Position numbers and translations under genes: made by a program
In this document: positions 1 to 64,000 of the stretch, piece by piece
Position numbering within the stretch: position 1 is the first letter of the stretch
Layout of the letters: every line of letters begins with the position of its first letter
The notes under the pieces: model-generated
Databases searched by the model: none
The model's input: only the letters and a program-made list of their open reading frames with translations
Told to the model about the DNA's origin: nothing
Assembly (NCBI GenBank): GCA_025356335.1
Contig: JANXUF010000014.1
Coordinates: forward strand, 62,001 to 126,000
Origin: Actinomycetes bacterium
GTDB lineage: Bacteria; Actinomycetota; Acidimicrobiia; Acidimicrobiales; Ilumatobacteraceae
Reading direction: 5' to 3'
DNA: 64,000 nucleotides

Positions 1-437
1 TTGACGTCGGCACTGTTGTGAAACGGTGCGACGCATGCACCGGTCGCGTCTGGCAGGCACACGGATGGTTTCCCGTTGGCCATCGGGATGCCGTCGGCGC
101 CGGGATAGGTACCGAAATAGCTGTCGAACGAACGGTTCTCCTGCATGATCACGATCACGTGAGCAATTTTGTGAATCCCAACCTGAGACGAACCCGTCGG
201 CGGAGTCGAGGCGACGGTGGACGCCGCTCCGACGCTTGGAACGGGCGTATCCGTCACCGACGAAGCCGATGTCGAACCGTTGGACGCCTGCGATTCGATC
301 GGTGTCGTTTGCACAGCCGTCGTTCGCACAGCCGTCGTGCTCGGGACGTTCGATGTTCTCGACGCCGGCGCAGAGCACGCAGCGACCGCCGAAACGGCGA
401 CAACACCGACGCCGATGACTTTACGTACGCTTCGCAT
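1..437 (-). CDS. Secreted lipoprotein phosphoesterase (phospholipase C / acid phosphatase family), 5' part only
   Basis: The reading frame begins at an ATG (435-437) with GAGGAGG six bases upstream and runs off the left edge, so only about 145 N-terminal residues are visible. The protein opens with a signal peptide ending in a lipobox (VAAC, Cys about 21). A Ser/Thr/Pro-rich linker of about 65 residues follows. Then comes HVIVIMQENRSFDSYFG plus TYPGADGIP, the N-terminal signature of the alkaline-phosphatase-superfamily phosphoesterase family (Pfam PF04185) that includes phospholipase C and acid phosphatase AcpA. Family members hydrolyse phosphate esters outside the membrane; the Glu-Asn of QENRSFD is part of the metal/active site in known members. 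The substrate cannot be judged from this fragment. Confidence 0.85.
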   Translation of the reverse strand, partial: MRSVRKVIGVGVVAVSAVAACSAPASRTSNVPSTTAVRTTAVQTTPIESQASNGSTSASSVTDTPVPSVGAASTVASTPPTGSSQVGIHKIAHVIVIMQENRSFDSYFGTYPGADGIPMANGKPSVCLPDATGACVAPFHNSADV

Positions 438-510
438 CACGGACCTCCTCGATCACAACGACTCTCTACACCACAAATGTGGTCGAAGTATGAGGACCTG
501 ATTGCCCGGT

Positions 511-1575
511 TCACGTGGTCGCTGTGGTCGCTGTGGTCGCCGTGGCTTCGCTGTTGACGATTTCGATGAGGTCGAGGAGGTGGGCGAGGTCGTCGAGCTT
601 GGCGGTGGTCGTGCCGTGGACGCCGACGCGAAGCGTGTCGACGTCGGCGTCACGATAGAGACGCAGGCGTTCGATGATCAGCTCATCATTGCCGATGAGG
701 TTGGTGCCGAGCCCGATCGCTGTGGGCACGCGCCGTTGGGCGGCTTCTCGATCGCCGGCGAGCCACAGTCGCTGGACCTCGGCGACGTCGTCACCGTATC
801 CCTGGCGGGCGAAGGCGTCGTTGTAGAAGTTGTGGGTCGGCGAGCCCATCGCCCCGAACGTGAACGCGTAGCCGGCGGCATGGCGGCAGCCGGCCTCCTC
901 GATGTCATCCGTGAATTCGAGGCCGACAGCGACGGTCAGATCGATGTCACTGAGCGCTCGCCCTGCGGCTGCTGCGCCCGCACGGATCGGATCGAGAAAG
1001 ATGTCGGCCGTCTCGGCGAAGAACGAGTTGCCGATCCAGCCGTCGGCGAGTTCGCCCGTGAGGCGCAGGTTCGCCGGGCCCAACGAGGCGACGTAGATCG
1101 GCACGTGGACGGGCGGGGCGGGTGAGCGCAGGCTCCGGCCCTCCCCGCCGGGCAGCGGCAACGTATAGACCTTGCCGTCGTAGCGCAGCTTCTCGCCTGC
1201 GGAGATCGCCCGAATGATGTCGATGGTCTCGCGGGTTCGAGTCACCGGTCGGTCGAAGTGCACGCCGTGCCAGCCCTCCATCACCTGCGGTCCGCTCGTC
1301 CCGACGCCGAGGATGAATCGGCCACCGGAGAGCGCCTGCAACGACATCGCCGACATCGCCAGCATCGCCGGGGTACGTGCACCGAGTTGGACGATGCCGG
1401 TGGCGAGCTTGATGGTCGATGTCGACGCCGCGAGATAGGCGAGTGGCGTGAGGGCGTCGTACACCCAGAACTCGGCGACCCACACCGAGTCGACCCCGAG
1501 GCGTTCTGCCTGGCGGACGAAATCGACGGTTTCGGCATCGACGACGGCGACACCGATGCCGATCGACAGTGTCAC
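511..1575 (-). CDS. LLM-class (luciferase-like) F420-dependent oxidoreductase
   Basis: This 354-residue protein has the fold pattern of bacterial luciferase-like F420-dependent oxidoreductases: an N-terminal strand with RQAERLGVDSVWVAE, then ATGIVQLGARTPAMLAM, then the LSGGRFILGVGTSGPQV glycine loop typical of F420 or flavin binding. Family members move hydride between F420 and an organic substrate; the substrate here is unknown. The GTG start overlaps the stop of the upstream SRPBCC gene (GTGA), so the two are translationally coupled and probably work in one pathway. The C-terminus ends in a low-complexity Ala/Thr run encoded by repeated GCCACGGCGACCAC-like units. The family call is firm, the reaction open. 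Confidence 0.88.
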   Translation of the reverse strand: MTLSIGIGVAVVDAETVDFVRQAERLGVDSVWVAEFWVYDALTPLAYLAASTSTIKLATGIVQLGARTPAMLAMSAMSLQALSGGRFILGVGTSGPQVMEGWHGVHFDRPVTRTRETIDIIRAISAGEKLRYDGKVYTLPLPGGEGRSLRSPAPPVHVPIYVASLGPANLRLTGELADGWIGNSFFAETADIFLDPIRAGAAAAGRALSDIDLTVAVGLEFTDDIEEAGCRHAAGYAFTFGAMGSPTHNFYNDAFARQGYGDDVAEVQRLWLAGDREAAQRRVPTAIGLGTNLIGNDELIIERLRLYRDADVDTLRVGVHGTTTAKLDDLAHLLDLIEIVNSEATATTATTATT

Positions 1576-2063
1576 GACGGGGTCTCGGCGATCAGCTTGA
1601 TGCCCTCGACGGTGACCTGCATGTTGGCGCGGTGCTCAGCGAGTCGCCTGGTGATGATTCGCTCTTCCTTGTCGGGCATCGCCAGGATCGCCGGGGTCAG
1701 CCCTGACGGGCCCGGGCCGATCTGGCACCACTGCCGGAGCAACACCCCGTCGCCCGAGGATTCGAGCTCGAATCGCCATCGCGCTGCCGAGTTGTCTGCG
1801 TCGCCGACCGCCCACTCGAACACCCTGTCCACCTCGCACTGCGTCACGACGCAGGTCGTTTCCCACGTGCCGATGGCAGCATGTCGATTGCGGCCCTGGA
1901 AGCGGGCGCCGACCCCGGGGCCGGCATCTAGCCATTGTGCGCCTTGGAACTCGTTCGAGAAGCGGGCAGGAAGATCGACGTCGGTGACCAACGACCAGAT
2001 GCGTTCGACGGGCGCGTGCACGAGGACCTCGACCTCGGCCGTCGGCATATCTGCGTAGCGCAT
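1572..2063 (-). CDS. SRPBCC-family (START/polyketide-cyclase-like) protein
   Basis: About 163 residues starting MRYADMPTAEVEVLV, with the typical helix-grip opening VHAPVERIWSLVTDVDLPARFSN and a C-terminal helix. SRPBCC proteins form a hydrophobic pocket for lipids or aromatic intermediates. Members beside F420 oxidoreductases are often accessory or cyclase-like proteins, but no function can be assigned. I chose the ATG at 2061-2063 because GGAG lies seven bases upstream; the frame stays open to 2195 without a better start. The stop overlaps the GTG of the F420 oxidoreductase. A 15-bp palindrome 70 bp upstream (2133-2147) matches the operators at the hxlR promoter, so this gene pair probably has its own regulated promoter. 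Confidence 0.8.
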   Translation of the reverse strand: MRYADMPTAEVEVLVHAPVERIWSLVTDVDLPARFSNEFQGAQWLDAGPGVGARFQGRNRHAAIGTWETTCVVTQCEVDRVFEWAVGDADNSAARWRFELESSGDGVLLRQWCQIGPGPSGLTPAILAMPDKEERIITRRLAEHRANMQVTVEGIKLIAETPS

Positions 2064-2132
2064 CAGGTGCTCCGGCGCTTTTGTATGTTCGTTGATGCCC
2101 TCAGGACCTGCTGCACGTCGACCTCCCGATTG

Positions 2133-2147
2133 GTTCCATAACGGAAC
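2133..2147. promoter_or_regulatory. Palindromic operator copy 1, upstream of the SRPBCC/F420 gene pair
   Basis: GTTCCATAACGGAAC is a palindrome (GTTCC-N5-GGAAC). It matches 14 of 15 bases of the operator at 2763-2777 and lies in the gap between the end of the HxlR gene and the start of the SRPBCC gene. Binding by the neighbouring HxlR protein is inference from sequence identity and location. Confidence 0.65.
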
Positions 2148-2191
2148 GTACTCGAGGAATCGCGCCTGGCGAAGGTCGCAGTCGAGAACGG

Positions 2192-2677
2192 TCAAGAATC
2201 GGTCGAGGACGTCTGCTTCCTACGTCTTGGGAAACCAGGGCCGGGCTTCGCTTGAATCTCACGAACATCGAGCGGCTCTGCGCATTCGCTGCAGACGACG
2301 ACAGCGTGCATCTCGTGGTCGCATGCGGTGTGATGCAGCACGAGCGGCGTTCCTTCCGGACCGGTCAACCACCTGTCGCCCCACGCCGCCATCGCCGCGA
2401 GGATCGGGTACACCTCACGGCCCTTGTCCGTGAGGCGGTACTCGTGGCGCACCGGTCGCTGCTGATACTCCACCTTGGCGAACATCCCTTCGTCCACCAA
2501 GCGGTTGAGGCGAATCGTGAGAATGTTGCGGCCGATACCGAGCAATCGCTGGAAGTCTTCGAAGCGGCGCGTCCCGAGGCACGCCTGGCGCATCACGAGG
2601 AGGATCCAGCCATCCCCGAGCACGTTCGCGCTACGCGCCATGGTGCAAGGCCAGCCGGAAGTGTCGGTACGGGTCAC
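2192..2677 (-). CDS. HxlR-family winged-helix transcriptional regulator
   Basis: A 161-residue protein with the HxlR core: an N-terminal Cys (C11), LGDGWILLVMRQACLGTRRF, the recognition helix region RNILTIRLNRLVDEGMF, and the wing RPVRHEYRLTDKGREVYP. A C-terminal tail adds CDHEMHAVVVCSEC, two Cys-rich turns resembling a small zinc ribbon. HxlR proteins bind DNA as dimers and often sense redox or electrophile stress through Cys residues. The gene is divergent from the molybdopterin oxidoreductase, with two palindromic operators between them, so it probably represses both directions. A TAGAAT -10-like element seven bases before the GTG start suggests a leaderless transcript. Confidence 0.88.
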   Translation of the reverse strand: MTRTDTSGWPCTMARSANVLGDGWILLVMRQACLGTRRFEDFQRLLGIGRNILTIRLNRLVDEGMFAKVEYQQRPVRHEYRLTDKGREVYPILAAMAAWGDRWLTGPEGTPLVLHHTACDHEMHAVVVCSECAEPLDVREIQAKPGPGFPRRRKQTSSTDS

Positions 2678-2728
2678 CCGCTCATTCTACTGAGCCGGAG
2701 TGGCACAAACCTGGCTTTCGATGCTTCG

Positions 2729-2778
2729 AGTTCCGTCATGAAACGGACTCGTGATACTGTCCGTTCCATGACGGAACT
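2729..2778. promoter_or_regulatory. Double palindromic operator in the hxlR / molybdopterin-oxidoreductase intergenic region
   Basis: Two 20-nt arms (2729-2748 and 2759-2778) are inverted repeats with a single mismatch. Each arm is itself a palindrome TCCGT-N6-ACGGA (2732-2747 and 2760-2775), with centres 28 bp apart. The spacer and adjacent bases carry GATACT (2753-2758), a plausible -10 box for the rightward gene, whose ATG (2768) lies inside the right arm. A dimer bound here would cover that promoter and start codon. The HxlR protein encoded next door is the obvious candidate binder, but that is inferred. Confidence 0.75.
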
Positions 2779-5122
2779 TATTTCGCATCCTGCAACAAGC
2801 GACGCCGCACAAGCCGACGAGTGGCACCAGAGCGCGTGCATCCTCTGCGAATGCAACTGCGGCATCGAGATCCGCCTCGGTGACGACCGGCGCAGCTTCC
2901 AACGGATCCGTGGCGACAAAGCCCATCCCGGTTCGCTCGGCTACACGTGCGAGAAGGCGTTACGTCTCGACCACTACCAGAACGGGCCCCACCGCATCAC
3001 CACGCCGATGCGTCGCCGTCCGGACGGCACCTATGAACCGGTCGATTGGGACACTGCCATCACCGAGGTCGCCGCCGGGTTCAAGCGCATTCGTGACGCG
3101 CATGGCGGCGCATCGATTTTCTACTACGGGGGTGGGGGACAGGGCAACCATCTCGGCGGCCGCTACGGTGCCGCCACACAGGCAGCACTCGGTGTCGTCT
3201 ACCGCTCGAACGCGCTCGCCCAAGAGAAGACGGGCGAGGCCTGGGTCAACGGCAAGATGATCGGCGGACTCGTGCGATCCGACCTCGAACACACCGAGGT
3301 TGCCGTGTTCCTCGGCAAGAACCCGTGGCAGTCACACGGCTTCCCGCATGCCCGTACGACCCTCAAGGAGATCTCCCGCGATCCGGCGAGGTCGATGGTC
3401 GTCATCGACCCGCGGACCACCGAGACCGCCGAGCTCGCCGATTTCCACCTCGCCCTGCGCCCAGGAACCGACGCATGGTGCCTGGCAGCGCTCGCCGCCG
3501 TCATCGTCCAGGAAGATCTCGTCGATCGGCGTTGGGTCGCAGAGCACGCCATCGGGCTCGACACCGTCGAGCCAGCGCTGGCGGCGATCGACGTCGACGC
3601 ATACTCGGCGATCTGCGACCTCGACCCCGACCTCGTACGGCGCACCGCCCGGCGGATCGCCACGGCGTCGAGCGTGGCGGTGTTCGAGGATCTCGGCCTG
3701 CAGATGGGGCTGAACTCGACGCTGTGCACCTATCTCGGCAAATTTCTGTGGACCCTCACCGGCAACTTCGCCAAGCCAGGCGCCCAGTACATCCCGACGA
3801 GCATGGCCAACCTCGGCGGCCTCGGTCGGGTCAAGCCACAGCCAGGTGACACCCGCCCGCCCAAGGTGTCACCCGTCATCGGCGCGCCGATCATCACCGG
3901 GCTCGTGCCGTGCAATGTCATCGCCGAAGAGGTTCTCGCCGATCACCCCGGCCGCTACCGGGGGATGCTCATCGAGTCGGCCAACCCCGTGCACTCCCTT
4001 GCCGACAGCCCGCAGTGGCGGGCGGCGCTCGCGGCGCTCGAATTCAGCGTCGTCATCGATGTCGCCATGACCGAGACGGCGCAGCTCGCCGACTACGTGC
4101 TTCCTGCCTCCTCCCAGTTCGAGAAATGGGAGTGCACGTTCTTCAACTTCGAGTTCCCCCACAATGTCTTCCAGCTCCGCCCACCGATCGTCGATCCGCT
4201 GCCCGGCACGCTGGCCGAACCAGAAATCCACGCGCGGATCGTCGAGGCGATCGGCGCACTCGACGGCATCGATCTCCAACCGCTCCGACACGTCGCGGCG
4301 GCGAATCGCCCAGCGTTCGCTGCGGCATTCACGACGTTCATGAGCGAGCATCCGGATCTTGCAGGGCTCACCCCCGTCATCCTCTACCGGACGCTCGGCC
4401 CCTCGCTGCCCGGCGACGCTGCGGCCGCCGCTCTACTCTGGGGCGCCGCTCAGGGTTGTGCGCAGCTGTTCAGACCAGGCGTCGAAGCCGCCGGGTATCA
4501 CGGCGAGGGGTCCGAGCTCGGCGACAACCTGTTCGACGCCATCATCAGCTCGCCGAGCGGCGTGACGTTCACTGCAGACGATTACGACGCCGCGTGGAGT
4601 CGGGTTCGCACGCCTGGCGGCATGATCCACCTCGCCAACGAGCGCATGCTCGACGCCATGCGGGAGCTCGCTGACACTCCGCCGCCCGGCAGCGATCCGC
4701 ACTATCCACTCGTGCTGTCGGCGGGTGAACGACGATCGTTCACCGCCAACACGATCTTCCGTGGGCCAGAGTGGCGCAAACGAGACCGCGCCGGCGCGTT
4801 ACGCGTTTCCAGCGTCGACGCCGCAGATCTCGGACTCGCCGAAGGGGATGCGGCGATGATCACCACCAAACGGGGCTCGGCTCGGGTGCTCGTCGAGATC
4901 AGCCCGACAATGAGAGCCGGTCACATCTCCCTCCCCAACGGCCTCGGTGTCACCGAACTCCCCGGTGGCTTCATCGTCGGCGTCGCCCCGAACGAATTGA
5001 CGAGCAGCGACCACCGCGACCCCGTGGCGGGCACCCCGTACCACAAATATGTTCCGGCTCGACTCGTCCGCCTCGCGCCGGCGTCGTCGACGCCAGGCGA
5101 TCGAACGACGGTCGACCGATGA
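2768..5122 (+). CDS. Molybdopterin-dependent oxidoreductase (formate dehydrogenase/nitrate reductase superfamily)
   Basis: A 784-residue protein. Near the N-terminus CILCECNC gives a C-x2-C-x3-C pattern, with a fourth Cys in GYTCEKALRLDHYQNGPHR: the [4Fe-4S] Mo4Fe4S domain. It is followed by the bis-MGD molybdopterin domains (EVAAGFKRIRDAHGG, FYYGGGGQGNHLG, VVIDPRTTETAELAD, LPASSQFEKWE) and a C-terminal molydop-binding domain (LVLSAGERRSFTANTIFR). No twin-Arg signal is seen, so it is probably cytoplasmic. Substrate and electron acceptor are unknown. The ATG lies inside a palindromic operator just after a -10-like GATACT, so the message may be leaderless. The PNPOx-like gene follows after 49 bp. 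Confidence 0.88.
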   Translation: MTELISHPATSDAAQADEWHQSACILCECNCGIEIRLGDDRRSFQRIRGDKAHPGSLGYTCEKALRLDHYQNGPHRITTPMRRRPDGTYEPVDWDTAITEVAAGFKRIRDAHGGASIFYYGGGGQGNHLGGRYGAATQAALGVVYRSNALAQEKTGEAWVNGKMIGGLVRSDLEHTEVAVFLGKNPWQSHGFPHARTTLKEISRDPARSMVVIDPRTTETAELADFHLALRPGTDAWCLAALAAVIVQEDLVDRRWVAEHAIGLDTVEPALAAIDVDAYSAICDLDPDLVRRTARRIATASSVAVFEDLGLQMGLNSTLCTYLGKFLWTLTGNFAKPGAQYIPTSMANLGGLGRVKPQPGDTRPPKVSPVIGAPIITGLVPCNVIAEEVLADHPGRYRGMLIESANPVHSLADSPQWRAALAALEFSVVIDVAMTETAQLADYVLPASSQFEKWECTFFNFEFPHNVFQLRPPIVDPLPGTLAEPEIHARIVEAIGALDGIDLQPLRHVAAANRPAFAAAFTTFMSEHPDLAGLTPVILYRTLGPSLPGDAAAAALLWGAAQGCAQLFRPGVEAAGYHGEGSELGDNLFDAIISSPSGVTFTADDYDAAWSRVRTPGGMIHLANERMLDAMRELADTPPPGSDPHYPLVLSAGERRSFTANTIFRGPEWRKRDRAGALRVSSVDAADLGLAEGDAAMITTKRGSARVLVEISPTMRAGHISLPNGLGVTELPGGFIVGVAPNELTSSDHRDPVAGTPYHKYVPARLVRLAPASSTPGDRTTVDR

Positions 5123-5171
5123 CCGAACAACAGAATGACCACCGAATCACCACCGATGAAGAGGCTGATCG

Positions 5172-5633
5172 ATGAGAGCCATGAGTGACGAAGAACGCCA
5201 CGCCTTCCTGTTGGAGGCACGCCTCGGAAATATCTCCGTGAGCCGGGTCGGCAAGGGTCCGTTGCTCGCGCCGATCTGGTATTCCTACACACCTGGCGGC
5301 ACGATCGACATGTGCATCGGCGCCACGTCTGCAAAAGCCCATCGCTTCCGTGCTGAGGGCCGGGCGACGCTGTCGGTCGTCGATCCCGGATCGACGGGTC
5401 TCTACCGATACGTCGCCGTCGAAGGTCCCGTGACGCTCTCCGAACTCGGCGACGGAACGAGCGAAGCGATGGTGAAAATGGCCACCCGCTACCTCGGGTC
5501 AAAAGGCGGCCGGCTCTACGCCGACAATTTCATGAGGCATCTCGTCAACGACAGTCTTCACACAGGCCACGGCACCAGCGAGTTGCGGCCGTCGATCGAA
5601 CCGGTGAACTGGCACAGCGAGATCCTCGGCTGA
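5172..5633 (+). CDS. Pyridoxamine-5'-phosphate-oxidase-like flavin/F420-binding protein
   Basis: A 153-residue split-barrel protein. RLGNISVSRVGKGPLLAPIWYSYTPGG and the later SAKAHRFRAEGRATLSVVDPG match PNPOx-like proteins that bind FMN or, commonly in actinobacteria, F420. The start at 5172 has GAAGAGG seven bases upstream; an internal Met at 5181 is an alternative. An 18-codon open stretch beginning at 5119 overlaps the stop of the molybdenum enzyme and ends over this start, which would couple translation. Position suggests a partner in electron transfer with the molybdopterin enzyme and the F420 oxidoreductase; that role is inferred. Confidence 0.82.
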   Translation: MRAMSDEERHAFLLEARLGNISVSRVGKGPLLAPIWYSYTPGGTIDMCIGATSAKAHRFRAEGRATLSVVDPGSTGLYRYVAVEGPVTLSELGDGTSEAMVKMATRYLGSKGGRLYADNFMRHLVNDSLHTGHGTSELRPSIEPVNWHSEILG

Positions 5634-5652
5634 CTCACGCGCTGACGCGGTG

Positions 5653-6069
5653 TCAGCCCTGTGGCGCGAACAATTCGAGGGCGATTCCGTCGGGATCGCG
5701 GAACTCGAGGATGAACCCTGCACCGATGTCCTTGACACCGCCGTGCTGCACGCCGAGGCCGTCCAACATCGCGGCCGCTTCGTCGAGCTCGTCCCGGGAC
5801 GTCACGAGAAAGCTGACGTGATCGAGGCCGACCCTGTCCTCGTCGAAGGAATCGGAGGCGACCGGGCGGAGGCCGAGCAGGGAATCACCCAACTTGTAGA
5901 TCACCCCGCCGAACAAGAACCACAATTGCTGCCGGGTTGCCTCGTCGGCGTCATCGGGTAGTTCGAAGGCGACGGGAAGGCCGAAGACGGCGTCATAGAA
6001 CGCTCGTGAGGCGGCGATGTCGGTGACGGTGAGACGAACGTGGGCGAACGCATGAGTAGTGATGGCCAT
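5653..6069 (-). CDS. VOC-family (glyoxalase/dioxygenase fold) protein
   Basis: A 138-residue protein with two beta-alpha-beta-beta-beta modules: FAHVRLTVTDIAASRAFYD at the start, LDHVSFLVTSRDELDEAAAML in the middle, and FILEFRDPDGIALELFAP at the end. The His at the first strand and the Glu in LEFRDPDG sit at usual VOC metal-ligand positions. VOC members include glyoxalases, ring-cleaving dioxygenases and antibiotic-binding proteins, so no substrate is assigned. It converges on the PNPOx-like gene with a 19-bp gap and no visible terminator. Confidence 0.85.
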   Translation of the reverse strand: MAITTHAFAHVRLTVTDIAASRAFYDAVFGLPVAFELPDDADEATRQQLWFLFGGVIYKLGDSLLGLRPVASDSFDEDRVGLDHVSFLVTSRDELDEAAAMLDGLGVQHGGVKDIGAGFILEFRDPDGIALELFAPQG

Positions 6070-6164
6070 GACAGTCGCATGCCCAGCCCGCGGTCCGATG
6101 AGACATCGGCATTCATTCCCAGACGCGTCGGCGGGGCCCCGATGCGGTAGCCGGCCGCAATGGT

Positions 6165-9100
6165 TCAGCCCTGGAACGTCTCCGGTCGACCGATATCGAG
6201 GTGATCGCCGAGGGTCGGACCGCCGTAGAGCCGCCCGCTGCCCGCGGTGCAGCCAAGACGGACGGCAAGGTCATGGTGGCGTTCGTCTGACACACCTTCG
6301 ACCCAGACGGGGATCGACAGCTCTGCGCCGAGAGCGACGGCATCAGCAGCGGATTTCAGGCCGTCCACCTGTGCTCGTTTCGTGTCGATGATCGAGCTGT
6401 CGAACGCCAGCGCATCCACGTGGAACCGGCGCAGAGTGGCGGCGCTGGCCCAGCCGGAACCGAGTCCGCCGACAGCGATTCGAGCACCCTTGGCCGCCAA
6501 CGATTGCAGTCCGTCGTAGGTGAGATCGGTGGCGACCTGAAGCTCGCTTTCCGTCATCTTCAGCCACAGGCTGCTACCGGCAACGCGCAGGCGGACGACG
6601 ACAGGTGCCAGCACGTCGAGGAACTCCGGATCAGCGAGCTGGTTGGCGCTGACATCAATCGCCAATTCGATCGATCGCCCGGCTCGGTGCCACTGCTCGA
6701 ACTGGAGGAACGCCGTCGGGTAGACGTAGCGAGCCAGATCGCCGAGCGCATGTGCGCTTTCCACGTCACCGATGAAGTCGACGAGATCCCAGGTACCGCC
6801 GTCCGGGCGCAGCCAACGAACCCTGACGTTCACCGCCACAACCGACCGGTCGGCCAGACTGACCACCGGCTCGTAGTAGACGACGAATTCGTTGCGGTTG
6901 ACTGCACGCTGAACTTCCGACCAGCTCGATGCCGGATGTCCGACCGCAGGAAGCACTGACCCCCGCTCGCGCTGGGGACGGTTGACGACGACAATCGCCA
7001 CGATCGCTCCGCCACTGTCGAAGATGATGTTGACGGTCGTCACCACCTCGACGATCGTGCCGTGGCGTGTGATCTGGTCGGCATCCGCAGTCCACCGACC
7101 CGACCGTTCGATCTCCGCTCGGACGGTCGCCAGATCGAACGGCTTCAGGGATCGGACGACGTTCTGCAACGTGTGCCCGAGTACCTCACGTTCCGCCCAG
7201 CCGTACAACCGTTCGGCTGCCGGGTTCCAGCTCAGGACGTGCAGGTCTGGATCGGTGACGATGACGGCGTCGGACACTTCGTTGATGACGCCGTTCACCA
7301 ATTGACGCATCAGATGCGGAGGGTCGATGATTTCGCGAACGCTGACGACGACGGCCGGGAGCTCATCGAAATCGACGTCTGCCGACCGAATCATGGTGAC
7401 GACCTCGGTACCGGTCGTGGTGCGAAGTGAGATCACTTGCGGCCCCGGCGACTGCCCGGTGGCCTGCATTTCCATGCGCGCCTGCGCCGCCGGATGCGAC
7501 GACGGGGCGATGACGTCGAGCACGTCGTGGCCGATGACGTCCGCGGGCTCAGCGGCCATCATCATGTCCAACATGCCGGCGTCGGCAGCGACGATGCGCG
7601 TGTCATCGTGGATGAACTCACCGGAACGTGGGTCGGACTCGGCTGTCGGTGCCTCTCCGTTGGATTCGCCCACCGGTGGCTCGAAGAGGTAGCCGACGCC
7701 CCGCACGGTGCGGAGCAGTCGCGGGCGTGATGGGTCCACCTCGATCTTCGATCGGAGGCGATAGATGTGCTCCGTGACGGTTGTCGCATTCTGCGAATCA
7801 GGCGCTGCGTGCCAGACCTCGTGCAGCAGTTCCCCCCGGGTGCAAACGCGACCGGCGTTCGTCGACAGGTACGCGAGGAGATCGAATTCTTTCGCCGAGA
7901 CATCGATGTCTTCGCCGTCGATCGAGACCATGCGTGCGCTGAGCCGCAACTCGAGCGCACCGAATCGTAGGACATTGGCGGGTTGACCTGGCGTGTCGTC
8001 GACTCGTTCGCTGATCCGAGTGAGCTCGACGACGGCTTCGCCGACGGCTGTCGCCCCGTCTCGCTCCGACTGGGAGACGCTGACAGGGCCATGGGCGGCC
8101 AACGTGGACGGATGGACACTGTGGAGGAGGTCTGTCAGCTCGGCAGCCCGCCGCCGGAGGTCGAGCATCGCACCGGTCTGATCGGCGAGCATCGTCAGCT
8201 GTGCGATCTGCTCGTCGGTGAAGTCGCGCGGAACGGTGTCGAGTACGCACAGGGTGCCGAGCGGAAGTCCTTCGCGACTGCGAATCGGAATGCCGGCATA
8301 CGCCCGGATGTTCGGCTCGCCGGTCACCAACGGGTTGTCGACGAACCGTTCGTCGAGGAGTACGTCGCGCACCAGGAACGGCTGACGCGGATGGGCGATG
8401 GCATGGTGGCAGAACGCGACCTCGCGCGATGTCTCGGTCGCTTCGATCCCGATGCGCGCCTTGAACCACTGGCGGTTGCTGTCCAACAACGAGACGAGGC
8501 CCATCGGAGTCGCCAGCAGCTGGGTCGCAAGCCGAACGACCGAGTCGAAGGCATCGTCTGCCGCCGTGTCGAGGATCTTGCATGCTCGCAGTGCAGCCAG
8601 GCGCTGGAGCTCTTCGAAGGAACCATCTGGCGACGCCAGGACCGCCACACCGCCGACGCTGCCCCCATAGGCGGCTACCAGTTCATCGAACGGCAGGGCA
8701 GGATTGAACAGCCACCCTTGGGCCAACCGGCATCCGAGGGCGACGAGCTGAGCTCGCTGGGATTCGGTCTCGACTCCCTCGGCGACGACCTGCAGGCCGA
8801 GTTCCTTGGCGAGGTTGATCACCGAACGCACGATCGCTGTATCGCTCGCATCGATTCCGAGACCGCTCACGAACGTCATGTCGATCTTCAGGGCGTCGAC
8901 GGGAAGTCGCGTGAGGTACTGGAAGGTTGCGTAGCCGGTTCCGAAATCGTCGATCACGAGATGCACGCCGAGGTCGTGCAAATGATGGAGAGGCACGAGT
9001 GCGCGATCGTCCAACAGCACGCTTTCGGTCACCTCGATCCACATGCGGTTCGGATTGATGTCGTGCCGCGCCAGTACGCTCGCGACTCGGCTGGTGATGT

Positions 9101-10364
9101 CCGGGTCGCGCAGCTGGACGACCGACATGTTGACGCTGATCTCCGCATCGATGCCGTGTGCAGCGAGGGCGGCGAGATCTGCACACGACCGATCGAGGAT
9201 CCATTCCCCGAGCTCGGCAATCGTCTCCGAGCGCTCGGCCAACGGGATGAACTCCGCCGGGTTGATCGCGCCGCGAACGGGATGGTTCCAACGGGCCAGG
9301 GCCTCGAGCTTTTCCAATCGGCCGGAGGCCAGCTCGACGATCGGCTGATAAGCGACGTAGGTCTGTCCGGACGACAGCGCTTCGCGGACATCGGCGGCGA
9401 AAACTGCGAGGTCCGCCCAGCTCGTCGACGCTTGGTTCGCCTCGAAGAAACGAAGCTGTCGGCCGCCGTTCATCTGCGCTTCGTTCAGCGCGATTTCGGC
9501 ATGATCGAACAGCATGTGCGCGTCGCCGGCATTGCGTCCCCATGCCGCTCCGATGCTCGCAGTGATCGAGATCAACGACCCGCCGATCTGGAACGGTTCG
9601 GCAATGACCCGCTCCACCCGAGCGGCGATCGCCCAGGCCTCTTCGATGTCGTGGACGCTACCGAGGATACCGAACCGGTCGCCGCTGAGTCGGGCCGCAA
9701 AGTCTCCCCCGCGGACGCAAGCAGCAAGGCGGGCACCGAACTCGACAAGGATCTGATCGCCGGCCTCTGAGCCGAGCCGGGCGTTGAGCCGTCCGAAGTA
9801 GTCGATGTCCACGACCACGACTGCCGACGACTTGTCGGACGGCGCAGCGTCGAGGTGGGCGAGGAGACCCGCTCGAAGCGGCAGCCCGGTGAGTTCGTCA
9901 GCCGCGTACCTGACGGGTTCATGGCGGGCTTTCGTCGCGACGTCGCCATTCACGTGGTTGTCGGCGCGGGTGTACTGCTCGTCGGCGGTACATGCGAGGG
10001 AGATGGCCTGCTTCGCCGGCTGGACGACGCCGACCGTTGAGGTCGTCCTGTTTGCAGCCGATCGGTCGAGGCGGACGAATGCGACGCGGGAGCCCTGATG
10101 ATCGATGTAGCGCACGCTGCGAAGCTCGAATTCCATCGGCCCAGACCGTGACGTAAGGACAACATGCGCGCCGTCGAAACTGCGATCGATCCATTTCGGA
10201 CCGGTGAACAGACGAGCCAGCGTGCTCCTCGACGAACGGTCGGCGATGTCGACGATCGATCGACCGACGATGTCCGACGTCTCGATATCGAGTTCCCGAA
10301 GGAGCGCTGGGCCGACCCAGAGGATGCGCCGGTCGGCTGTCTCGACGGTGATGGAGAGATTCAC
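6165..10364 (-). CDS. Giant signalling fusion: PAS-GGDEF-EAL-GAF-OmpR/PhoB DNA-binding-PAS-PAS-EAL-like (1399 aa)
   Basis: The start is a GTG (10362-10364) with GGGAG five bases upstream. Domains by residue: PAS about 8-100; GGDEF 155-305 with degenerate SGDRF (227-231) but an intact RxxD I-site (RGGD 218-221); EAL 325-565 with EAL (354-356), DDFGTG (472-477) and EGVE (529-532), so probably an active c-di-GMP phosphodiesterase. Next come GAF 585-740, an OmpR/PhoB winged helix 798-896 (AKEFDLLAYLS, TEHIYRLRSKIE, RTVRGVGYLF), PAS 912-1010 and PAS 1017-1130. The last part, 1145-1390, is a second EAL-like domain with VRV for EAL and GGLGSG for DDFGTG, hence catalytically dead. No membrane segment is seen. 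The combination suggests one protein that reads c-di-GMP or GTP, degrades c-di-GMP and binds DNA. A GTGCAAATGCAC palindrome lies upstream. Confidence 0.87.
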   Translation of the reverse strand: MNLSITVETADRRILWVGPALLRELDIETSDIVGRSIVDIADRSSRSTLARLFTGPKWIDRSFDGAHVVLTSRSGPMEFELRSVRYIDHQGSRVAFVRLDRSAANRTTSTVGVVQPAKQAISLACTADEQYTRADNHVNGDVATKARHEPVRYAADELTGLPLRAGLLAHLDAAPSDKSSAVVVVDIDYFGRLNARLGSEAGDQILVEFGARLAACVRGGDFAARLSGDRFGILGSVHDIEEAWAIAARVERVIAEPFQIGGSLISITASIGAAWGRNAGDAHMLFDHAEIALNEAQMNGGRQLRFFEANQASTSWADLAVFAADVREALSSGQTYVAYQPIVELASGRLEKLEALARWNHPVRGAINPAEFIPLAERSETIAELGEWILDRSCADLAALAAHGIDAEISVNMSVVQLRDPDITSRVASVLARHDINPNRMWIEVTESVLLDDRALVPLHHLHDLGVHLVIDDFGTGYATFQYLTRLPVDALKIDMTFVSGLGIDASDTAIVRSVINLAKELGLQVVAEGVETESQRAQLVALGCRLAQGWLFNPALPFDELVAAYGGSVGGVAVLASPDGSFEELQRLAALRACKILDTAADDAFDSVVRLATQLLATPMGLVSLLDSNRQWFKARIGIEATETSREVAFCHHAIAHPRQPFLVRDVLLDERFVDNPLVTGEPNIRAYAGIPIRSREGLPLGTLCVLDTVPRDFTDEQIAQLTMLADQTGAMLDLRRRAAELTDLLHSVHPSTLAAHGPVSVSQSERDGATAVGEAVVELTRISERVDDTPGQPANVLRFGALELRLSARMVSIDGEDIDVSAKEFDLLAYLSTNAGRVCTRGELLHEVWHAAPDSQNATTVTEHIYRLRSKIEVDPSRPRLLRTVRGVGYLFEPPVGESNGEAPTAESDPRSGEFIHDDTRIVAADAGMLDMMMAAEPADVIGHDVLDVIAPSSHPAAQARMEMQATGQSPGPQVISLRTTTGTEVVTMIRSADVDFDELPAVVVSVREIIDPPHLMRQLVNGVINEVSDAVIVTDPDLHVLSWNPAAERLYGWAEREVLGHTLQNVVRSLKPFDLATVRAEIERSGRWTADADQITRHGTIVEVVTTVNIIFDSGGAIVAIVVVNRPQRERGSVLPAVGHPASSWSEVQRAVNRNEFVVYYEPVVSLADRSVVAVNVRVRWLRPDGGTWDLVDFIGDVESAHALGDLARYVYPTAFLQFEQWHRAGRSIELAIDVSANQLADPEFLDVLAPVVVRLRVAGSSLWLKMTESELQVATDLTYDGLQSLAAKGARIAVGGLGSGWASAATLRRFHVDALAFDSSIIDTKRAQVDGLKSAADAVALGAELSIPVWVEGVSDERHHDLAVRLGCTAGSGRLYGGPTLGDHLDIGRPETFQG

Positions 10365-10470
10365 TTGGGCTCCCTGCACGGAGGGGACTACCCGGACCCG
10401 GACGGCGTGCGTACACCATACCACAGCGCCCGTGCAACGCTGGGTGTGGTGGATGCACCCGGGAGCAACC

Positions 10471-10482
10471 GTGCATTTGCAC
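10471..10482. promoter_or_regulatory. GTGCAAATGCAC palindrome upstream of the GGDEF/EAL fusion
   Basis: On the minus strand this reads GTGCAAATGCAC, about 107 bp before the GTG start of the fusion gene. The same 12-mer lies upstream of the two paralogous response regulators at 44.9 kb and 60.9 kb. It is a perfect palindrome apart from its central AA. No binder is known; a shared regulator is inferred. It lies in the 290-bp gap between this gene and the divergent AlkB-like gene. Confidence 0.6.
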
Positions 10483-10654
10483 CGACGAGCGCGTCCACGA
10501 CTCGTCGCCCTCGGAGGGACCGTCCCGTTGAGCCGGCGTGCGGAACCGACGTAACACAGGATTCGCTGCCCTGCTCGGGTGCGCATCGCCGGACCGGTGT
10601 CGCCCACGCAAGCAGCGGGCAACGTTGTGACACCCAGGGTCTACGTTCGCGTAT

Positions 10655-11362
10655 ATGAGCACAGATGCCACGTGGCTGATGCAGGAGCCGACCGTCGAAC
10701 GTGTCGCCCTCGACACGGATTGCTGGGTCGACGTCGTTCGAGGATTCGTCCCTGACCATCGGCGTGTTCACGACGATCTGGCGAGCGGCGCCCGATGGCA
10801 GAACGGGCGAACGTTCTACTACGAGCGCTGGGTCGATGATGTCCGTCGCAGCGCTACGCAGTCGGGCGCCGGTCGTCATCCTGCGCTGATCGAATCGGAG
10901 ACGTGGTTGTTCCGCCGGTACCGCGTGCGGTTTTCGGGTGTCGTGCTCAGTGAGTACCGCGACGCACGCGAGGGGCTCGGCTTTCATCGCGACCGGGGTA
11001 TGACGTGGCTCGACGAGACACTCGTCGCCCTGCTGACCTTCGGCGGTCAGCGGCCGTGGCTGATGCGGCCCGATACCGGCCGGCCGCCGATCGACGCCGA
11101 CGGTGCCAGCGGGTCGATCGATCTCGCTCCTGCTGGTGGTGATCTGCTGGTGATGGGCGGGCGTTGTCAACGCAGTTGGCTGCACGCCGTGCCGACCGTC
11201 CCGTACGCAGTCGAGAGTCGGATCTCCGCGCAGTGGCGTTGGACGTCGAGACGTGGCGAGCCCGACACCGAGCCGAAACCTCGTGACCCTCGGTACTTCT
11301 CCAAACCAGCTGGCGGAGCGCCCCGGCTCCCCATCGCCGGTGACGACCCGCACAGGACGTGA
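10655..11362 (+). CDS. AlkB-like 2-oxoglutarate/Fe(II) dioxygenase
   Basis: A 235-residue protein with the AlkB-type double-stranded beta-helix pattern. The Fe ligands H and D are in LGFHRDRGM, the distal His in QRSWLHAVP, and the 2-oxoglutarate-binding Arg region in RISAQWRW. YRDAREGLGFHRD resembles the nucleotide-lid side of AlkB homologues. Such enzymes remove alkyl groups from DNA or RNA bases by oxidation; some bacterial AlkB-like proteins act on other substrates. It stands alone, divergent from the signalling fusion, and I saw no SOS-type operator. Confidence 0.82.
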   Translation: MSTDATWLMQEPTVERVALDTDCWVDVVRGFVPDHRRVHDDLASGARWQNGRTFYYERWVDDVRRSATQSGAGRHPALIESETWLFRRYRVRFSGVVLSEYRDAREGLGFHRDRGMTWLDETLVALLTFGGQRPWLMRPDTGRPPIDADGASGSIDLAPAGGDLLVMGGRCQRSWLHAVPTVPYAVESRISAQWRWTSRRGEPDTEPKPRDPRYFSKPAGGAPRLPIAGDDPHRT

Positions 11363-11443
11363 CCGAACGCCGGCACAGCGGGCAACGAACAGCTCATCCC
11401 TTTGACGGATGACGGATCGAGGGGTGTTCCGTACGGTTCGACC

Positions 11444-12466
11444 ATGACATCTTCGAGTGCCGCATCGACGGAGCGTTCACCAAACGGCGAGCTCGCAGCT
11501 CCGTCTGGGGATGCGGTCTCGTTGCGGTCACCTCGACGCTGGCCGGTCAGGGCTGCTGCAGTGCTCATTGTCGCAACGGCGTGTGCGCTGAATCGCTCCG
11601 GGGCGTTCGTGATCGTCGTGTTGTTCATCGTCGTCGTCCCGTTCGAGAAAATGTTCCCACGTCATCGTCAGCCTGTTCGCCGACCGCATCTGCGCACGGA
11701 TATCTGCTACGGGTTGGCGGCGCCGGCGCTGACGCTCGCTTCGTTGGCGGTCGGCATCGTCATCGGGGTCGCCAGCTTGGCGTGGTTGCCGGGACTTGCG
11801 CTGCGTCCGCTGGTCGGAGCCATGCCGACAGGGGTGCGGCTCGTCTGTGGTGTGCTGCTCTTCGATTGCACTGTCTACTGGGTGCACCGTTTCAGTCACG
11901 AGGTTCCGTTCCTGTGGCGCTTCCACTCTGTGCATCACTCGACCCGTCATCTCGACTGGGTGAGCGGGTTGCGCAATCACCCTCTCGACGGTGCGTTGTT
12001 CGCACCGCCGTTCGTCTTCCTCGCGGCGTGCGGTTTCCGCCTGCAGTTCGTCGGTGTATTGACGGTCGTCCAGGGGGTCCTCGGACTGTTCCTCCATGCG
12101 AACGTGTCGTGGCGGTGGCGTCCGCTGCATCGCGTCGTGATCACGCCCGAGTTCCATCACTGGCATCATTCGAGCGAGTCCGATGCGGTCAACACGAACT
12201 ACTCGACGTTCCTGCCGGTGTGGGACCTCGTGTTCGGGACGTATTGCATGCCGAGTGAGCGTCGCCCGCAGCGATACGGCATCAACGAGCCGATGCCGAG
12301 CGGCATGGTGAACCAGTTGCGCTATCCGTTCGTCGGTTTGGCGACCCCTCGTCGATGCTTCCTGTTCTTCCTGCGCCACCCTGTGCGTGCTACGGGTCAT
12401 CTCGCTCGTTCCGTCGGGCGGGGACTGCGACAAATGCGGGTCGTGGCGCTCCGTCCTCACCGATGA
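11444..12466 (+). CDS. Fatty acid hydroxylase / sterol-desaturase-type membrane protein
   Basis: About 340 residues with several membrane segments in the first half and three histidine boxes: HRFSH, HSVHH and HHWHH followed by SSESDAVNTNYS. These ligand a di-iron centre in the fatty acid hydroxylase superfamily (Pfam PF04116). Members hydroxylate or desaturate sterols, fatty acids, carotenoids or ether lipids; actinobacterial ones are mostly uncharacterised. I prefer the ATG at 11444; the frame is open back to a TTG at 11402. The kinase gene follows 16 bp after the stop and may be co-transcribed. Confidence 0.85.
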   Translation: MTSSSAASTERSPNGELAAPSGDAVSLRSPRRWPVRAAAVLIVATACALNRSGAFVIVVLFIVVVPFEKMFPRHRQPVRRPHLRTDICYGLAAPALTLASLAVGIVIGVASLAWLPGLALRPLVGAMPTGVRLVCGVLLFDCTVYWVHRFSHEVPFLWRFHSVHHSTRHLDWVSGLRNHPLDGALFAPPFVFLAACGFRLQFVGVLTVVQGVLGLFLHANVSWRWRPLHRVVITPEFHHWHHSSESDAVNTNYSTFLPVWDLVFGTYCMPSERRPQRYGINEPMPSGMVNQLRYPFVGLATPRRCFLFFLRHPVRATGHLARSVGRGLRQMRVVALRPHR

Positions 12467-12482
12467 TTCATACACTCCAGAG

Positions 12483-13673
12483 ATGACCGCCTCGATGGGT
12501 CGAGCATTCAGCACCCACGGCTCGATACGCCTCGATCGGCTGATCGTCGCCGCACTCGTGACGTGTGACCTGACAGGCATTGCCGTCGACGTTGCCAGGC
12601 GGACGATCTCGACCGCGCCGGCGGTCGCCGGCCTCGGTGTCGTCTCGTTGGCGACGGCTGCGTCGTTCCTGTGGCGTCGCCAGCGTCCACTGTTGGTCAT
12701 GGTGGCATCGATCGTCGGTGTCATCGTCGGGAACTCGATCCACCATCCGGCGCTCGTGACGCAGCGGACCGGCGCCCAATTCGTCCTCGTAGTTTTCGCA
12801 GTGGCGTCGTGGGGGACTCATCGACGATTCGACGCCATCGTGCCTGGTGTGATCGCCGCCATGGCGGCACTCGGCACGGCATCGAGCGGCAAAGGCGTTG
12901 TCGCGACACTGTCGATCCCACTCGCGCTCGTCGCTGCGCCGTGGTTCGCCGGTTATGCATCGCGGATGCGGCGCCAGCACCTCGCAGATGTCGAGCAGCG
13001 ATTGGTTCGTGCGGAAGCCGACCGCGAAAGCCAAGCCAGACGAGCCGTTGCAGACGAACGGGCGAAGCTGGCTCGGGAACTTCACGACGTCGTCGCCCAT
13101 CATGTGAGCCTCATCGGCGTGCAGGCAGGAGCCGCCAGAGTCAACCTCGGCTCGGACAACGATCGAACACGTCAGGCGCTCGCTCACATCGAGACCTCCA
13201 GCCGCGCCGCGGTCGCCGAAATGCGTCACCTCCTCGATGCGCTCACCAGCGAGCCTGGCAGCGCTGCGACGGCACCGCCACCGACGCTCGCCGAGTTCGA
13301 CACGCTCTGCGACGGCTATCGTGGTGCCGGTCTGGACGTACGGCGTACCGTCACCGGCGACATCGGGACGGTCCCGCAGATGCAGGCGGTGGCGTTGTAC
13401 CGCATCGTCGAGGAGGCGCTGACGAACGTCACGAGACACTCGACCGCTTCGACGTGCAATGTTCGGTTGAACGTCGGCGATCGGGCGACCACGCTCGTCG
13501 TCGACGATCCCGGATGGCGACGACCGAACACATCGACCACCCAACCGGGAAGTGGTCACGGCCTGACCGGCATCCGTCAACGCGTGGAACTCTTCGGCGG
13601 GTGCTCGGCCATCGGACCGACCAGTACCGGCGGGTTCGTCGTCGAGGCGGTCATTCCGCTGCGCAGCGTCTGA
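12483..13673 (+). CDS. DesK/NarL-type sensor histidine kinase
   Basis: A 396-residue kinase with about five hydrophobic segments in residues 20-155 and little extracytoplasmic sequence, then a coiled region. The HisKA_3 phospho-acceptor box ARELHDVVAHH has its His at about 201. An HATPase_c domain follows, with LYRIVEEALTNVTRHS (N box) and GSGHGLTGIRQRVELFGG (G box). Such kinases pair with LuxR-type response regulators. The next gene is one, and its ATG overlaps this stop (TGATG at 13671-13675). The stimulus is unknown; the membrane-embedded sensor resembles those that sense envelope state. Start chosen at the first in-frame ATG after the upstream gene. Confidence 0.9.
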   Translation: MTASMGRAFSTHGSIRLDRLIVAALVTCDLTGIAVDVARRTISTAPAVAGLGVVSLATAASFLWRRQRPLLVMVASIVGVIVGNSIHHPALVTQRTGAQFVLVVFAVASWGTHRRFDAIVPGVIAAMAALGTASSGKGVVATLSIPLALVAAPWFAGYASRMRRQHLADVEQRLVRAEADRESQARRAVADERAKLARELHDVVAHHVSLIGVQAGAARVNLGSDNDRTRQALAHIETSSRAAVAEMRHLLDALTSEPGSAATAPPPTLAEFDTLCDGYRGAGLDVRRTVTGDIGTVPQMQAVALYRIVEEALTNVTRHSTASTCNVRLNVGDRATTLVVDDPGWRRPNTSTTQPGSGHGLTGIRQRVELFGGCSAIGPTSTGGFVVEAVIPLRSV

Positions 13674-14425
13674 TGGCCGAGCTGCGCGCCGCGCCTCGGG
13701 TGCTCATCGCCGATGACCAGCCGTTGATGAGATCGGCAATCCGATCGATTCTCGAAGCGGACGGCATCGTCGTCGTCGCTGAAGCCGGCGATGGACAGAC
13801 GGCCATCGATCTGTGTCGCCTCGAACAGCCCGACATCATCGTCATGGACGTCCGCATGCCGGGCCGCGATGGGATTTCCGCGACCGCCTCGCTCGCCAAC
13901 CAGTCCTCGCCGACGCGTGTGCTGGTCCTCACGACGTTCGACGACGACGAAACACTCTTCGGTGCGCTGCAAGCAGGCGCCGCAGGGTTCATGCTGAAGA
14001 ACGCTCCCCCCGAAGCGGTGCAGCAGGCAGTTCGTAGCATCTGGGGTGGCGAATCGATTCTCGACAAGTCCGTTCTCGCCAGGGTGATGCGCCGTTTTGT
14101 CGACCCGCTGTCCCCTTTGCAAGCGCTGCAACCCGATCGTGGCTCCGCCTCGGACCGGAATGTCGCCGGCATTGAACCAAATGCGACACCGCCGCTCACG
14201 GAACGCGAGAAGGACGTGCTGTTCCTGCTCGCAGCAGGGCTGAGCAATGTGGAGATCGCCGCACATCTGCACATCGGCGAGACGACCGCCAAGACTCACG
14301 TTTCGCATGTCATTCTCAAACTCGGGGTCCGCGATCGCCTGCAGGCCGTGATCCAGGCATACTCCTCGGGCTTCGCTCAACGCCCGAGAACCTTACAAAC
14401 CCGAAAAGTCGGTGGCCAACCATGA
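13673..14425 (+). CDS. NarL/LuxR-family response regulator
   Basis: A 250-residue regulator. The receiver starts RVLIADDQPLMRSAIRS, with phospho-acceptor Asp in DIIVMDVRMPGRDG, the conserved Thr in VLVLTTFDDD and Lys in GFMLKNAPPE. A linker of about 60 residues, longer than usual, precedes the LuxR HTH (LTEREKDVLFLLAAGLSNVEIAAHL, then TAKTHVSHVILKLGVRDRLQAV). Cognate kinase is the overlapping upstream gene. No downstream gene shares the strand, so targets are unknown; the upstream fatty-acid-hydroxylase-type gene is a candidate by position. Confidence 0.92.
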   Translation: MAELRAAPRVLIADDQPLMRSAIRSILEADGIVVVAEAGDGQTAIDLCRLEQPDIIVMDVRMPGRDGISATASLANQSSPTRVLVLTTFDDDETLFGALQAGAAGFMLKNAPPEAVQQAVRSIWGGESILDKSVLARVMRRFVDPLSPLQALQPDRGSASDRNVAGIEPNATPPLTEREKDVLFLLAAGLSNVEIAAHLHIGETTAKTHVSHVILKLGVRDRLQAVIQAYSSGFAQRPRTLQTRKVGGQP

Positions 14426-14469
14426 TTCTTCGAGTACCCCGCCTGCCCAAGCGTGCTACTGAGCGAGCA

Positions 14470-15804
14470 TCAGGGCGGGCCGGTCGATGGTGATGTCGCC
14501 GGGCGTTGCGACCCGAATGGATCGGCGGTGGCCGACTGCAGGCCGTGCACGAGTTCGCCGCTCGAGGGATGGTGCGGGTGTGCGCCGAACACTGCGTCGA
14601 GGAATCTGACGACGATCGTCGAGGTGTCAGTCGTGCCGGTCGTGCCGACCGCACCGACCAGTGTGGAGAACACCGAGGTGCCGAGCAGTAATGGGATCGA
14701 TGCCGCGTCTGTCACATCGAGGTGCAGCGCGTCGAGGACACCCGCAGTGACAATTTGCGTCGAGCGGGCTGCCAGCGTGCCGAGCAACGGATCGGCAACG
14801 GCTCCGTTGTTCACCGTGACGAGCACCAGCGTCGGCTTCGTCGGGGGTCTGCGGTTGGCCTCGTCGCGGGCGTTCCCGTCGAGGTCGAACATCGCCCCGA
14901 TCCGGGGATCGCTGAGGCTCGCGTCGAAAGCGATCGAAGCTGCGTAGGAATGTCCGCCGACGGCGATGCGGCGAAGATCGATGGGCCCGACCCGTTGCGC
15001 CAACGACGGGCCCTGCAGGAAATCGAGCAGACGCGTGAGCGTCGACGACCGCTTGCTGCGATCCGTCGATGTCGACGCCGGGTGGCTCCACTCTGCTCGC
15101 ACGTCGGTTTGTGTTGCCAGAACGACGTAGCCGTGGCTCGCCAGATCCTCGGCCAACGACGTCGAGAATGCGACCACGGAACGCCAGCCCGGTGAAAGTA
15201 GGACGACGGGCCGTGGCGTTTCGGTCGGGGCCGGAGTTGCGTCGATCTGCGCCGCCGACGTCACCCGGTCCATCAACGCAGGATCGAGCCCAGCCGCCTG
15301 AGCCCACGCCGGGTCGACGTAGCGGTGACGGCCGCGTCCCGTCGCCGCCAGCGCAGGGTAGAACACCACGGTGTCAGCGAACCCGGAAGCGGCGATCCCG
15401 ACAGCCGAAGGACCGTCCGGCGCCGGCAGCGCGACTGCGTGCAAGGGCGACCACGTAGCAAGCGAAGGAGACGCCGTTGTCGTGGGAGGTGGGGCCATGC
15501 CCGCGAGGGGCTCCGACGTGGGCGCACCCGTACCGAACTCGGTTTCCACGGTCGACGTGCCATCGGTCTGATCGGCGACCGTCGCAAACCCAGCGGACGA
15601 GATCGACACGCTCACGGTCGGAGCGGCCGAACTCGAAACTGCGGACTCGGAGGTGACAGCGTTCGCTGCCCCGGCGGTGGAAACACCATGCGCTGCGCAG
15701 CCAGAGGCCAAGGCAGCGAGCACAGCGCCCGCCAGCAGCATCGGGCCCCTCGCCCGCACGGCATCGGTCACCGACTTGGAATGCACGTCCATAGCATGCC
15801 GCAT
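14470..15804 (-). CDS. Lipoprotein alpha/beta-hydrolase (PAF-acetylhydrolase-like)
   Basis: A 444-residue exported protein. The signal peptide ends in the lipobox LASGC (Cys 36), and a Ser/Thr/Pro-rich linker reaches about residue 120. The hydrolase domain has PVVLLSPGWRSVVAFSTSLAEDLASHGYVVL (oxyanion region; shown by its opening LLSPG), the nucleophile elbow GGHSYAA and a late DALHLDVTD that may hold the acid/His. The layout resembles bacterial platelet-activating-factor acetylhydrolase-like and dienelactone hydrolases. The start lies 28 bp after the ptsI stop on the same strand, so it may be read through from the PTS operon, though no functional link is evident. Internal ATG at 15792 is an alternative start. 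Confidence 0.75.
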   Translation of the reverse strand: MRHAMDVHSKSVTDAVRARGPMLLAGAVLAALASGCAAHGVSTAGAANAVTSESAVSSSAAPTVSVSISSAGFATVADQTDGTSTVETEFGTGAPTSEPLAGMAPPPTTTASPSLATWSPLHAVALPAPDGPSAVGIAASGFADTVVFYPALAATGRGRHRYVDPAWAQAAGLDPALMDRVTSAAQIDATPAPTETPRPVVLLSPGWRSVVAFSTSLAEDLASHGYVVLATQTDVRAEWSHPASTSTDRSKRSSTLTRLLDFLQGPSLAQRVGPIDLRRIAVGGHSYAASIAFDASLSDPRIGAMFDLDGNARDEANRRPPTKPTLVLVTVNNGAVADPLLGTLAARSTQIVTAGVLDALHLDVTDAASIPLLLGTSVFSTLVGAVGTTGTTDTSTIVVRFLDAVFGAHPHHPSSGELVHGLQSATADPFGSQRPATSPSTGPP

Positions 15805-15832
15805 ATTCTGCAGCTACAGACGGGCACCTCTA

Positions 15833-17485
15833 TCAGCCGTTGACGACGGCATCCCTCGCCAGTGCTGCGTCCTCCGCGGCAAGCGCCCGTTCGACGAGTT
15901 GTCGGCATTCGTCGAGCGTTCGTTTGGAAAGCGCCCGGCGCACCTGTGGCAACGAGCGCGCTGACATCGACAGCGAGGTGATGCCCATGCCGGCGAACAG
16001 CGTCGACAAGGCAGGATCAGCTGCCGATTCGCCGCAGATGCCGACCGGTTTGCCGTGCTCGATGCCGGCCTCTGCGCACATCGCGATCAACGACAGCAGC
16101 GCAGGCTGCCAGGGATCGAGCAATTCGGTGAGCGTGCCCTCCATACGATCGGCGGCGAATGTGTACTGCGACAGGTCGTTCGTGCCGATGCTCAGGAAGT
16201 CGACGACATCGAGCATCTCACCTGCCCGCAACGCCGCTGCCGGAATCTCGATCATCACCCCGACGGTGTCGAGACCTGCAGCATGGGCCTGTTCGCTGAA
16301 CCAGCGGGCTTCGGCCACGGTGGCGACCATCGGTGCCATCACCCAGACATCGGATCCGGGCACGTCCGCAACGGCTGCTGCGAGCGCTGCAAGTTGCAGT
16401 TGGATGATTTCGGGACGGGCCCGACCGATGCGCAGTCCACGGACGCCGAGCGCCGGATTCGGTTCAGCGTGCATTTCGAGGAATGGCAGCGGTTTGTCGG
16501 CACCGGCGTCGAGCGTACGCACGACGACCTTCTTGCCGTGAGCAGCCTCCAAGACGGCTGCGTAGGCTGCGCGTTGTTCTTCGAACGTCGGCGCGTCTTC
16601 GCGGTCGAGGAACAGGAACTCCGTACGGAACAGTCCGACACCTTCGAAATGCTCGTGGTCAACGCATTCGAGATCGGCGACCGAACCGATGTTGTGCAAC
16701 AGCCCGACTGGGTGGCCGTCAGCCGTGCGGCCCGGCCCGGTCAGCGAGCCGAGTTCGGCGACGATGCTGTCGGCTTCGGCTCTCAACGCGCGCCGTCGAT
16801 CGACGGAGGGGTCCGTCTCGACCGTGCCTGCACCGGCATCGATACCGACGATCGTGCCATCGGCGATATGCATCACTCCGGCGCAGGCGACGATGCATGG
16901 CAGGCCGAGGGCGCGGGCGAGAATCGCCGTGTGGCTCGTCGGTCCGCCTCGTTCGGTCACCAGCGCGAGCACGACGGACGTGTCGATCCCGGATGTGTCG
17001 GCAGGCGAGAGGTCGTCGGCGGCGAGCACGAATGGATGGCCAGGCGTCGGAATGCCCGGCATCGGCATGCCGAGGACGACGGCAATGACACGGTCGCGGA
17101 TGTCGGCGAGATCTCCGGCGCGCTCTGCGAGGTAGCCGCCCGCTTCGGTGAGCATCTGGCGGTAGCCCTCGAAGGCGTTGAACAACGCATGCGGAGCGTC
17201 GGTGCGTGCAGCGATCAGCTCCTCGACCTGCTCGCTGAGCGTGGGATCGGCGGCGATCATGCTCAGCGCATCGAGCACTGCCGAGGCCGTCGGATCGCTG
17301 GCTTCCAACGAGCGGGCAGCGAGGTCGGCGCTGACCGCGGCGAGCGCGCCGCTCGCCAACGCCGCTTCTGCGGCGTTGTCGACGACGGGACGGGCGCTCG
17401 GCAGCTCCGGCGGACGGCCCATCTTCACGAGCGGAGCGACAACGATTCCGACGCCGACACCGACGCCGTGCAGCACGTCAGGCAC
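15833..17485 (-). CDS. ptsI: PTS enzyme I (phosphoenolpyruvate-protein phosphotransferase)
   Basis: About 550 residues, normal length for EI. Order: N-terminal swivelling/HPr-binding part, phospho-His motif GGPTSHTAILAR, and a C-terminal PEP-binding TIM barrel with GLFRTEFLFLDRE, PNPALGVRGLR, MIEIPAA, SIGTNDLSQYTFAADR and GKPVGICGESAADP. It transfers phosphate from PEP to HPr in the cytoplasm. The GTG start at 17485 overlaps the end of ptsH by eight bases; the frame is open further upstream to a TTG, so this start is a judgement. Having EI in a sugar-specific operon, after HPr, EIIA, EIIB and EIIC, makes this locus a self-sufficient PTS. Confidence 0.9.
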   Translation of the reverse strand: MPDVLHGVGVGVGIVVAPLVKMGRPPELPSARPVVDNAAEAALASGALAAVSADLAARSLEASDPTASAVLDALSMIAADPTLSEQVEELIAARTDAPHALFNAFEGYRQMLTEAGGYLAERAGDLADIRDRVIAVVLGMPMPGIPTPGHPFVLAADDLSPADTSGIDTSVVLALVTERGGPTSHTAILARALGLPCIVACAGVMHIADGTIVGIDAGAGTVETDPSVDRRRALRAEADSIVAELGSLTGPGRTADGHPVGLLHNIGSVADLECVDHEHFEGVGLFRTEFLFLDREDAPTFEEQRAAYAAVLEAAHGKKVVVRTLDAGADKPLPFLEMHAEPNPALGVRGLRIGRARPEIIQLQLAALAAAVADVPGSDVWVMAPMVATVAEARWFSEQAHAAGLDTVGVMIEIPAAALRAGEMLDVVDFLSIGTNDLSQYTFAADRMEGTLTELLDPWQPALLSLIAMCAEAGIEHGKPVGICGESAADPALSTLFAGMGITSLSMSARSLPQVRRALSKRTLDECRQLVERALAAEDAALARDAVVNG

Positions 17486-17768
17486 TGGTGGACCCGGCGT
17501 CGAGGTCGCGCTCCAGTAGCGCTGCAAGCTGGTCGACGGCTGCTCGGCCCAACCCCGCTTCGTCCTCGTCGGCTTCGAGGACGACCTCGGAGCCGAGTGT
17601 TGCGCCGAGGCTCAGCACGGCGAGCATGCTGGCGGCATTCACCGGCTTCTTGCCCTCGACGATGAGGCGGACCTTGACCGGCAGCGCTGCCGCTGCTTTG
17701 ACGAAGATCGCCGCCGGCCGCGCGTGTAGCCCGCTCGTCGATCCCACTGTGACGGTTCTCTGAATCAT
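17478..17768 (-). CDS. ptsH: PTS phosphocarrier protein HPr
   Basis: A 96-residue HPr. STSGLHARPAA carries the phospho-acceptor His15. VNAASMLAVLSLG carries Ser47, equivalent to the regulatory Ser46 of Gram-positive HPr, so control by HPr kinase is possible if that enzyme exists elsewhere. AGGGGA lies just upstream of the ATG. The stop overlaps the GTG start of ptsI, and the dehydrogenase gene is 38 bp upstream. Confidence 0.93.
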   Translation of the reverse strand: MIQRTVTVGSTSGLHARPAAIFVKAAAALPVKVRLIVEGKKPVNAASMLAVLSLGATLGSEVVLEADEDEAGLGRAAVDQLAALLERDLDAGSTSA

Positions 17769-17806
17769 GATTCCCCTGAGTATCGACGTGCGCTCGACGG
17801 TTGGTT

Positions 17807-18847
17807 CTACGGCTCGATCGTGACTTTGATGGCTTCGCCGCGGGCGACGATCTGGATCGCCTCGAGCACGTGGTCGAGTGGGAGCCGATGGGTGATGAGG
17901 TCGTTGACCGGCACGAACCCGGTCGAGATGTATTCGAGCGCTCTGGCGTTGTGTGCCGGACTCGAACCGTTGGCACCGACGATCGTCAACTCGCGGTAGT
18001 GCACGAGATTGGAGTCCAGCGTGATCGTCGGGCGGTCCTTCGGCAATCCGCCGAACATGCTCAGGCGGCCCTGCCGGGCGATCATCTGCAGCGCCTGCTC
18101 CTGTGCGGCGCCCGCAGCGGTGGCGGTGATGGCGACGTCGACTCCTCGACCCTCTGTCAACTTCATGACCTCGGCGATGGCGTCGATGTCGCCGCCGTTG
18201 AGGATCGCGTCCGGCGCGACGACCGCCTGTGCCTCCTCCAGTCTCGCCTGGTTGAGATCGAGCAGGAACACCCGGCGCGCGCCGTTGGCCCTGGCGAGCC
18301 TGACATGCAGGCACCCGATCGGTCCTGCGCCGAGAACGATGACATCATCGTCCTTGCCGACTCGTGCGAGTTCCTGACCGTTGATGACGCACGCAAGCGG
18401 TTCGGCCACGGACGCCTCTGCGAAGGAGACGCCCTCCGGAATGCGGTTGAGCCCGTTCACGGCGAGCACCGACGCCGGAACACGGCAGTACTCGGCGAAG
18501 GCTCCGTCGAAGTCGTAACCCATCGACGTCTGATTCGGGCAGACCGTCATGCGCCCTGCCCTGCAATCAGCGCAAACGCCACACGGGATCGCCGCGATGA
18601 CCTGGACACGGTCACCGACCACCCAGCCAACGACGTCCCCTCCGACCTCGGTGATCTCGCCGGCGATTTCGTGACCCATCGTTCGCGGTGGGTGGATGTT
18701 CTGGTGGCCGTGGAGGCTGATCTTGACATCGGTGCCGCATGTCGAGCAGTTGCGCACGCGGATGACGACGTCACCTGGACCTGCCGTTGGTTCCGGCACG
18801 TCTTCGAGGCGGATGTCGCCGGGGGCATAGAAACGGGCTGCTTTCAT
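17807..18847 (-). CDS. Zinc-dependent polyol (or polyol-phosphate) dehydrogenase
   Basis: A 346-residue medium-chain dehydrogenase. Catalytic zinc site: NCSTCGTDVK, GHEIAGEI and the Glu of VAEPLACVING. Structural zinc: CGVCADCRAGRMTVC, four Cys. The Rossmann motif is VLGAGPIGCLHVRLAR. Closest pattern is the sorbitol/L-iditol/threonine dehydrogenase branch. Between EIIA and HPr it would oxidise the phosphorylated sugar delivered by the PTS (for example mannitol-1-phosphate to fructose-6-phosphate), replacing the usual MtlD. That role is inferred from context; free-polyol oxidation is the alternative. Confidence 0.82.
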   Translation of the reverse strand: MKAARFYAPGDIRLEDVPEPTAGPGDVVIRVRNCSTCGTDVKISLHGHQNIHPPRTMGHEIAGEITEVGGDVVGWVVGDRVQVIAAIPCGVCADCRAGRMTVCPNQTSMGYDFDGAFAEYCRVPASVLAVNGLNRIPEGVSFAEASVAEPLACVINGQELARVGKDDDVIVLGAGPIGCLHVRLARANGARRVFLLDLNQARLEEAQAVVAPDAILNGGDIDAIAEVMKLTEGRGVDVAITATAAGAAQEQALQMIARQGRLSMFGGLPKDRPTITLDSNLVHYRELTIVGANGSSPAHNARALEYISTGFVPVNDLITHRLPLDHVLEAIQIVARGEAIKVTIEP

Positions 18848-18911
18848 CGTGGGGAACTTCCTCGGATAGCGGGCGGTGTGTGGAGAGTGGGGTGGGGGAG
18901 ACCGACCTGGG

Positions 18912-19397
18912 TCAATCAGTTTCAGGATCGGGTGTCATCAACTCGATGACCTCGTCGATCGACGAGGCGTTGCGCAGTGCCGCAGCACGTTCTTCGTCCA
19001 TCAGCAACTCGGCGAGTTGGGCGAGGATCGGCACGTGGCCGTTCCCGCCCGCAGCGATACCGATGCAGATCACGACGCGGTCACCGTGCCAGTCGACGCC
19101 TTCGGGGAACTGCACGAACGACAGTGCATCCTTGACGATGAGGTCCTTGCCGGCGAGCGTGCCATGGGGGATGGCGACCCCCTCGCCGACGAAGGTCGAG
19201 ACCGAGTGCTCGCGCTCGATCATCCTGTCGACGTACTCGGGTGCAGCTGCGCCTGCCGCAACGAGTAGGCCTCCGACAAGACGGACGGCCGCCTCCCAAT
19301 CCGACGCGGTTGTACCAAGGACGATCGAAGCCGGCGCGAGCAGGTCGGTGACGACGACCGATTGCTCCTCCGTGGCGGTTTCGGTGGGCTCAGCCAT
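18912..19397 (-). CDS. PTS EIIA component, mannitol/fructose family
   Basis: About 161 residues. The phospho-acceptor His is in GEGVAIPHGTL, the classical EIIA(Mtl/Fru) signature, with ERENSVST-like MIEREHSVSTF before it. It accepts phosphate from HPr and gives it to EIIB. The ATG at 19395-19397 overlaps the EIIB stop, so the two separate polypeptides are translationally coupled. The dehydrogenase follows after 64 bp. Confidence 0.9.
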   Translation of the reverse strand: MAEPTETATEEQSVVVTDLLAPASIVLGTTASDWEAAVRLVGGLLVAAGAAAPEYVDRMIEREHSVSTFVGEGVAIPHGTLAGKDLIVKDALSFVQFPEGVDWHGDRVVICIGIAAGGNGHVPILAQLAELLMDEERAAALRNASSIDEVIELMTPDPETD

Positions 19398-19698
19398 CGA
19401 TCGTTCCGCCGTTCTTGATGGCATTGATGACTTTCGTGACGGCGGGGTCACCCATGAACAGTCTGAACGGGACGATCACCATGTCCGGTCTCGTCTTGCG
19501 GGCACGTTCGGCAAGTCCGGCATGACACATGACGACGTCGGCATCTGCGGGGATGTGATCGACAGGGGTGTGCTCGACGATCACCGACGTTCCCTTCAGC
19601 TGCTTCTTGACATTGCTGGCGAGCATCACGCTCGAGCCCATGCCTGCGTCGCAGGCGATGACCAGCTTCTTGACATCGGTGGATTCGATACTCGGCAT
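19390..19698 (-). CDS. PTS EIIB component, mannitol-type
   Basis: About 102 residues from the ATG at 19696-19698, which has AAGGAG eight bases upstream. The phospho-Cys loop VIACDAGMGSSVM is near the N-terminus. It takes phosphate from EIIA and passes it to the sugar bound by EIIC. The frame is open back to a GTG at 19788 just before the EIIC stop. Using that start would add about 30 residues with a six-residue repeat (VRTVQH-like), encoded by the 18-bp repeats; I judge the later start more likely because of its ribosome-binding site. Confidence 0.9.
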   Translation of the reverse strand: MPSIESTDVKKLVIACDAGMGSSVMLASNVKKQLKGTSVIVEHTPVDHIPADADVVMCHAGLAERARKTRPDMVIVPFRLFMGDPAVTKVINAIKNGGTIDG

Positions 19699-19716
19699 CT
19701 CGTGAACTCCTTGTAG

Positions 19717-19784
19717 GACGGTGCGAACGTGTTGGACGGTGCGAACGTTTGTGATGGTGCGAAGGTGGGTGACGCTGCTAGAGG
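19717..19784. repeat. 18-bp tandem repeat between EIIC and EIIB genes
   Basis: The unit GAYGGTGCGAASGT recurs at 19717, 19735 and 19753 with an exact 18-bp period. A degenerate fourth copy at 19771 runs over the EIIC stop codon. The period is a multiple of three, so read from the upstream GTG it would encode a six-residue repeat. It fills the gap between the EIIC stop and the EIIB ribosome-binding site. Confidence 0.7.
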
Positions 19785-20923
19785 GCACCGGTCGGGACGG
19801 CGATTTTCGATTCCGCCTTCGCTTTGCGATTGCGGTCTTGAGCGTCGGTCAGCGCCTCCGAATCGGAGACGTCGGGTCCCCGACCAAAGCCGAGCAACGC
19901 TGAGGCGACGATCAGACTGACACCCGCAGCAACGATGACTCCGAGGAACATGCCGATGTAGTCGCCCTTCGGGGTTTCGGTGATGAAGGCGAAGATCGAG
20001 CCGGGGGAGGCCGGGGCGACGAGCCCGACACCGGTGGCCGAGAAGACGGCGATGCCGGCAGCGCCACCGCAGATCGTCGCAAGGATCAGTCGTGGCTTCA
20101 TCAGGATGTACGGGAAGTAGATCTCGTGGATGCCGCCGAAGAAGTGGATGATGATCGCCCCGGGGGCGCTCGGGCGCAGCGCCTTCGGACCGAAGAACCA
20201 GTATGCAAGCAGTACGCCGAGCCCTGGTCCGGGGTTGGCTTCCAGCATGAACAGGATCGACTTGTGGCTGGCGCCCTTGGCGGCGGCACCACCGAGGACG
20301 TCGAGCACGCCGTGGTTGATGGCGTTGTTCAGGAACAGCACCTTCGCTGGTTCGATGATGACCGCAGCCAACGGAATGACGTGGTGCGTGATCAGCGAAT
20401 GAACGCCGCTGCCCATCCAGTTCGTCAGATGGGTGACAACCGGTCCGATCACCCACACACCGAGCAACGCCAGGCCGCCGCCGATGATGCCGATCGAGTA
20501 GTTACCCACGAGCATCTCGAAGCCGCTCTTGATCTTGTCCTCGAACGCTCTGTCGAACTTCAGCAGCAGGTATGCGGCGAGCGGACCCATGATCATCGCT
20601 CCGAGGAACATCGGCACCGAACTGCCGACGATGACGCCCATCGTGGCGATGGCCCCGATGACGGCACCCCGCTGACCGTGCACCATCTTCCCGCCGGTGT
20701 AACCGATGAGCAGCGGGAGCAGATAGGTGATGATCGGGCCGACGAGCGTCGCCAGCTTCGTGTTCGGAATCCAACCGGTCGGAATGAAGGCCGCAGTGAT
20801 CAGACCCCATGCGATGAACGCACCGATATTCGGCATCACCATCCCTGCCAGGTAGCCGCCGATCCGTTGGATCGTCGCTTTCACCCCGGCGCCTTCCACT
20901 GTCGGCGTGAACGTCGTTTCCAT
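19778..20923 (-). CDS. PTS EIIC membrane component, mannitol-type
   Basis: A 381-residue membrane transporter starting METTFTPTVEG with AAGGGGA upstream. Around eight hydrophobic segments. GIHEIYFPYILMKP carries the EIIC substrate-binding GIHE (GI(x)E) motif, and FLNNAINHGV and PNIGAFIAWGLITA are typical of MtlA EIIC domains. It is a separate protein rather than the usual IICB or IICBA fusion. It transports and phosphorylates a hexitol, mannitol by family resemblance, but the sugar is not proven. The PfkB gene is 89 bp upstream. Confidence 0.9.
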   Translation of the reverse strand: METTFTPTVEGAGVKATIQRIGGYLAGMVMPNIGAFIAWGLITAAFIPTGWIPNTKLATLVGPIITYLLPLLIGYTGGKMVHGQRGAVIGAIATMGVIVGSSVPMFLGAMIMGPLAAYLLLKFDRAFEDKIKSGFEMLVGNYSIGIIGGGLALLGVWVIGPVVTHLTNWMGSGVHSLITHHVIPLAAVIIEPAKVLFLNNAINHGVLDVLGGAAAKGASHKSILFMLEANPGPGLGVLLAYWFFGPKALRPSAPGAIIIHFFGGIHEIYFPYILMKPRLILATICGGAAGIAVFSATGVGLVAPASPGSIFAFITETPKGDYIGMFLGVIVAAGVSLIVASALLGFGRGPDVSDSEALTDAQDRNRKAKAESKIAVPTGAL

Positions 20924-21012
20924 TTCCGTGTCCCCTTGCTTGATTGTCTGTCGTGTGTGGTCTTGGGCTTTCTTCGTCCAGTCCCTCAGTGGTCCGGATG
21001 GAGATCTATGCG

Positions 21013-21957
21013 TCAACTGGACAGCGAGAGTGTCCTCGAGCTGTCGATGTTCGTACTGACGAACGCTCGGCGAGTGGCGATCGCAGCAGGCGTCGGCATG
21101 GCGCTGCCGGGCATTTCGACGGCTGCGGCAGCCCAGCAGAGCGCGTTGGCGAGCGCTGCTGCGCCCGTCGCTCCGCCGGCAAGGAAGCCGGCGAGCAGGC
21201 AATCGCCTGCACCGACGCTGCTCTTCGGTTCGGAGACGGCGCATTCCCCGAGCGAAATCCCGTCGTCCTCGATCAGGGCCGCACCGTCAGGTCCGAGGCT
21301 GGCCAGGACGATCGCGGCGCCTCGCTGCCTGAGCGTTCGAGCGGCCGCAATCGCGTCGGAGATGCTGAGCACTTCCCATCCGACCGCTTCGGAAAGCTCC
21401 TCGCGGTTCGGTTTGATCAAGGTCGGGTGGGCAACGAGCGCAGCCGACAGCGCCGGCCCCGAGGTGTCGACGACGACGCGCAGTTCCGCTGCCCTGAACC
21501 GCTCGGTGAGCAGCGCGTAGACGTCGTCGGGGACCCCGAGCGGCAGGCTTCCACTGGCCACGACCCAATCCGATGGCGAGGCAACATTCAGCACGGCTTG
21601 CGCCAGCTTGTCGATGTCTGCAGCGCTGAGCGGACCACCGACCTCATTGATCTTCGTTGTTGAACCGTCCGGTTCACTGATAGTGACGTTGGATCGTGTC
21701 GGTGCATGCACGGCGACTGCCGTCATCGGTACACCCTCAGCCCGGAGCAGTTCGACGAGCTGATGGCCCGTCGTCCCGCCTACGGGCAGTACTGCGTGGG
21801 TGGCGACGCCATTGGCGAGCAGTGCTCTGGCGACGTTGACGCCTTTGCCGCCGGGATCGAGCCGCCCGTTTGTCACGCGAATGACGGCACCGCGCTTCAA
21901 CACCGGAACTTCGATCGTGCGATCGAGGCTCGGGTTCAGCGTCAGCGTGATGATCAT
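21013..21957 (-). CDS. PfkB-family sugar-phosphate kinase, 1-phosphofructokinase-like
   Basis: A 314-residue kinase opening MIITLTLNPSLDRTIEV, as in FruK and LacC. Sugar-binding GG motif DPGGKGVNVARAL; C-terminal PfkB motif SSVGAGDCLLAGFLAG with catalytic Asp. It would make fructose-1,6-bisphosphate from fructose-1-phosphate (FruK) or from fructose-6-phosphate (LacC/Pfk-like). With a mannitol-type PTS and a dehydrogenase in the operon, a fructose-6-phosphate or related ketose-phosphate substrate fits at least as well. Its ATG overlaps the stop of the DeoR gene (ATGA, 21954-21957). Confidence 0.87.
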   Translation of the reverse strand: MIITLTLNPSLDRTIEVPVLKRGAVIRVTNGRLDPGGKGVNVARALLANGVATHAVLPVGGTTGHQLVELLRAEGVPMTAVAVHAPTRSNVTISEPDGSTTKINEVGGPLSAADIDKLAQAVLNVASPSDWVVASGSLPLGVPDDVYALLTERFRAAELRVVVDTSGPALSAALVAHPTLIKPNREELSEAVGWEVLSISDAIAAARTLRQRGAAIVLASLGPDGAALIEDDGISLGECAVSEPKSSVGAGDCLLAGFLAGGATGAAALANALCWAAAAVEMPGSAMPTPAAIATRRAFVSTNIDSSRTLSLSS

Positions 21958-22715
21958 GCCCGCACGACCCGCGGGCCGGCTTCTGACAGTTCTTCTACGA
22001 GTTCGCTGTCAGCTCCGCTGTCGGTGACGAAGACGTCGACCTGTGACAGGTCCCCGAATGTCGAGAAGTAGTTGTTACCGATCTTCGTGTGGTCGCCGAG
22101 GACGACCGTACGCCGGGCGGCATTGATCATTGCCCGCTTGACCACGGCTTCAGCCGGGTCCGGGGTGGTGAGCCCGTGCTCGATACTGACGCCGTTCGTG
22201 CCCATGAATGCAACGTCGACGTGGATCTGGCAGAGGATCGTCAAGGCCCAGTCGTCGACGACGGCTAATGTGCGGCTGCGGACGCGTCCGCCGAGCATCA
22301 TCACGGTGATGTTCGCCCGTCTTGCGAGGATCGTTGCCAGCTCCGGCGAGTTGACGACGACGGTCAGTTCGCGGTCGGCCGGAAGAGCCTCCGCAAAACG
22401 CCGGGTGGTGGTGCCCGCATCGATGAGGATCGCTCCGTCCTCCGGCAACTCGGCGAGCGCCAGTTTGGCAATGCGTTCCTTCTCTGCGGTGAGCACCGAG
22501 TTGCGAGCGGAGAGGCCGGGCTCCGACCCGAGCCGTTCGATGACGATCGCTCCGCCGTGGACGCGTCGTACGAGCCCGGAGCGCTCGAGCACCGTGAGGT
22601 CACGTCGGACCGTCTCGGGGGTGACTTCGAGTTCCTCGGCGAGCGTGGCGACGTCGACACGGCCGACGAGGCGGGCACGCCGCACGATCTCCTGATGTCG
22701 TTCCTCAGCAAACAC
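21954..22715 (-). CDS. DeoR-family transcriptional regulator of the PTS operon
   Basis: A 253-residue repressor. N-terminal DeoR HTH: EERHQEIVRRARLVGRV, then LAEELEVTPETVRRDLTVLE and LVRRVHGGAI. The C-terminal sugar-phosphate-binding domain has LIDAGTTTRRFAEAL, VVNSPELATIL, MLGGRVRSRTLAVV and VVLGDHTKIG. Such proteins are released by a phosphorylated sugar. As first gene of the operon it is probably autoregulated through the phased 10-bp repeats just upstream (22759-22798). FruR-like by neighbourhood; the effector is inferred. Confidence 0.88.
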   Translation of the reverse strand: MFAEERHQEIVRRARLVGRVDVATLAEELEVTPETVRRDLTVLERSGLVRRVHGGAIVIERLGSEPGLSARNSVLTAEKERIAKLALAELPEDGAILIDAGTTTRRFAEALPADRELTVVVNSPELATILARRANITVMMLGGRVRSRTLAVVDDWALTILCQIHVDVAFMGTNGVSIEHGLTTPDPAEAVVKRAMINAARRTVVLGDHTKIGNNYFSTFGDLSQVDVFVTDSGADSELVEELSEAGPRVVRA

Positions 22716-22758
22716 GGCTGCCCCCCAGGCATATCCCCGTTAATCCCCGAATGAACCT

Positions 22759-22798
22759 GTTTGTATTGGTTCGTATCCGTTTATCTTTGTTTAGGACG
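22759..22798. promoter_or_regulatory. Four phased 10-bp direct repeats: probable DeoR operator
   Basis: GTTTGTATTG, GTTCGTATCC, GTTTATCTTT and GTTTAGGACG follow each other exactly every 10 bp, 44 bp before the DeoR gene start. Direct repeats spaced by a helical turn are typical of DeoR-family operators. The stretch is much richer in A/T than its surroundings. It lies in the 161-bp gap to the cupredoxin gene. Confidence 0.7.
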
Positions 22799-22876
22799 AG
22801 ACCATTGTCAAGCAATTGTTTCCGGCCTGATCGGCGCTCGAAGTGGCGGATGGGCTGCATGTCGACACCTCGGATG

Positions 22877-23308
22877 TCACGGCAACGTGACGACGGTGTA
22901 CATACCGTGTTTGAAGTGGCCCGGCAGGTTGCAGACCAGGAGGTAGGTTCCGGCCGTCGTCAGTTCGATCGTGCGTGCATCCTCTGCACCCGGCGCCAGA
23001 TTCGGTCCGTCGGTGACGTTCGTCATCTGTTCTTCGTCGAGGTTGCCGTCGGCGGTCAGTGGTAAGTCGGCGACCGGCCCGTCGATCTTGAATCCGATCA
23101 ACTCGTGTTCGACGCCGCCTTCATCCCTGATGACGAACTTGTTCGAGCCGACGTGCACCGGTGTCGACGAAAGATCGATGTGGAAGTCGACCAGATTGGC
23201 GATCGTCGGACCGTCGGGCGGGTCAGCTGCGCACCCCGGCAGGCCGACGGCGCCGAGCGCACCGAAGATGACGGCGATGACTGCTGATCGATTCCGAAAC
23301 TGCAACAT
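22877..23308 (-). CDS. Cupredoxin-domain lipoprotein
   Basis: About 143 residues. The signal peptide ends in the lipobox VGLPGC, then comes one plastocyanin/azurin-like domain. Copper ligands are visible: the His in GGVEHELIGF, then Cys, His and Met in LVCNLPGHFKHGMYTV. Such proteins shuttle electrons or bind copper on the outer face of the membrane. The ATG at 23306-23308 gives a normal signal peptide; an in-frame GTG at 23335 is possible. It stands alone between the PTS operon promoter and a two-component pair. Confidence 0.82.
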   Translation of the reverse strand: MLQFRNRSAVIAVIFGALGAVGLPGCAADPPDGPTIANLVDFHIDLSSTPVHVGSNKFVIRDEGGVEHELIGFKIDGPVADLPLTADGNLDEEQMTNVTDGPNLAPGAEDARTIELTTAGTYLLVCNLPGHFKHGMYTVVTLP

Positions 23309-23428
23309 GCTCGCAAGGATGCGCCGATGGGCCACGGCGCAACAGGGCCGAAAGTCAGCTTCCGATGACAGCGTCGGTGCTCCGGAGACCCGACAACACG
23401 CAGATGGTCATTGATCGGCGAACCGGCG

Positions 23429-24124
23429 TCAGCGGCGTGGGCGGTCGGGGTCGTTCTCGTGCACCCAAATTGCGATCTCGACCCTGTTGCGCAGGTGCAG
23501 CTTGCATTGAATGCTCGTCAGGTGGGTCTTCACGGTCGACATCGAAACGAACAGGGCTGCGGCGATCTCCCGGTTGCCGAGCCCCGTCGCGACGGCACGG
23601 GCGACATCGAGTTCGCGCTCGGTCAGCGGATGCGCCACCGGTGTCGGCGAACGCCTGGTGACGAACCTGTCGAGGTAGCGCGCAGTGATCGCCGGGGAGA
23701 TCAGCGCATCGCCGACAGCGGCAGCTCGGATCGCTTCGAGCAGCGGGTGAGGTCCACTGTCTTTGAGGATGAATCCTGCAGCGCCGTTGCGGAGTGCGAG
23801 TTCGACGTACTCGTCGGTATCGAACGTCGTCGTGATGACGACCTTCAGCGGGCGTTCGACGTCGGGTCCCGCCAACAGCCGTGTCGCTGCAAGCCCGTCG
23901 AGCACCGGCATCCGGATATCGAAGATGCAGACGTCGGGCCGGATCCGACGATCAAGCTCGACTGCGGTACGACCGTTGTCGGCTTCGCCGACGACGATGA
24001 AGCCTGGCTGACTGTCGATGATCATCCGAAAGCCGGCTCTGACCATTGCCTGATCGTCGGCGAGCAGCACTCGCAGCCGATGCGGGAGCGGCTGCGAAAC
24101 GGTTTCGCTGTCGGTGGACGTCAT
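23429..24124 (-). CDS. NarL/LuxR-family response regulator
   Basis: About 231 residues from MTSTDSETVSQ. Receiver: RVLLADDQAMVRAGFRMII, phospho-Asp in VCIFDIRMPVLDG, Thr in VVITTTFDTDEYV, Lys in GFILKDSGPH. C-terminal LuxR HTH: LTERELDVARAVATGLGNREIAAAL and STVKTHLTSIQCKLHLRNRVE. The ATG overlaps the stop of the sensor kinase (ATGA). The kinase is frameshifted, so this regulator may now be uncoupled or phosphorylated by another kinase. Confidence 0.9.
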   Translation of the reverse strand: MTSTDSETVSQPLPHRLRVLLADDQAMVRAGFRMIIDSQPGFIVVGEADNGRTAVELDRRIRPDVCIFDIRMPVLDGLAATRLLAGPDVERPLKVVITTTFDTDEYVELALRNGAAGFILKDSGPHPLLEAIRAAAVGDALISPAITARYLDRFVTRRSPTPVAHPLTERELDVARAVATGLGNREIAAALFVSMSTVKTHLTSIQCKLHLRNRVEIAIWVHENDPDRPRR

Positions 24125-25258
24125 CGTTGCTCGATGTCGAACATCGGTAGCGACGCCCGGATGGCCCACCGGCCGGGGCCGGCAACGCCGGCCGAGAACA
24201 GACCACCGAGGCGTTCGACTCGTTCTTGCATACCCGTCAATCCGTAGCCGGAGGAACTGCGTTCACCAAGCGATCCGTTGTCCACCGTCATCACGAGCGA
24301 ATCATCGGTGCGTCGCAGGTCGAAGGCCACCGGTGCATCGGGATCACCGTGCTTGCGGACGTTGGTCGTCGCCTCCTGCACCAGGCGATGGATGGCGGCT
24401 GCATGCTCGGGAGGCACCCACAGGCTCCTGACCGCCGTGTCGATGTTGAAATCGATGTCCGGGTGAGTCCGGCGAAGATCGTCGACGAGCTGCACGATGT
24501 CAGCGAGGGTGGCGCTGAACGAGGGTGACGGTTCGGTACGGAGCAGCCCGACGAGGCGACGAACCGACGTCAGCGTCTCGAGTCCGGCGGCCTCGATCTG
24601 CGCAAGGGTCCGGTCGATGTCCGGGTTGCCGGCGCCGGCGTCGCGCCCGGCCGTCGTGAACCTGCTCGCCTGGGCGAGCACGACGATCCCGGTGACTTTG
24701 TCCGACGACGTCGTGGAGTTCACGGGCCAGTTCGAGCCGCTCGTTCTGGCGGGCGAGTTCAACGCTCGTTCGTCGCTCGTGATCACGCAGCCGGATGTAA
24801 ACGACGGCAGTGGCTGCTGCACCGAGTAATACCAACATCGAAATGGCGATGACCCAGCGGACCGGCCCAGGTCCAGCCCGGAGCGAGATCGATGCTGCTG
24901 CTCCGGCGAGGAGGACGGCGATCGGCCAGCGCCATCTGGCCCTCCCCGTCAACACCGCCCCGAAAAGGACAGGGAGAACGACGAACTCGGTGAAGAAGGC
25001 GAAGCGCGCACCGTCGCCAGTCGCGCCTGACGTGGCCAGTAGCGACACGAGCGAAGCGGCGACAGCGACGACGGGTGTCGTCGCCGGCCAGCATGCCCAG
25101 CCAATTCCGAACATCGCCACCAGCGCCACTGCCGCCGATGATCTCGATGCGCTGCTGCCGAGTACCCATGCGTCAACGGCCGATGCAGCGACGACCACGA
25201 CTGCCAAACCAAGACGTAGCAGGGCGCTGAGCGGATATGTCGCTCGGCTCAGGTCCAC
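24121..25258 (-). pseudogene. Sensor histidine kinase with a frameshift just after the phospho-His box
   Basis: From MDLSRATYPLSALL at 25258 the frame encodes several membrane segments, a coiled region and LARELHDVVGQ, then turns to Arg-rich nonsense. From about 24702 a different frame continues with KVTGIVVLAQASRF, the N box AIHRLVQEATTNVRKHG and the G box SGYGLTGMQERVERLGG. The switch is near 24697-24702, where GGACAAAGTC would need two extra bases (GGACACAAAGTC-like) to restore the usual VVGHKVTGI. Either this is a real two-base deletion, a sequencing/assembly error, or, less likely, +1 programmed frameshifting. Both halves are otherwise intact and follow with the correct overlap into the regulator gene, pointing to a recent event. 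Confidence 0.8.
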
Positions 25259-25417
25259 AACTGCACGCTATCCAGCCTCTGGCATCGCCGCCCTCGGCCG
25301 ATCGGACGATACACAGCCGCCCACAACCGATCGATCGGACGATGTGACGAGCGAACCGCCCTTCGAAGATGTTGCCATGTATTTCCTCACCGCCCTCAGC
25401 TCCATCGGGACGCAGCC

Positions 25418-26104
25418 ATGACCGTCGACCGTGGCCTTCTCACCAGCGCCGCCGAAGACCAATTCGGGAAGATGCCTCCCGTCCTGGTGGCTCCACCGAG
25501 TCGGACCTTCTTCGCTGCCGCGCTGGTCGCTGCAGCGGTGGCGGGAGTTGCACTCGGATTTGCAACCCAGATCCTGCAAGGGTGGCTGCCCGGGAGTTGG
25601 GCAGTGTTGGCGAACTCCGGCGTGATGTGGGCTGTGGCTGCGTTTGCTGTTGGTATGGCGATGCCGTCGTTGCGCTCCGCAGCGGTCGGCGGCGCAATCA
25701 CCCTGGTCGTTGCATCGGTGAGCTACTACGTCGCCGTCGACTGGTTGGAAGGCGTCAGCTCCTGGCCACGCGGTGCCGTCGTCTGGTCGATTGCCGGCAT
25801 CGTTGCCGGGCCCTCGTTCGGTTCGGTCGGGTCCCTGTCCCGCCGCAGTAGGCAGCATCGCCCTTCGGCATGGGCGTTTCTCGCCGGTGTTGTGGCAGGC
25901 GAGGGTATTCACCTCACCTGGTTCGTCGGCAACCTCGATCTCCGGCCCGCCGGCATCGCCGAGTTGGCGATTGCGGGAACGATCACAGCGATGTGTCTGT
26001 GCCTGACACGATCAGCTGGCCGTACATCGGTGATTGCGGCGTCGGCGGCGGCTGCCACACTGCTCGCCGGCCGCATCATCGACGGCGTGTTCGCTGCCTG
26101 GTGA
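25418..26104 (+). CDS. DUF6518-type integral membrane protein
   Basis: A 228-residue protein with about six to seven hydrophobic segments. The region LGFATQILQGWLPGSW followed by VLANSGVMWAVAAFAVG, and later PRGAVVWSIAGIVAGP and GEGIHLTWFVG, resembles the actinobacterial DUF6518 family of unknown function. It is divergent from the frameshifted kinase (160-bp gap), so it could be a target of that two-component system. No catalytic motif is visible. Confidence 0.65.
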   Translation: MTVDRGLLTSAAEDQFGKMPPVLVAPPSRTFFAAALVAAAVAGVALGFATQILQGWLPGSWAVLANSGVMWAVAAFAVGMAMPSLRSAAVGGAITLVVASVSYYVAVDWLEGVSSWPRGAVVWSIAGIVAGPSFGSVGSLSRRSRQHRPSAWAFLAGVVAGEGIHLTWFVGNLDLRPAGIAELAIAGTITAMCLCLTRSAGRTSVIAASAAAATLLAGRIIDGVFAAW

Positions 26105-26262
26105 CGAGGTACGAGGGGACCCGGCACCGTCGACCCATGGCTTCGATGTCGTGTTGAGCGACGCCGATCGTGCGGAGCTCGACGATCGCTGACCCGAGTG
26201 CGCTGACACCCGTAGCCGTCGCCACCGCACTCGGTGGCGGCCGGAACATTGGAGGGAGCCGG

Positions 26263-27264
26263 TCATGACCAACCGCTCCACCCGGATCCTTGGTTCGGGG
26301 TCTGCGTGTCCTCGTAGATGTGCCCGGAGGCATCGTTGACGCGGATCCACTGCTGGCCGAGCACGATGAATGCCGTCGGTTGCACGAACACGTCGCCAAC
26401 GAGGGTGACACCGACGGGGCTGCCGAGCACGGACCATCCAGCCCAGCCACTGCCAACCCCTGGAGTGGCGAAGTTGTGCCAGACCTTGGCGTCGCTGCCG
26501 ACGAAGTAGAGCTCCTGGTTGCTGACGAAGTTCAACGCTGACGTCACGTCGCCATTGGGTGGGACCGGAGCGTCGAGGGGATCCCATCCGTTCCATCCTG
26601 ACCCGCGACCGGGCGTCGCGAAGTTGTGATAGGGCACTCCGTTTGCTCCGACGATGTACAGCTCCTGGTTTCCGCGGTCGTTCTTGCCGACCGAGACGTC
26701 GCCACGCACGCCGGGCTGTGGTCGACCCATCGGATCCCAGTTCGACCAACCGGCACCCTGGCCAGGCGTGGCGAATTTGTGGAACACCTGACCGTCGTTG
26801 GTCCGTACGTACAGTTCCTGGTTGCCGAAGTTGTTCGATCCGGCGGAGACCGCACCGCCGATCGGCACGGCAGGCGCGGACAGCGAGCTCCAACCGCCCC
26901 AGTCTGCGACGCTGCGGGTCGAGTAGTTGTGCCAGACGTTGCGGTCGGACCCGACGACGTAGATCTCGAGGTTGCCGAGGTTGTTGGTACCAACCGCAAC
27001 GGTGCTCGACCGCACCGTGACGCCTGACGGCAGCACCCCCACAGCGCGGAACGGATTCCAGTCAGTGGCGTTCTGCGCCCGCTCCTGGACCTGTCCGCCG
27101 ACAACGACGAATTCGGCGACCTCGTTGAATGCCGACAGACCGTAGGTCGCAGTGAGTCCGCCATCCGTGCCGGTCGTCGCCGTCGCCGTCGCCGGCTGCG
27201 TCGCCGGCTGCGCGAAGGCGATGACGCCGGCCATCGCCAGCGCGATCGACCATCTTGCTCTCAC
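26263..27264 (-). CDS. Secreted PLL-type (Photorhabdus lectin-like) beta-propeller protein
   Basis: About 333 residues. After a signal peptide (ALAMAGVIAFAQPATQ) the protein consists of about six repeats of roughly 48 residues. Each holds a form of NQELYVVGSDG, VWHNFATPG and GSGWSGWDPLG, the blade signature of seven-bladed PLL lectins. Such propellers bind fucosylated or O-methylated sugars. The start is uncertain: GTG at 27262-27264 sits right after AGGGAG; upstream codons would overlap the divergent ligase-polymerase gene. A second protein with the same repeats is fused to DUF1501 at 62-64 kb. Confidence 0.78.
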   Translation of the reverse strand: MRARWSIALAMAGVIAFAQPATQPATATATTGTDGGLTATYGLSAFNEVAEFVVVGGQVQERAQNATDWNPFRAVGVLPSGVTVRSSTVAVGTNNLGNLEIYVVGSDRNVWHNYSTRSVADWGGWSSLSAPAVPIGGAVSAGSNNFGNQELYVRTNDGQVFHKFATPGQGAGWSNWDPMGRPQPGVRGDVSVGKNDRGNQELYIVGANGVPYHNFATPGRGSGWNGWDPLDAPVPPNGDVTSALNFVSNQELYFVGSDAKVWHNFATPGVGSGWAGWSVLGSPVGVTLVGDVFVQPTAFIVLGQQWIRVNDASGHIYEDTQTPNQGSGWSGWS

Positions 27265-27320
27265 CTCCCTAGTCTGGCAGAGGTGCGAGCAGACGGTGAT
27301 CAGGCCAGGGGTTCCGCCTG

Positions 27321-28301
27321 ATGGCAACGGATGCCGGCGGCGAGTCACGACACGGTGTCAATCTGACGAATCTCGATCAGCCGTTGTTCCAGGACTCAGG
27401 CGCCACCAAAGGCGATCTCGTCGACTACCTCGACGCGGTCAGCGACCGCATCGTGCCCGTGCTGGGCGATCGGCTGCTGTCGGTGATCAGAGTCACGGGT
27501 GGCCAGGCGCCGTTCATGCAGAAGAACGTCCCCAAGTACACGCCGGAGTGGGTGGCGACGGTTCCCGTCTGGGCCGAAGCGTCGAAGCGCACCGTGTCGT
27601 ACGCACTGTGCAACGATCGCCGGACCCTGATCTGGTTCGCCAACCAGCGAGCCGTCGAATACCACCCGACGCTCGCGCGCGTCGATCGTCTCGATCGAGC
27701 GACGGATATCGTCCTCGACCTCGATCCACCGAGCGATGCGACATTCGACCGGCCTGTCGCTGTCGCCCATCTCGTTCGTCAGGCGCTCGCCGATGTCGGT
27801 CTGCGAGGTGCCATCAAGACGAGCGGCGCCAAGGGTCTGCACATCTTCGTGCCGATCGACACGCACGCTTCGATGGATGAAGCAGCGGCTGCCACCAGGG
27901 CGATCGCCAGACGCGCGGAACTGCTCGATCCGCAGATCGCCACGACTGCCTTTCTCAAAGCTGATCGCGCCGCCAAGGTGTTCGTCGACGCGACCCGGGT
28001 CGGTGGTGCAACGGTCGCAGCCGCCTACAGTCCGCGTATCCGCCCGGGTGTGCCGGTGTCGTTCCCCGTCGCCTGGGAGGACCTCGACGAGATCTCGCCG
28101 AGCGACTTCACTCTGTTCAACGCCATCGAGCGCCTCGCCGATGTCGACCCATGGGCCGCAGCGATGCCGGCGCCACAGCGGATCCCCGCAGACTTGATCG
28201 CCGAAGGCATGGAGATTCCGGCAGGCCGAATCGCAGCGATGCACGAAGGAAAACGTCGAGCCAGAGCCAGAACGAGCTCCGTCCCGCCGACGGACCGATG
28301 A
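27321..28301 (+). CDS. LigD-type polymerase/primase (NHEJ polymerase domain, standalone)
   Basis: A 326-residue protein matching the polymerase domain of LigD: FMQKNVPKYTPEWV, catalytic Asp pair in DIVLDLDPPS, IKTSGAKGLHIFVP, and AAYSPRIRPGVPVSFPVAWEDL. Such Prim-Pol enzymes fill gaps with ribonucleotides during non-homologous end joining. No ligase or phosphoesterase domain is fused and no ku gene is nearby, so it is the separate-polymerase form common in actinobacteria. The start at 27321 is the first ATG; the first 15 residues are not conserved-looking. Confidence 0.88.
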   Translation: MATDAGGESRHGVNLTNLDQPLFQDSGATKGDLVDYLDAVSDRIVPVLGDRLLSVIRVTGGQAPFMQKNVPKYTPEWVATVPVWAEASKRTVSYALCNDRRTLIWFANQRAVEYHPTLARVDRLDRATDIVLDLDPPSDATFDRPVAVAHLVRQALADVGLRGAIKTSGAKGLHIFVPIDTHASMDEAAAATRAIARRAELLDPQIATTAFLKADRAAKVFVDATRVGGATVAAAYSPRIRPGVPVSFPVAWEDLDEISPSDFTLFNAIERLADVDPWAAAMPAPQRIPADLIAEGMEIPAGRIAAMHEGKRRARARTSSVPPTDR

Positions 28302-28624
28302 GCCCGAAGCGGCCACCCTCGATGCCCTCATCGACGTAGCTCACGACCCATCGACCCTGCCGTCCGACGAGGCGGTCGTGGCGGTCGCCCTCGAGGTGGC
28401 GTCGGTCGACATCACAGCGGAAATCATCACCGGATACGTCCACTCGGCCGTCGAAGAAACCGTAGCTCGGCCTCGCTCGAATCACTGTCAGCTGTTACGT
28501 TCACGAAGTATGACGCAGCGAGCGCGGCGGTCAGACCGGGGCATGGTGTCGTCGGCACCCGAATGCTCGTACGATCGTCGGGTACTGCGAGAATTGGCTT
28601 CGCAAACGACGCGCTGTGCCGTGA
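28302..28624. other. Gap of 323 bases with no supported gene
   Basis: One plus-strand frame stays open and reads acidic, protein-like sequence (TDEPEAATLDALIDVAHD, then PSDEAVVAVALEVASVD) from inside the ligD end to about 28450, then turns Arg/Ser-rich before a stop at 28632. It has no good start and may be a shifted C-terminal remnant of the upstream gene or chance. I see no clear promoter, hairpin or repeat here. Confidence 0.4.
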
Positions 28625-29683
28625 ATGGATGACCCGATGCAAAGGGATGTAGCCGCCAGGCCTCCGGATATGCACGACGTTGCGCTGGTGGCGGGCGTCT
28701 CTCACCAAACAGTGTCGAGAGTGCTGAATCAGCATCCGAACGTCCGCACCGAGACGCGGGCGCGGGTGGTCGCGGCGATCGCCACGCTCGGCTATCGCCG
28801 GAACAGTGCCGCACGAACACTCGTGACGCAACGTTCGTCGACGATCGGGATCATTACGAGTGGGTCGACGCTCTGGGGCCCGAGTAGTGCATTGATCGCG
28901 GTGGAACGGGCGGCACGAGCCGCTGGGTATTTCGTGAGTGTCGCCAGTCTCATGAGTACCGAGCCGGCGCTCGTCGCCGAGGCGCTTGCGTACTTCCACG
29001 GGCAATCGGTCGAGGGCATCGTCGTGATTGCGCCGGAGGCGGCGCTCGCTCATGCCGCCGATCCCTTGCCAGGGGAAGTGCCAGTCGTGCTTGTTTCCGC
29101 TGACATCGAGCCGTCGGCCGGTGTACGGATCACATCGGTGGATCAGGAGGCAGGCGCGCGTATGGCAACTCGACATCTCGTCGGGCTCGGTCATCGTTCG
29201 ATCGCCCACATCGCCGGGCCGCAGCCATGGTTCGACGCTGCGGCAAGGCAGCGGGGCTGGGAAGCGGAGTTGCGCTCAGCGGGGCTGCGTGTCGCACCTC
29301 CGCTGGCAGGGGACTGGACAGCCTTCAGCGGCTACGCGGCTGGACAGAGACTGCTCGGCGGGCGTCTGCCGACGGCCGTGTTCGCCTCGAATGATCTGAT
29401 GGCACTTGGGTTGATACGCGCCCTGCATGACGCCGGAGTCGATGTGCCTGGCGACGTGTCGGTCGTCGGATTCGACGACATCCCCGGCGCAGCACATTTC
29501 ATTCCGGGCCTGACGACGGTCCGCCAGGATTTCGACGCCCTCGGGCGGCAATGCATCGACATCCTGTTGGGAGCCCTTTCGGGGGAAACGGATGCGAGTG
29601 TTCCGATTCGCCCGACGCTGATCGTTCGTGAGAGCTCGTCGAGGCACAGGGCACCCAGCCGCCGAGTGCCCGTCCATCGATAG
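28625..29683 (+). CDS. LacI-family regulator of the arabinose operon
   Basis: A 352-residue LacI-type repressor: HTH MHDVALVAGVSHQTVSRVLN, hinge RNSAARTLVTQR, and a periplasmic-binding-protein-like effector domain (IGIITSGS, GIVVIAPEAAL, SVVGFDDIPGAAHFIPGLTT). It is followed on the same strand by araB. LacI-type operators with a central CG lie at the araBDA promoter (29853-29868) and at the importer promoter (33883-33898), so it most likely represses both and responds to arabinose or a derivative. This is a LacI protein, not the GntR/LacI chimera called AraR in Bacillus. Start may be the second ATG at 28637. Confidence 0.88.
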   Translation: MDDPMQRDVAARPPDMHDVALVAGVSHQTVSRVLNQHPNVRTETRARVVAAIATLGYRRNSAARTLVTQRSSTIGIITSGSTLWGPSSALIAVERAARAAGYFVSVASLMSTEPALVAEALAYFHGQSVEGIVVIAPEAALAHAADPLPGEVPVVLVSADIEPSAGVRITSVDQEAGARMATRHLVGLGHRSIAHIAGPQPWFDAAARQRGWEAELRSAGLRVAPPLAGDWTAFSGYAAGQRLLGGRLPTAVFASNDLMALGLIRALHDAGVDVPGDVSVVGFDDIPGAAHFIPGLTTVRQDFDALGRQCIDILLGALSGETDASVPIRPTLIVRESSSRHRAPSRRVPVHR

Positions 29684-29727
29684 GCGCCGGTCATCGGCCC
29701 TGTGTGGCCGCCAGGTGTCATCCGCCC

Positions 29728-29769
29728 TGTGTGGCCGGTCATGTGTGGCCGGTCATGTGTGGCCGGTCC
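29728..29769. repeat. 14-bp minisatellite, three perfect tandem copies
   Basis: TGTGTGGCCGGTC(A/C) occurs three times head to tail (29728, 29742, 29756), with degraded partial copies on both sides (about 29700 and 29770). It lies in the 233-bp gap between the LacI gene and araB, about 70 bp before the promoter, and encodes nothing. Confidence 0.75.
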
Positions 29770-29840
29770 TGTGTCGTGCGGGTCGGTCGTTACCGAACGA
29801 GAACCGAGGTCGCCGGTCGTTCCGCCTCTGATCTTTCTCC

Positions 29841-29868
29841 TTGACTCCGTGGATGTTAACGATAACAT
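29841..29868 (+). promoter_or_regulatory. araBDA promoter with overlapping LacI-type operator
   Basis: TTGACT (29841-29846) and TAACAT (29863-29868) are -35 and -10 candidates 16 bp apart. ATGTTAACGATAACAT (29853-29868) is a 16-bp LacI-type palindrome with central CG, 7 of 8 positions symmetrical, covering the -10 box. A near copy lies at 33883-33898. Repressor binding would block polymerase. The ribosome-binding site of araB is about 35 bp downstream. Confidence 0.75.
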
Positions 29869-29916
29869 GACTGCTGCGCCGGCTCGTTTCGGTGCAGAGG
29901 GGACAGAGAGGTGGCC

Positions 29917-31596
29917 ATGATCGAGAGCGGCTGCGACGTGGTCATCGGGATCGACTTCGGGACGTTGTCCGGCCGAGCGCTCGTCGTTCGGGTTACGGAC
30001 GGTGCCGAGCTCGGCTCGGCCAGCTACGACTATCCGCACGGGGTCATCGATGTCGTGCTGCCTTCGACGGGCGAGTTGTTGCCGCCGGACTGGGCGCTGC
30101 AGGTGCCGAGCGACTACGTGGCCGTACTCCGAACGGCGGTGCCGGCGGCGTTGCTCGACGCCGGCGTGGAACCGTCGAATGTCATCGCCGTGGCGACGGA
30201 CTTCACGGCCTGCACGGTGTTGCCGACGACGGCAGATGGCACTCCATTGTGCGAGCTCGAACGGTTTGCGGACCGGCGTCATGCCTATGTGAAATTGTGG
30301 AGACACCACGCCGCGCAGCCGCAAGCCGACAGGATCAACGAAGTTGCGAGGCGGCGGGCCGAGCCCTGGCTGGCGCGCTACGGCGGCCTGATCTCGTCGG
30401 AATGGGAGTTTGCCAAAGCACTGCAGCTGTTGGAAGAAGATGCCGATTTGTATGCGGCGACGGCGCATTGGGTCGAAGCGGCGGACTGGATCGTCTGGCA
30501 GCTCACCGGCGAATATGTCCGCAACGCGTGCACCGCCGGCTACAAAGGCATGCTGCAGGACGGCCAGTACCCGTCTGCCGAATTTCTCGCTGCGCTGAAT
30601 CCGGCCTTCGCCGACTTCGCCGACACGCGACTGGATGCGACCATCGGTCGGCTCGGGCAGCGCGCCGGCGGTCTGACGAAGCTCGCCGCACAGTGGACAG
30701 GACTGCCTGCAGGCATCGCCGTCGCTGTCGGCAACGTCGATGCCCACGTGACAGCGCCGGCCGCACGGGCGATAGCTCCCGGCCAGATGGTGGCGATCAT
30801 GGGGACGTCCACCTGTCACGTCATGAATGGCCGCGATCTGCGCCAGGTGGCCGGAATGTGTGGAGTGGTCGATGGAGGGATCGTCGACGGGCTCTTCGGC
30901 TACGAAGCGGGACAGAGTGGGGTCGGCGACATCTTCGGCTGGTTCGTACGCAACGGCGTCCCACCCGAGTATCACGAGCGGGCGGCGGAGAACGGCCAGA
31001 CCATCCACGAGTTGCTGTCGGCGCTGGCCGCTCGGCAACGGGTCGGCGAACACGGTCTCGTCGCCCTCGACTGGCACAGCGGCAACAGGTCGATCCTCGT
31101 GGACCACGACCTCTCCGGTCTGATCGTCGGCCAGACCCTGGCAACTCGTCCGGAAGACATCTACCGCGCGTTGATCGAGGCGACGGCGTTCGGGACCCGA
31201 ACAATCATCGAGGCCTTCGACATCGCCGGTGCCCCCGTCGAGGAGTTGGTGATCGCCGGCGGGTTGATGCAGAACACGTTGCTGATGCAGATCTATGCGG
31301 ACGTCACCGGCCTCGCGCTGACGGTCATCTCGTCGACGCAAGGTCCTGCTCTCGGGTCGGCGATCCATGCTGCAGTCGCCGCAGGCGCATATCCGGACGT
31401 TGCGGCAGCGGCGGCGGCGATGGGCAAGGTGCGCCGGGCCGTGTACACGCCGATCGAAGCGAACCGCCTCGCGTACGAACCGATCTTCGCCGAGTACACG
31501 ACGCTGCACGACTACTTCGGGCGTGGCGGGAACGACGTCATGCACCGGTTGAAAGCCATACAGCGCGAGACACGGCGACTGGCTGTCGTGCAATGA
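29917..31596 (+). CDS. araB: L-ribulokinase
   Basis: About 559 residues, the usual AraB length. FGGY-kinase fold: N-terminal phosphate loop GIDFGTLSGRALV, catalytic region AVGNVDAHVTAPAA, GTSTCHVM, DWHSGNRSILVDHDLSG and C-terminal ATP motif LVIAGGLMQNTLLMQIYADVT. It phosphorylates L-ribulose to L-ribulose-5-phosphate. The ATG at 29917 has AGAGAGG five bases upstream; an in-frame GTG two codons earlier is possible. The stop overlaps the araD start (ATGA). Confidence 0.95.
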   Translation: MIESGCDVVIGIDFGTLSGRALVVRVTDGAELGSASYDYPHGVIDVVLPSTGELLPPDWALQVPSDYVAVLRTAVPAALLDAGVEPSNVIAVATDFTACTVLPTTADGTPLCELERFADRRHAYVKLWRHHAAQPQADRINEVARRRAEPWLARYGGLISSEWEFAKALQLLEEDADLYAATAHWVEAADWIVWQLTGEYVRNACTAGYKGMLQDGQYPSAEFLAALNPAFADFADTRLDATIGRLGQRAGGLTKLAAQWTGLPAGIAVAVGNVDAHVTAPAARAIAPGQMVAIMGTSTCHVMNGRDLRQVAGMCGVVDGGIVDGLFGYEAGQSGVGDIFGWFVRNGVPPEYHERAAENGQTIHELLSALAARQRVGEHGLVALDWHSGNRSILVDHDLSGLIVGQTLATRPEDIYRALIEATAFGTRTIIEAFDIAGAPVEELVIAGGLMQNTLLMQIYADVTGLALTVISSTQGPALGSAIHAAVAAGAYPDVAAAAAAMGKVRRAVYTPIEANRLAYEPIFAEYTTLHDYFGRGGNDVMHRLKAIQRETRRLAVVQ

Positions 31597-32270
31597 CGAT
31601 CTCGCAAGCCATTCGCAAGACCGTCGACGCCGTGCGCCTCACCGTCGCCGATCTCCACGCTGAACTGCCGCGCAACGGGCTCGTCGTCTGGACCGCCGGC
31701 AACATTTCGGCACGAGTGCCGGACAGCGAGCTCCTCGTGATCAAACCCTCCGGTGTCTCCTATGACGACCTGACCGCTGACCAGATGGTCGTCACGGATC
31801 TCCACGGCAGCGTCGTCGAGGGTTCCAACGTCCCGTCCTCCGACACGGCGGCACACGCCTACGTCTACCGCCACATGGCCGATGTCGGCGGAGTGGTGCA
31901 CACCCATTCCACCTATGCCTGCGCCTGGTCCGCGCTCGGTATCCCGGTGCCGTGCGTCCTGACGATGATGGCCGACGAGTTCGGAGGGGCGATCCCGAAC
32001 GGACCCTACGCACCGATCGGCGACGACTCCATCGGCCGCGGCATCGTCGAGACATTGCGCTCCAGCCGCTCCACTGCGGTGCTGATGCAGAATCACGGGC
32101 CGTTCACGATCGGCAGGAGCGCCATGGCCGCAGTGAAGTCGGCGGTCATGTGCGAAGCAGTGTGCCGAGCGGTGTACCTCATCCGCCAGATGGGCGAGCC
32201 GATACCCATGGCGCAAACGGAGATCGACGCTCTCTACGACCGCTATCAGCACGCATACGGCCAGCGGTGA
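31593..32270 (+). CDS. araD: L-ribulose-5-phosphate 4-epimerase
   Basis: A 225-residue class II aldolase-type epimerase. TAGNISARVPDSELLVIKPSGVSYDDL is the substrate-binding region (key TAGNIS and KPSG), zinc ligands are in VVHTHSTYACAWS, and the third His is in LMQNHGPFTIG. It converts L-ribulose-5-phosphate to D-xylulose-5-phosphate, the last step into the pentose phosphate pathway. Start overlaps the araB stop; araA follows after 57 bp. Confidence 0.94.
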   Translation: MTISQAIRKTVDAVRLTVADLHAELPRNGLVVWTAGNISARVPDSELLVIKPSGVSYDDLTADQMVVTDLHGSVVEGSNVPSSDTAAHAYVYRHMADVGGVVHTHSTYACAWSALGIPVPCVLTMMADEFGGAIPNGPYAPIGDDSIGRGIVETLRSSRSTAVLMQNHGPFTIGRSAMAAVKSAVMCEAVCRAVYLIRQMGEPIPMAQTEIDALYDRYQHAYGQR

Positions 32271-32327
32271 CCGTTCGTCTCGCTCCACCACCACGGCACG
32301 GTTCTGTGCACGTCGAAAGGCTCTCTC

Positions 32328-33842
32328 ATGAACGCCGCGCCTAACCCGCTCCGATGCTGGTTCGTCACCGGCAGCCAACACCTGTACGGCGCCGAGACGT
32401 TGCGACAGGTCGCCGATCAATCTCGGGCTATCGCCGAGCAGTTGGACGCCAGTCCGGAGCTCTCCCTGAAGATCGACTGGAAGCCGGTGCTGACGGACGC
32501 CGATGCGATCCGCAGGGTGATGCTCGACGCCAATGCCGACGATTCCTGCGCGGGCATCGTCATCTGGATGCATACGTTCTCACCCGCCAAGATGTGGATC
32601 GCCGGATTCGATGCGCTGCGAAAACCGCTGCTTCACCTGCACACGCAAGCAAACGTCGATCTGCCGTGGGCAGCGATCGACATGGATTTCATGAACTTGA
32701 ACCAGGCTGCTCACGGCGATCGCGAGATCGGATACATCCAGACCCGCCTCGGGATCGCCCGCAAGACCGTCGTCGGTCATGTCAGCAACCCGCGCGTCCT
32801 CGCTCGGGTCGGCGCCTGGCAACGAGCTGCGAGTGGAGCCGCAGCAATGCGGAGTCTTCGCGTCGCCCGTTTCGGCGACAACATGAGAGATGTCGCTGTC
32901 ACCGAGGGGGACAAGGTCGAGGCGCAGCTGCAGTTCGGCGTGTCCGTGAACACCTACGCAGTGAACGATCTCGTCGAAGCGGTCGACGCTGTCGAACCCG
33001 GCGACATCGCCGATCTCGTCACCGAGTATCTCGATGCCTATTCCGTTGCACCGGAGCTGCTGCCCGGGAACGAGCGTCACGAGTCGCTGCGATACGGGGC
33101 TCGCCTGGAGGCCGGGCTGCGACGCTTTCTGAGCGCCGGTGGCTTCGGTGCATTCACGACCAACTTCGAGGATCTGGGGGGACTGCGTCAGCTGCCGGGC
33201 CTCGCCGTGCAGCGGCTGATGGCCGATGGCTACGGGTTCGGCGGCGAAGGAGACTGGAAGACGTCGATCATGGTGCACACCCTGAAAGCGATGGGAGCAT
33301 CACGGCCGGGCGGCGCGTCGTTCATGGAGGACTACACGTACGACCTCGGGGCGGAACCGTCGCTGATCCTCGGAGCGCATATGCTCGAGGTCTGCCCGTC
33401 GATCGCTGCCGGGCGGCCGTCGCTCGAGATCCATCCGCTGTCGATCGGGTCACGTGAGGATCCGGTCCGCCTCGTCTTCGACGCTTCCCCAGGCCCGGCA
33501 GTCGTCATCGGCATCGCCGACATCGGGGACCGCTTCCGATTCGTCGCCAATCAAGTCGAGGTCGTCGCGCCGCCGGCCCCACTGCCGAATCTGCCTGTTG
33601 CCCGCGCTGTTTGGCAGCCGGCGCCAAGTCTCGAGATCTCGGCGGAATGCTGGCTCGAAGCGGGCGGTCCCCACCACACGGTGCTGGCTGCCTCGGTAGG
33701 AATCGAGGACCTCAGTGATCTCGCCGAGATCCTCGGGACCGAGTTGTTGCTGATCGACCGAGCAACGACGACGCGCGCGTTCGCCAACGAGCTCCGTTGG
33801 AACCGGGCGTACTTCCGTCTCGCCCAAGGGCTGTCGGGCTGA
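32328..33842 (+). CDS. araA: L-arabinose isomerase
   Basis: A 504-residue enzyme of standard AraA length opening with [19 protein letters not shown]. Conserved stretches include [71 protein letters not shown] and EICP-like EVCPSIA, with the metal-binding His and Glu residues. It isomerises L-arabinose to L-ribulose. araB-araD-araA form one transcription unit; the importer follows under its own regulated promoter. Confidence 0.96.
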
Positions 33843-33869
33843 CGCATGTCAAAAGTTCCGGTGAGACGC

Positions 33870-33898
33870 TTGACAGTTCGTGATGTGAGCGTTAACAT
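33870..33898 (+). promoter_or_regulatory. Promoter and LacI-type operator of the arabinose importer operon
   Basis: TTGACA (33870-33875) and TAACAT (33893-33898) are spaced 17 bp. ATGTGAGCGTTAACAT (33883-33898) read on the other strand matches 14 of 16 bases of the araBDA operator and shares its central CG. It overlaps the -10. The remaining 260 bases to the binding-protein gene form a long leader containing an inverted repeat GTGGAGC/GCTCCAC (34044-34050, 34062-34068); I see no coding potential in it. Confidence 0.75.
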
Positions 33899-34157
33899 TC
33901 TTGATGGGGGAAGAGAGTCACCGAAGACGAGAGTGGGACAGGGCAGTACGCCAGCCGCGCTCGATGTTTGCGGCCAGCCCACGTAGTCGCCGCGCAGCGG
34001 AGATCTACACGGACGATACGAGGCCCCGATCGACATCCCTGCGGTGGAGCAACCGACCCGGGCTCCACCACGACCAGTGAACACAAACGGGTTTCCCGGC
34101 TCCCGGCACGACCACTCCGGCCGCCGTCCATTCGGAACGCAACAGAAGGACCACTCC

Positions 34158-35384
34158 ATGAAAATCCGACGTACTGCAGCCACCGTCACCGTCGCCAGCA
34201 TGACCCTGCTGTTCAGTTGCGGCTCGAGCAAGACCACGTCCACTGCCTCGACGTCGGCAAACCCGGCGACGACGGCAGCCGGAACGGCCGGCACGGCAGC
34301 GGGTACCGCCACCACGACGAGCGCCGCCACAGCGGCGACGAGCGCCGGCACTGCTGCGGCCGCAGGCGGGGACATCCCGAGCGCCATCAAAGCTGCCGGC
34401 GGCACGTCGAAGATCGCCGGGGCGCCCGCGGCGGGGATCGAAGCGCAATACGGACCGATCTGCAAAGGGGCGGACCTCGGCATCGGCAAGATCGATTTCA
34501 CCAAGGACACGATCGGCTGGGCGCAGTCGGAGAAGGAGGCCAACCCCTTCCGCATCGCCTCGACGAAGTCACAGGTCGACGAGGCCAAGAAGCGCAACAT
34601 CAAGCTGCTGACGACCAACGCGCAGTCCGATGCGCAGCAGGAGAACACCGACATCAAGGGGATGATCGACAAGGGCGCCAAGGCGATCATCTTCTCCCCG
34701 ATCAACTCCACAGGCCTCGGTGATGCGATTGCCTATGCCAAGAGCAAGCATGTCGCGATGATTCCCGTCGACCGCAACATCACCGGCGTCAAAGGCTGTG
34801 CCGACGTCGGCCCGCAGCTCGGATCCGATTTTGTATTGCAGGGACGGCGGGCTGCCGACGCGATGATCAAGGCAACCGGCGGCACCGCCAAGTTGGCGAT
34901 CCTCCTCGGTGCCTCCGGTGTGAATGTCACGGACGACCGCACTGCTGGGTTCAAGGCGGAGTTGAAGGACAAGAATGCGTCCGGCATCCAGATCGTCTTC
35001 GAGCAGACTGCCGACTTCACCCGTGAAAAGGGGAAGTCCGTGACCGAGACGCTGCTACAGGCACATCCTGATGTGACGGCGATCTACGCCGAGAACGACG
35101 AGATGGGTCTCGGTGCGCTCGCCGCACTCGACGACAAGGGAATGTCGGGCATCGCCAAGGTGCACATCGTCTCCATCGATGGCACCAAGGGAGCAGTGCA
35201 GGCAATCGTCGACGGCAACTTCGACGCCGTCATCGAGTCCAACCCGGCATACGGGCCGACGGCCTTCGCGGCGCTCGATGCCTATGTCAACGGTGACGGT
35301 GCACCCGCCGTCACGATCACCACCGACAATCAGTACGACAAGAGCAACGCCCAACAGGCGTTGGACTCGGGAACGGCGTACTGA
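34158..35384 (+). CDS. Sugar ABC transporter substrate-binding lipoprotein (arabinose/ribose type)
   Basis: A 408-residue lipoprotein: signal peptide with lipobox LLFSC (Cys about 21), then an Ala/Thr/Ser-rich linker to about residue 70, then a family-1 periplasmic-binding domain. GIGKIDFTKDTIGWAQSEKEANPFR, AIIFSPINSTGLGDAI, DRNITGVKGCADVG and IYAENDEMGLGALAAL resemble YtfQ/RbsB-type binders of pentoses and furanoses (motifs shown by their cores). It would capture arabinose outside the membrane. Start ATG at 34158 gives the full signal peptide; the frame is open upstream. Confidence 0.88.
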   Translation: MKIRRTAATVTVASMTLLFSCGSSKTTSTASTSANPATTAAGTAGTAAGTATTTSAATAATSAGTAAAAGGDIPSAIKAAGGTSKIAGAPAAGIEAQYGPICKGADLGIGKIDFTKDTIGWAQSEKEANPFRIASTKSQVDEAKKRNIKLLTTNAQSDAQQENTDIKGMIDKGAKAIIFSPINSTGLGDAIAYAKSKHVAMIPVDRNITGVKGCADVGPQLGSDFVLQGRRAADAMIKATGGTAKLAILLGASGVNVTDDRTAGFKAELKDKNASGIQIVFEQTADFTREKGKSVTETLLQAHPDVTAIYAENDEMGLGALAALDDKGMSGIAKVHIVSIDGTKGAVQAIVDGNFDAVIESNPAYGPTAFAALDAYVNGDGAPAVTITTDNQYDKSNAQQALDSGTAY

Positions 35385-35417
35385 CGCTTGCCGGTGCTCG
35401 ACGACGAAGGAGACCCG

Positions 35418-36971
35418 ATGGCGAACGGTGTGTCGGCGACACCGACGCTGTCCGTGCGCCAGGCAACGAAGCAGTTCGGGGGGTCACTCGCACTCTGCGA
35501 TGTCGATCTCGATCTGTGGCCTGGTGAGGCGCACGCGCTCGTCGGCGAGAATGGTGCCGGAAAGTCCACGCTCATCAAATTGATCACGGGCGTGCATCAG
35601 CCTGACGGCGGGGAAGTGCTCCACCACGGCGAGGTGGTGCACTTTCCGACGCCGCGTGATGCGCAATTGCACGGCATCCAGACGATCTATCAAGAGGTCC
35701 ATCTGGCACCACAACTGTCGATTGCGCGCAACGTCTTTCTCGGGCGTGAGCCGACGCGGTTCGGCTCCCTGGACCTCAAACGGATGAACCGTGAGGCCGC
35801 AGCGCTCCTCGGTCGTTACGGCATCGTCGCCGATGTACGTCGGCCGCTGGGTGGGCTGAGTCTCGGTGTCCAGCAGATGATCGCCGTCGTGCGCGCCGTG
35901 TCGACCGACGCTTCGGTGGTGATCATGGACGAGCCGACCTCCTCGCTCGAACCTCGAGAGGTCGACAAATTGCTCGAGGTGGTCGGACTCCTGAAGCAGC
36001 AGGGCGTTGCAGTGGTGTACGTGTCGCACAAACTGGAGGAAGTCTTCCGAGCGTGCGACAAGATCACCGTGCTCAGAGACGGTCGACTCGTGTGGACGGG
36101 CGCCGTCACCGACACGACCAGACGGCAACTCATCTCCCGAATGCTCGGCCGTGATCCGGGCGAGTTGGGGAACGGCAAGATCACCCACCTCGGCCGAGCC
36201 CCTGTCGAGCGCGGAGAGGTCCCCGTGCTCGCAGCTCAGCACCTCACCCGACGATTCGTCCTCGACGACATCTCGTTGCTCCTGCACCCCGGCGAAGTCG
36301 TCGGATTGGCTGGTCTGCTCGGTTCGGGACGCAGTGAAACGGCAAAGGCGATCTTCGGGGCCCTTGCGCTCGACTCCGGAACGGTCGAGTTCTGCGGAAA
36401 ACGGTTCCCCCGGTCGACCCCGGCCTCGAGATTGCATTCCGGCGTCGCCATGCTCCCGGAAGACCGCAAGGTCGAGGGAATCATTCCTGAGCTGTCGATA
36501 CGCGACAACATCGGCCTCGCAGCCCTGCCGATGTTGTCGAGGCGAGGTTTCGTCTCGCGACGCAAGCAGGCCGAGATCGTCGACACGTTCATCACCCGGC
36601 TGCATATCAAAGCAACCGGGCCCGAGCAGAAAGTGGCCGAGCTCTCCGGTGGCAATCAGCAGAAAGTGCTCCTTGCGAGGATGTTGTGCCTCAGCCCCAA
36701 GGTCCTCCTGCTCGACGAGCCGACACGGGGGATCGACGTCGGCGCCAAGGCCGAGGTCCAGGCGCTGATCGCCGACCTCGCGGCGAAAGGACTCGGCGTG
36801 GTGCTCATCTCCTCCGAGCTCGAGGAGATCGTCGAAGGATCCGACACGGTCCTCGTGCTGCGAGATGGAACCGCACTCGGAACGCTCTTCGGCGACGAGA
36901 TCGACGAATCAGCAATCATGACGATGATCGCCGGTGCGGCCGAGCACGACACCGCGGAATTGATTGCATGA
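35418..36971 (+). CDS. Sugar ABC transporter ATP-binding protein with two nucleotide-binding domains
   Basis: A 517-residue protein of the RbsA/AraG/MglA type. First domain: Walker A GENGAGKST, signature LSLGVQQ (unusual for LSGGQ-type), Walker B VVIMDEPTSSL. Second domain: GLLGSGRSETAK as degenerate P loop, signature LSGGNQQKVLLAR and LLLDEPTRGIDVGAK. One polypeptide powers both permeases. Start ATG at 35418 has AAGGAG eight bases upstream. It overlaps the first permease gene by ATGA. Confidence 0.93.
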   Translation: MANGVSATPTLSVRQATKQFGGSLALCDVDLDLWPGEAHALVGENGAGKSTLIKLITGVHQPDGGEVLHHGEVVHFPTPRDAQLHGIQTIYQEVHLAPQLSIARNVFLGREPTRFGSLDLKRMNREAAALLGRYGIVADVRRPLGGLSLGVQQMIAVVRAVSTDASVVIMDEPTSSLEPREVDKLLEVVGLLKQQGVAVVYVSHKLEEVFRACDKITVLRDGRLVWTGAVTDTTRRQLISRMLGRDPGELGNGKITHLGRAPVERGEVPVLAAQHLTRRFVLDDISLLLHPGEVVGLAGLLGSGRSETAKAIFGALALDSGTVEFCGKRFPRSTPASRLHSGVAMLPEDRKVEGIIPELSIRDNIGLAALPMLSRRGFVSRRKQAEIVDTFITRLHIKATGPEQKVAELSGGNQQKVLLARMLCLSPKVLLLDEPTRGIDVGAKAEVQALIADLAAKGLGVVLISSELEEIVEGSDTVLVLRDGTALGTLFGDEIDESAIMTMIAGAAEHDTAELIA

Positions 36972-37972
36972 CATCGACAGCGGCGCATACCGTCGGCCGA
37001 TCCGCCACGCACGGCTGGGAAGACATCACTTCGTGGGTTCGTCAACGTGGCGTCTACATCGCCCTCGCGCTCGTCATCCTCTACAACGTCATTTTCACCG
37101 CCCACTTCAATCAGTGGGACACGGTGCAGTTGCTGTTCGCGCAGATGCCGCCGGTGCTGATCGTGTCGATGGGCATGGCGTTGGTGATCGGCACCGGCGG
37201 CATCGACCTGTCGGTCGGCGCGACGATGGCGATCGCCAGCGCGGTGTTGGCGAAGTTCGTCGCGCCTGCATCGAGCCACGGCCTGGGTAGTCCGATTGCC
37301 CTGGCCATCGCCATGGCGTTGCTCGCCGGTCTCGCCGTCGGCGTGTTCAACGGGACCGTCGTCGCCGTGGGTCGAGTGCAGCCGATCGTCGCCACCCTGA
37401 GCCTGCTGGTTGCCGGGCGGGGGGTGGCGCTCGTCATCACGGGTGGCGCATTGGTCGAACTGTTCGACCCGTTCCTCAAGGTCGTCAGGCAGGGCCAGGT
37501 CTTCGGTATCGCTGATGTGATGATCGTTGCGGCTGCGATCGCCGTCGTCGTGTCCGTGCTGGTGCGTCGCACGACGCTGGGATATCGATTGGTCGCGATC
37601 GGTGGAAACCGTCGTGCAGCGGTACTCGCCGGGGTGCCGGTGCGATCGACCCTGATCACCGTGTACGCGATCAGCGGTGTCTTTGCAGCGGTCGCCGGCC
37701 TGATCGCAACGGCCAGACTCCGCGCCAGTGATCCGTCCTACATCGGACTGCTCATGGAGTTGTCGGCGATCACAGCGGTGGTCGTCGGTGGCACGCCGCT
37801 CAAGGGTGGCCAGGTCCGCGTGCTCGGCACCGTTGCCGGAGCAGTGCTGATGCAACTCCTGCAGACCACGTTGCTGGCGCACAACATTCCGAACTCGGTC
37901 TCGGAGATGGTCGAAGCGCTCATCATCGTGGCCGCCGTCTATATCCAGCGCCCGTCGCGGAGCGCCGCATGA
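36968..37972 (+). CDS. Sugar ABC transporter permease 1 (RbsC/AraH family)
   Basis: A 334-residue integral membrane protein with about nine hydrophobic segments. GTGGIDLSVGATMAIASAV and FNGTVVAVGRVQPIVATL are family signatures, as is YAISGVFAAVAGLIATARL near the C-terminus. Start and stop overlap the ATPase and permease 2 genes by four bases each, so all three are translationally coupled. Confidence 0.92.
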   Translation: MTSTAAHTVGRSATHGWEDITSWVRQRGVYIALALVILYNVIFTAHFNQWDTVQLLFAQMPPVLIVSMGMALVIGTGGIDLSVGATMAIASAVLAKFVAPASSHGLGSPIALAIAMALLAGLAVGVFNGTVVAVGRVQPIVATLSLLVAGRGVALVITGGALVELFDPFLKVVRQGQVFGIADVMIVAAAIAVVVSVLVRRTTLGYRLVAIGGNRRAAVLAGVPVRSTLITVYAISGVFAAVAGLIATARLRASDPSYIGLLMELSAITAVVVGGTPLKGGQVRVLGTVAGAVLMQLLQTTLLAHNIPNSVSEMVEALIIVAAVYIQRPSRSAA

Positions 37973-38967
37973 CTGCCCCGGCCGAGTTTGCGGGAACCCG
38001 TCGCACCCTGTCCACGAGATCGGTGACGTCGCTGGTCTCGCGCAACGGAGCGTTCGGTGTGCTGGTGGTCGTGATGGTCATCGGTTTCCTGACGGTGCCG
38101 AGTTTCGGCACCGCGGACAACCTTCGCAACACAGCATTGGCGGCGTCGTTCCTGGCGATCATCTCTGCCGGGATGACGTTCGTCATCATCAGCGGCGGAA
38201 TCGACTTGTCCGTCGGGTCGCTCTACGCGCTCGCCGTCATCCTGTCGGCTGACATGTCCTCCCACGGCTCCTGGGCTGCAATCGGTGTGCCGATCGCCGC
38301 CTGCGCCTTCGCCGGTCTGGTGCAGGGACTGATCATCGCCCGCCTGCGCCTGCCGCCATTCATCGTCACACTCGCCGGCCTGACCGGCATTCGCGGTCTC
38401 GTCTTCTACATCACCAAAGAGGGCAACTCGCACCCCTCGGTCCCTGGCAAACCGTTCTTCGAAACGGTGAGCAGGGGCAGCTTCCTGACGATCCAGAACC
38501 CGGTGTGGATCGCCCTCGCCGTCTTCGCCGTCGGCTGGTACGTCCTCAACCGCACGGCGTTCGGCCAGGCTGTCCAGGCGGTGGGCGGGAACGATACGTC
38601 CGCAGCGCTCATGGGCCTGCCGGTACGTCGGGTGAAGGTCATCGTCTATGCGATCAGCGGGGTCGCAGTCGGCATTTCCGGGGTGCTCTCGACCGGCCTC
38701 TCCGGCGGTGGCCAGGAGGCCCGCGTGGGGAACGCCTACGAGCTGTCGGCCATCGCCGCCGTCGTCATCGGCGGCACGCTGCTCTCCGGCGGGGTCGGAT
38801 CGATCGTCGGAACACTTTTCGGCATCACCCTTCTCTACGTGATCCAGAACCTCATCGTCCAGGGCTTCAACCTCAACAGCTACGTCCAGCAGGTCGTGAG
38901 CGGCGTCTTCCTGCTGGTCGTCGTCATCCTCCAGGCCGTATTCTCCCGGCGATCGGAGACGGAGTAG
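37969..38967 (+). CDS. Sugar ABC transporter permease 2 (RbsC/AraH family)
   Basis: A 332-residue membrane protein, paralogous to the previous gene: SGGIDLSVGSLYALAVIL, RLRLPPFIVTLAGLTGIRG and YAISGVAVGISGVLSTGL. With permease 1 it would form a heterodimeric channel, the arrangement of YtfT/YjfF-type furanose importers. The epimerase start follows the stop directly. Confidence 0.92.
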   Translation: MTAPAEFAGTRRTLSTRSVTSLVSRNGAFGVLVVVMVIGFLTVPSFGTADNLRNTALAASFLAIISAGMTFVIISGGIDLSVGSLYALAVILSADMSSHGSWAAIGVPIAACAFAGLVQGLIIARLRLPPFIVTLAGLTGIRGLVFYITKEGNSHPSVPGKPFFETVSRGSFLTIQNPVWIALAVFAVGWYVLNRTAFGQAVQAVGGNDTSAALMGLPVRRVKVIVYAISGVAVGISGVLSTGLSGGGQEARVGNAYELSAIAAVVIGGTLLSGGVGSIVGTLFGITLLYVIQNLIVQGFNLNSYVQQVVSGVFLLVVVILQAVFSRRSETE

Positions 38968-39882
38968 GTGATCTCCAACCCGCCGACCGGAGAACAGGTC
39001 GTTCTCCGGCACGGCGGGTACCGCGCCGTCGTCACCGAGTTGGGGGCCGCGCTGCGTTCGCTTACCTGGAACGGACGGCCGCTGATCCGTAGCTTCGCGG
39101 AGAACGACCTTCCGCCGGTGTACGCGGGAGCGGTGCTTGCACCATGGCCCAACCGCATTGCCGGTGGCGCATATACGTTCGCCGGACAATCGTTCCAACT
39201 GCCGGTCAACGAGGTGCAGCGGAACACTGCCCTGCACGGACTCGTGCACGACCGCCCGTGGCAGATAGCAGCGAGATCTGAGGCGGCCGTTCGGCTGTTT
39301 CATCGCCTGTGGCCGACGACGGGATATCCGTGGCCACTCGAGCTGGCAATCTCCTACCGCCTGGGCGAGACCGGGCTGTCGATCGAACTGACGACATCGA
39401 ACGTCGGAACCGAGGTCGCTCCGTACGGGTGTTCGTTCCACCCGTATCTCGTCGCCGGAGAGGGCGCCGTCGACGACTGGACGCTCCGCCTTGCCGCCGC
39501 GACGATGTTGGCGGTCGACGCCAAGCGTCTGTTGCCGCTCGAACTGCGCCCGGTCGACGAATTCGACTTCCGGACCGACAGGTCCCTGCGTGGACTCGTG
39601 ATCGACCACGCGTTCACCGGCATCACCATGCAAACAGGCGTGGCCAGCCTGCAGTTGCGGACCGGCGATGGTACGGGAACCGAATTGCGCTGGTTCTCAC
39701 CGACTCCGTGGCTGCAACTCTGCACCGGCGACAGACCGGAACCGCTGCTCGATCGAACCGGCCTCGCGGCCGAACCGATGACGTGTCCGCCGGACGCCTT
39801 CAACTGGGGCGTCGATCTCATTCGTCTGCGACCCGGACAGACTCATCTGATCCGCATCGAACTCGAGGCGCTGGCGACCTGA
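38968..39882 (+). CDS. Aldose 1-epimerase family protein
   Basis: A 304-residue galactose-mutarotase-fold protein. Catalytic features: the Arg-containing APWPNRIAGGAYTF, the His in NTALHGLVHDRPW, the second His in YGCSFHPYLVAGEG, and a late Glu in RPEPLLDRTGLAAEPM region. It would interconvert anomers of arabinose or arabinofuranose entering through the importer. The GTG start follows the permease stop (TAG) immediately with no gap, so it is part of the importer operon. Confidence 0.87.
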   Translation: MISNPPTGEQVVLRHGGYRAVVTELGAALRSLTWNGRPLIRSFAENDLPPVYAGAVLAPWPNRIAGGAYTFAGQSFQLPVNEVQRNTALHGLVHDRPWQIAARSEAAVRLFHRLWPTTGYPWPLELAISYRLGETGLSIELTTSNVGTEVAPYGCSFHPYLVAGEGAVDDWTLRLAAATMLAVDAKRLLPLELRPVDEFDFRTDRSLRGLVIDHAFTGITMQTGVASLQLRTGDGTGTELRWFSPTPWLQLCTGDRPEPLLDRTGLAAEPMTCPPDAFNWGVDLIRLRPGQTHLIRIELEALAT

Positions 39883-39976
39883 CGCGGCGGTGATGCCGCT
39901 GACCGCCGACGGAACTGCACGGCCGGCGGAGCGGGCACGAAGCAGTCGTCGTCGACCCGGTCGCGGCTACGGTCGG

Positions 39977-40975
39977 ATGATGGACGCATGGATCCTCGAC
40001 GACTCACCCGGAACGTATCGCTGGGGTGAGATCGAGCTACCCCCGTTGGCCGCAGACGAGGTGCGGGTCCGAGTCGTGACGAGCGCACTCAATCACCTCG
40101 ACCTGTGGATCACGAGAGGGTTGCCTCGGCCGAAGTTGCCGCACGTGCCAGGCTGCGACGCAGCGGGTGTGATCGAATCCGTCGGCAGCGCGGTGACGGA
40201 CTTCGGTGAGGGGGATGAGGTCGTCGTGAACCCTGGCATTTCGCCGGTCGCCGACATCGTCGCCTTCGGCAACAACAGCCCCCTCGGTCCGGGCTTCACG
40301 ATCCTCGGAGAGCACGTGTGGGGCGGTCACGCAACATTCGTGCACGCTCCGGAGCGCAACATCGTGCACCGCCCCGCCAACCGCACGTGGGCCGAGTGCG
40401 CTGCCTATCCGATCGCCTACCTCACCGCCTACCGCATGCTGAAGCGGGCACGCCTGGCGGCCGGCGAGACCGTTCTCGTCGTGGGGATCGGTTCAGGTGT
40501 TGCATGTGCCGCGCTGACGCTGGCGCGACACATGGGGGCCGAGGTCGTCGTCACGAGCCGCAGTGAAGCGAAGCGCACCGAGGCGCTGGCGATGGGAGCG
40601 GTCGCGGCGTACGATTCGGCCGACCGTTCGTGGCCTGTGCATGCCGATGTGGTTGTGGAGAGTGTCGGTCCGGCGACGTGGCAGCAGTCGACACGTTCAC
40701 TCAAGCCCGGCGGGCGGATGGTGGTGTGCGGGAGCACCAGCGGCCCGAACGTCGAGATCTCGATGCCACGGCTGTTCTTCAAGCAGTGGGAGATCATCGG
40801 GTCCACGGTCGGCAGCTATCAGGAGTTCGCTGAAGTGACCCGGTTGATCGAAGGCGGTCTCCCTGTGATCATCGATCAGTCGTTCGCCGTTGCTGACTAC
40901 CCGGCGGCGCTGCAACGGATGGAGGGTGCGCAGCAGTTGGGGAACATCGTGATCGAACATCCTCCGTGGCCGTGA
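39977..40975 (+). CDS. Medium-chain (zinc-type/quinone-oxidoreductase-like) dehydrogenase
   Basis: About 332 residues. GroES-like N-terminal half with SALNHLDLWITRGLPR, VPGCDAAGVIESVGSAV and FGEGDEVVVNPG; NAD(P) fold with LVVGIGSGVACAALTLARHMGAEVV (core GIGSGVACAA). The structural-zinc Cys cluster is absent, so this is probably a quinone-oxidoreductase/alkene-reductase-like enzyme. Substrate unknown. Two consecutive ATGs at 39977 and 39980 are likely starts. Its stop lies inside the start of the next gene, implying coupling. Confidence 0.83.
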   Translation: MMDAWILDDSPGTYRWGEIELPPLAADEVRVRVVTSALNHLDLWITRGLPRPKLPHVPGCDAAGVIESVGSAVTDFGEGDEVVVNPGISPVADIVAFGNNSPLGPGFTILGEHVWGGHATFVHAPERNIVHRPANRTWAECAAYPIAYLTAYRMLKRARLAAGETVLVVGIGSGVACAALTLARHMGAEVVVTSRSEAKRTEALAMGAVAAYDSADRSWPVHADVVVESVGPATWQQSTRSLKPGGRMVVCGSTSGPNVEISMPRLFFKQWEIIGSTVGSYQEFAEVTRLIEGGLPVIIDQSFAVADYPAALQRMEGAQQLGNIVIEHPPWP

Positions 40976-42738
40976 ACTCCCGCATCGCCCGGAGGATGCC
41001 GTGGTGGGCGGTGTTGGTGCTTGGGCTCGTTTGTCTCGTCCTCGGGGCCTGGCTCCTGGCAGAGCCGTTCGGGTCGTTGTCGGTGCTCCATTGGCTGATC
41101 GTCGCCGCGCTGATCGTGAGCGGTTTCGCCGAACTGGTCAGCGCTCCGGCTGCGCCACGCCCTGCGCTGTCGCGCCTCGTCGGCATCTGGTGGATCGCCG
41201 TCGGTATCGTCGCCACAGCGTGGCCGGGGATCACGATCCTCGCATTGGCCACGGCCGTCGGCGTCGCGCTGGTCGCCGGTGGTGTCGTCGAGGTCGTCGC
41301 CACGTTCATCGGTAACGGTGGCGAGCGGTTCATTCCCGCGGTGAGCGGGCTGACGAACGTCATCGTCGGTGCGCTGGCGTTGACGTGGCCTGCGGCCACG
41401 GTGCTCGTCCTGGCTGTCGTCTTCGGGCTCCGCACGATCATCTTCGGCGTCGGGCAGTTTGCCGTCGCGTTCACGATGCGCCGTGTGCCGGCACGCGACG
41501 ACGCGGTCACGATGCCGCGTCTTCGGCCCCGCTGGCCGCGATGGCTCCGGCTGGTCGGCTCGATGACGGCGCTGACGTTGGCGCTCGGCGGCGTCGTGGT
41601 CAGCGTCGCCATCCACCGGGCCGCCCCACGTGAACCGGGCCCGTTCTACTCCGCACCAACGCCGCTGCCGGACGGGTTGCCCGGCACGATCATCCGCACC
41701 GAGATCATCGACGGCTTCCACAAAGGAGCGACCACGTACCGGGTGCTCTACAAATCGACCGGGTTCGACGGTGCGCCGACGGCCGTCAGCGGAATCATCG
41801 TCGTGCCACGCACGCCACCGCCTTCGCTCGGCCGCAAGGTCATCGGCTTCGCCCACGGCACCGTCGGCGTTGCCCCCAATTGCAGTCCCTCCCTCCAAGG
41901 CGCACGGGCCTCGCTCGTCTACGAAGGACTCGACGACTTCCTAGCTGCTGGTTACGTCGTCGCCGCCACGGACTATCAAGGGCTGGGGACTCGGGGCCCT
42001 CATCCCTACCTCGTCGGTCCATCCGAAGCGATGAACGTGCTCGACAGCGTGCGTGCCGCCCACAACCTCGCCGCCGCCAATGCCGGTACCGACTTCGCGG
42101 TGTGGGGCCACTCACAGGGTGGACACGCCTCGCTGTTCACCGGACAGCTCGCATCGAGCTACGCGCCGGAGCTGCATCTCGTGGGTGTCGCCGCCGGAGC
42201 GCCACCTGCGAATCTGGTCGAGTTGTTCGAAGTCAACGTCAAAACGACCGTCGGCAAGATTCTCATGGCGATGGCGATGCAGTCGTGGGCGCGCGTCTAC
42301 GACGATGCCTCCCTCGACCAGATCGTTACGCCCGCATCCCGATCGGCCATCGCCAGGATTGCTGACCACTGTCTCTACGACCCTGCGCAGATACTCGCTT
42401 CGGTGCCGAGCTCACTCCTGCTCGGCTTCACCTTCATCGCCACGCCGCCATGGCAGGTCGAGCCGTGGAAGACGATCCTCGCCAAGAACAGGCCGGGATC
42501 GACGCCGACCCGGGTCCCGATGCTGATCACCCAAGGCTCGATCGATCCGATCATCGCTCCCGACGTCACCTCGCAGTTCGTCGCCCAGCTGTGCGCGAAC
42601 GGTGAGACCGTCGACTACCGGGTGCTGCCCGGCGTCGCCCATCTCGACGCCGGGCACGTCGCCGCGCCGGCAGTAGCGACATGGATCACCGAACGCTTCG
42701 CCGGCGAACCAGCGCAGAACACGTGCGTCTCGCCATAG
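40966..42738 (+). CDS. Fusion of a DUF308/HdeD-like membrane domain and a secretory-lipase-type alpha/beta-hydrolase
   Basis: A 590-residue protein. Residues 1-185 carry about six hydrophobic segments in three repeated pairs, typical of HdeD/DUF308 (GAWLLAEPFGSL, GIVATAWPGITIL, GALALTWPAATVL). A further anchor lies at 195-215. Residues 230-585 are a LIP-type lipase: GFAHGTVGVAPNC, nucleophile elbow WGHSQGGHAS (Ser about 382), ITQGSIDPIIAPDV with the likely acid, and the His in PGVAHLDAGH. The catalytic domain would face outward, tethered to the membrane bundle. The GTG start overlaps the previous gene by 10 bp. Confidence 0.82.
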   Translation: MAVNSRIARRMPWWAVLVLGLVCLVLGAWLLAEPFGSLSVLHWLIVAALIVSGFAELVSAPAAPRPALSRLVGIWWIAVGIVATAWPGITILALATAVGVALVAGGVVEVVATFIGNGGERFIPAVSGLTNVIVGALALTWPAATVLVLAVVFGLRTIIFGVGQFAVAFTMRRVPARDDAVTMPRLRPRWPRWLRLVGSMTALTLALGGVVVSVAIHRAAPREPGPFYSAPTPLPDGLPGTIIRTEIIDGFHKGATTYRVLYKSTGFDGAPTAVSGIIVVPRTPPPSLGRKVIGFAHGTVGVAPNCSPSLQGARASLVYEGLDDFLAAGYVVAATDYQGLGTRGPHPYLVGPSEAMNVLDSVRAAHNLAAANAGTDFAVWGHSQGGHASLFTGQLASSYAPELHLVGVAAGAPPANLVELFEVNVKTTVGKILMAMAMQSWARVYDDASLDQIVTPASRSAIARIADHCLYDPAQILASVPSSLLLGFTFIATPPWQVEPWKTILAKNRPGSTPTRVPMLITQGSIDPIIAPDVTSQFVAQLCANGETVDYRVLPGVAHLDAGHVAAPAVATWITERFAGEPAQNTCVSP

Positions 42739-42844
42739 CGATGCCTTGCCGGTGCCATTTCGCGGGGAATTGATACCGCTCGTGGCATCCAGACGACGCA
42801 GCGGTAACGGATACCTCCATCGGTAGCCCCACCGCTGCCATGCG

Positions 42845-43384
42845 ATGATGACGAGTGGATCGATGAACGATGATGACCAAAGCGGGGAGACGAGTGCCGA
42901 CTACAACAGACGAATCGGTGCACGACTGCGGTCCATCCGCCGTCAGCGAAAGCTGACACTCGTCGAGGTCGAGGTCGACTCGAGGGCAGAGTTCAAGCCG
43001 TCAGTGCTCGGGGCCTACGAACGTGGCGAGCGGGCGATTTCCGTGCTCCGTCTGGCACGACTCGCTCGCTTGTATTCGGTACCGATCGAGCAGCTGCTCC
43101 CTCACGAGCACTCGACCGTCGATCGGGTCTTGAACGGTGATTCGGCGCCGATCGCCGTCGATCTCGTCAAACTCGCCGGACTGACGATCGGGCCATTCGA
43201 CAAACTGCAGCGTTTCTTTCGGTTGTTGGAGATCGAGCGTCACGACTTCAATGGCAAGGTCATCACCGTACGTGCGGCCGATCGTCGAACGCTTGCGCTG
43301 ATTCTCGAGGTCTCGATCGACGAGGTGCGCAGTGCGATGGACCGGTGCGACCTGCTGTACGCGGCACCTGACGCAGCGGGCTGA
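42845..43384 (+). CDS. BldD-like XRE transcriptional regulator with c-di-GMP-binding signature
   Basis: Up to 179 residues. N-terminal XRE helix-turn-helix (IGARLRSIRRQRKLTLVEV, LGAYERGERAISVLRLARLA, YSVPIEQLLP) matches BldD. The C-terminal domain keeps the RxD-x8-RxxD signature (R132, D134, R143, D146; RHDFNGKV then RAAD) through which Streptomyces BldD binds a c-di-GMP tetramer. BldD represses development genes when loaded with c-di-GMP. A convergent neighbour encodes an apparently active diguanylate cyclase. The start could also be the ATG at 42863. Function in this organism is inferred from the family. Confidence 0.85.
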   Translation: MMTSGSMNDDDQSGETSADYNRRIGARLRSIRRQRKLTLVEVEVDSRAEFKPSVLGAYERGERAISVLRLARLARLYSVPIEQLLPHEHSTVDRVLNGDSAPIAVDLVKLAGLTIGPFDKLQRFFRLLEIERHDFNGKVITVRAADRRTLALILEVSIDEVRSAMDRCDLLYAAPDAAG

Positions 43385-43501
43385 TCGGTCCCTCGGACTG
43401 CGGACAGCCCGGCTTTCGATTCCGTCGACGGTGACCGTCCCCGTCAGCAGCAGATCTCGCCGCTGAACGTCAGCGATGGTGGCAGGCGTTGGTCGGTCGT
43501 G

Positions 43502-44758
43502 TCACGCCTCGATGATGAACAGCGGTAATTTGGTGGCGGCTGCGGCACGTACCTGGTCGCGTCCGGCTGCTTTGGCGTCCATCAGTCGTTGGTCGGCGAG
43601 GAGCAGCAGATCCTGGAAGTCGTCGCATTCGTTGGTGTCGGCGATGCCTGCGGAGACGGTGAACATCGGGGTGCGTCCGTCGCTGAGCGCTGCTGCGAGT
43701 TCCCAGCGCACACGGTCCAATATGCTCGCTGCCAGCACGGTGTCGGCGTGCGGCATGACGACGACGAATTCCTCACCACCGTGGCGTGACACCAAGTCGC
43801 CGGCGCGTACGGTGTTGCGCAACGTGCGGGCGAAGACTCGCAGGGCCCGGTCACCGGTTTCATGACCGAACGTGTCGTTGATCGCCTTGAACAGATCGAG
43901 GTCACACATGCCAACGGCGTAGGGCACCCTGTCCTGGTGCAACAATCGAACGGAGTTCTCCAGACTGCGACGGTTCGCCAGTCCGGTCAACGGATCGGTG
44001 CTGGCTTGCAACTGTGACTGCCTCGTCGCTCGGAGCATGCCGACGCGCTGACCGGCCATGTGCGCCACTGCAGTGATCTGGTCCCGTTCGGCCACCGTGA
44101 ACGGCTGTCCGGACCGCACGGCGTGGACGACGCCGGTCGCCCGTCCGACGATGCTCACCGGGACACAGAGTGCCGCCATTGCACCGTCGCCACGACCGAC
44201 GAGATTCGGGCAGCAGTCGAGTTGATCACTGCGAGCGAACTCGCGTGCATGGCCGTTGAGGATCGCCGGGCAACCGCGAGGCGTGGCGACGTCGCAGGCT
44301 GCTTCGGCGCCGCACCCCTGCGTTGCCGTGACGGTCTGCAAATGGGCTTCGCTGTTGTCGGCGAGCAACACCGTCGCTGCGCTGTTGTCGGCGCACATCG
44401 CCAATGCCCTCGCTGTCACCGCCAACGCATCTTTTTCGACCTCCGCCATTTCCAACGCACGCAAGAAACGAGCGTCGAACTGTTGGCGGGTGTTCTGCAC
44501 CCGCAATGCCTCGGTGGTCTCGTCTGCACGGCCCCGCTGCTGCATCAGCATGACCCGTAAGGGCACGGCGACGACGACAAAAACAAGTAGCGCAACGGCG
44601 ATGATGAACACCAACCACCTCGATCCGCCAGCAACGAACCGATCGGACACCGCCCGGGCGAGCGCCGCCAGCAGCACCACCACGACCAAATCGGCAACCA
44701 CCGTCGGCCATGAACCACTCATCGGATCGAAACGCCGAACGTCGAGCCGCCACTTCAC
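43502..44758 (-). CDS. Membrane-anchored GAF-GGDEF diguanylate cyclase
   Basis: A 418-residue protein. Two membrane segments at about 18-37 and 46-67, a coiled region, a GAF domain about 95-245, and a GGDEF domain 250-410 with DPLTGLANRRSLE, the A-site RHGGEEF (GGEEF 327-331) and an I-site RAGD (318-321) for product inhibition. It should synthesise c-di-GMP. The GAF domain contains several Cys (C149, C155, C163, C182, C183), which could sense redox state or bind a metal; that is speculative. GTG start. It converges on the BldD-like gene with a 117-bp gap. Confidence 0.9.
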   Translation of the reverse strand: MKWRLDVRRFDPMSGSWPTVVADLVVVVLLAALARAVSDRFVAGGSRWLVFIIAVALLVFVVVAVPLRVMLMQQRGRADETTEALRVQNTRQQFDARFLRALEMAEVEKDALAVTARALAMCADNSAATVLLADNSEAHLQTVTATQGCGAEAACDVATPRGCPAILNGHAREFARSDQLDCCPNLVGRGDGAMAALCVPVSIVGRATGVVHAVRSGQPFTVAERDQITAVAHMAGQRVGMLRATRQSQLQASTDPLTGLANRRSLENSVRLLHQDRVPYAVGMCDLDLFKAINDTFGHETGDRALRVFARTLRNTVRAGDLVSRHGGEEFVVVMPHADTVLAASILDRVRWELAAALSDGRTPMFTVSAGIADTNECDDFQDLLLLADQRLMDAKAAGRDQVRAAAATKLPLFIIEA

Positions 44759-44945
44759 GAAGCAACCACCGCTTTCTCCTTGTCTGCCCGATCTTGACAG
44801 ACTTCACATGCATCGCTCGGGTCAAGAACAGTGTCTACTAGTGCGCTCAATCCTACACTCCGCGTCACCACCTGGTGGGCGATTCATCGGCGGGCTGTCA
44901 CCTTCCTGCAGTGGGACGACCTGCCATCGACCGCCAACCGTACAT

Positions 44946-44959
44946 GGTGCAAATGCACC
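44946..44959. promoter_or_regulatory. GGTGCAAATGCACC palindrome upstream of response regulator A
   Basis: A 14-bp palindrome around the 12-mer shared with 10471-10482 and 60924-60935. Downstream the sequence is clearly homologous to the region before response regulator B: a TTCACTTT-N-AGCGTC block and AGCGCT within 45 bp, then GGTTCTGTGGTGGTT about 128 bp on, and GAAAGGGTGCA at the ribosome-binding site. The 420-bp gap 44759-45177 therefore holds a conserved, duplicated control region rather than a gene. Confidence 0.65.
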
Positions 44960-45086
44960 TATTCACTTTCAGCGTCAGTTCAAGCGCTTACCGCGGTACG
45001 ACGGACGTTAGCGTCTTCGTCCAAGTCGTTGTCATCGTCCGTCCTCACCAAGCGGTTGGACCGAAAAAAATGGCGGCGGTTCTGTG

Positions 45087-45108
45087 GTGGTTGCCGTTCC
45101 GCAACCAC
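45087..45108 (+). other. Leader hairpin upstream of response regulator A
   Basis: GTGGTTGC (45087-45094) and GCAACCAC (45101-45108) form a perfect 8-bp stem with a 6-nt loop in the leader. The flanking GGTTCTGTGGTGGTT is shared with the paralogous leader at 61.05 kb, where only a shorter GGTGG/CCACC pairing is possible. No U-rich tail follows, so it is not an intrinsic terminator. Confidence 0.5.
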
Positions 45109-45177
45109 GACGCGAGGGCGGTATCCAGGGCGAATACGGCCCGCTGGACAGGGTCGAATTCGTCGAAAGGGTGCACA

Positions 45178-45228
45178 GTGATCGAGCAGCAATGGCTCCC
45201 GGCACTCCGTGAGATCGTCGATGTTTGA
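45178..45228 (+). CDS. Possible 16-residue leader peptide coupled to response regulator A
   Basis: GTG start with GAAAGGG six bases upstream; reads MIEQQWLPALREIVDV and stops in an ATGTTTGA overlap with the regulator's ATG. The ribosome-binding site fits this small frame rather than the regulator itself, so the regulator may depend on translational coupling. In the paralogue at 61 kb the same ribosome-binding site drives an in-frame N-terminal extension. It could be a bypassed or chance frame. Confidence 0.4.
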   Translation: MIEQQWLPALREIVDV

Positions 45229-45946
45229 CCAGGTGTCGACGCCGATCGGCGTGTTGATCGTCGATGACCATCGGATGTTCGCCGAGAGCCTGGCACGTCT
45301 CCTCGACGACGATGATCGCATCACCGTGGTCGGCGTCGCCAACTCTGGCACCGCAGCTCTCAGCCAATTGACACGGCTGAAACCTCAGGTCGTGCTCGTC
45401 GACTTCCAGATGCCGGACCAAGATGGCGTCGCCGTCACGGTCGCCATCAAGCAGTCGAGCCCCGCAACCAAGGTCGTGATGCTCTCGGAGTCCACAGACG
45501 ATCGGATCGTGTTCGCCGCGTTGGAGGCCGGCTGCTCGGGATTCCTGACCAAGGATCGCGCCGCATCGGACGTCATCGAAGCGGTGTGTGTCGCCGATGC
45601 CGGCGGTGCGACCGTCTCACCGATGATCCTCGCCCGGCTACTCCTCGCTCGAGGGCCCGCCCCGCACACCCTCGGATCAGATCTCAGTGATCGCGAAATA
45701 GAGGTATTGAGACTGTTCTCGGAAGGTTTCACGAACCGGGTCATCGCTGCGCAACTGTTCCTCAGCGTCAACACGATCCGCAACTACGTCAATGCCATAC
45801 TTCGAAAACTCGATGCCCACACCAAACTGCAGGCAGTCTTCATCGCCAACCAGATCGGCTTGCTCGACCGCCCGCACACCCCGGAGTCCTCCGTACCGAC
45901 CGTCACATCGGCAACCACGCGACACCGCCTCCCTCGGTGCCGATGA
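45221..45946 (+). CDS. Orphan NarL/LuxR-family response regulator A
   Basis: About 241 residues. Receiver: GVLIVDDHRMFAESLARLL, phospho-Asp in VVLVDFQMPDQDG, Ser/Thr position VVMLSESTDD, Lys in GFLTKDRAAS. LuxR HTH: LSDREIEVLRLFSEGFTNRVIAAQLF and NTIRNYVNAILRKLDAHTKLQAV (cores shown). No kinase gene is adjacent. It is a close paralogue of the regulator at 61-62 kb; the two differ mainly in the tail and the N-terminus. A GTG at 45209 is an alternative start. The upstream palindrome is shared with the GGDEF/EAL fusion gene. Confidence 0.9.
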   Translation: MFDQVSTPIGVLIVDDHRMFAESLARLLDDDDRITVVGVANSGTAALSQLTRLKPQVVLVDFQMPDQDGVAVTVAIKQSSPATKVVMLSESTDDRIVFAALEAGCSGFLTKDRAASDVIEAVCVADAGGATVSPMILARLLLARGPAPHTLGSDLSDREIEVLRLFSEGFTNRVIAAQLFLSVNTIRNYVNAILRKLDAHTKLQAVFIANQIGLLDRPHTPESSVPTVTSATTRHRLPRCR

Positions 45947-46062
45947 CTCAGCCGGCTGCGCTGCGATGACGGTCGGTTCGCGGTGCTCGGAACGCACCCG
46001 AAACGCTGGCGCCGGGACGATGACGCTGCCCGTCGCATCCCCGATAGACGCGGGCATCGCCG

Positions 46063-46422
46063 ATGTTCGACAATGATCCTCAGGCATCGTGCCCGTATCC
46101 CGGCGTGATGATCAGTGTGACTCGGTTCGAGGGAGCCCTCAGCCTCGTCGTCGCCGGAGACATCGACGCTTCGACGGTTGACCGCTTGACGTCGGCGCTC
46201 GAGCGTTTCATGGCTCAGCCCGGGTTGGTGCTCGATCTCGGTGCTGTCGCCTTCATCGATTCCCGAGGTGCTGCGGCGTTCGCCGCCGCCGCCAAACACT
46301 TCGGAAAGTCGATGCGCATCAACAACGCCTCGCGTGCGTTGCGAACCGTGTTCCGCATCGTCGGGCTCGATCAGATCATCGACCTCCACCCGCCACGATC
46401 GCCACCGTCACGCAGCATCTGA
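46063..46422 (+). CDS. STAS-domain protein (anti-sigma-factor antagonist type)
   Basis: Up to 119 residues, with the ATG at 46108 an equally likely start. The STAS fold is visible: LSLVVAGDIDASTVDRLTSAL, LVLDLGAVAFIDSRGAAAFAAAAKHFG with the phosphorylatable Ser in FIDSRG, and a C-terminal helix. Such proteins release sigma factors by binding an anti-sigma kinase when dephosphorylated. No RsbW-like kinase or sigma gene is nearby. The 269-bp gap after it shows nothing I can support. Confidence 0.8.
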   Translation: MFDNDPQASCPYPGVMISVTRFEGALSLVVAGDIDASTVDRLTSALERFMAQPGLVLDLGAVAFIDSRGAAAFAAAAKHFGKSMRINNASRALRTVFRIVGLDQIIDLHPPRSPPSRSI

Positions 46423-46691
46423 GGACATCGCGCCGACCGACTGCTGGGTCGGACATCAGGAGTGCGTCGAGCGGGTGGCAGCGGCGATCGTCGTCAAGGA
46501 CGACTGGCGATCTGCCGGCACTCCGACCACGAGGCCGCCCCGGCCGCAATCCGCGCCGAACGGCGACGGCATGTGCCGGCTTGGCTACCGCGGTCAACTG
46601 ACAGCGTGGCGCAAATCGGGCGCCCACACCGAACGTCGTGGGACACAGCCGACCCTGACGAGCAGGGGGCCGGCGGGCTGAGCGGGTGCAC

Positions 46692-47213
46692 CTACCCGGC
46701 GCCCAGCCGTGCTCGGGACAACGGCGGGGAGTCCGAGCCGATCGGGGTGAGCTCGAAAACCGGGTGCTGCTCGACTTCGGCGACGAACCTCTCCACCGGG
46801 TCGTTCTGGTCTGCCTGGAAGTACTGCCGAGTGGCCGAGGCGATCCTGACGTACCGCTGCAGCACCGGCCCCGCCTCCGCCCCGACCACCTCCCGGACGG
46901 TGTAGGCGCACGTGTTGCGGCGACGAGCCAGCCGTACCTGCCCGGCGGCGCGGGCGTTGTGCACCCACGACACCGCTCCGTACGGGGCGACCAGCCAACG
47001 GCGCCCATCGTCTTTCACGATCAGGACAGGATTTCTGCGTGCCAGGCCGCTCCTGCGCCCCTGCGTGGTCAACAGGTAACAGTGCGGAACGAGACCGGTG
47101 CTGACGAACGCACTCATGACGGAGTTTTCCAGACGGCGCCAACGACCCGGTTGGTAACGACGCCGGGGGTGGAACCCCGCCGTTGCCGCGTCGCCGTCGC
47201 TTGCGTTGGTCAC
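46692..47213 (-). CDS. F420-dependent nitroreductase-family protein (Ddn/DUF385 type)
   Basis: About 173 residues from the GTG at 47211-47213. Core motifs LLTTQGRRSGLARRNPVLIV, WLVAPYGAVSWVHNARAAG and VRLARRRNTCAYTVREVVGAEAGPVLQRY (cores shown) match the deazaflavin-dependent nitroreductase family, in which F420H2 reduces quinones or nitro compounds at the membrane. Together with the F420 luciferase-like enzyme at 0.5-1.5 kb this implies the host makes F420. Confidence 0.82.
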   Translation of the reverse strand: MTNASDGDAATAGFHPRRRYQPGRWRRLENSVMSAFVSTGLVPHCYLLTTQGRRSGLARRNPVLIVKDDGRRWLVAPYGAVSWVHNARAAGQVRLARRRNTCAYTVREVVGAEAGPVLQRYVRIASATRQYFQADQNDPVERFVAEVEQHPVFELTPIGSDSPPLSRARLGAG

Positions 47214-47365
47214 GGCCTCAGTCTGGCACCGACTTGCCCGCGCCACGTACAGCGATGTGCCGACCTCGTCCGGGATGTCGTCGCAGTCAAACAGGCGTCG
47301 GTTCGGTACCTTGCAGTCAGCAGTTCTGGCGTGTGTCGCGTTTCGGGGCGACAGGTCCGCTCGCG

Positions 47366-48307
47366 TTACCTGCGTGGTCGAGCGTTGCGCTCGGGGTTGG
47401 CGTTCGAGATCGGATCGTTTGCGTCGACGGCGCTGGTGGCATCGGTGGTGACCGTGAGGATCTCGACACCGATTTCGCTGACGATCACGGTGTGCTCGAA
47501 CTGTGCGCTGGGCAGGCCGTCGACGGTGACCTCGGTCCAGCCGTCGACCCACTGCTCGAGGCGGCTACTGCCGGCGGTGAGCATCGGCTCGATGGTGAAG
47601 CACATGCCTGGCTCGAACCGAGTCGTTGCCAGAGGCACATCGGTGTGATGGACGTGTGGTCCGTGGAACACCCTGCCGATTCCGTGTCCGCCGTACTGGC
47701 TGACGATCCCGTAGCCGCGTGGGAGTGCGACCGACTCGACCGCCTGACCGATCGCTCGCAATTCCCCTCCACGTCGCACGGCTCGGATAGCGGCGAGGGT
47801 GGCGTCTCGCGTGGCGTCGACCAGGGCCTGCGTCGCCGGGTCGACCTCTCCGACGCAGAAGGTGGCGGATGTGTCGCCGTGGAAACCGTCCACGTAGGCG
47901 GTGACGTCGATGTTGACGATGTCGCCCTCGACGAGCGGCCGGCTGTCGGGGATGCCGTGGCAGGCGACCTCGTTGACCGAGGTGCATACCGACTTCGTGA
48001 AGCCCCGGTAGCCGAGCGTGCTCGGGTAGGCGCCTCGACTGATGTAGGCGTGGTGGGCGATTTCGTCGAGTTCTGCGGTGCTCACACCTGGTGCCACGGC
48101 GCGGCCCGCTTCGATCAGCACCTCTGCGCCGACTCGGCAGGCGGCGCGCATCGCCGTCAGGTCGGCGCCGCGGAGGATCTCGAAGCTCGGCTGGCGCACG
48201 ACCCTCCCGGTCAGCACGTATGGCGGGCGGGCGATGCCCGCCGGCACGCTGCGCCGAGGCTCGACCCGGCCGCGCTCGACCGGCGCCCGACGCAGTACCG
48301 AGCTCAT
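47366..48307 (-). CDS. map: Type I methionine aminopeptidase, with the actinobacterial N-terminal extension
   Basis: A 313-residue enzyme. An N-terminal proline-containing extension (VPAGIARPPYV) precedes the pita-bread fold. Metal ligands are visible in DVTAYVDGFHGDTSATF (two Asp), GHGIGRVFHGPH (His), FTIEPML (Glu) and AQFEHTVIV (Glu). Substrate His is in EVACHGIPD. It removes initiator Met from nascent proteins. The ATG overlaps the stop of the small HTH gene (ATGA), an unusual partner; map is more often next to secY/adk or infA. Confidence 0.92.
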   Translation of the reverse strand: MSSVLRRAPVERGRVEPRRSVPAGIARPPYVLTGRVVRQPSFEILRGADLTAMRAACRVGAEVLIEAGRAVAPGVSTAELDEIAHHAYISRGAYPSTLGYRGFTKSVCTSVNEVACHGIPDSRPLVEGDIVNIDVTAYVDGFHGDTSATFCVGEVDPATQALVDATRDATLAAIRAVRRGGELRAIGQAVESVALPRGYGIVSQYGGHGIGRVFHGPHVHHTDVPLATTRFEPGMCFTIEPMLTAGSSRLEQWVDGWTEVTVDGLPSAQFEHTVIVSEIGVEILTVTTDATSAVDANDPISNANPERNARPRR

Positions 48308-48519
48308 GCTGCAGTCCGGCGTGGATGCGCAGCACGCCAGGCGGCGATTTCCGGCCGCAGCCACAACGCAATCCGTCCTCGCCCGAGGTTGATCACTGGG
48401 CGAGGCAGGTCGGGATATCGGCGCAGGTACCCGAAGACGCTGTTGGAGTGCGACAGCCCGAGCAGCTCGGCTACCTCGCCGGCGTCGCAGAGATCGTCGG
48501 TATTGACCATCGGACACAT
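48304..48519 (-). CDS. Small helix-turn-helix protein (excisionase/AlpA-like)
   Basis: A 71-residue basic protein: DAGEVAELLGLSHSNSVFGYLRRYPDLPRP, then GRGRIALWLRPEIAAWRAAH (cores shown), the pattern of small MerR/AlpA-type winged helix proteins that read DNA as a single HTH plus wing. It is translationally coupled to map. A perfect 14-bp palindrome lies 16 bp before its start and is a good candidate for autoregulation. Start could be the ATG three codons later. Confidence 0.72.
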   Translation of the reverse strand: MCPMVNTDDLCDAGEVAELLGLSHSNSVFGYLRRYPDLPRPVINLGRGRIALWLRPEIAAWRAAHPRRTAA

Positions 48520-48534
48520 GTCGATGACTCTACC

Positions 48535-48548
48535 TGTAGACGTCTACA
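48535..48548. promoter_or_regulatory. Perfect palindrome TGTAGACGTCTACA before the HTH-map gene pair
   Basis: A 14-bp perfect palindrome 16 bp upstream of the HTH gene start, where an operator would overlap the transcription start. It is the only such site I noticed in the window. The adjacent small HTH protein is the likeliest binder (inference). Confidence 0.6.
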
Positions 48549-48833
48549 TCTGTTGATTTCGTCGCGGGTCGACAGACCGGTCAGAGACGCTTGGCCACTT
48601 CGTGGGAGATCACCGTGTCAGCAGGAGTCAGCGGAGCGGGGTGTTGTTCGTCGCTCGCAGAGGCGTAGCCCGTCTGTTCCAAGGCCTGCGGGTCGGCGCC
48701 CAACTCGCGTTCGTTCGTTCGGAGGACGACGAGCTCTCTGGCGGATCGAGGAAGTGCGAGACGTCGCTCGGAATTGGCGGAGCATCAGCCTTGGCCGGGG
48801 AATCGGAGCTGCGTGCGGCGTTCGTCGATCGGC
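48549..48833. other. Gap between HTH-map operon and the LacI gene, possible gene remnant
   Basis: On the minus strand a frame from about 48770 to a stop at 48581 reads RELVVLRTNERELGADPQ and then ISHEVAKRL, protein-like but with no start codon or ribosome-binding site. It may be the C-terminal relic of a lost gene. Nothing else is visible. Confidence 0.35.
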
Positions 48834-49877
48834 TCAGCTCGGCGAGTACCCGATGCTGCTGTCGCGTATCACGAGCATTGGTTCGAGGAGCACGTTTGCG
48901 GTGCTGTCATCGCCGCGGAGATGCGCCAGCAGCATCGTCACCAGACACTCCGCCGACTCCTCCAGGGGCTGATGGAGCGTCGTCAGTCCCGGTCGTACGA
49001 CCTGTGCGCCGGCGCTGTCGTCGAAGCCGATTACCGATACGTCAGGACCAGGGCGAAGTCCTCTGTCCTCCAGCGCCCTCATTGCGCCGACTGCAAGTGC
49101 ATCGCTCGCACACACGAGCGCCGTCGGTGGATAGGCCTGGTTCATCAGCACCGTGGCAGCAGCGACCCCGCTGGAGACGCTGTCGGCGCCGAACCACGCC
49201 AATCCCCGATTCGGAAGCCGATACGCAGCGGTCGCTTGCACCCAGCCGGCGAGGCGGTCATCGCCGACGCCGTTGCCGGGCTCCCAGCCGACGAACCCGA
49301 TGCGACGGTGACGCTGGGCGTGCAGGTGCTCGACTGCCAGGCGAATTCCGCCGGCACCGTTGATATCGACCCAGGAGCACCCGGACGGGTCCTGCCCCCA
49401 CGGCCGGCCGAACGAGACGAACGGGACGTGATGGTTCCTGAGCCAATCGCCGCGCTCGTCGCCGAACCGGGTGCCGGAGATGACGAAACCGTCGACGCCG
49501 TTCCGTCGACTGAGTTCGTCGAAGATGGCAATCTCGTCCTCGTCACTGTCGGCTGCATGGCACAGCACCCCAAATCCGGATTGCCTGGCTGCGTCGCAGA
49601 GCGCGTAGAGGAAGCGGTCGAGAATGCCTCCGGTGCCGCGGCGATCGACCGGCAGTGTGCGGCAGCCGATCGATCTCGTCGAGGAGGTCCGTAGCGCCCT
49701 GGCTGCCTGATTCGGCCGGTACCCGAGTTCGTCGATCGCCGACAGCACCGTGCGGAGCGTCTTCGGTTTCAGGCGTTGCGGAGCGTTGAGGGCGTTCGAC
49801 ACGGTCTGTCGCGAGACCCCGGCATGAGCTGCGACATCGTCGACGGTGACCAACGAGCCCCGCTTCGGCACGACCAT
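48834..49877 (-). CDS. LacI-family regulator of the second carbohydrate locus
   Basis: About 347 residues: HTH VTVDDVAAHAGVSRQTVSNALN, hinge YRPNQAARALRT, then an effector domain (GFVISGTRFGDERG, RIGFVGWEPGNG, VSVIGFDDSAGAQVVRPGLTT). It lies next to the debranching-type glycosidase and the ABC importer. A LacI-type site TTTGAACGATCAAA lies before the importer binding protein. Likely a repressor released by an oligosaccharide. The ATG at 49875-49877 has GAGG nine bases upstream; an in-frame GTG at 49904 is possible. Confidence 0.87.
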   Translation of the reverse strand: MVVPKRGSLVTVDDVAAHAGVSRQTVSNALNAPQRLKPKTLRTVLSAIDELGYRPNQAARALRTSSTRSIGCRTLPVDRRGTGGILDRFLYALCDAARQSGFGVLCHAADSDEDEIAIFDELSRRNGVDGFVISGTRFGDERGDWLRNHHVPFVSFGRPWGQDPSGCSWVDINGAGGIRLAVEHLHAQRHRRIGFVGWEPGNGVGDDRLAGWVQATAAYRLPNRGLAWFGADSVSSGVAAATVLMNQAYPPTALVCASDALAVGAMRALEDRGLRPGPDVSVIGFDDSAGAQVVRPGLTTLHQPLEESAECLVTMLLAHLRGDDSTANVLLEPMLVIRDSSIGYSPS

Positions 49878-49967
49878 GTCAACCGGCCTCGGACGAGCGT
49901 TCACCGAGTCCGTTCGGCGGTGATTCTGGAAGTCGCCATCGCCATTCTCGCGAAGCTAGCAGCGCGC

Positions 49968-52073
49968 TCATGGCGTATCTTCGATGATTCGCCGCCGTAG
50001 GTTGACCTCGCCGCACGGCGTGATGGCAGACGGGCGGAGACTGCGACCGTCTGGTGATCGCCGTTCCTCGCCGATCAATGCAATGAGTATGGCGATTGCC
50101 GACGCCGCGCTCCATGCCTGCGGTCGGCATGACGCCGGGTAGATGATCGGAACGGCGGCTTCGCCGTCGAGTTGCTCGACCGTGTACAGCTCCGGCAGTC
50201 GGTAGCCAAATCGCTCAGCGGTGCACAGGAGCCCTTCGACGAGCGCCGCTGCGACGGTTGCAGCGGCTGCGGACCCGACCTGCAGCAAACCGACGATCGC
50301 CAGCGCCGTGTCGTGGGTCCAGACCGAGCCGCCGTGATAGCTGTACGGGTTGAATCCGCCGGAGAGCGAGGACAGCGTGCGCAGCCCGAATCCGCAGTCC
50401 ATGTCAGGCATTGCCAGCCTGGCAACGACGAGTGCCTCCTCGGCATCGTCCAGCAGGCCGGTGCCGAGGAGATGGGCGATGTTCGATGTCACCGAATCGA
50501 CCCGGCTGCCGTGACGATCGAGGGCAACGGCGGGATAGCGGCCGACCCGGTCCTCGACCCAGAACGCCGAGCGGAAGCGACTGCCGAGGGCGTCTGCCCA
50601 ACGGCGCCATCCGGCTGCAGCAGTGCGATCAAGGTCCGCATTGCCGCCGTCCGCGCCGGCGAACGCATCGAGCAGGGCGGCGCCGTGTCGAGCCGCAGCG
50701 AAGGCATATCCCTGGACTTCGCACAATGCGATCGGGGCGACGGCCAGCCGGCCGTCTCCGAACTGGATCGAATCAGCTGAATCCTTCCATCCCTGATTGA
50801 CGATCCCGCTTCCTGATTCGTCGAGGTAGGAGACGAAACCGCGATCGTCGAGGGCGTCAGCTGCGAGCCACCCGAGGGCAGCGCGCAGCGCCGGGAGCAG
50901 ATCGATGACCTGATCCGCCGGCATGCCCCACGACCACGCATCGTGCAACAGCGAGATCCACAACGGAGTTGCGTCGACGCTGCCGTAGTAGACCGGGGGC
51001 AACGTCAGCCGGCGATCCCCTGACGCGCCGGCGTGATCACCGTGGTCCACGACGTCGGCGCGCAGTTCGTGGAGGATCTTGCCGGGCGCCTCTGCCGTCA
51101 GCGGATCGACGACTGTCCCCTGCCGCCTGGCAAGGGCGCGGAGTGTTCCTGCTGCAACCTCGGCGGCGACGGGTAGGAGCATGCGGGCGGCGATGAGGGA
51201 GTCCCGCCCGAAGAGCGTCAGGAACCAGGGCGAGCCTGCAGCAAGAAACGTATCTGCCGGCGACATCGGGTCGCCGAGCAACAGGCCGCGCAGGTCGGCG
51301 GTCGCCTGGGCGACGAGGCGCGGAATGCGTCGATCCGTTGCGGCGACCTCGAGCCGGCCGACGACGTCACGAGTCGCCGGCGCGATGACAGCGACAGCCG
51401 CGCCGGACACGATCGGTGTGCAGTGCATCGTCATCGTCGCCGATTCGCCCGGCAACAATGTGACCGTCCACGTCATCGCTCCGCGGTCGGCGTCGTGCTC
51501 AGGGGGCAGCGGTTCGCAGACGATCTCGGTCTTCGTTCCATGCAGCCCGACAAAGCAAAAACCCGTCTCCGTCGGCGATGCCACGACGGGCGATACCGGG
51601 GCACCTTGCTTCACCACGGCGATGTCGGCGAAGTCGGTACCCACGTGCAGATTGACGCGCAATGAGACGGGCGCGCGGGCGCGGGAGGTGATGGTCATCG
51701 AGGCGGTGAGAGCGCACGCCGTGAGCTGCAGATGTTGCACAGCGATGACGGTCGGATCCGGACCGTCGTCGCCGGCGCCGCGCACGACGGCGACGTGGCG
51801 TGCAGCGTCGGCCCCGAGCATCTGGGATGCGATCGACGACAGGTGGGTGTCGTCGATGGTCCATCGCATCATCGTGAGGACCCGTCGGTCGTTGACGAAG
51901 AAGCCTTCTGCTCCGTGACCCGTCATCGCTCCGTCGCTGCGTGCGAGCAGGAGTGCTGGGGCACACACGAGGCTCACCAGATCGTGGAGAAAGGGCTGCA
52001 TCCCGGCAACTGTGTCCGTGCGCGCCGCTGGCCCGAACGGCGAAGCTGCATCGTGAGGGTCGTGTGGCGTCAT
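49968..52073 (-). CDS. Glycogen-debranching-enzyme-like glycosidase (amylo-alpha-1,6-glucosidase family)
   Basis: About 701 residues. N-terminal GDE_N_bis-type beta domain (LLARSDGAMTGHGAEGFFVNDRRVL, core GFFVNDRRVL), then an (alpha/alpha)6 barrel with GSPWFLTLFGRDSLIAARML, YGSVDATPLWISLLHDAW, GWKDSADSIQFGDGR and NPYSYHGGSVWTHDTALA. These match the bacterial amylo-alpha-1,6-glucosidase/GH-like family common in actinobacteria. It would trim imported or stored alpha-glucans or related oligosaccharides in the cytoplasm (no signal peptide). The ATG at 52073 is preferred over the open frame to 52196. Divergent from the importer with a shared control region. Confidence 0.83.
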   Translation of the reverse strand: MTPHDPHDAASPFGPAARTDTVAGMQPFLHDLVSLVCAPALLLARSDGAMTGHGAEGFFVNDRRVLTMMRWTIDDTHLSSIASQMLGADAARHVAVVRGAGDDGPDPTVIAVQHLQLTACALTASMTITSRARAPVSLRVNLHVGTDFADIAVVKQGAPVSPVVASPTETGFCFVGLHGTKTEIVCEPLPPEHDADRGAMTWTVTLLPGESATMTMHCTPIVSGAAVAVIAPATRDVVGRLEVAATDRRIPRLVAQATADLRGLLLGDPMSPADTFLAAGSPWFLTLFGRDSLIAARMLLPVAAEVAAGTLRALARRQGTVVDPLTAEAPGKILHELRADVVDHGDHAGASGDRRLTLPPVYYGSVDATPLWISLLHDAWSWGMPADQVIDLLPALRAALGWLAADALDDRGFVSYLDESGSGIVNQGWKDSADSIQFGDGRLAVAPIALCEVQGYAFAAARHGAALLDAFAGADGGNADLDRTAAAGWRRWADALGSRFRSAFWVEDRVGRYPAVALDRHGSRVDSVTSNIAHLLGTGLLDDAEEALVVARLAMPDMDCGFGLRTLSSLSGGFNPYSYHGGSVWTHDTALAIVGLLQVGSAAAATVAAALVEGLLCTAERFGYRLPELYTVEQLDGEAAVPIIYPASCRPQAWSAASAIAILIALIGEERRSPDGRSLRPSAITPCGEVNLRRRIIEDTP

Positions 52074-52178
52074 GGTCGTCGTTACTTCCTTGCTCCTCGC
52101 GCTGAATCGATCGATGTCGCCTCGCGAGGCATTTTTGTCGGCGTGTCGTGCTCCCCCTCGAGCGACTGTAGCAATGAC

Positions 52179-52236
52179 TTGACCCAAGAAGTCCAATCAT
52201 GTAGATTTCGGCTGGGGAGTTTTTTGAACGATCAAA
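52179..52236 (+). promoter_or_regulatory. Promoter and LacI-type operator of the second sugar importer
   Basis: TTGACC (52179-52184) and TAGATT (52202-52207) are 17 bp apart. TTTGAACGATCAAA (52223-52236), a LacI-type palindrome with central CG and 6 of 7 symmetrical positions, lies just past the expected transcription start. The site lies in the 312-bp region between the divergent glycosidase and binding-protein genes; the rest shows no coding potential. Confidence 0.65.
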
Positions 52237-52385
52237 TTAACGGTTCGTTCGTGCCAGACGACGGTCGTCGACGCTTCCTCGGATTGACGCAACAACCAGA
52301 TGAGGCCTGTCCGGATCTCTCGGCCCAGCCCACATCTCGACGAACCTATGGGGGTTTCGTCGTCACAACGAAGGAGAACACCCAC

Positions 52386-53693
52386 GTGAACAGAACCTCC
52401 CGGCGCGCTGTCACAGCGCTCGGACTGACAGGATCGCTGCTGGCCTTTTCGGCCTGTGGCAGCAGCTCCAGTTCGACGTCCGCAACGAGCGCGAACACCG
52501 GCGCCTCGAAAACAGTTGCGGCGAACACTGCCGCAGGCGGTACGGCCGCCGCCGGCGGTCCGACGGAAAAGGGCGTCACCCTCAGCGTGATGATCGGTTC
52601 CTCGGGTGACGCCGAGACGAATGCCGTCAAGGCAGCCACTGCGGCGTGGGGGGCGAAGACCGGCAACACGGTGAACGTGATCGTCGCTGCGGACCTCAAC
52701 CAACAGCTGACCCAGGCGATCGCCGGCGGCTCGCCGCCCGACGTCTTCTACGGCAGCTCCGGTGGGTTCCAGACACTGGCGAGTTCGAACGCGCTCGCCG
52801 TCACCGGCGACAAGATCACCGACTCCAAGGACATCTATCCGTCGCTCGCGTCGGTGTTCACGACCGGCGGCAAGTACTACTGTGCTCCCAAGGACTTCTC
52901 GACGCTTGCCGTCGAGATCAACACCGATCTGTGGACGAAGGCCGGACTCACCGATGCCGATCTGCCGACGACCTGGGACAAGCTCGAGGCTGCAGCGAAG
53001 AAGCTGTCCGCCGGCACTGTCACCGGACTCGTGATGGGTGACAGCCTCGACCGGCTCGGCGCGTTCATGATCGAAGCCGGAGGGTCGTACCAGAAAGACG
53101 GAAAGTTCACCTTCGACTCGCCTGCGGACCTGCAGGGCCTGCAGTTCGCTCAGAAACTTGCCAAGGAGGGCGCGTTGAAGTTCCCCAAGCAGGTTGGCGC
53201 CGGCTGGGGCGGAGAGGCCTTCGGCAAGGGAATAGCGGCAATGACGATCGAGGGCAACTGGATCATGGGGGCGATGAAGAAGGACTATCCAGGTGTGAAG
53301 TTCAAGGTCGTGCCGATGCCGGCCGGCCCGACGGGAACGAAGGGGACCCTGAACTTCACGAACTGCTGGGGCGTCGCCGCCAAGAGCGCCCACCAGGATG
53401 CCGACGTCAGCCTCGTCAGTTTCCTGACGTCGGTCGATCAGCAATTGTCCTTCGCCGACGCCTTCGGTGTGATGCCCTCGCGCCAGGCGGCGAAGGCGCA
53501 GTTCGCGACGAAGTTCCCGGAGCAGGCGGCGTTCATCGATGGCGCTGACTACGCCGTCGGCCAAGTCACCACCCCTGGATTCTCCCAGGTCCAGCAGAAC
53601 TTCGAGAACGCCATTCAGGGCCTGTCGGACGGTAGTTCGGACCCCAAGGCAATGCTCGCCGATCTGCAGAAGAACGCTGCCGCGCTCGGTTAG
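52386..53693 (+). CDS. Carbohydrate ABC transporter substrate-binding lipoprotein (CUT1/family 1)
   Basis: A 435-residue lipoprotein. Signal peptide with lipobox LAFSAC, a Ser/Thr/Ala-rich linker, then an extracellular solute-binding family 1 domain: VTLSVMIGSSGDAETNAV, PPDVFYGSSGGFQTLA, LPTTWDKLEAAAKKL, IAAMTIEGNWIMGAMKKDYPG (cores shown) and VSLVSFLTSVDQQLSFADA. Family binders take oligosaccharides such as maltodextrins. GTG start with AAGGAG ten bases upstream. A strong hairpin separates it from the permease genes. Confidence 0.88.
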   Translation: MNRTSRRAVTALGLTGSLLAFSACGSSSSSTSATSANTGASKTVAANTAAGGTAAAGGPTEKGVTLSVMIGSSGDAETNAVKAATAAWGAKTGNTVNVIVAADLNQQLTQAIAGGSPPDVFYGSSGGFQTLASSNALAVTGDKITDSKDIYPSLASVFTTGGKYYCAPKDFSTLAVEINTDLWTKAGLTDADLPTTWDKLEAAAKKLSAGTVTGLVMGDSLDRLGAFMIEAGGSYQKDGKFTFDSPADLQGLQFAQKLAKEGALKFPKQVGAGWGGEAFGKGIAAMTIEGNWIMGAMKKDYPGVKFKVVPMPAGPTGTKGTLNFTNCWGVAAKSAHQDADVSLVSFLTSVDQQLSFADAFGVMPSRQAAKAQFATKFPEQAAFIDGADYAVGQVTTPGFSQVQQNFENAIQGLSDGSSDPKAMLADLQKNAAALG

Positions 53694-53716
53694 CAACCGT
53701 TCCCCCCGGAGGCGTG

Positions 53717-53744
53717 TGGCACCGGCCGGCAACGGCCGGTGCCA
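53717..53744 (+). other. 12-bp stem with GNRA tetraloop between binding-protein and permease genes
   Basis: TGGCACCGGCCG (53717-53728) pairs perfectly with 53733-53744 around a GCAA loop, 23 bp after the binding-protein stop. No U tract follows. In sugar importer operons such hairpins usually protect the upstream mRNA or attenuate the permease part so that binding protein exceeds permease; that role is inferred here. Confidence 0.7.
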
Positions 53745-53788
53745 TCTTGCCCGCATCGTAACCACCTTCGTTCGAAAGCTCGCCACCG

Positions 53789-54871
53789 ATGACGACCAGC
53801 ACGGCAACCACAATCGACGTCCCGCCGACGGAGTCGGATCGCCAGAAACGGCGCCGGCTGATCCGCGAGGAACGAAAGCTCAACGGGCGTCAGGGAATCG
53901 CCGGGTGGCTCTTCGTCTCGCCGGCGCTGATCGGCCTGCTGGTCTTCCTTGTCATCCCGATCATCGTTGCGCTGTACATCAGCTTCACCAACTGGAACGG
54001 TGCCTCGAACCCGCTCGGCGGCAGCGCAAAATGGATCGGTCTGGACAACTACAAGAAGCTGCTCACGAGCGATTCGCTGACGAGGACGAACTTCTTCCGA
54101 TCGGTGCGCAACAACTTCTATTTCGTGCTCTTCGTCGTGCCGGCACAGACGCTCCTCGCGTTGCTGCTGGCGGTCCTCGTCCACCAGAAGGCGCTGAAGG
54201 GGAGGGGCTTCTATCGCACGGCGTTCTATTTCCCATCGGTCACGAGCAGCATCGCCATCACCCTCGTGTTCATCTTCCTGTTCCAGGGAACCGGTGCCGT
54301 GAACAAGCTGCTCGACCTCGTCGGTGTCAAAGGGCCCAACTGGCTGCAGGACCAGCGGGGGCTGTTCCACCAGCTACTGCGCGTCTTCGGCGTCGACTCG
54401 TCGCCCGGGTGGGGCAAACACACATTGATGGGGCTCCACCTGTGGGATTGGCTGTCGGGCCCGTCGACGAGCATGTGCGTGATCATCATCCTCGCTGTGT
54501 GGACGACGTCTGGCACGTTCATGCTGATGTTTCTCGCAGCGCTCCAGAACATTCCGGAAGACGTGATGGAAGCGAGTCAGATCGACGGGGCGACAACCCG
54601 GCAGCGATTCTGGCGGGTGACGGTGCCGATGCTGCGGCCGACGATCGCCTTCGTCATCATGCTCGGGACGATCGGCACCTGGCAGGTGTTCGACCAGATC
54701 CTCCTCGCAGGCAAGACGAACCCGACGATGTCGACGCCGGCGTACCTGACGTACCAGCTCAGCTTTCAGAACTCAGCCTTCGGAACGGGGGCGGCGATGG
54801 CGTTCCTCCTGTTCATGCTCATCATCGTCCTCACCGTGATCCAACGCCGCTTCCTCAAGGAGAAGATCTGA
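53789..54871 (+). CDS. Carbohydrate ABC transporter permease (MalF type)
   Basis: A 360-residue membrane protein with a basic N-terminus, then GWLFVSPALIGLLVFLVIP and about six membrane segments. The EAA loop is EDVMEASQIDGATTRQRFWRVTVP (core EASQIDGA). Together with the next gene it forms a CUT1 permease pair. No ATPase gene is present in this locus, so a shared MsiK/UgpC-type ATPase encoded elsewhere must be used. Overlaps the next gene as TGATG. Confidence 0.92.
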   Translation: MTTSTATTIDVPPTESDRQKRRRLIREERKLNGRQGIAGWLFVSPALIGLLVFLVIPIIVALYISFTNWNGASNPLGGSAKWIGLDNYKKLLTSDSLTRTNFFRSVRNNFYFVLFVVPAQTLLALLLAVLVHQKALKGRGFYRTAFYFPSVTSSIAITLVFIFLFQGTGAVNKLLDLVGVKGPNWLQDQRGLFHQLLRVFGVDSSPGWGKHTLMGLHLWDWLSGPSTSMCVIIILAVWTTSGTFMLMFLAALQNIPEDVMEASQIDGATTRQRFWRVTVPMLRPTIAFVIMLGTIGTWQVFDQILLAGKTNPTMSTPAYLTYQLSFQNSAFGTGAAMAFLLFMLIIVLTVIQRRFLKEKI

Positions 54872-55743
54872 TGGGTGACACCACCACGGTCGAAGCCGCC
54901 CGGCAGAAGCGTCGCCGCCGGCTGGCCTACGGAGCGCTCACGTTGTTCGCGCTGTTGTACCTCGGCCCGTTCATCATCCAGTTGGCGACGTCCTTCAAGA
55001 CCGATCCTGACGCAGCAACTCATCCGCTGTCGCTGTGGCCCAACCCGTTCACGATGCGTTCGTGGAAGAGGATCTTCGGGTTCAGCTCCGACTCGTCCGT
55101 CGATTTCGTGCGGTGGTTGTTCAACAGCACCCTCGTTGCGGTCTGCATCACCGTCGGCCGCGTGTCGCTCGACAGCCTCGCCGGATACGCGCTGGCACGG
55201 TTGAAGTTCCCCGGTCGCAAGCTCGTCTTCGGCCTCGTGTTGGCGACGCTCGCCGTCCCTGGGGTGGTGTTGCTGATTCCGCGCTTCCTCGTGCTCAAGC
55301 AGTTGTCGTTGTTCGACTCGTACCCTGGCATGATCCTGCCGATTGCCATGGATGCAACGGGGATCTTCCTCATGAGGCAGTTCTTCCTGCAGGTCCCGGA
55401 ATCGCTCGAGGAGGCCGCTCGGATGGATGGCGCCGGAGTGTTCACGACGTTCTGGCGAGTCGTGATGCCGCTGGTGCGGCCAGGGTTGATCACCCTCACG
55501 ATCCTCTCGTTCCAGGGTTCGTGGAACGAATTCAGCTTCTTCCTCGTCTCGACGATCTCGCCGAAGTACTACACACTGACGACTGGACTGGCGAACCTGT
55601 CGAGCGGTTCGCTCGGCTCCGGCACGCAATACCCGCTGAACATGGGAGCGGCGCTGCTGACGACGCTTCCGGTCGCCGTGCTGTTCTTTGCCTTCCAGCG
55701 GCGTTTCGTCGGCAACCAGATGGCTGGTGCCGTCAAGGGTTGA
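54871..55743 (+). CDS. Carbohydrate ABC transporter permease (MalG type)
   Basis: A 290-residue protein with six membrane segments. The EAA loop reads ESLEEAARMDGAGVFTTFWRVVMPL (core EEAARMDGA). YLGPFIIQLATSFKT at the N-terminus and FQRRFVGNQMAGAVKG at the end are typical of MalG-like permeases. The ATG is shared with the stop of the previous gene. Confidence 0.92.
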   Translation: MGDTTTVEAARQKRRRRLAYGALTLFALLYLGPFIIQLATSFKTDPDAATHPLSLWPNPFTMRSWKRIFGFSSDSSVDFVRWLFNSTLVAVCITVGRVSLDSLAGYALARLKFPGRKLVFGLVLATLAVPGVVLLIPRFLVLKQLSLFDSYPGMILPIAMDATGIFLMRQFFLQVPESLEEAARMDGAGVFTTFWRVVMPLVRPGLITLTILSFQGSWNEFSFFLVSTISPKYYTLTTGLANLSSGSLGSGTQYPLNMGAALLTTLPVAVLFFAFQRRFVGNQMAGAVKG

Positions 55744-55856
55744 CGGTCGCAACGATCCGCCACGACACCGCAGGACTGGCGAAAATCCTTTCACGGGTCT
55801 GCACCTCAGATCGCAGAATCAGGATGTGGGGATCGTCGGGGCCGTAGCGTGATGGT

Positions 55857-56729
55857 ATGCACACTGTGCTCGTCGACGGGGCCACCATCGTCGGGCTGAT
55901 CGTCGGCGCAGCCGGCGGGGTTCGCATCGCCAGGGTGCTGCTGCGGCGGGTGCTGAACCGGGTCACCAACAGGTCGGCAACGAACCGGGATCGCACAGGG
56001 AAAGTGTCGCGTTGGGGAGTGCTGCGCTCGAGGGTCCCCACCGGCGAGAGCGCCTATGTCGCCGAGCTGCGCCGCCAGCACCGTATCGATGCGTCGGTCG
56101 CCGCCTTGACGCGCATCATCAGCGCCGTGGTGTGGGTGACCGTCATCGTCGTGGCGTTGAACGAGTTGCAGGTCAACGTCGGTCTGGCGGTCAGCGGCGC
56201 CGGGTTCGTCGGGCTGATCCTGGCGTTCGGGGCACAGAACTCGGTCCAGGACTACATTGCCGGGTTGCACGTGCTGTTCGAAGATCGCTACGGCTACGGC
56301 GACGATGTCGAAGTGACCACAGCGACCGGTCAACGGGTCAGGGGGCTGGTCACCGACCTCGGCGCGTTCGCCACGCGTGTCGATGCCGGTGACGTCACCT
56401 GGCACGTCGCCAACCGCATGATGATCGAGGTGGCGAACCACTCCCAGCAGGGCACCTCGACGACCGTCGACGTGACCGTCGGTGCAGACGCGCCGGCGAT
56501 CCACGACCCGGCGGTGGTGACCGCAGCGGTGGAAGCGGCTCTCGGGGATCTGCCAACCCAGTCGGTGATGATCGTGCAGTCCGTCGAAAAGCTTCCGTCG
56601 GAGCAAACACCTGATGACCGGGCGTCGGACACGTACCGGGTGACGTTGCGGGCCAACCGGGTACTGCGCGCCGACGAGCGTGACGTGGTGACGGTCAGCG
56701 CCAGGGAATCCCTCACAGGGGACCATTGA
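55857..56729 (+). CDS. MscS-family mechanosensitive channel
   Basis: A 290-residue protein. A hydrophobic segment at the start, then TM regions about 80-125 with the pore-lining GAGFVGLILAFGAQNSVQDYIAG (core GLILAFGAQNSVQDY), the YggB beta domain (EDRYGYGDDVEV, GLVTDLGAFATRVDAGD) and a C-terminal alpha/beta domain. It releases solutes on hypo-osmotic shock. It stands alone 113 bp after the sugar importer operon. Confidence 0.87.
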   Translation: MHTVLVDGATIVGLIVGAAGGVRIARVLLRRVLNRVTNRSATNRDRTGKVSRWGVLRSRVPTGESAYVAELRRQHRIDASVAALTRIISAVVWVTVIVVALNELQVNVGLAVSGAGFVGLILAFGAQNSVQDYIAGLHVLFEDRYGYGDDVEVTTATGQRVRGLVTDLGAFATRVDAGDVTWHVANRMMIEVANHSQQGTSTTVDVTVGADAPAIHDPAVVTAAVEAALGDLPTQSVMIVQSVEKLPSEQTPDDRASDTYRVTLRANRVLRADERDVVTVSARESLTGDH

Positions 56730-56884
56730 CCCAACAGGGCGGGTCGCCCGGCCTCGGCGGAATTCGGTGAACACGGCTCCCGGCGTCAGGGCAGTCGGTT
56801 GTCGCGGTTGATGTTTCGCGCTGCGCCGTACGGGGCAGTGAGCGGCCGTGGATGCCGGCCGCCACACGAAAGGAACGAGCAACC

Positions 56885-59104
56885 ATGTCCAACCTGGGTG
56901 AAATCGATGACAACGTGAGCGACGGTGCGCCACCTCTGGCCTCCGGGTCGTCAGGCGGTCGATCCGATGGTGTGCAACGTACTGCAGGGCCGGCGCCGGT
57001 GAAGCCGTTGGGGGAGGTGCCTGTTGGCGATCGCGGACCGCGTCTCGTGCCGCGGGCTGGCAGGGTCCCGGCGCAGGACACCGATTTCCTGACGACTGCC
57101 TTTGGTCAGCGTCTGTCGCAGACGGACGATTCTTTGAAGGCCGGGGAGCGTGGGCCGACGTTGATGGATGATTTCCACCTGCGCGAGAAGTTGATGCATT
57201 TCGATCACGAACGTATTCCGGAGCGTGTCGTGCACGCTCGTGGTGTCGGCGTTCATGGTGTGTTCGAGTCGTACGGGACGGCGAGTGAGATCACGTCGGC
57301 GGGGTTCTTGCAGCCGGGCCGGGTGACGCCGGTGTTCACCAGGTTCTCGACGGTCGCCGGCTCACGCGGGTCGGCTGACACGGCGCGGGACGTGCGTGGG
57401 TTCGCTGTCAAGTTCTACACGGAGGAAGGCAATTTCGATCTTGTCGGCAACAACATGCCGGTGTTCTTCATCCGTGACGGCATCAAGTTCCCAGACTTGA
57501 TCCACGCGGCGAAACCGGAACCGGATCGTGAGATCCCACAGGCACAGACGGCGCACACGACGTTCTGGGATTTCGTCTCGCAGCTCCCGGAGTCGCCGCA
57601 CATGCTGTTGTGGATCATGTCCGACCGGGCGATCCCGCGGTCGCTGCGGATGATGGAGGGCTTTGGTGTCCACACGTTCCGTCTCGTCAACGAGAGCGGT
57701 GAGACGACGTTGGTCAAGTTCCACTGGAAGCCGGTCCTCGGTGTCCACGGTCTGGTGTGGGAAGAAGCCCAGATGCTTGCTGGTGCCGACCCGGACTTTC
57801 ACCGTCGTGACCTCTACAACGCCATCGGCGCCGGGGCGTTTCCCGAGTGGGAGCTCGGTGTGCAGATCCTGGCTGACAGCGAGGATCAGTATTTCGAGGG
57901 AATCGATCTGCTCGACTCGACGAAACTGGTCCCTGAGGAGTTGGCGCCCGTGCAGCCGATCGGGCGGATGACACTCAACCGCAACCCGACCAACTATTTC
58001 GCCGAAACCGAACAGGTCGCGTTCCACACCGGTCACCTCGTCAGCGGTATCGAGGTGACCGACGATCCGCTGATGCAGGCACGCATGTTCAGCTATCTGG
58101 ATACGCAGCTGTCCCGGCTCGGTGGGCCGAACTTCGAGCAGTTGCCGATCAACCGCCCGCTCGCCCCGGTGAACGACAACCACCGCGACGGATTCGCTCA
58201 ACAAGCCGTCCACGCTGGGCGCACGCCGTACCTTCCCAACGCCGTGGGAGGCGGCTGCCCATTCGTCGCCGGGCAGGCAGACGGCGGCTACATCCACGTC
58301 CCTCGCCCCGTCGCCGGGGCAAAGGTCCGTGATCGTTCTCCGGACGATCCGTACAGTCAGGCGACGATGTTCTGGCAGTCGATGACCGAGGTCGAACAGG
58401 ATCACATCGTCGATGCGTTCACGTTCGAACTCGGCCACGTCGATGTGCAGGCTGTCGTCGAACTGATGCTCGACCGTCTCGTGCTCGTCGACGTCGACCT
58501 CGCACGGCGGGTCGGTGTCGGGCTCGGCATGACCCCCGGCTCCACCGAGGGATTGCAGATCGACCCGAACCCGAACGTGCTCGCCCCTTCAGTGGCGCTG
58601 TCGATGAACACGACAGCGACATTCCCGCTCGACGGACGCGTCGTGCACATCCTCGCCAGCGACGGAGCCGATCTCGCCGGGATCCGCGCCGTTCACAAGG
58701 CGCTCACCGCCGCCGGTGCCGTTCCCCAAGTCGTCGCCACGCACCTCGGGCAGATCAGCGGTCCAGGACGCAAGCCCGACACGTTGACCGTCGACTGGTC
58801 GTTCCACACCGCCAACCCTGCACTGCCCGACGCCGTCATCGTCGCCGGCGGAACGACATTGGCGACCAATCCCGGCGTCGTCACATACCTGCAGACGGCG
58901 TACCGCCACTTCAAGACGATCGCCGCGTGGGGCGACGGAACGGCAATCGTCGACAACGCCGGAATCACGCCGGATGATCCGGGTGTCGTCGCCAGCGACA
59001 AAGCGAACGCCAAGTTCGCCAAAGCCCTCGTGACGGCCCTGTCGCAGCACCGGCACTGGGCCCGAGCCTCCACCCACCCCACTCGCATGGAAAGCAGTCA
59101 CTGA
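56885..59104 (+). CDS. katE: Large-subunit monofunctional catalase (HPII/KatE type)
   Basis: A 739-residue clade-2 catalase. Catalytic His in RVVHARGVGVHGVFE, Asn in GNFDLVGNNMPVFFI, and proximal haem Tyr in RMFSYLDTQLSRLG. The C-terminal DJ-1/PfpI-like flavodoxin domain typical of large catalases begins around GRVVHILASDGADLAGI. Start MSNLGEID at 56885 has AAGGAAC-type sequence upstream. A hemerythrin gene begins one base after the stop, so both are probably made together against peroxide stress. Confidence 0.95.
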   Translation: MSNLGEIDDNVSDGAPPLASGSSGGRSDGVQRTAGPAPVKPLGEVPVGDRGPRLVPRAGRVPAQDTDFLTTAFGQRLSQTDDSLKAGERGPTLMDDFHLREKLMHFDHERIPERVVHARGVGVHGVFESYGTASEITSAGFLQPGRVTPVFTRFSTVAGSRGSADTARDVRGFAVKFYTEEGNFDLVGNNMPVFFIRDGIKFPDLIHAAKPEPDREIPQAQTAHTTFWDFVSQLPESPHMLLWIMSDRAIPRSLRMMEGFGVHTFRLVNESGETTLVKFHWKPVLGVHGLVWEEAQMLAGADPDFHRRDLYNAIGAGAFPEWELGVQILADSEDQYFEGIDLLDSTKLVPEELAPVQPIGRMTLNRNPTNYFAETEQVAFHTGHLVSGIEVTDDPLMQARMFSYLDTQLSRLGGPNFEQLPINRPLAPVNDNHRDGFAQQAVHAGRTPYLPNAVGGGCPFVAGQADGGYIHVPRPVAGAKVRDRSPDDPYSQATMFWQSMTEVEQDHIVDAFTFELGHVDVQAVVELMLDRLVLVDVDLARRVGVGLGMTPGSTEGLQIDPNPNVLAPSVALSMNTTATFPLDGRVVHILASDGADLAGIRAVHKALTAAGAVPQVVATHLGQISGPGRKPDTLTVDWSFHTANPALPDAVIVAGGTTLATNPGVVTYLQTAYRHFKTIAAWGDGTAIVDNAGITPDDPGVVASDKANAKFAKALVTALSQHRHWARASTHPTRMESSH

Positions 59105-59105
59105 G

Positions 59106-59519
59106 ATGCCCAACGGAATCGACCTCGTCCTCGCCGATCACCAGCGCGTCACTGCACTGTTCGCCGAATTCGCTGAAACAGGCGTGGGTGCCGTCGTCGG
59201 CCAGATCGTCGACTGCCTGGCCTCACACGACGACGCCGAACACGGCGCCCTCTACCCACTCGCCGGCGAGATCCTCGACAACACCGAAGACGTCGAAGGA
59301 TTCGACGTCGCACACGCACGGATCAAGCGAGCCATCGACGATCTGCGGGCGCTCGAGGGTCAGCCACTGATCGACGCAGTCGCCAAGCTGCAAGCCGCCG
59401 TCAGCGCACACGTCGAAGACGAAGAACTGAACCTCCTCCCGCAGCTCGCAGCAGCGGCGACCCCGGCCCAACTCGACGACATCGGTACTCGCATCCTGCA
59501 AGTGAAACAACGCCTGTAG
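59106..59519 (+). CDS. Hemerythrin-domain protein
   Basis: A 137-residue four-helix protein. Likely iron ligands: DLVLADHQRVTALF, CLASHDDAEHGALYP, FDVAHARIKRAIDD and AVSAHVEDEELNLLP, giving the His and Glu/Asp pattern of the hemerythrin HHE family. Such proteins bind O2, NO or iron and are often near oxidative-stress genes. It follows the catalase stop with a single base between, so translation is coupled. Confidence 0.87.
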   Translation: MPNGIDLVLADHQRVTALFAEFAETGVGAVVGQIVDCLASHDDAEHGALYPLAGEILDNTEDVEGFDVAHARIKRAIDDLRALEGQPLIDAVAKLQAAVSAHVEDEELNLLPQLAAAATPAQLDDIGTRILQVKQRL

Positions 59520-59572
59520 AGCGCAGCACCTCAGGTGAGGCGACAGCGTCTCGGGTGCACGGACCTACCAGC

Positions 59573-60799
59573 TCACGCGCCCTGGACGATTGCCCGCCGT
59601 GGGAGACGGCGGATCCACGCGCTGTGGCTGCTGACATCGCCCCCGTCGGGTCTGGCCAGCCATGGGTACGGATGAAGCGCGACGATGTCGAGGTGTGCAG
59701 CTCGGCGTTGGAAGCCAGGGACAGGCGCAAAGGTCGCTGCGAGCTTCACCCCGTGCAAATCGGTCGCCGGGTCACCGAGCAGCAGCCGCAGAGGACGGTG
59801 CTCAGCGAGTTCTGCCAACGTCTGGGCGATGAACGTGAGCCGTTTCGTACTCAGGCGCAGCTGTTCGAGCAGCGGCTCGTCGAAGACGAACACCGCAGGT
59901 TTCGTCGGCCATGCCACCAGCGCAGGATCGCCTGCTCCCATCGATTCTGCGGTCAACCAGACCTCTTCGGGTGTGCCCGTCACCACGGGCATTTCCGGGC
60001 CGACGAGATCTGCGCCGGAGCGGAGCAACGCATCCTCCAGCGCTCGTCCGGACTGTGCAGCCGGCCAGTTCTCGATCGGACATGCCGATGCGCGCGGACA
60101 CGAGGCGCACCACGCCGCCGCGCGCCGTTCGACTTGCCATCGCGAGAACCCGTATGGTTTGGAGGTCATCGCTCCTACCGACCATTGCCAGCCGTACCGG
60201 TTGGCCGCTCGTGACCCGTCGAGCAGATGACGGAACATCCATTCCTCGCCATTGCGCCAGTCGTGCCCGGCGCGAACCGTCCAGTGCGAGGCCAGCCACA
60301 TGCGCGTCTGGTTCACCAGCCAGCCCGTCTGCTCCAACTCGTCGCGCACACGCGACATGCACACCATGTCCTCATCGACCGGCTCGGGCCACGTCGGTGC
60401 CCCAATCGCTGGTTCTCGTCGTAGCGGACGGCGGCTGCGGGTTCCGACCCGTGCGTACAGGTGCCGGGCGTACTCCTGCCACCACAGCTCGTCGACAAAC
60501 CGCCGTCGATCCGCAACCGGTGCGCCCCCGACGGCGGCGATCGCCTCTGCCAGGGTGATCATCCCGTGGCGGATGTAGGGCGATAGGACCGTCGCCGTCC
60601 GGCTGGACGGCGGATCGACCATGCTGCGTCGTTGTGCATAGCCGGCCACATCGAGCGCTGCAAGCGCTTCGTCCGCAGCTCGCTGTCCCCCGCGCCGAGC
60701 CGGACGCGCGGTGGTGCCCGCGTCGCACACCAGATGTCCGAGATGTCGTGTGACCCACTCCGTCTCGGATACGGGTGTCGGGATCGGTAGTTCGAGCAC
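59573..60799 (-). CDS. Photolyase/cryptochrome-like FAD protein with apparently swapped domain order and four Cys
   Basis: About 408 residues. Residues 65-245 carry the FAD-binding helical domain: LSPYIRHG, ELWWQEYARHLY, NQTRMWLASHW and NRYGWQWSVG. Cys147, Cys231, Cys234 and Cys240 (WCASCPRASACP) resemble the Cys set that holds a [4Fe-4S] cluster in FeS-type bacterial photolyases. After it, residues 278-395 (VWLTAESMGAGDPAL, VFVFDEPLLEQLRLSTKR) resemble the alpha/beta domain that normally comes first. So the two halves look swapped. Function (DNA repair or light sensing) is open. GTG start at 60797-60799; the frame is open further upstream across the palindrome. Confidence 0.75.
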   Translation of the reverse strand: MLELPIPTPVSETEWVTRHLGHLVCDAGTTARPARRGGQRAADEALAALDVAGYAQRRSMVDPPSSRTATVLSPYIRHGMITLAEAIAAVGGAPVADRRRFVDELWWQEYARHLYARVGTRSRRPLRREPAIGAPTWPEPVDEDMVCMSRVRDELEQTGWLVNQTRMWLASHWTVRAGHDWRNGEEWMFRHLLDGSRAANRYGWQWSVGAMTSKPYGFSRWQVERRAAAWCASCPRASACPIENWPAAQSGRALEDALLRSGADLVGPEMPVVTGTPEEVWLTAESMGAGDPALVAWPTKPAVFVFDEPLLEQLRLSTKRLTFIAQTLAELAEHRPLRLLLGDPATDLHGVKLAATFAPVPGFQRRAAHLDIVALHPYPWLARPDGGDVSSHSAWIRRLPRRAIVQGA

Positions 60800-60923
60800 G
60801 TGACCAGTTGTACCGGTCTCGACGTGCGGATCAGTCGGCGTGGGCGACCCGTCCTCGGCCGCCCCCGCCCTCCTCAGGTCGGCAGCCGGACTTGGCTGCC
60901 GGTCGATTGCACCAGGACGACCG

Positions 60924-60935
60924 GTGCAAATGCAC
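60924..60935. promoter_or_regulatory. GTGCAAATGCAC palindrome upstream of response regulator B
   Basis: Third copy of the 12-mer. The next 215 bases up to the start of regulator B are recognisably homologous to the leader of regulator A (TTCACTTT block, AGCGCT, GGTTCTGTGGTGGTT, AGGGCGAAT, GAAAGGGTGCA), while stretches between diverge. The blocks keep nearly the same spacing (128 versus 131 bp from palindrome to GGTTCTG), which suggests they are functional sites. Confidence 0.65.
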
Positions 60936-61151
60936 TGTTTCACTTTGAGCGTCGGTCCGAGCGCTCAACGAGGCGTCAGTCGTACTATGATTGTTCTCCA
61001 GGGCTGTTTTTATCGTCTCTCCGCACGGCTGGTGCTGGAGCACATCGGGCGACGGTTCTGTGGTGGTTTCGGTACTCGTTCCACCATGCAAGGGCGATAT
61101 TCAGGGCGAATGCGGTCCACCGGCAGGTCGAGTCCGTTGAAAGGGTGCAGC

Positions 61152-62105
61152 ATGTTCGATCATGACGTGAGTGGCGAATTTGTCGACACGATTCCGGCTG
61201 CACGCGTGGCCTTCGACCCCCGACGATTGATCGAGTCGGGCGACGTCGAGACACGCGTCGGGTTCGAACGCTTGCGGTCGGTCGACGAACTGACCGACGA
61301 CACACCATGCAGGGATACGCAGGCGATGGTGTTGGTCGAAGCCGTGGCGGGCGAACGATGCTGGACGCGATCCGTGGGGAAGTCGATGTTCGACGACTCA
61401 TCGTCGCCGATCGGGCTGTTGATCGTCGACGACCATCGGATGTTCGCCGAGAGCCTGGCACGTCTCCTCGACGACGATGATCGCATCAGCGTGGTCGGCG
61501 TCGCTGACTCCGGTAGCGCTGCACTCAGTCTGGTGAAACGGCTGCAACCCCACGTTGTGCTCGTCGACTTTCAGATGCCGGACCAGGATGGCGTCGCCGT
61601 CACGGTCGCCATCAAGCAGTTGAGCCCTGCGACCAAGGTGGTGATGCTCTCAGAATCCATGGATGAACGGATCGTGTTCGCCGCTTTGGAGGCCGGCTGC
61701 TCGGGATTCCTGACCAAGGATCGCGCCGCATCGGACGTCATCGAAGCGGTGTGTGTCGCCGATGCCGGCGGTGCCACCGTCTCACCGATGATCCTCGCCC
61801 GGTTACTGCACACTCACGGTCCCGCCCCGTACACGCTCGGCTCGGATCTCAGCAATCGTGAAATGGAAGTACTGAGACTGGTCGCAGAAGGTTCGACGAA
61901 CCGGGTCATCGCAGCGCAACTGTTCCTCAGCGTCAACACGATCCGCAACTACGTCAATTCGATACTCGGCAAACTCAACGCCCACACCAAGTTGCAAGCC
62001 GTGTACATCGCCGGCCAGATCGGCCTGCTCGACCACCCGTACTCGCCGTCGAACGGCGCACGACACTGCTTACCCCAACGGCGACACCTCAGCAACTCAC
62101 GCTGA
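61152..62105 (+). CDS. Orphan NarL/LuxR-family response regulator B with N-terminal extension
   Basis: 317 residues from the ATG at 61152, which has GAAAGGG seven bases upstream. Residues 1-78 are an extension with no recognised domain (MFDHDVSGEFVDTIPAARVA at the start). From MFDDSSSPIGLLIVDDHRM (ATG 61386) onward it parallels regulator A: phospho-Asp in DFQMPDQDG, Lys in FLTKDRAAS, LuxR HTH LSNREMEVLRLVAEGSTNRV and NTIRNYVNSILGKLNAHTKL. Translation could also start at 61386, but no ribosome-binding site is clear there. No kinase gene is adjacent. Paralogue of the regulator at 45 kb. Confidence 0.85.
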   Translation: MFDHDVSGEFVDTIPAARVAFDPRRLIESGDVETRVGFERLRSVDELTDDTPCRDTQAMVLVEAVAGERCWTRSVGKSMFDDSSSPIGLLIVDDHRMFAESLARLLDDDDRISVVGVADSGSAALSLVKRLQPHVVLVDFQMPDQDGVAVTVAIKQLSPATKVVMLSESMDERIVFAALEAGCSGFLTKDRAASDVIEAVCVADAGGATVSPMILARLLHTHGPAPYTLGSDLSNREMEVLRLVAEGSTNRVIAAQLFLSVNTIRNYVNSILGKLNAHTKLQAVYIAGQIGLLDHPYSPSNGARHCLPQRRHLSNSR

Positions 62106-62258
62106 CGCCCTCGGGTATCGCCCGCCCACGGTTCGTTGATCAGGCGAATCGCCCAACGGTGCGACGTGGCCTGATGCGGGAGCGAACGGACCCTTCTTCT
62201 CGGTGATCCGGCGGACAGAGCGGCGAGAGGTGCGCAGACGAGCCCGAACCCGGCCTGC

Positions 62259-64000
62259 CTATGGCGTTGGCGCCGCCGTGTTGCGCCATGCTGCCCAGCC
62301 GGCGGCGGTTGTCGACAGGGCCCAGAGTCCGCCGCTCGCGTCTCCGGTGTAGACGGTCCACGTCCCGAGTGGCGCCGCTGGATCGACGCCGGACAGCGAG
62401 GTCAGCGAGACCCCGGACGGTGCACCGAGGCGCGACCATCCGGACCAGCCGGAACCAGCGCCTGGCGTCGCCCAATTGTGGTACAGCGCCCCGGCGGCAA
62501 CGACGAACATCTCCTGGACTCCCTTCGCGCCGACCCACACGGCGAGGTCGGTCGATGCGCCGACGCCACCGACACCGCCCCAACCGGACCACCCCGATCC
62601 GACGCCTGGCGTTGCGTAGTTGTGCCAGATCTGGTGATCGAGTCCGATGACGAACAGTTCCTGATTGTTCTTGTCATTGCGCGAAACGTGCACATCGCCG
62701 GCGATGCCGGGTGGCGGAGCGCCCATCGGATCCCAACCGTTCCATCCGGAGCCCTTGCCGGGCGTGGCGAAGTCGTGCCACACCTGGCCGTCCCTGCCGA
62801 GGACGTAGAGCTCCTGATTGTTCGAGGAGTTGCGACCGACGACGACCTCGCCGGCGATCCCGACAGCCGGGGTGCCCATCGAGTCCCAACCGTTCCAGCC
62901 GGAGCCCCTGCCCGGTGTGGCGAAGTTGTGCCAGACCTGGCCGTCGAGCCCGACGACGTACAACTCTTGGTTGGAGAGGTAGTTCAGCCCAGTGCCGACC
63001 GAGCGGCTGCGGATACCCACCGATGGGCCGCGCAGCGTACTGTCGGGCGACCATCCCGACGCCGAGTCGAACGAATGCAACACTTCATCGGCGACGACCC
63101 AGAACTTCTCGGCATTCCCGAGACTGTTGATACCGAACGTCCGTGGGAAGTGGTCGAGTGGGCCGCTCGTCACACCCGATGGCGACGGCGATGGCGACGG
63201 CGATGGCGACGGTGACGGCGACGGTGACGGCGACGGCGACGGTGACGAGACGATGGTGCCAGGACCAGCGGCGAACAGATGGAGATCCTCGAATGCACCG
63301 CCGAGGATGGTGGCGGCACCACCGCCCATCCAGCCATCGACAACGCTGCCGTACACGGCACGGAAGTCGACGGTCGCATCGACTCTGGTCCACTGGTTTG
63401 CGGCAGTCTTGGCAGGGAGCGCCGGCGCCGCGCCGTACATCCCGCCGCGCACGTTGTCGCCGATCACGAAATGGACGTTGGCCGTGCCGTGGTCGGTGCC
63501 CTGGGAGTTGTTGCCTTGCACGGTGCGTCCGAACTCTGACGATGTCATCACCGTCACGCGGCTGCGGAACGACGGGTCGAGCGTCGAGAAGAAGGCGGCG
63601 AGGCCGGCGTCCAGATCGGTGAGCAGGCCGGACAGAGCGTTCGGTTCGGAGTCGTGGGTGTCGAAGCTCCCGAGTCCGACATCGACGACCCGCATTCCGA
63701 CATTTCGACTGATCAATCGCGCCGCCATCGTCATCTGCTGCACGAAGCGACTGCCGGTGACGGCTGGCGTGAACGCTGGTGCCAACTGGGCTGCAGAACT
63801 GACCGTCGACCGCAACGTACCGGCGAATGCGTCCTGCCATTGGCCGCCGCTCGAAGCAGACGACATCGCCGTCAGTGCGGAGAACGTCCGCTGACTCGTT
63901 GCGTCGGTCTGCGCTCCGAGCATGCCTCCGCCCTCTGGGACGGCGATCGCCTTCCTGGTCGTACCGACCAGATGGAGCGGCACCGACGTCCCGACCGTTG
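62259..64000 (-). CDS. DUF1501 protein fused to a PLL-type beta-propeller, 5' end beyond the window
   Basis: About 580 C-terminal residues are visible; the frame continues past the right edge. The first 240 are the C-terminal half of a DUF1501 domain (VVDVGLGSFDTHDSEPN, TVMTSSEFGRTVQGN, DHGTANVHFVIGDNVRGGMYG; cores shown), a sulfatase-superfamily relative of unknown function. A linker of 13 Ser-Pro pairs follows, then about five blades with NQELYVVGLDG, VWHNFATPG and GSGWNGWDPMG, the same repeat as in the protein at 26-27 kb. Probably exported. The propeller would bind a surface glycan and the DUF1501 part act on or beside it; that is inference. The 153-bp gap to regulator B shows nothing. 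Confidence 0.8.
   Translation of the reverse strand, partial: TVGTSVPLHLVGTTRKAIAVPEGGGMLGAQTDATSQRTFSALTAMSSASSGGQWQDAFAGTLRSTVSSAAQLAPAFTPAVTGSRFVQQMTMAARLISRNVGMRVVDVGLGSFDTHDSEPNALSGLLTDLDAGLAAFFSTLDPSFRSRVTVMTSSEFGRTVQGNNSQGTDHGTANVHFVIGDNVRGGMYGAAPALPAKTAANQWTRVDATVDFRAVYGSVVDGWMGGGAATILGGAFEDLHLFAAGPGTIVSSPSPSPSPSPSPSPSPSPSPSPSGVTSGPLDHFPRTFGINSLGNAEKFWVVADEVLHSFDSASGWSPDSTLRGPSVGIRSRSVGTGLNYLSNQELYVVGLDGQVWHNFATPGRGSGWNGWDSMGTPAVGIAGEVVVGRNSSNNQELYVLGRDGQVWHDFATPGKGSGWNGWDPMGAPPPGIAGDVHVSRNDKNNQELFVIGLDHQIWHNYATPGVGSGWSGWGGVGGVGASTDLAVWVGAKGVQEMFVVAAGALYHNWATPGAGSGWSGWSRLGAPSGVSLTSLSGVDPAAPLGTWTVYTGDASGGLWALSTTAAGWAAWRNTAAPTP
63181..63246. repeat. Hexanucleotide tandem repeat coding a Ser-Pro linker
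   Basis: Eleven consecutive GGYGAY hexamers, reading Ser-Pro on the minus strand, join the DUF1501 and propeller parts of the last gene. Copy number of such a run can change by slippage without breaking the frame. Confidence 0.85.

Follow-up and report, generated by a model that had tools for sequence, protein, structure and literature searches.

In the 64 000-nucleotide stretch of DNA analysed here (hereafter the window), we found a protein that carries an intact EAL phosphodiesterase domain (EAL1), an OmpR-type winged helix (wHTH) and a second, catalytically dead EAL domain (EAL2). This protein is a real, rare and lineage-restricted variant of the known theme of a phosphodiesterase with its own DNA-binding domain. 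From its sequence relationships, it appears that a block comprising a degenerate GGDEF (GGDEF*), an EAL and a GAF domain took the place of the receiver (REC) in a VieA-like phosphodiesterase response regulator, and that the original EAL died. We put at about even the chance that the product is a cytoplasmic one-polypeptide phosphodiesterase and transcription regulator of the PdeL kind, with its input swapped and EAL2 serving as a scaffold.

The first-pass annotation had described one stop-free frame of 1399 residues without naming its strand, and the open reading frame and Pfam analyses confirmed this frame, which runs on the minus strand from 10364 to 6165. The GTG start codon follows GGGAG at a distance of 5 nt and its position is matched by the homologue N-termini MNLMVRV, and GC content by codon position is even along the whole frame. 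Pfam ordered the domains as GGDEF, EAL, GAF, Trans_reg_C, PAS and second EAL, where the Trans_reg_C match (1.7e-22) lies in the same frame as the two copies of the EAL match (1.6e-111). The domains originally listed were thereby recovered, except that an N-terminal PAS was unscored. Likewise, of two PAS domains placed after the wHTH, the second was scored and the first was scored in homologues but not here; this first region is absent from the relatives L038 and L039 and showed a PAS-like strand order in a low-confidence AF2 model. No in-frame ATG or GTG start for a separate gene was found in the linker between GAF and wHTH, and an internal start yielding two proteins was ruled out since the linker contains TTGs only, with no convincing Shine-Dalgarno sequence.

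Table 1. Features of the gene and its upstream region, in window coordinates
Feature	Position	Strand	Evidence or remark
Whole gene, 1399 aa	6165..10364	minus	GTG start at 10364, SD GGGAG at 10370-10374
GGDEF, degenerate (SGDRF; I-site RGGD)	9462..9902	minus	Pfam PF00990; SADRF in two relatives
EAL1, catalytic residues all kept	8700..9395	minus	Pfam PF00563, 239 bits
GAF domain	8169..8558	minus	Pfam PF01590 (1e-18)
GAF-to-wHTH linker	7974..8132	minus	Position of TAA in C61 paralogue; no in-frame ATG/GTG
OmpR/PhoB winged helix	7683..7973	minus	Pfam PF00486; phmmer 4.7e-21 to 2oqr
Recognition helix VTEHIYRLRSK	7746..7778	minus	Invariant among fused relatives
First post-wHTH PAS-like region	7335..7622	minus	Two PAS stretches in homologues; unscored by Pfam here
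PAS domain	6984..7292	minus	Pfam PF13426/PF00989 (6e-13)
EAL2, catalytically dead	6216..6917	minus	Pfam 142 bits; residues; fold search; tree
GTGCAAATGCAC near-palindrome	10471..10482	.	107 bp upstream of gene start; one of three genome copies

In the front half, the GGDEF domain (Pfam E-value 2e-24) reads SGDRF at residues 227-231 and keeps an RxxD I-site, RGGD, at residues 218-221, both as previously noted. The GG(D/E)EF site of bifunctional GGDEF-EAL enzymes is thus replaced by SGDRF here and by SADRF in L038 and L039, and the I-site was ruled out as a regulatory or family feature because the relatives read IGGD and VADE. EAL1 had been called intact, and all eight catalytic positions (E354, N412, E444, D472, D473, K493, E529 and Q549) are indeed present. 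The domain is predicted to hydrolyse c-di-GMP, and its relatives in the PDB include PdeL (7pk5). The best solved relative of the wHTH in a phmmer search was RegX3, with further matches to the DNA-binding domains of MtrA and PhoB, so that the helix-turn-helix is of the OmpR type and not of the LuxR/GerE type. No Response_reg match marking an N-terminal receiver was found in the protein by Pfam.

We then asked how widely the fusion occurs. The same fusion was found in other metagenome-assembled genomes, and it is rare. Fused homologues with 72-47% identity occurred in the assemblies JAOBWO, JAOBWQ and JANXUX: single frames of 1431 aa in L038 (JAOBWO010000213) and 1547 aa in L039 (JAOBWQ010000510), and a 72% identical fused protein, L036 (JANXUX010000053), whose contig begins inside the GAF domain. 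A further relative, L040, has EAL, GAF and wHTH fused, lacks PAS-EAL2 and bears a frameshift in its EAL. The wHTH-PAS module was present in 4 of the 222 genomes of its family, and a complete GAF-wHTH combination was not found beyond its own genome in samples of 397 genomes of the order and 397 of the phylum. In plasmid searches, no protein of the same architecture was found among the best matches, and none joining an EAL to an OmpR-type wHTH was found in the literature outside subscription papers.

A split between GAF and wHTH, which the first-pass annotation had named as evidence against a single protein, does exist in a paralogue of the same genome (C61), where one in-frame TAA parts EAL-GAF from wHTH-PAS-EAL2 and EAL2 contains an additional frameshift, while the unsplit form stands in several genomes. 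The physical fusion is therefore not always kept. The halves can also work apart, given that G014 has a stand-alone wHTH-PAS-PAS gene following a GGDEF-EAL gene and that G054 carries the EAL-GAF half (67% identity over 488 aa) but no wHTH, with PAS-GGDEF instead. With fused frames in L038, L039, L036 and L040, the fused form is the commoner one in this small protein family. Trees of the EAL-GAF half and of the wHTH half had matching topologies with C61 between two fused groups, so the split in C61 is probably the derived state, as judged from unrooted trees with internal support of 60-75 built on shallow alignments.

To trace the origin of the C-terminal half, the whole order was searched with an alignment of wHTH-PAS-PAS as query, which returned full-length matches in other Acidimicrobiales families. 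Six of these (L095-L098, L100 and L101) were identified by Pfam as response regulators with the order REC-wHTH(OmpR)-PAS-PAS-EAL, the PAS of L101 being unscored and two of the six carrying an extra GGDEF, and L099 was PAS-wHTH-PAS-PAS. The C-terminal ~590-615 residues of the window protein align end to end with five of the six regulators at 32-38% identity, and L101 aligns with this half in two pieces. No further wHTH-PAS-PAS match at 1e-50 was found among 257 genomes sampled from the phylum. The EALs of the regulators are intact (EAL, DDFG, K, E and Q kept). In the EAL tree, a long stem led to the EAL2s, which formed a single group (100/100) nested within the response-regulator EALs. This larger set, which also includes one GGDEF-EAL protein, was split from the EAL1s, again with 100/100 support. 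EAL2 is therefore not a copy of EAL1 and would most simply be what was once the output domain in a phosphodiesterase response regulator; in the simplest order of events, the front EAL was acquired first and EAL2 lost its catalysis later. The remark that OmpR-type domains normally follow a receiver, and that this one does not, is correct as far as the missing receiver goes, whose place relative to the regulators is occupied by GGDEF*-EAL-GAF, but by C-terminal homology the ancestral wHTH did follow one. No paper on the REC-wHTH-PAS-PAS-EAL regulators was found in the literature searched, in which they seem to be undescribed.

Given that the EAL1-GAF block holds the position of the receiver in these relatives, EAL1 and GAF likely set the state of the wHTH, and we infer that they most likely do so jointly, with EAL2 as a scaffold. 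In such a scheme, EAL1 would hydrolyse c-di-GMP, and its occupancy or turnover, together with ligands of GAF and PAS, would replace phosphorylation as the input. This input would set both the geometry of the wHTH dimer and its binding to DNA, as in a trigger phosphodiesterase of the PdeL kind, and EAL2, freed from catalysis, would be retained for dimerisation or partner binding. Local activation and autoregulation by the protein are possible. The chief rival to this PdeL-like scheme is a dual-output sensor, in which GAF and PAS ligands drive EAL1 and wHTH independently and c-di-GMP does not control DNA binding. The location of GAF and PAS on either side of the wHTH is consistent with such a sensor, which we regard as unlikely though a serious contender, whereas the placement of EAL1-GAF exactly at the input position of the relatives favours an input role.

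A different reading would make the protein purely a phosphodiesterase, a recent mosaic in which wHTH-PAS-EAL2 is a decaying passenger. The death of EAL2, the split and frameshift in C61 and the replacement of the rear half by PAS-GGDEF in G054 all point that way, but dN/dS was well below 1 in wHTH, PAS and EAL2 across two independent pairs and the recognition helix of the wHTH is invariant, which makes this reading improbable. By the Nei-Gojobori method, dN/dS between L038 and L039 was 0.09 for EAL1, 0.14 for GAF, 0.21 for wHTH, 0.13 for PAS and 0.29 for EAL2, and between the window protein and L036, where dS was near saturation, 0.11 for wHTH and 0.14 for EAL2. By these sequence comparisons, the C-terminal domains are all under purifying selection.

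EAL2 reads N1179, D1237, K1269, G1299, G1300, A1320, E1356 and S1376 at the eight catalytic positions, which bears out the earlier description of a second EAL-like domain devoid of EAL and DDFG residues. Its model was identified as an EAL barrel by a fold search (TM ~0.75 to the target) despite low overall confidence; the AF2 models of the two halves had mean pLDDT values of 52 and 56 from five-sequence alignments and served solely to judge the topology of the wHTH and the fold of EAL2. EAL2 thus has the EAL fold without catalytic residues that is characteristic of FimX/LapD-like receptors, and it could be a non-catalytic c-di-GMP receptor of this kind informing the wHTH. Besides the retained fold, all EAL2s keep an arginine-tryptophan pair after the EAL motif (VNVRVRW, RTHTRW and VEARIRW). 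Against this, N and DD are lost at the ligand positions, as are K and Q in the window protein and L036, and EAL, DDFG and the N position vary among the relatives, so that no conserved ligand set is visible. With most ligand and metal positions gone, the proposal of the first-pass annotation that the pseudo-EAL acts as a ligand sensor was unsupported, and we consider a receptor role highly improbable. Finally, an assembly artefact merging two genes, which the fragmentation of the source genome (156 contigs) and the split of its paralogue at the identical junction might suggest, was ruled out in practice by the independent recurrence of the fusion in the three other assemblies, along with the even codon signal and the lack of a start codon in the linker, and is barely conceivable.

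The near-palindrome GTGCAAATGCAC upstream of the gene lies in the intergenic region 10365-10655, which the gene shares with a divergent 2OG-Fe(II) oxygenase-like gene whose Pfam match is weak and falls short of the curated cut-off. Three exact copies of the 12-mer are present in the 5.57 Mb genome, each in an intergenic region inside the window. The other two copies lie in a duplicated pair of promoters, each belonging to a REC-LuxR regulator; a divergent GGDEF gene shares one of these promoters and a photolyase-like gene the other. The two LuxR-type regulators are encoded at 45209-45946 and by the frame ending at 62105. As a family-wide motif the 12-mer is weak, with 61 exact occurrences across 222 genomes and 0-1 in most of them, and it was not found upstream of L038 and L039. 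OmpR-type domains usually bind direct repeats, unlike this near-palindrome. Because copies of GTGCAAATGCAC also precede LuxR-type regulators, the wHTH need not bind it; with the site common to the LuxR promoters and missing upstream of L038 and L039, its assignment to the wHTH was unsupported, and a LuxR-type dimer is an equally good or better candidate for binding it.

The closest described systems differ from this protein in architecture. In PdeL (YahA) of Escherichia coli, a LuxR-type helix-turn-helix is joined to an active EAL, and activation of transcription by the protein is hindered by c-di-GMP (PMC5052742). Both proteins thus unite an intact EAL with a domain for DNA binding, but in PdeL the LuxR-type domain is N-terminal to a single EAL, without GGDEF, GAF, PAS or a second EAL, whereas the window protein has an OmpR-type winged helix flanked by one active and one dead EAL. 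In Vibrio cholerae, VieA (REC-EAL-HTH; PMC4352251) also carries phosphodiesterase and DNA-binding domains on one polypeptide, but keeps its receiver, while the window protein lacks a receiver and has two EALs. The REC-wHTH-PAS-PAS-EAL regulators are VieA-like in content (REC, EAL and HTH) and homologous to the window protein over the whole stretch from wHTH through EAL, but have a receiver and an intact EAL in place of GGDEF*-EAL-GAF and a dead EAL. With the stand-alone response regulators RegX3, MtrA and PhoB, the window protein has the winged helix in common, but it has enzymatic and sensory domains attached and no receiver.

Proteins that combine degradation of c-di-GMP with control of transcription are few, and those described, PdeL and VieA, come from gammaproteobacteria. 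We tentatively suggest, as a possibility somewhat short of probable, that in one actinobacterial lineage an OmpR-type DNA-binding domain came to be switched directly by c-di-GMP instead of phosphate, with the receiver swapped for an active c-di-GMP phosphodiesterase module and EAL2 kept as a structural pseudo-enzyme. The interest of the protein is raised by its traceable relation to the receiver-bearing regulators: the OmpR-type version and these relatives form a natural before/after pair, which allows one to ask both how a winged helix normally switched by phosphorylation becomes switched by a second-messenger enzyme and why a dead EAL is retained.

Response regulators that join a receiver (REC) to an OmpR-type winged helix (wHTH) and PAS-PAS-EAL domains are carried by several Acidimicrobiales families (loci L095-L098, L100 and L101), some with an additional GGDEF domain, and a literature search turned up no account of such proteins. 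The receiver at L096 (VIVALALPDGSG) appears to lack the phospho-acceptor Asp. The L099 protein is a further receiver-less version of the wHTH-PAS-PAS module, unfused to the neighbouring GGDEF-EAL.

The EAL-GAF part of the window protein was 67% identical to that of the L022 relative, in which PAS-GGDEF follows in place of the wHTH; the GGDEF domain of L022 itself is split between two reading frames. In the paralogue on contig C61, an in-frame TAA divides the frame at the GAF/wHTH junction and the second EAL domain is also frameshifted. This paralogue may be a working pair of genes or a copy in decay, or the breaks may stem from errors in sequencing.

The genome contains just three copies of the near-palindrome GTGCAAATGCAC, all within the window; two of these lie in promoters, themselves duplicated, of LuxR-type response regulators, and a divergent GGDEF gene adjoins one of the two. 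A photolyase/cryptochrome-like gene beside a LuxR-type regulator may hint at light input, and the three copies possibly mark a small regulon common to c-di-GMP genes.

Coordinates of the near-palindrome, the relatives of the window protein and the photolyase-like gene
Feature	Position	Remark
Near-palindrome GTGCAAATGCAC	window 10471-10482, 44947-44958, 60924-60935	intergenic
EAL-GAF relative	L022:7412-11960	
PAS-wHTH-PAS-PAS protein, no receiver	L099:2883-5931	adjoins GGDEF-EAL gene
REC-wHTH(OmpR)-PAS-PAS-EAL response regulator	L095:1923-5180	
Same architecture	L096:3450-6173	
Same architecture	L097:4271-6481	
Same architecture	L098:4024-6333	
Same architecture	L100:206-3349	
Same architecture	L101:3475-5697	
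Photolyase/cryptochrome-like gene	window 59573-60943	divergent from one LuxR-type regulator
Paralogue of window protein	L021:111-3634	contig C61, own genome

What the first reader, a model, noticed from the sequence alone, without database searches (positions are those of the whole stretch)
10471..10482. GTGCAAATGCAC occurs upstream of three signalling genes and may define a circuit
The 12-mer palindrome is found at 10471-10482 (minus orientation, before the GGDEF/EAL/OmpR fusion), 44946-44959 (before response regulator A) and 60924-60935 (before response regulator B). A random 12-mer is not expected three times in 64 kb, and all three precede regulators of transcription or c-di-GMP. Candidates for the binder are the regulators themselves or the OmpR domain of the fusion.
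Basis: partly seen in the sequence, partly recalled or inferred. Interest (0 to 1): 0.72.

Follow-up and report, generated by a model that had tools for sequence, protein, structure and literature searches.

The report
Response-regulator operator for c-di-GMP genes
A 12-letter DNA word that occurs only three times in this bacterium's whole genome appears to be the binding site of a small family of two-component response regulators that control their own genes and genes for cyclic-di-GMP turnover and pili, and related sites lie beside the same regulators in other genera.

Summary
GTGCAAATGCAC (inverted repeat GTGCA-AA-TGCAC) occurs exactly three times in the 5.57 Mb assembly, and all three copies lie in this window (0.38 expected by chance). 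Sites 2 and 3 are not independent: they open a roughly 240-bp leader (71% identical) shared by two paralogous NarL/FixJ-type response-regulator genes, A and B. Site 1 is independent.

The circuit idea is mostly supported, with the regulators as binders. An unbiased scan of 2,816 gapped palindromes just downstream of 30 related regulator genes ranks GTGC-N4-GCAC first. A matrix trained only on boxes from other genomes ranks the three sites first in this window. In this genome, 4 of the 13 sites with at most one mismatch lie just upstream of GGDEF genes, of which the genome has only 24 (p about 6e-9). Another lies between the pilus genes PilB and PilC. In other genera the box precedes EAL, GGDEF and Tad-pilus genes, and in one clade a luciferase-like monooxygenase.

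Best reading: an autoregulated two-component regulon controlling c-di-GMP turnover and pili, with an operator I did not find described. The OmpR domain as binder is not supported. Binding, phosphorylation, and activation versus repression are untested.

The parts
10471..10482 (-). Box 1, GTGCAAATGCAC, 107 bp upstream of the inferred GTG start (10364) of the GGDEF-EAL-GAF-OmpR-PAS-EAL gene and 173 bp upstream of the divergent AlkB-like gene
   Evidence: matrix score 18.6
10454..10464 (-). Accessory element TCCCGGGTGCA on the gene side of box 1; also found next to the box of the PAS-GGDEF-EAL gene on contig C6 (L139 2901-2911); holds a GGGTGCA half-site
   Evidence: Sequence comparison by eye; spacing to the box differs (6 versus 4 bp); role inferred
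44947..44958 (+). Box 2, GTGCAAATGCAC (14-bp form GGTGCAAATGCACC 44946-44959), 274 bp upstream of regulator A and about 190 bp upstream of the divergent GAF-GGDEF gene
   Evidence: matrix score 18.7
60924..60935 (+). Box 3, GTGCAAATGCAC, 228 bp upstream of the inferred start of regulator B and upstream of the divergent photolyase-like gene
   Evidence: matrix score 21.9
44946..45188 (+). Leader of regulator A, homologous to the leader of regulator B; the box is its upstream edge
   Evidence: found only twice, both in this genome, among 221 family genomes; no support for a conserved RNA fold
60923..61162 (+). Leader of regulator B
45221..45946 (+). Regulator A: receiver plus GerE (LuxR-type) HTH, NarL/FixJ class
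   Evidence: Pfam PF00072 and PF00196
61152..62105 (+). Regulator B: same domains with a 78-residue N-terminal extension; 84% identical to A
6165..10364 (-). GGDEF-EAL-GAF-OmpR(Trans_reg_C)-PAS-EAL fusion protein, inferred target of box 1
   Evidence: Pfam; start inferred
43502..44758 (-). GAF-GGDEF protein, divergent from regulator A, possible second target of box 2
   Evidence: Pfam; the GAF match is below its curated cut-off

Best explanation
The 12-mer is the operator of a small subfamily of NarL/FixJ-type response regulators (A and B in this window, C on contig C114). Two GerE-type HTH domains of a regulator dimer would each read a GGTGCA half-site (consensus roughly TGGTGCAMWYGCACYA). 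The phosphorylated regulators would act at their own promoters (sites 2 and 3) and at promoters of c-di-GMP enzymes and type IV pilus genes, tying sensor kinases to c-di-GMP turnover and surface behaviour. Shown by sequence: rarity, placement, association with the regulator family across genera, and the kinds of genes next to the boxes. Inferred: direct binding, dependence on phosphorylation, autoregulation, and the direction of control.
For: (1) Only three exact copies in 5.57 Mb, all here, control zero. (2) Among 2,816 gapped 4+4 palindromes tested in the 250 bp after the stop of 30 related regulator genes, GTGC-N4-GCAC ranks first (6 loci, 0.56 expected, p 2.6e-5; next best 2.7e-3); no window box lies in the tested stretches. 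(3) Related loci carry near-identical boxes before the next gene: two exact copies plus weaker ones in a tandem array in L033, likewise in L034, and single copies in L039, L133, L037 and L129; genes behind them are GAF-EAL (two), PAS-GGDEF, PAS-kinase and Tad pilus. (4) In this genome the one-mismatch sites outside genes lie before a PAS-GGDEF-EAL gene (C6), between regulator C and a CHASE-GGDEF-EAL gene (C114), and between PilB (MshEN-T2SSE) and PilC (T2SSF). (5) 4 of 13 sites with at most one mismatch lie within 400 bp upstream of 24 GGDEF genes, p about 6e-9. (6) A matrix from other genomes' boxes puts the three window sites first in the window. (7) Of 29 exact copies examined in family genomes other than this one, none has a GGDEF, EAL or regulator relative within 1.5 kb. 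(8) The recognition helix (S)VNT[IV]RN[YH][VM] is shared; the luciferase-linked clade has both a diverged regulator and a diverged box, GTGCACTYGCAC.
Against: No binding or expression data exist. Several related regulators (L128, L130, L131, L132, L134) have no good box within reach. The box has not been shown to be conserved upstream of orthologues of the fusion. The six hits of the unbiased test fall into about three lineages, so its p value is optimistic. Twenty other GGDEF genes in the genome have no box found, so any c-di-GMP link is to a subset.
Confidence: 0.75

Rival explanations
1. The box is read by another, unlinked transcription factor (for example a c-di-GMP-responsive master regulator) that controls both the regulators and the c-di-GMP genes; the regulators are only targets.
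For: Most boxes at related loci lie after the regulator gene, before the next gene, so adjacency shows linkage but not identity of the binder.
Against: The box tracks the regulator family in several genera and changes together with it in the luciferase clade. Exact copies sampled in other family genomes lie in unrelated places. Inverted GGTGCA repeats suit a dimeric GerE-type HTH.
Confidence: 0.14
2. The box serves the divergent DNA-repair-like genes (AlkB-like at 10655, photolyase-like at 59573-60943), as a light or DNA-damage operator.
For: Two of three window sites lie upstream of such genes.
Against: The other boxes found here and in other genera lie before c-di-GMP, kinase, pilus or luciferase-like genes, none before repair genes. 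The repair genes may still be co-regulated.
Confidence: 0.05
3. The OmpR-type domain of the fusion protein binds the word.
For: Site 1 lies upstream of the fusion gene.
Against: Boxes accompany the regulator family in genera where no such fusion lies beside them, and relatives of the fusion lack a box.
Confidence: 0.03
4. Chance plus duplication: sites 2 and 3 are one duplicated promoter and site 1 is coincidence.
For: Sites 2 and 3 are paralogous; one independent extra copy is not impossible (0.38 expected).
Against: The unbiased palindrome test, the matrix trained elsewhere and the GGDEF enrichment.
Confidence: 0.03

Closest known systems
NarL/FixJ (LuxR/GerE-type) response-regulator regulons
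   Same: Receiver plus GerE HTH, short inverted-repeat operators, sites in their own promoters, kinase-regulator operons in relatives.
   Different: Operator word not found described for any bacterium in the searched library; targets are c-di-GMP enzymes and pili in Acidimicrobiia; A and B are orphans without an adjacent kinase.
TraR / tra box (quorum-sensing LuxR proteins), from memory
   Same: GerE HTH reading GTGCA half-sites in inverted repeat.
   Different: The tra box sequence could not be checked in the library.
SgmT/DigR of Myxococcus xanthus (PMC3509222)
   Same: Orphan DNA-binding response regulator tied to c-di-GMP and to the matrix needed for type IV pilus-dependent motility.
   Different: Known from the abstract only; different phylum; no homology tested here.
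BldD and other c-di-GMP-linked regulators of Actinobacteria, from memory
   Same: Transcriptional control linked to c-di-GMP in the same phylum.
   Different: Different protein family and different operator; not tested here.

Membership tests
NarL/FixJ-type response regulator (proteins A, B, C) | Receiver domain followed by GerE/LuxR HTH | tested here: met
   A and B: PF00072 and PF00196 above cut-off; C by 62% identity to A
NarL/FixJ-type response regulator (proteins A, B, C) | Phospho-acceptor Asp with conserved Lys and Thr/Ser | tested here: met
   Read by eye from the translations: VVLVDFQMP, MLSES, LTKD
NarL/FixJ-type operator | Inverted repeat bound by the regulator | not testable with these tools
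   Inverted repeat present; binding untested
Autoregulated two-component system | Operator in the regulator's own promoter | tested here: inconclusive
   Boxes 2 and 3 lie 274 bp and 228 bp upstream of the inferred starts of A and B; transcription starts unknown
Autoregulated two-component system | Cognate histidine kinase | tested here: inconclusive
   Kinase genes directly upstream of regulator C and of several related regulators; none seen adjacent to A or B
LuxR quorum-sensing (TraR-like) regulator | Autoinducer-binding domain | tested here: not met
   Receiver domain instead
OmpR-type operator | Direct repeats bound by winged helix | tested here: not met
   The word is an inverted repeat

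The most novel reading that the evidence does not exclude
A conserved, previously undescribed two-component regulon of Acidimicrobiia in which one regulator subfamily and its own box act as a dedicated switch for c-di-GMP enzymes and both type IV and Tad pili, with tandem boxes (three to four) in some genomes and co-evolved box variants in a luciferase-like branch.
Probability: 0.5. Interest if true: 0.62.

Novelty: new member of a known kind. Interest (0 to 1): 0.52.

Why it matters
The searched library gave almost nothing on how c-di-GMP is wired to transcription in Acidimicrobiia, a group of mostly uncultured soil and water bacteria (one paper matched). A predicted operator with a named protein family and named target promoters turns anonymous GGDEF/EAL genes into a testable circuit, and the box can be looked for in any genome that carries the regulator.

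Tried and rejected
Leader of A and B as a structured RNA: no Rfam match, fold of B no better than shuffles, found only in this genome. Family-wide regulon with the exact word: low counts and mostly inside open frames in genomes without the regulator. Degenerate pattern GTGCAMWYGCAC genome-wide: about as frequent as its reversed control in most genomes, and most matches away from the regulators are inside genes, so it is too loose to define a regulon. Palindrome scan with composition-only expectation: swamped by coding-sequence words such as GTCG and TCGT, so replaced by a background from the same loci. Box upstream of the fusion's orthologue: contig ends.

Full report
OBSERVATION. The 12-mer GTGCAAATGCAC is present at 10471-10482 (minus), 44947-44958 and 60924-60935 (plus). 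In the 5.57 Mb assembly there is no further exact copy, and the reversed control word is absent. At 65% GC about 0.38 copies would be expected. The word is an interrupted inverted repeat, GTGCA-AA-TGCAC.

INDEPENDENCE. Sites 2 and 3 open a homologous leader (71% identity over about 245 bp) in front of two paralogous response-regulator genes, and no clear homology extends upstream of the box. They count as one event. Site 1 shares only the box and a few flanking bases with them.

GENES. Regulator A (45221-45946) and regulator B (61152-62105) are receiver plus GerE proteins, 84% identical. Site 1 lies between a GGDEF-EAL-GAF-OmpR-PAS-EAL gene and an AlkB-like gene. Site 2 lies between a GAF-GGDEF gene and A. 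Site 3 lies between a photolyase-like gene and B. The longest open frames run across the boxes; the start codons I use are inferred from likely ribosome-binding sites and domain positions.

RELATED REGULATOR LOCI. Relatives of A (41-62% identity) were fetched from other Acidimicrobiia and Actinomycetes, plus a third paralogue C in this genome on contig C114. Boxes lie just after many of these regulator genes and before the next gene: L039 GGTGCAAACGCACTA, L133 CTTGCAAATGCACTA, L037 GGCACAAATGCACTA, L129 CGGTGCAAACGCATCC, and C AGTGCAAATGTACTA. L033 has a tandem array with two exact boxes and two weaker ones; L034 has two exact and one weaker. A branch linked to a luciferase-like monooxygenase has GGTGCACTYGCACYA (L124, L125, L126, L136). 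To avoid circularity I scored all 2,816 gapped 4+4 palindromes in the 250 bp after 30 such genes against a background from the same loci. GTGC-N4-GCAC ranked first, with 6 loci against 0.56 expected, p 2.6e-5, next best 2.7e-3. These stretches contain none of the window boxes. The six loci fall into about three lineages, so the p value is optimistic.

TARGETS. Genes behind the boxes at related loci: GAF-EAL (L039, L133), PAS-GGDEF (L034), multi-PAS kinase (L033), Tad/RcpC pilus genes (L129), and GGDEF-EAL behind a looser inverted repeat (L121, L122). In this genome ten sites have one mismatch. Seven appear to lie inside open frames. The other three lie before a PAS-GGDEF-EAL gene (C6), between regulator C and a CHASE-GGDEF-EAL gene (C114), and between PilB (MshEN-T2SSE) and PilC (T2SSF); the last is outside the PilC gene only if an inferred downstream GTG start is right. 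The genome has 24 GGDEF matches. Four of the 13 sites with at most one mismatch lie within 400 bp upstream of one of them, binomial p about 6e-9. Boxes 1 and C6 also share TCCCGGGTGCA on the gene side.

CROSS-CHECKS. A matrix trained only on boxes of other genomes ranks the three window sites first in the window (21.9, 18.7 and 18.6 bits; next 15.6). The C6 site scores 22.1, but its locus was fetched because it matched. Among 29 exact copies examined in other genomes of the family, none has a GGDEF, EAL or regulator relative within 1.5 kb, although many of those genomes are small. A quick tree shows the recognition helix conserved among box-bearing regulators and the luciferase branch distinct in both protein and box. 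Several related regulators have no good box nearby.

MECHANISM. Most likely the box is the operator of this regulator subfamily (0.75). Shown: rarity, position, association with the family, kind of neighbours. Inferred: binding, phosphorylation, autoregulation, direction of control. The fusion's OmpR domain is not supported as binder. Conservation upstream of the fusion's orthologue (72% identity, G213) could not be tested because the contig ends; more distant relatives lack the box.

KNOWN OR NEW. The word was found in five papers of the library, whose titles and abstracts concern human or animal-cell work. Searches for c-di-GMP response regulators in Acidimicrobiia found no description of this circuit. 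Absence from this library is not proof. It is a new member of a known kind: a NarL/FixJ-type regulon.

Noticed in passing
window 45178-45228 and 61152-61386: Where B has an N-terminal extension, A has only a 16-codon open frame ending in ATGTTTGA, overlapping A's start; possible translational coupling or a decayed extension.
   Followed up: partly
window 46063-46422: The open frame after regulator A reads like a STAS anti-sigma-factor antagonist (by eye, not scanned).
   Followed up: no
window 44946-45188 and 60923-61162: The A/B leader is found only in this genome among 221 of the family; no sign of a conserved RNA structure.
   Followed up: yes
window 6165-10364: Unusual fusion GGDEF-EAL-GAF-OmpR-PAS-EAL with a DNA-binding domain in its middle; one 72% orthologue in G213, cut at its contig end.
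   Followed up: partly
L033 2408-2508, L034 2619-2700: Tandem arrays of three to four boxes (the last three in L033 spaced 24 bp) before PAS-sensor genes.
   Followed up: partly
L125, L124, L126, L136: Conserved pairing of a related regulator with a luciferase-like monooxygenase gene, with box variant GTGCACTYGCAC between them.
   Followed up: partly
L122 about 11035, L121 equivalent: TGGTGC-N4-GCACCA palindrome (TGGTGCCATTGCACCA in L122) just after a PAS-hybrid-kinase gene; the gene behind it was not identified.
   Followed up: partly
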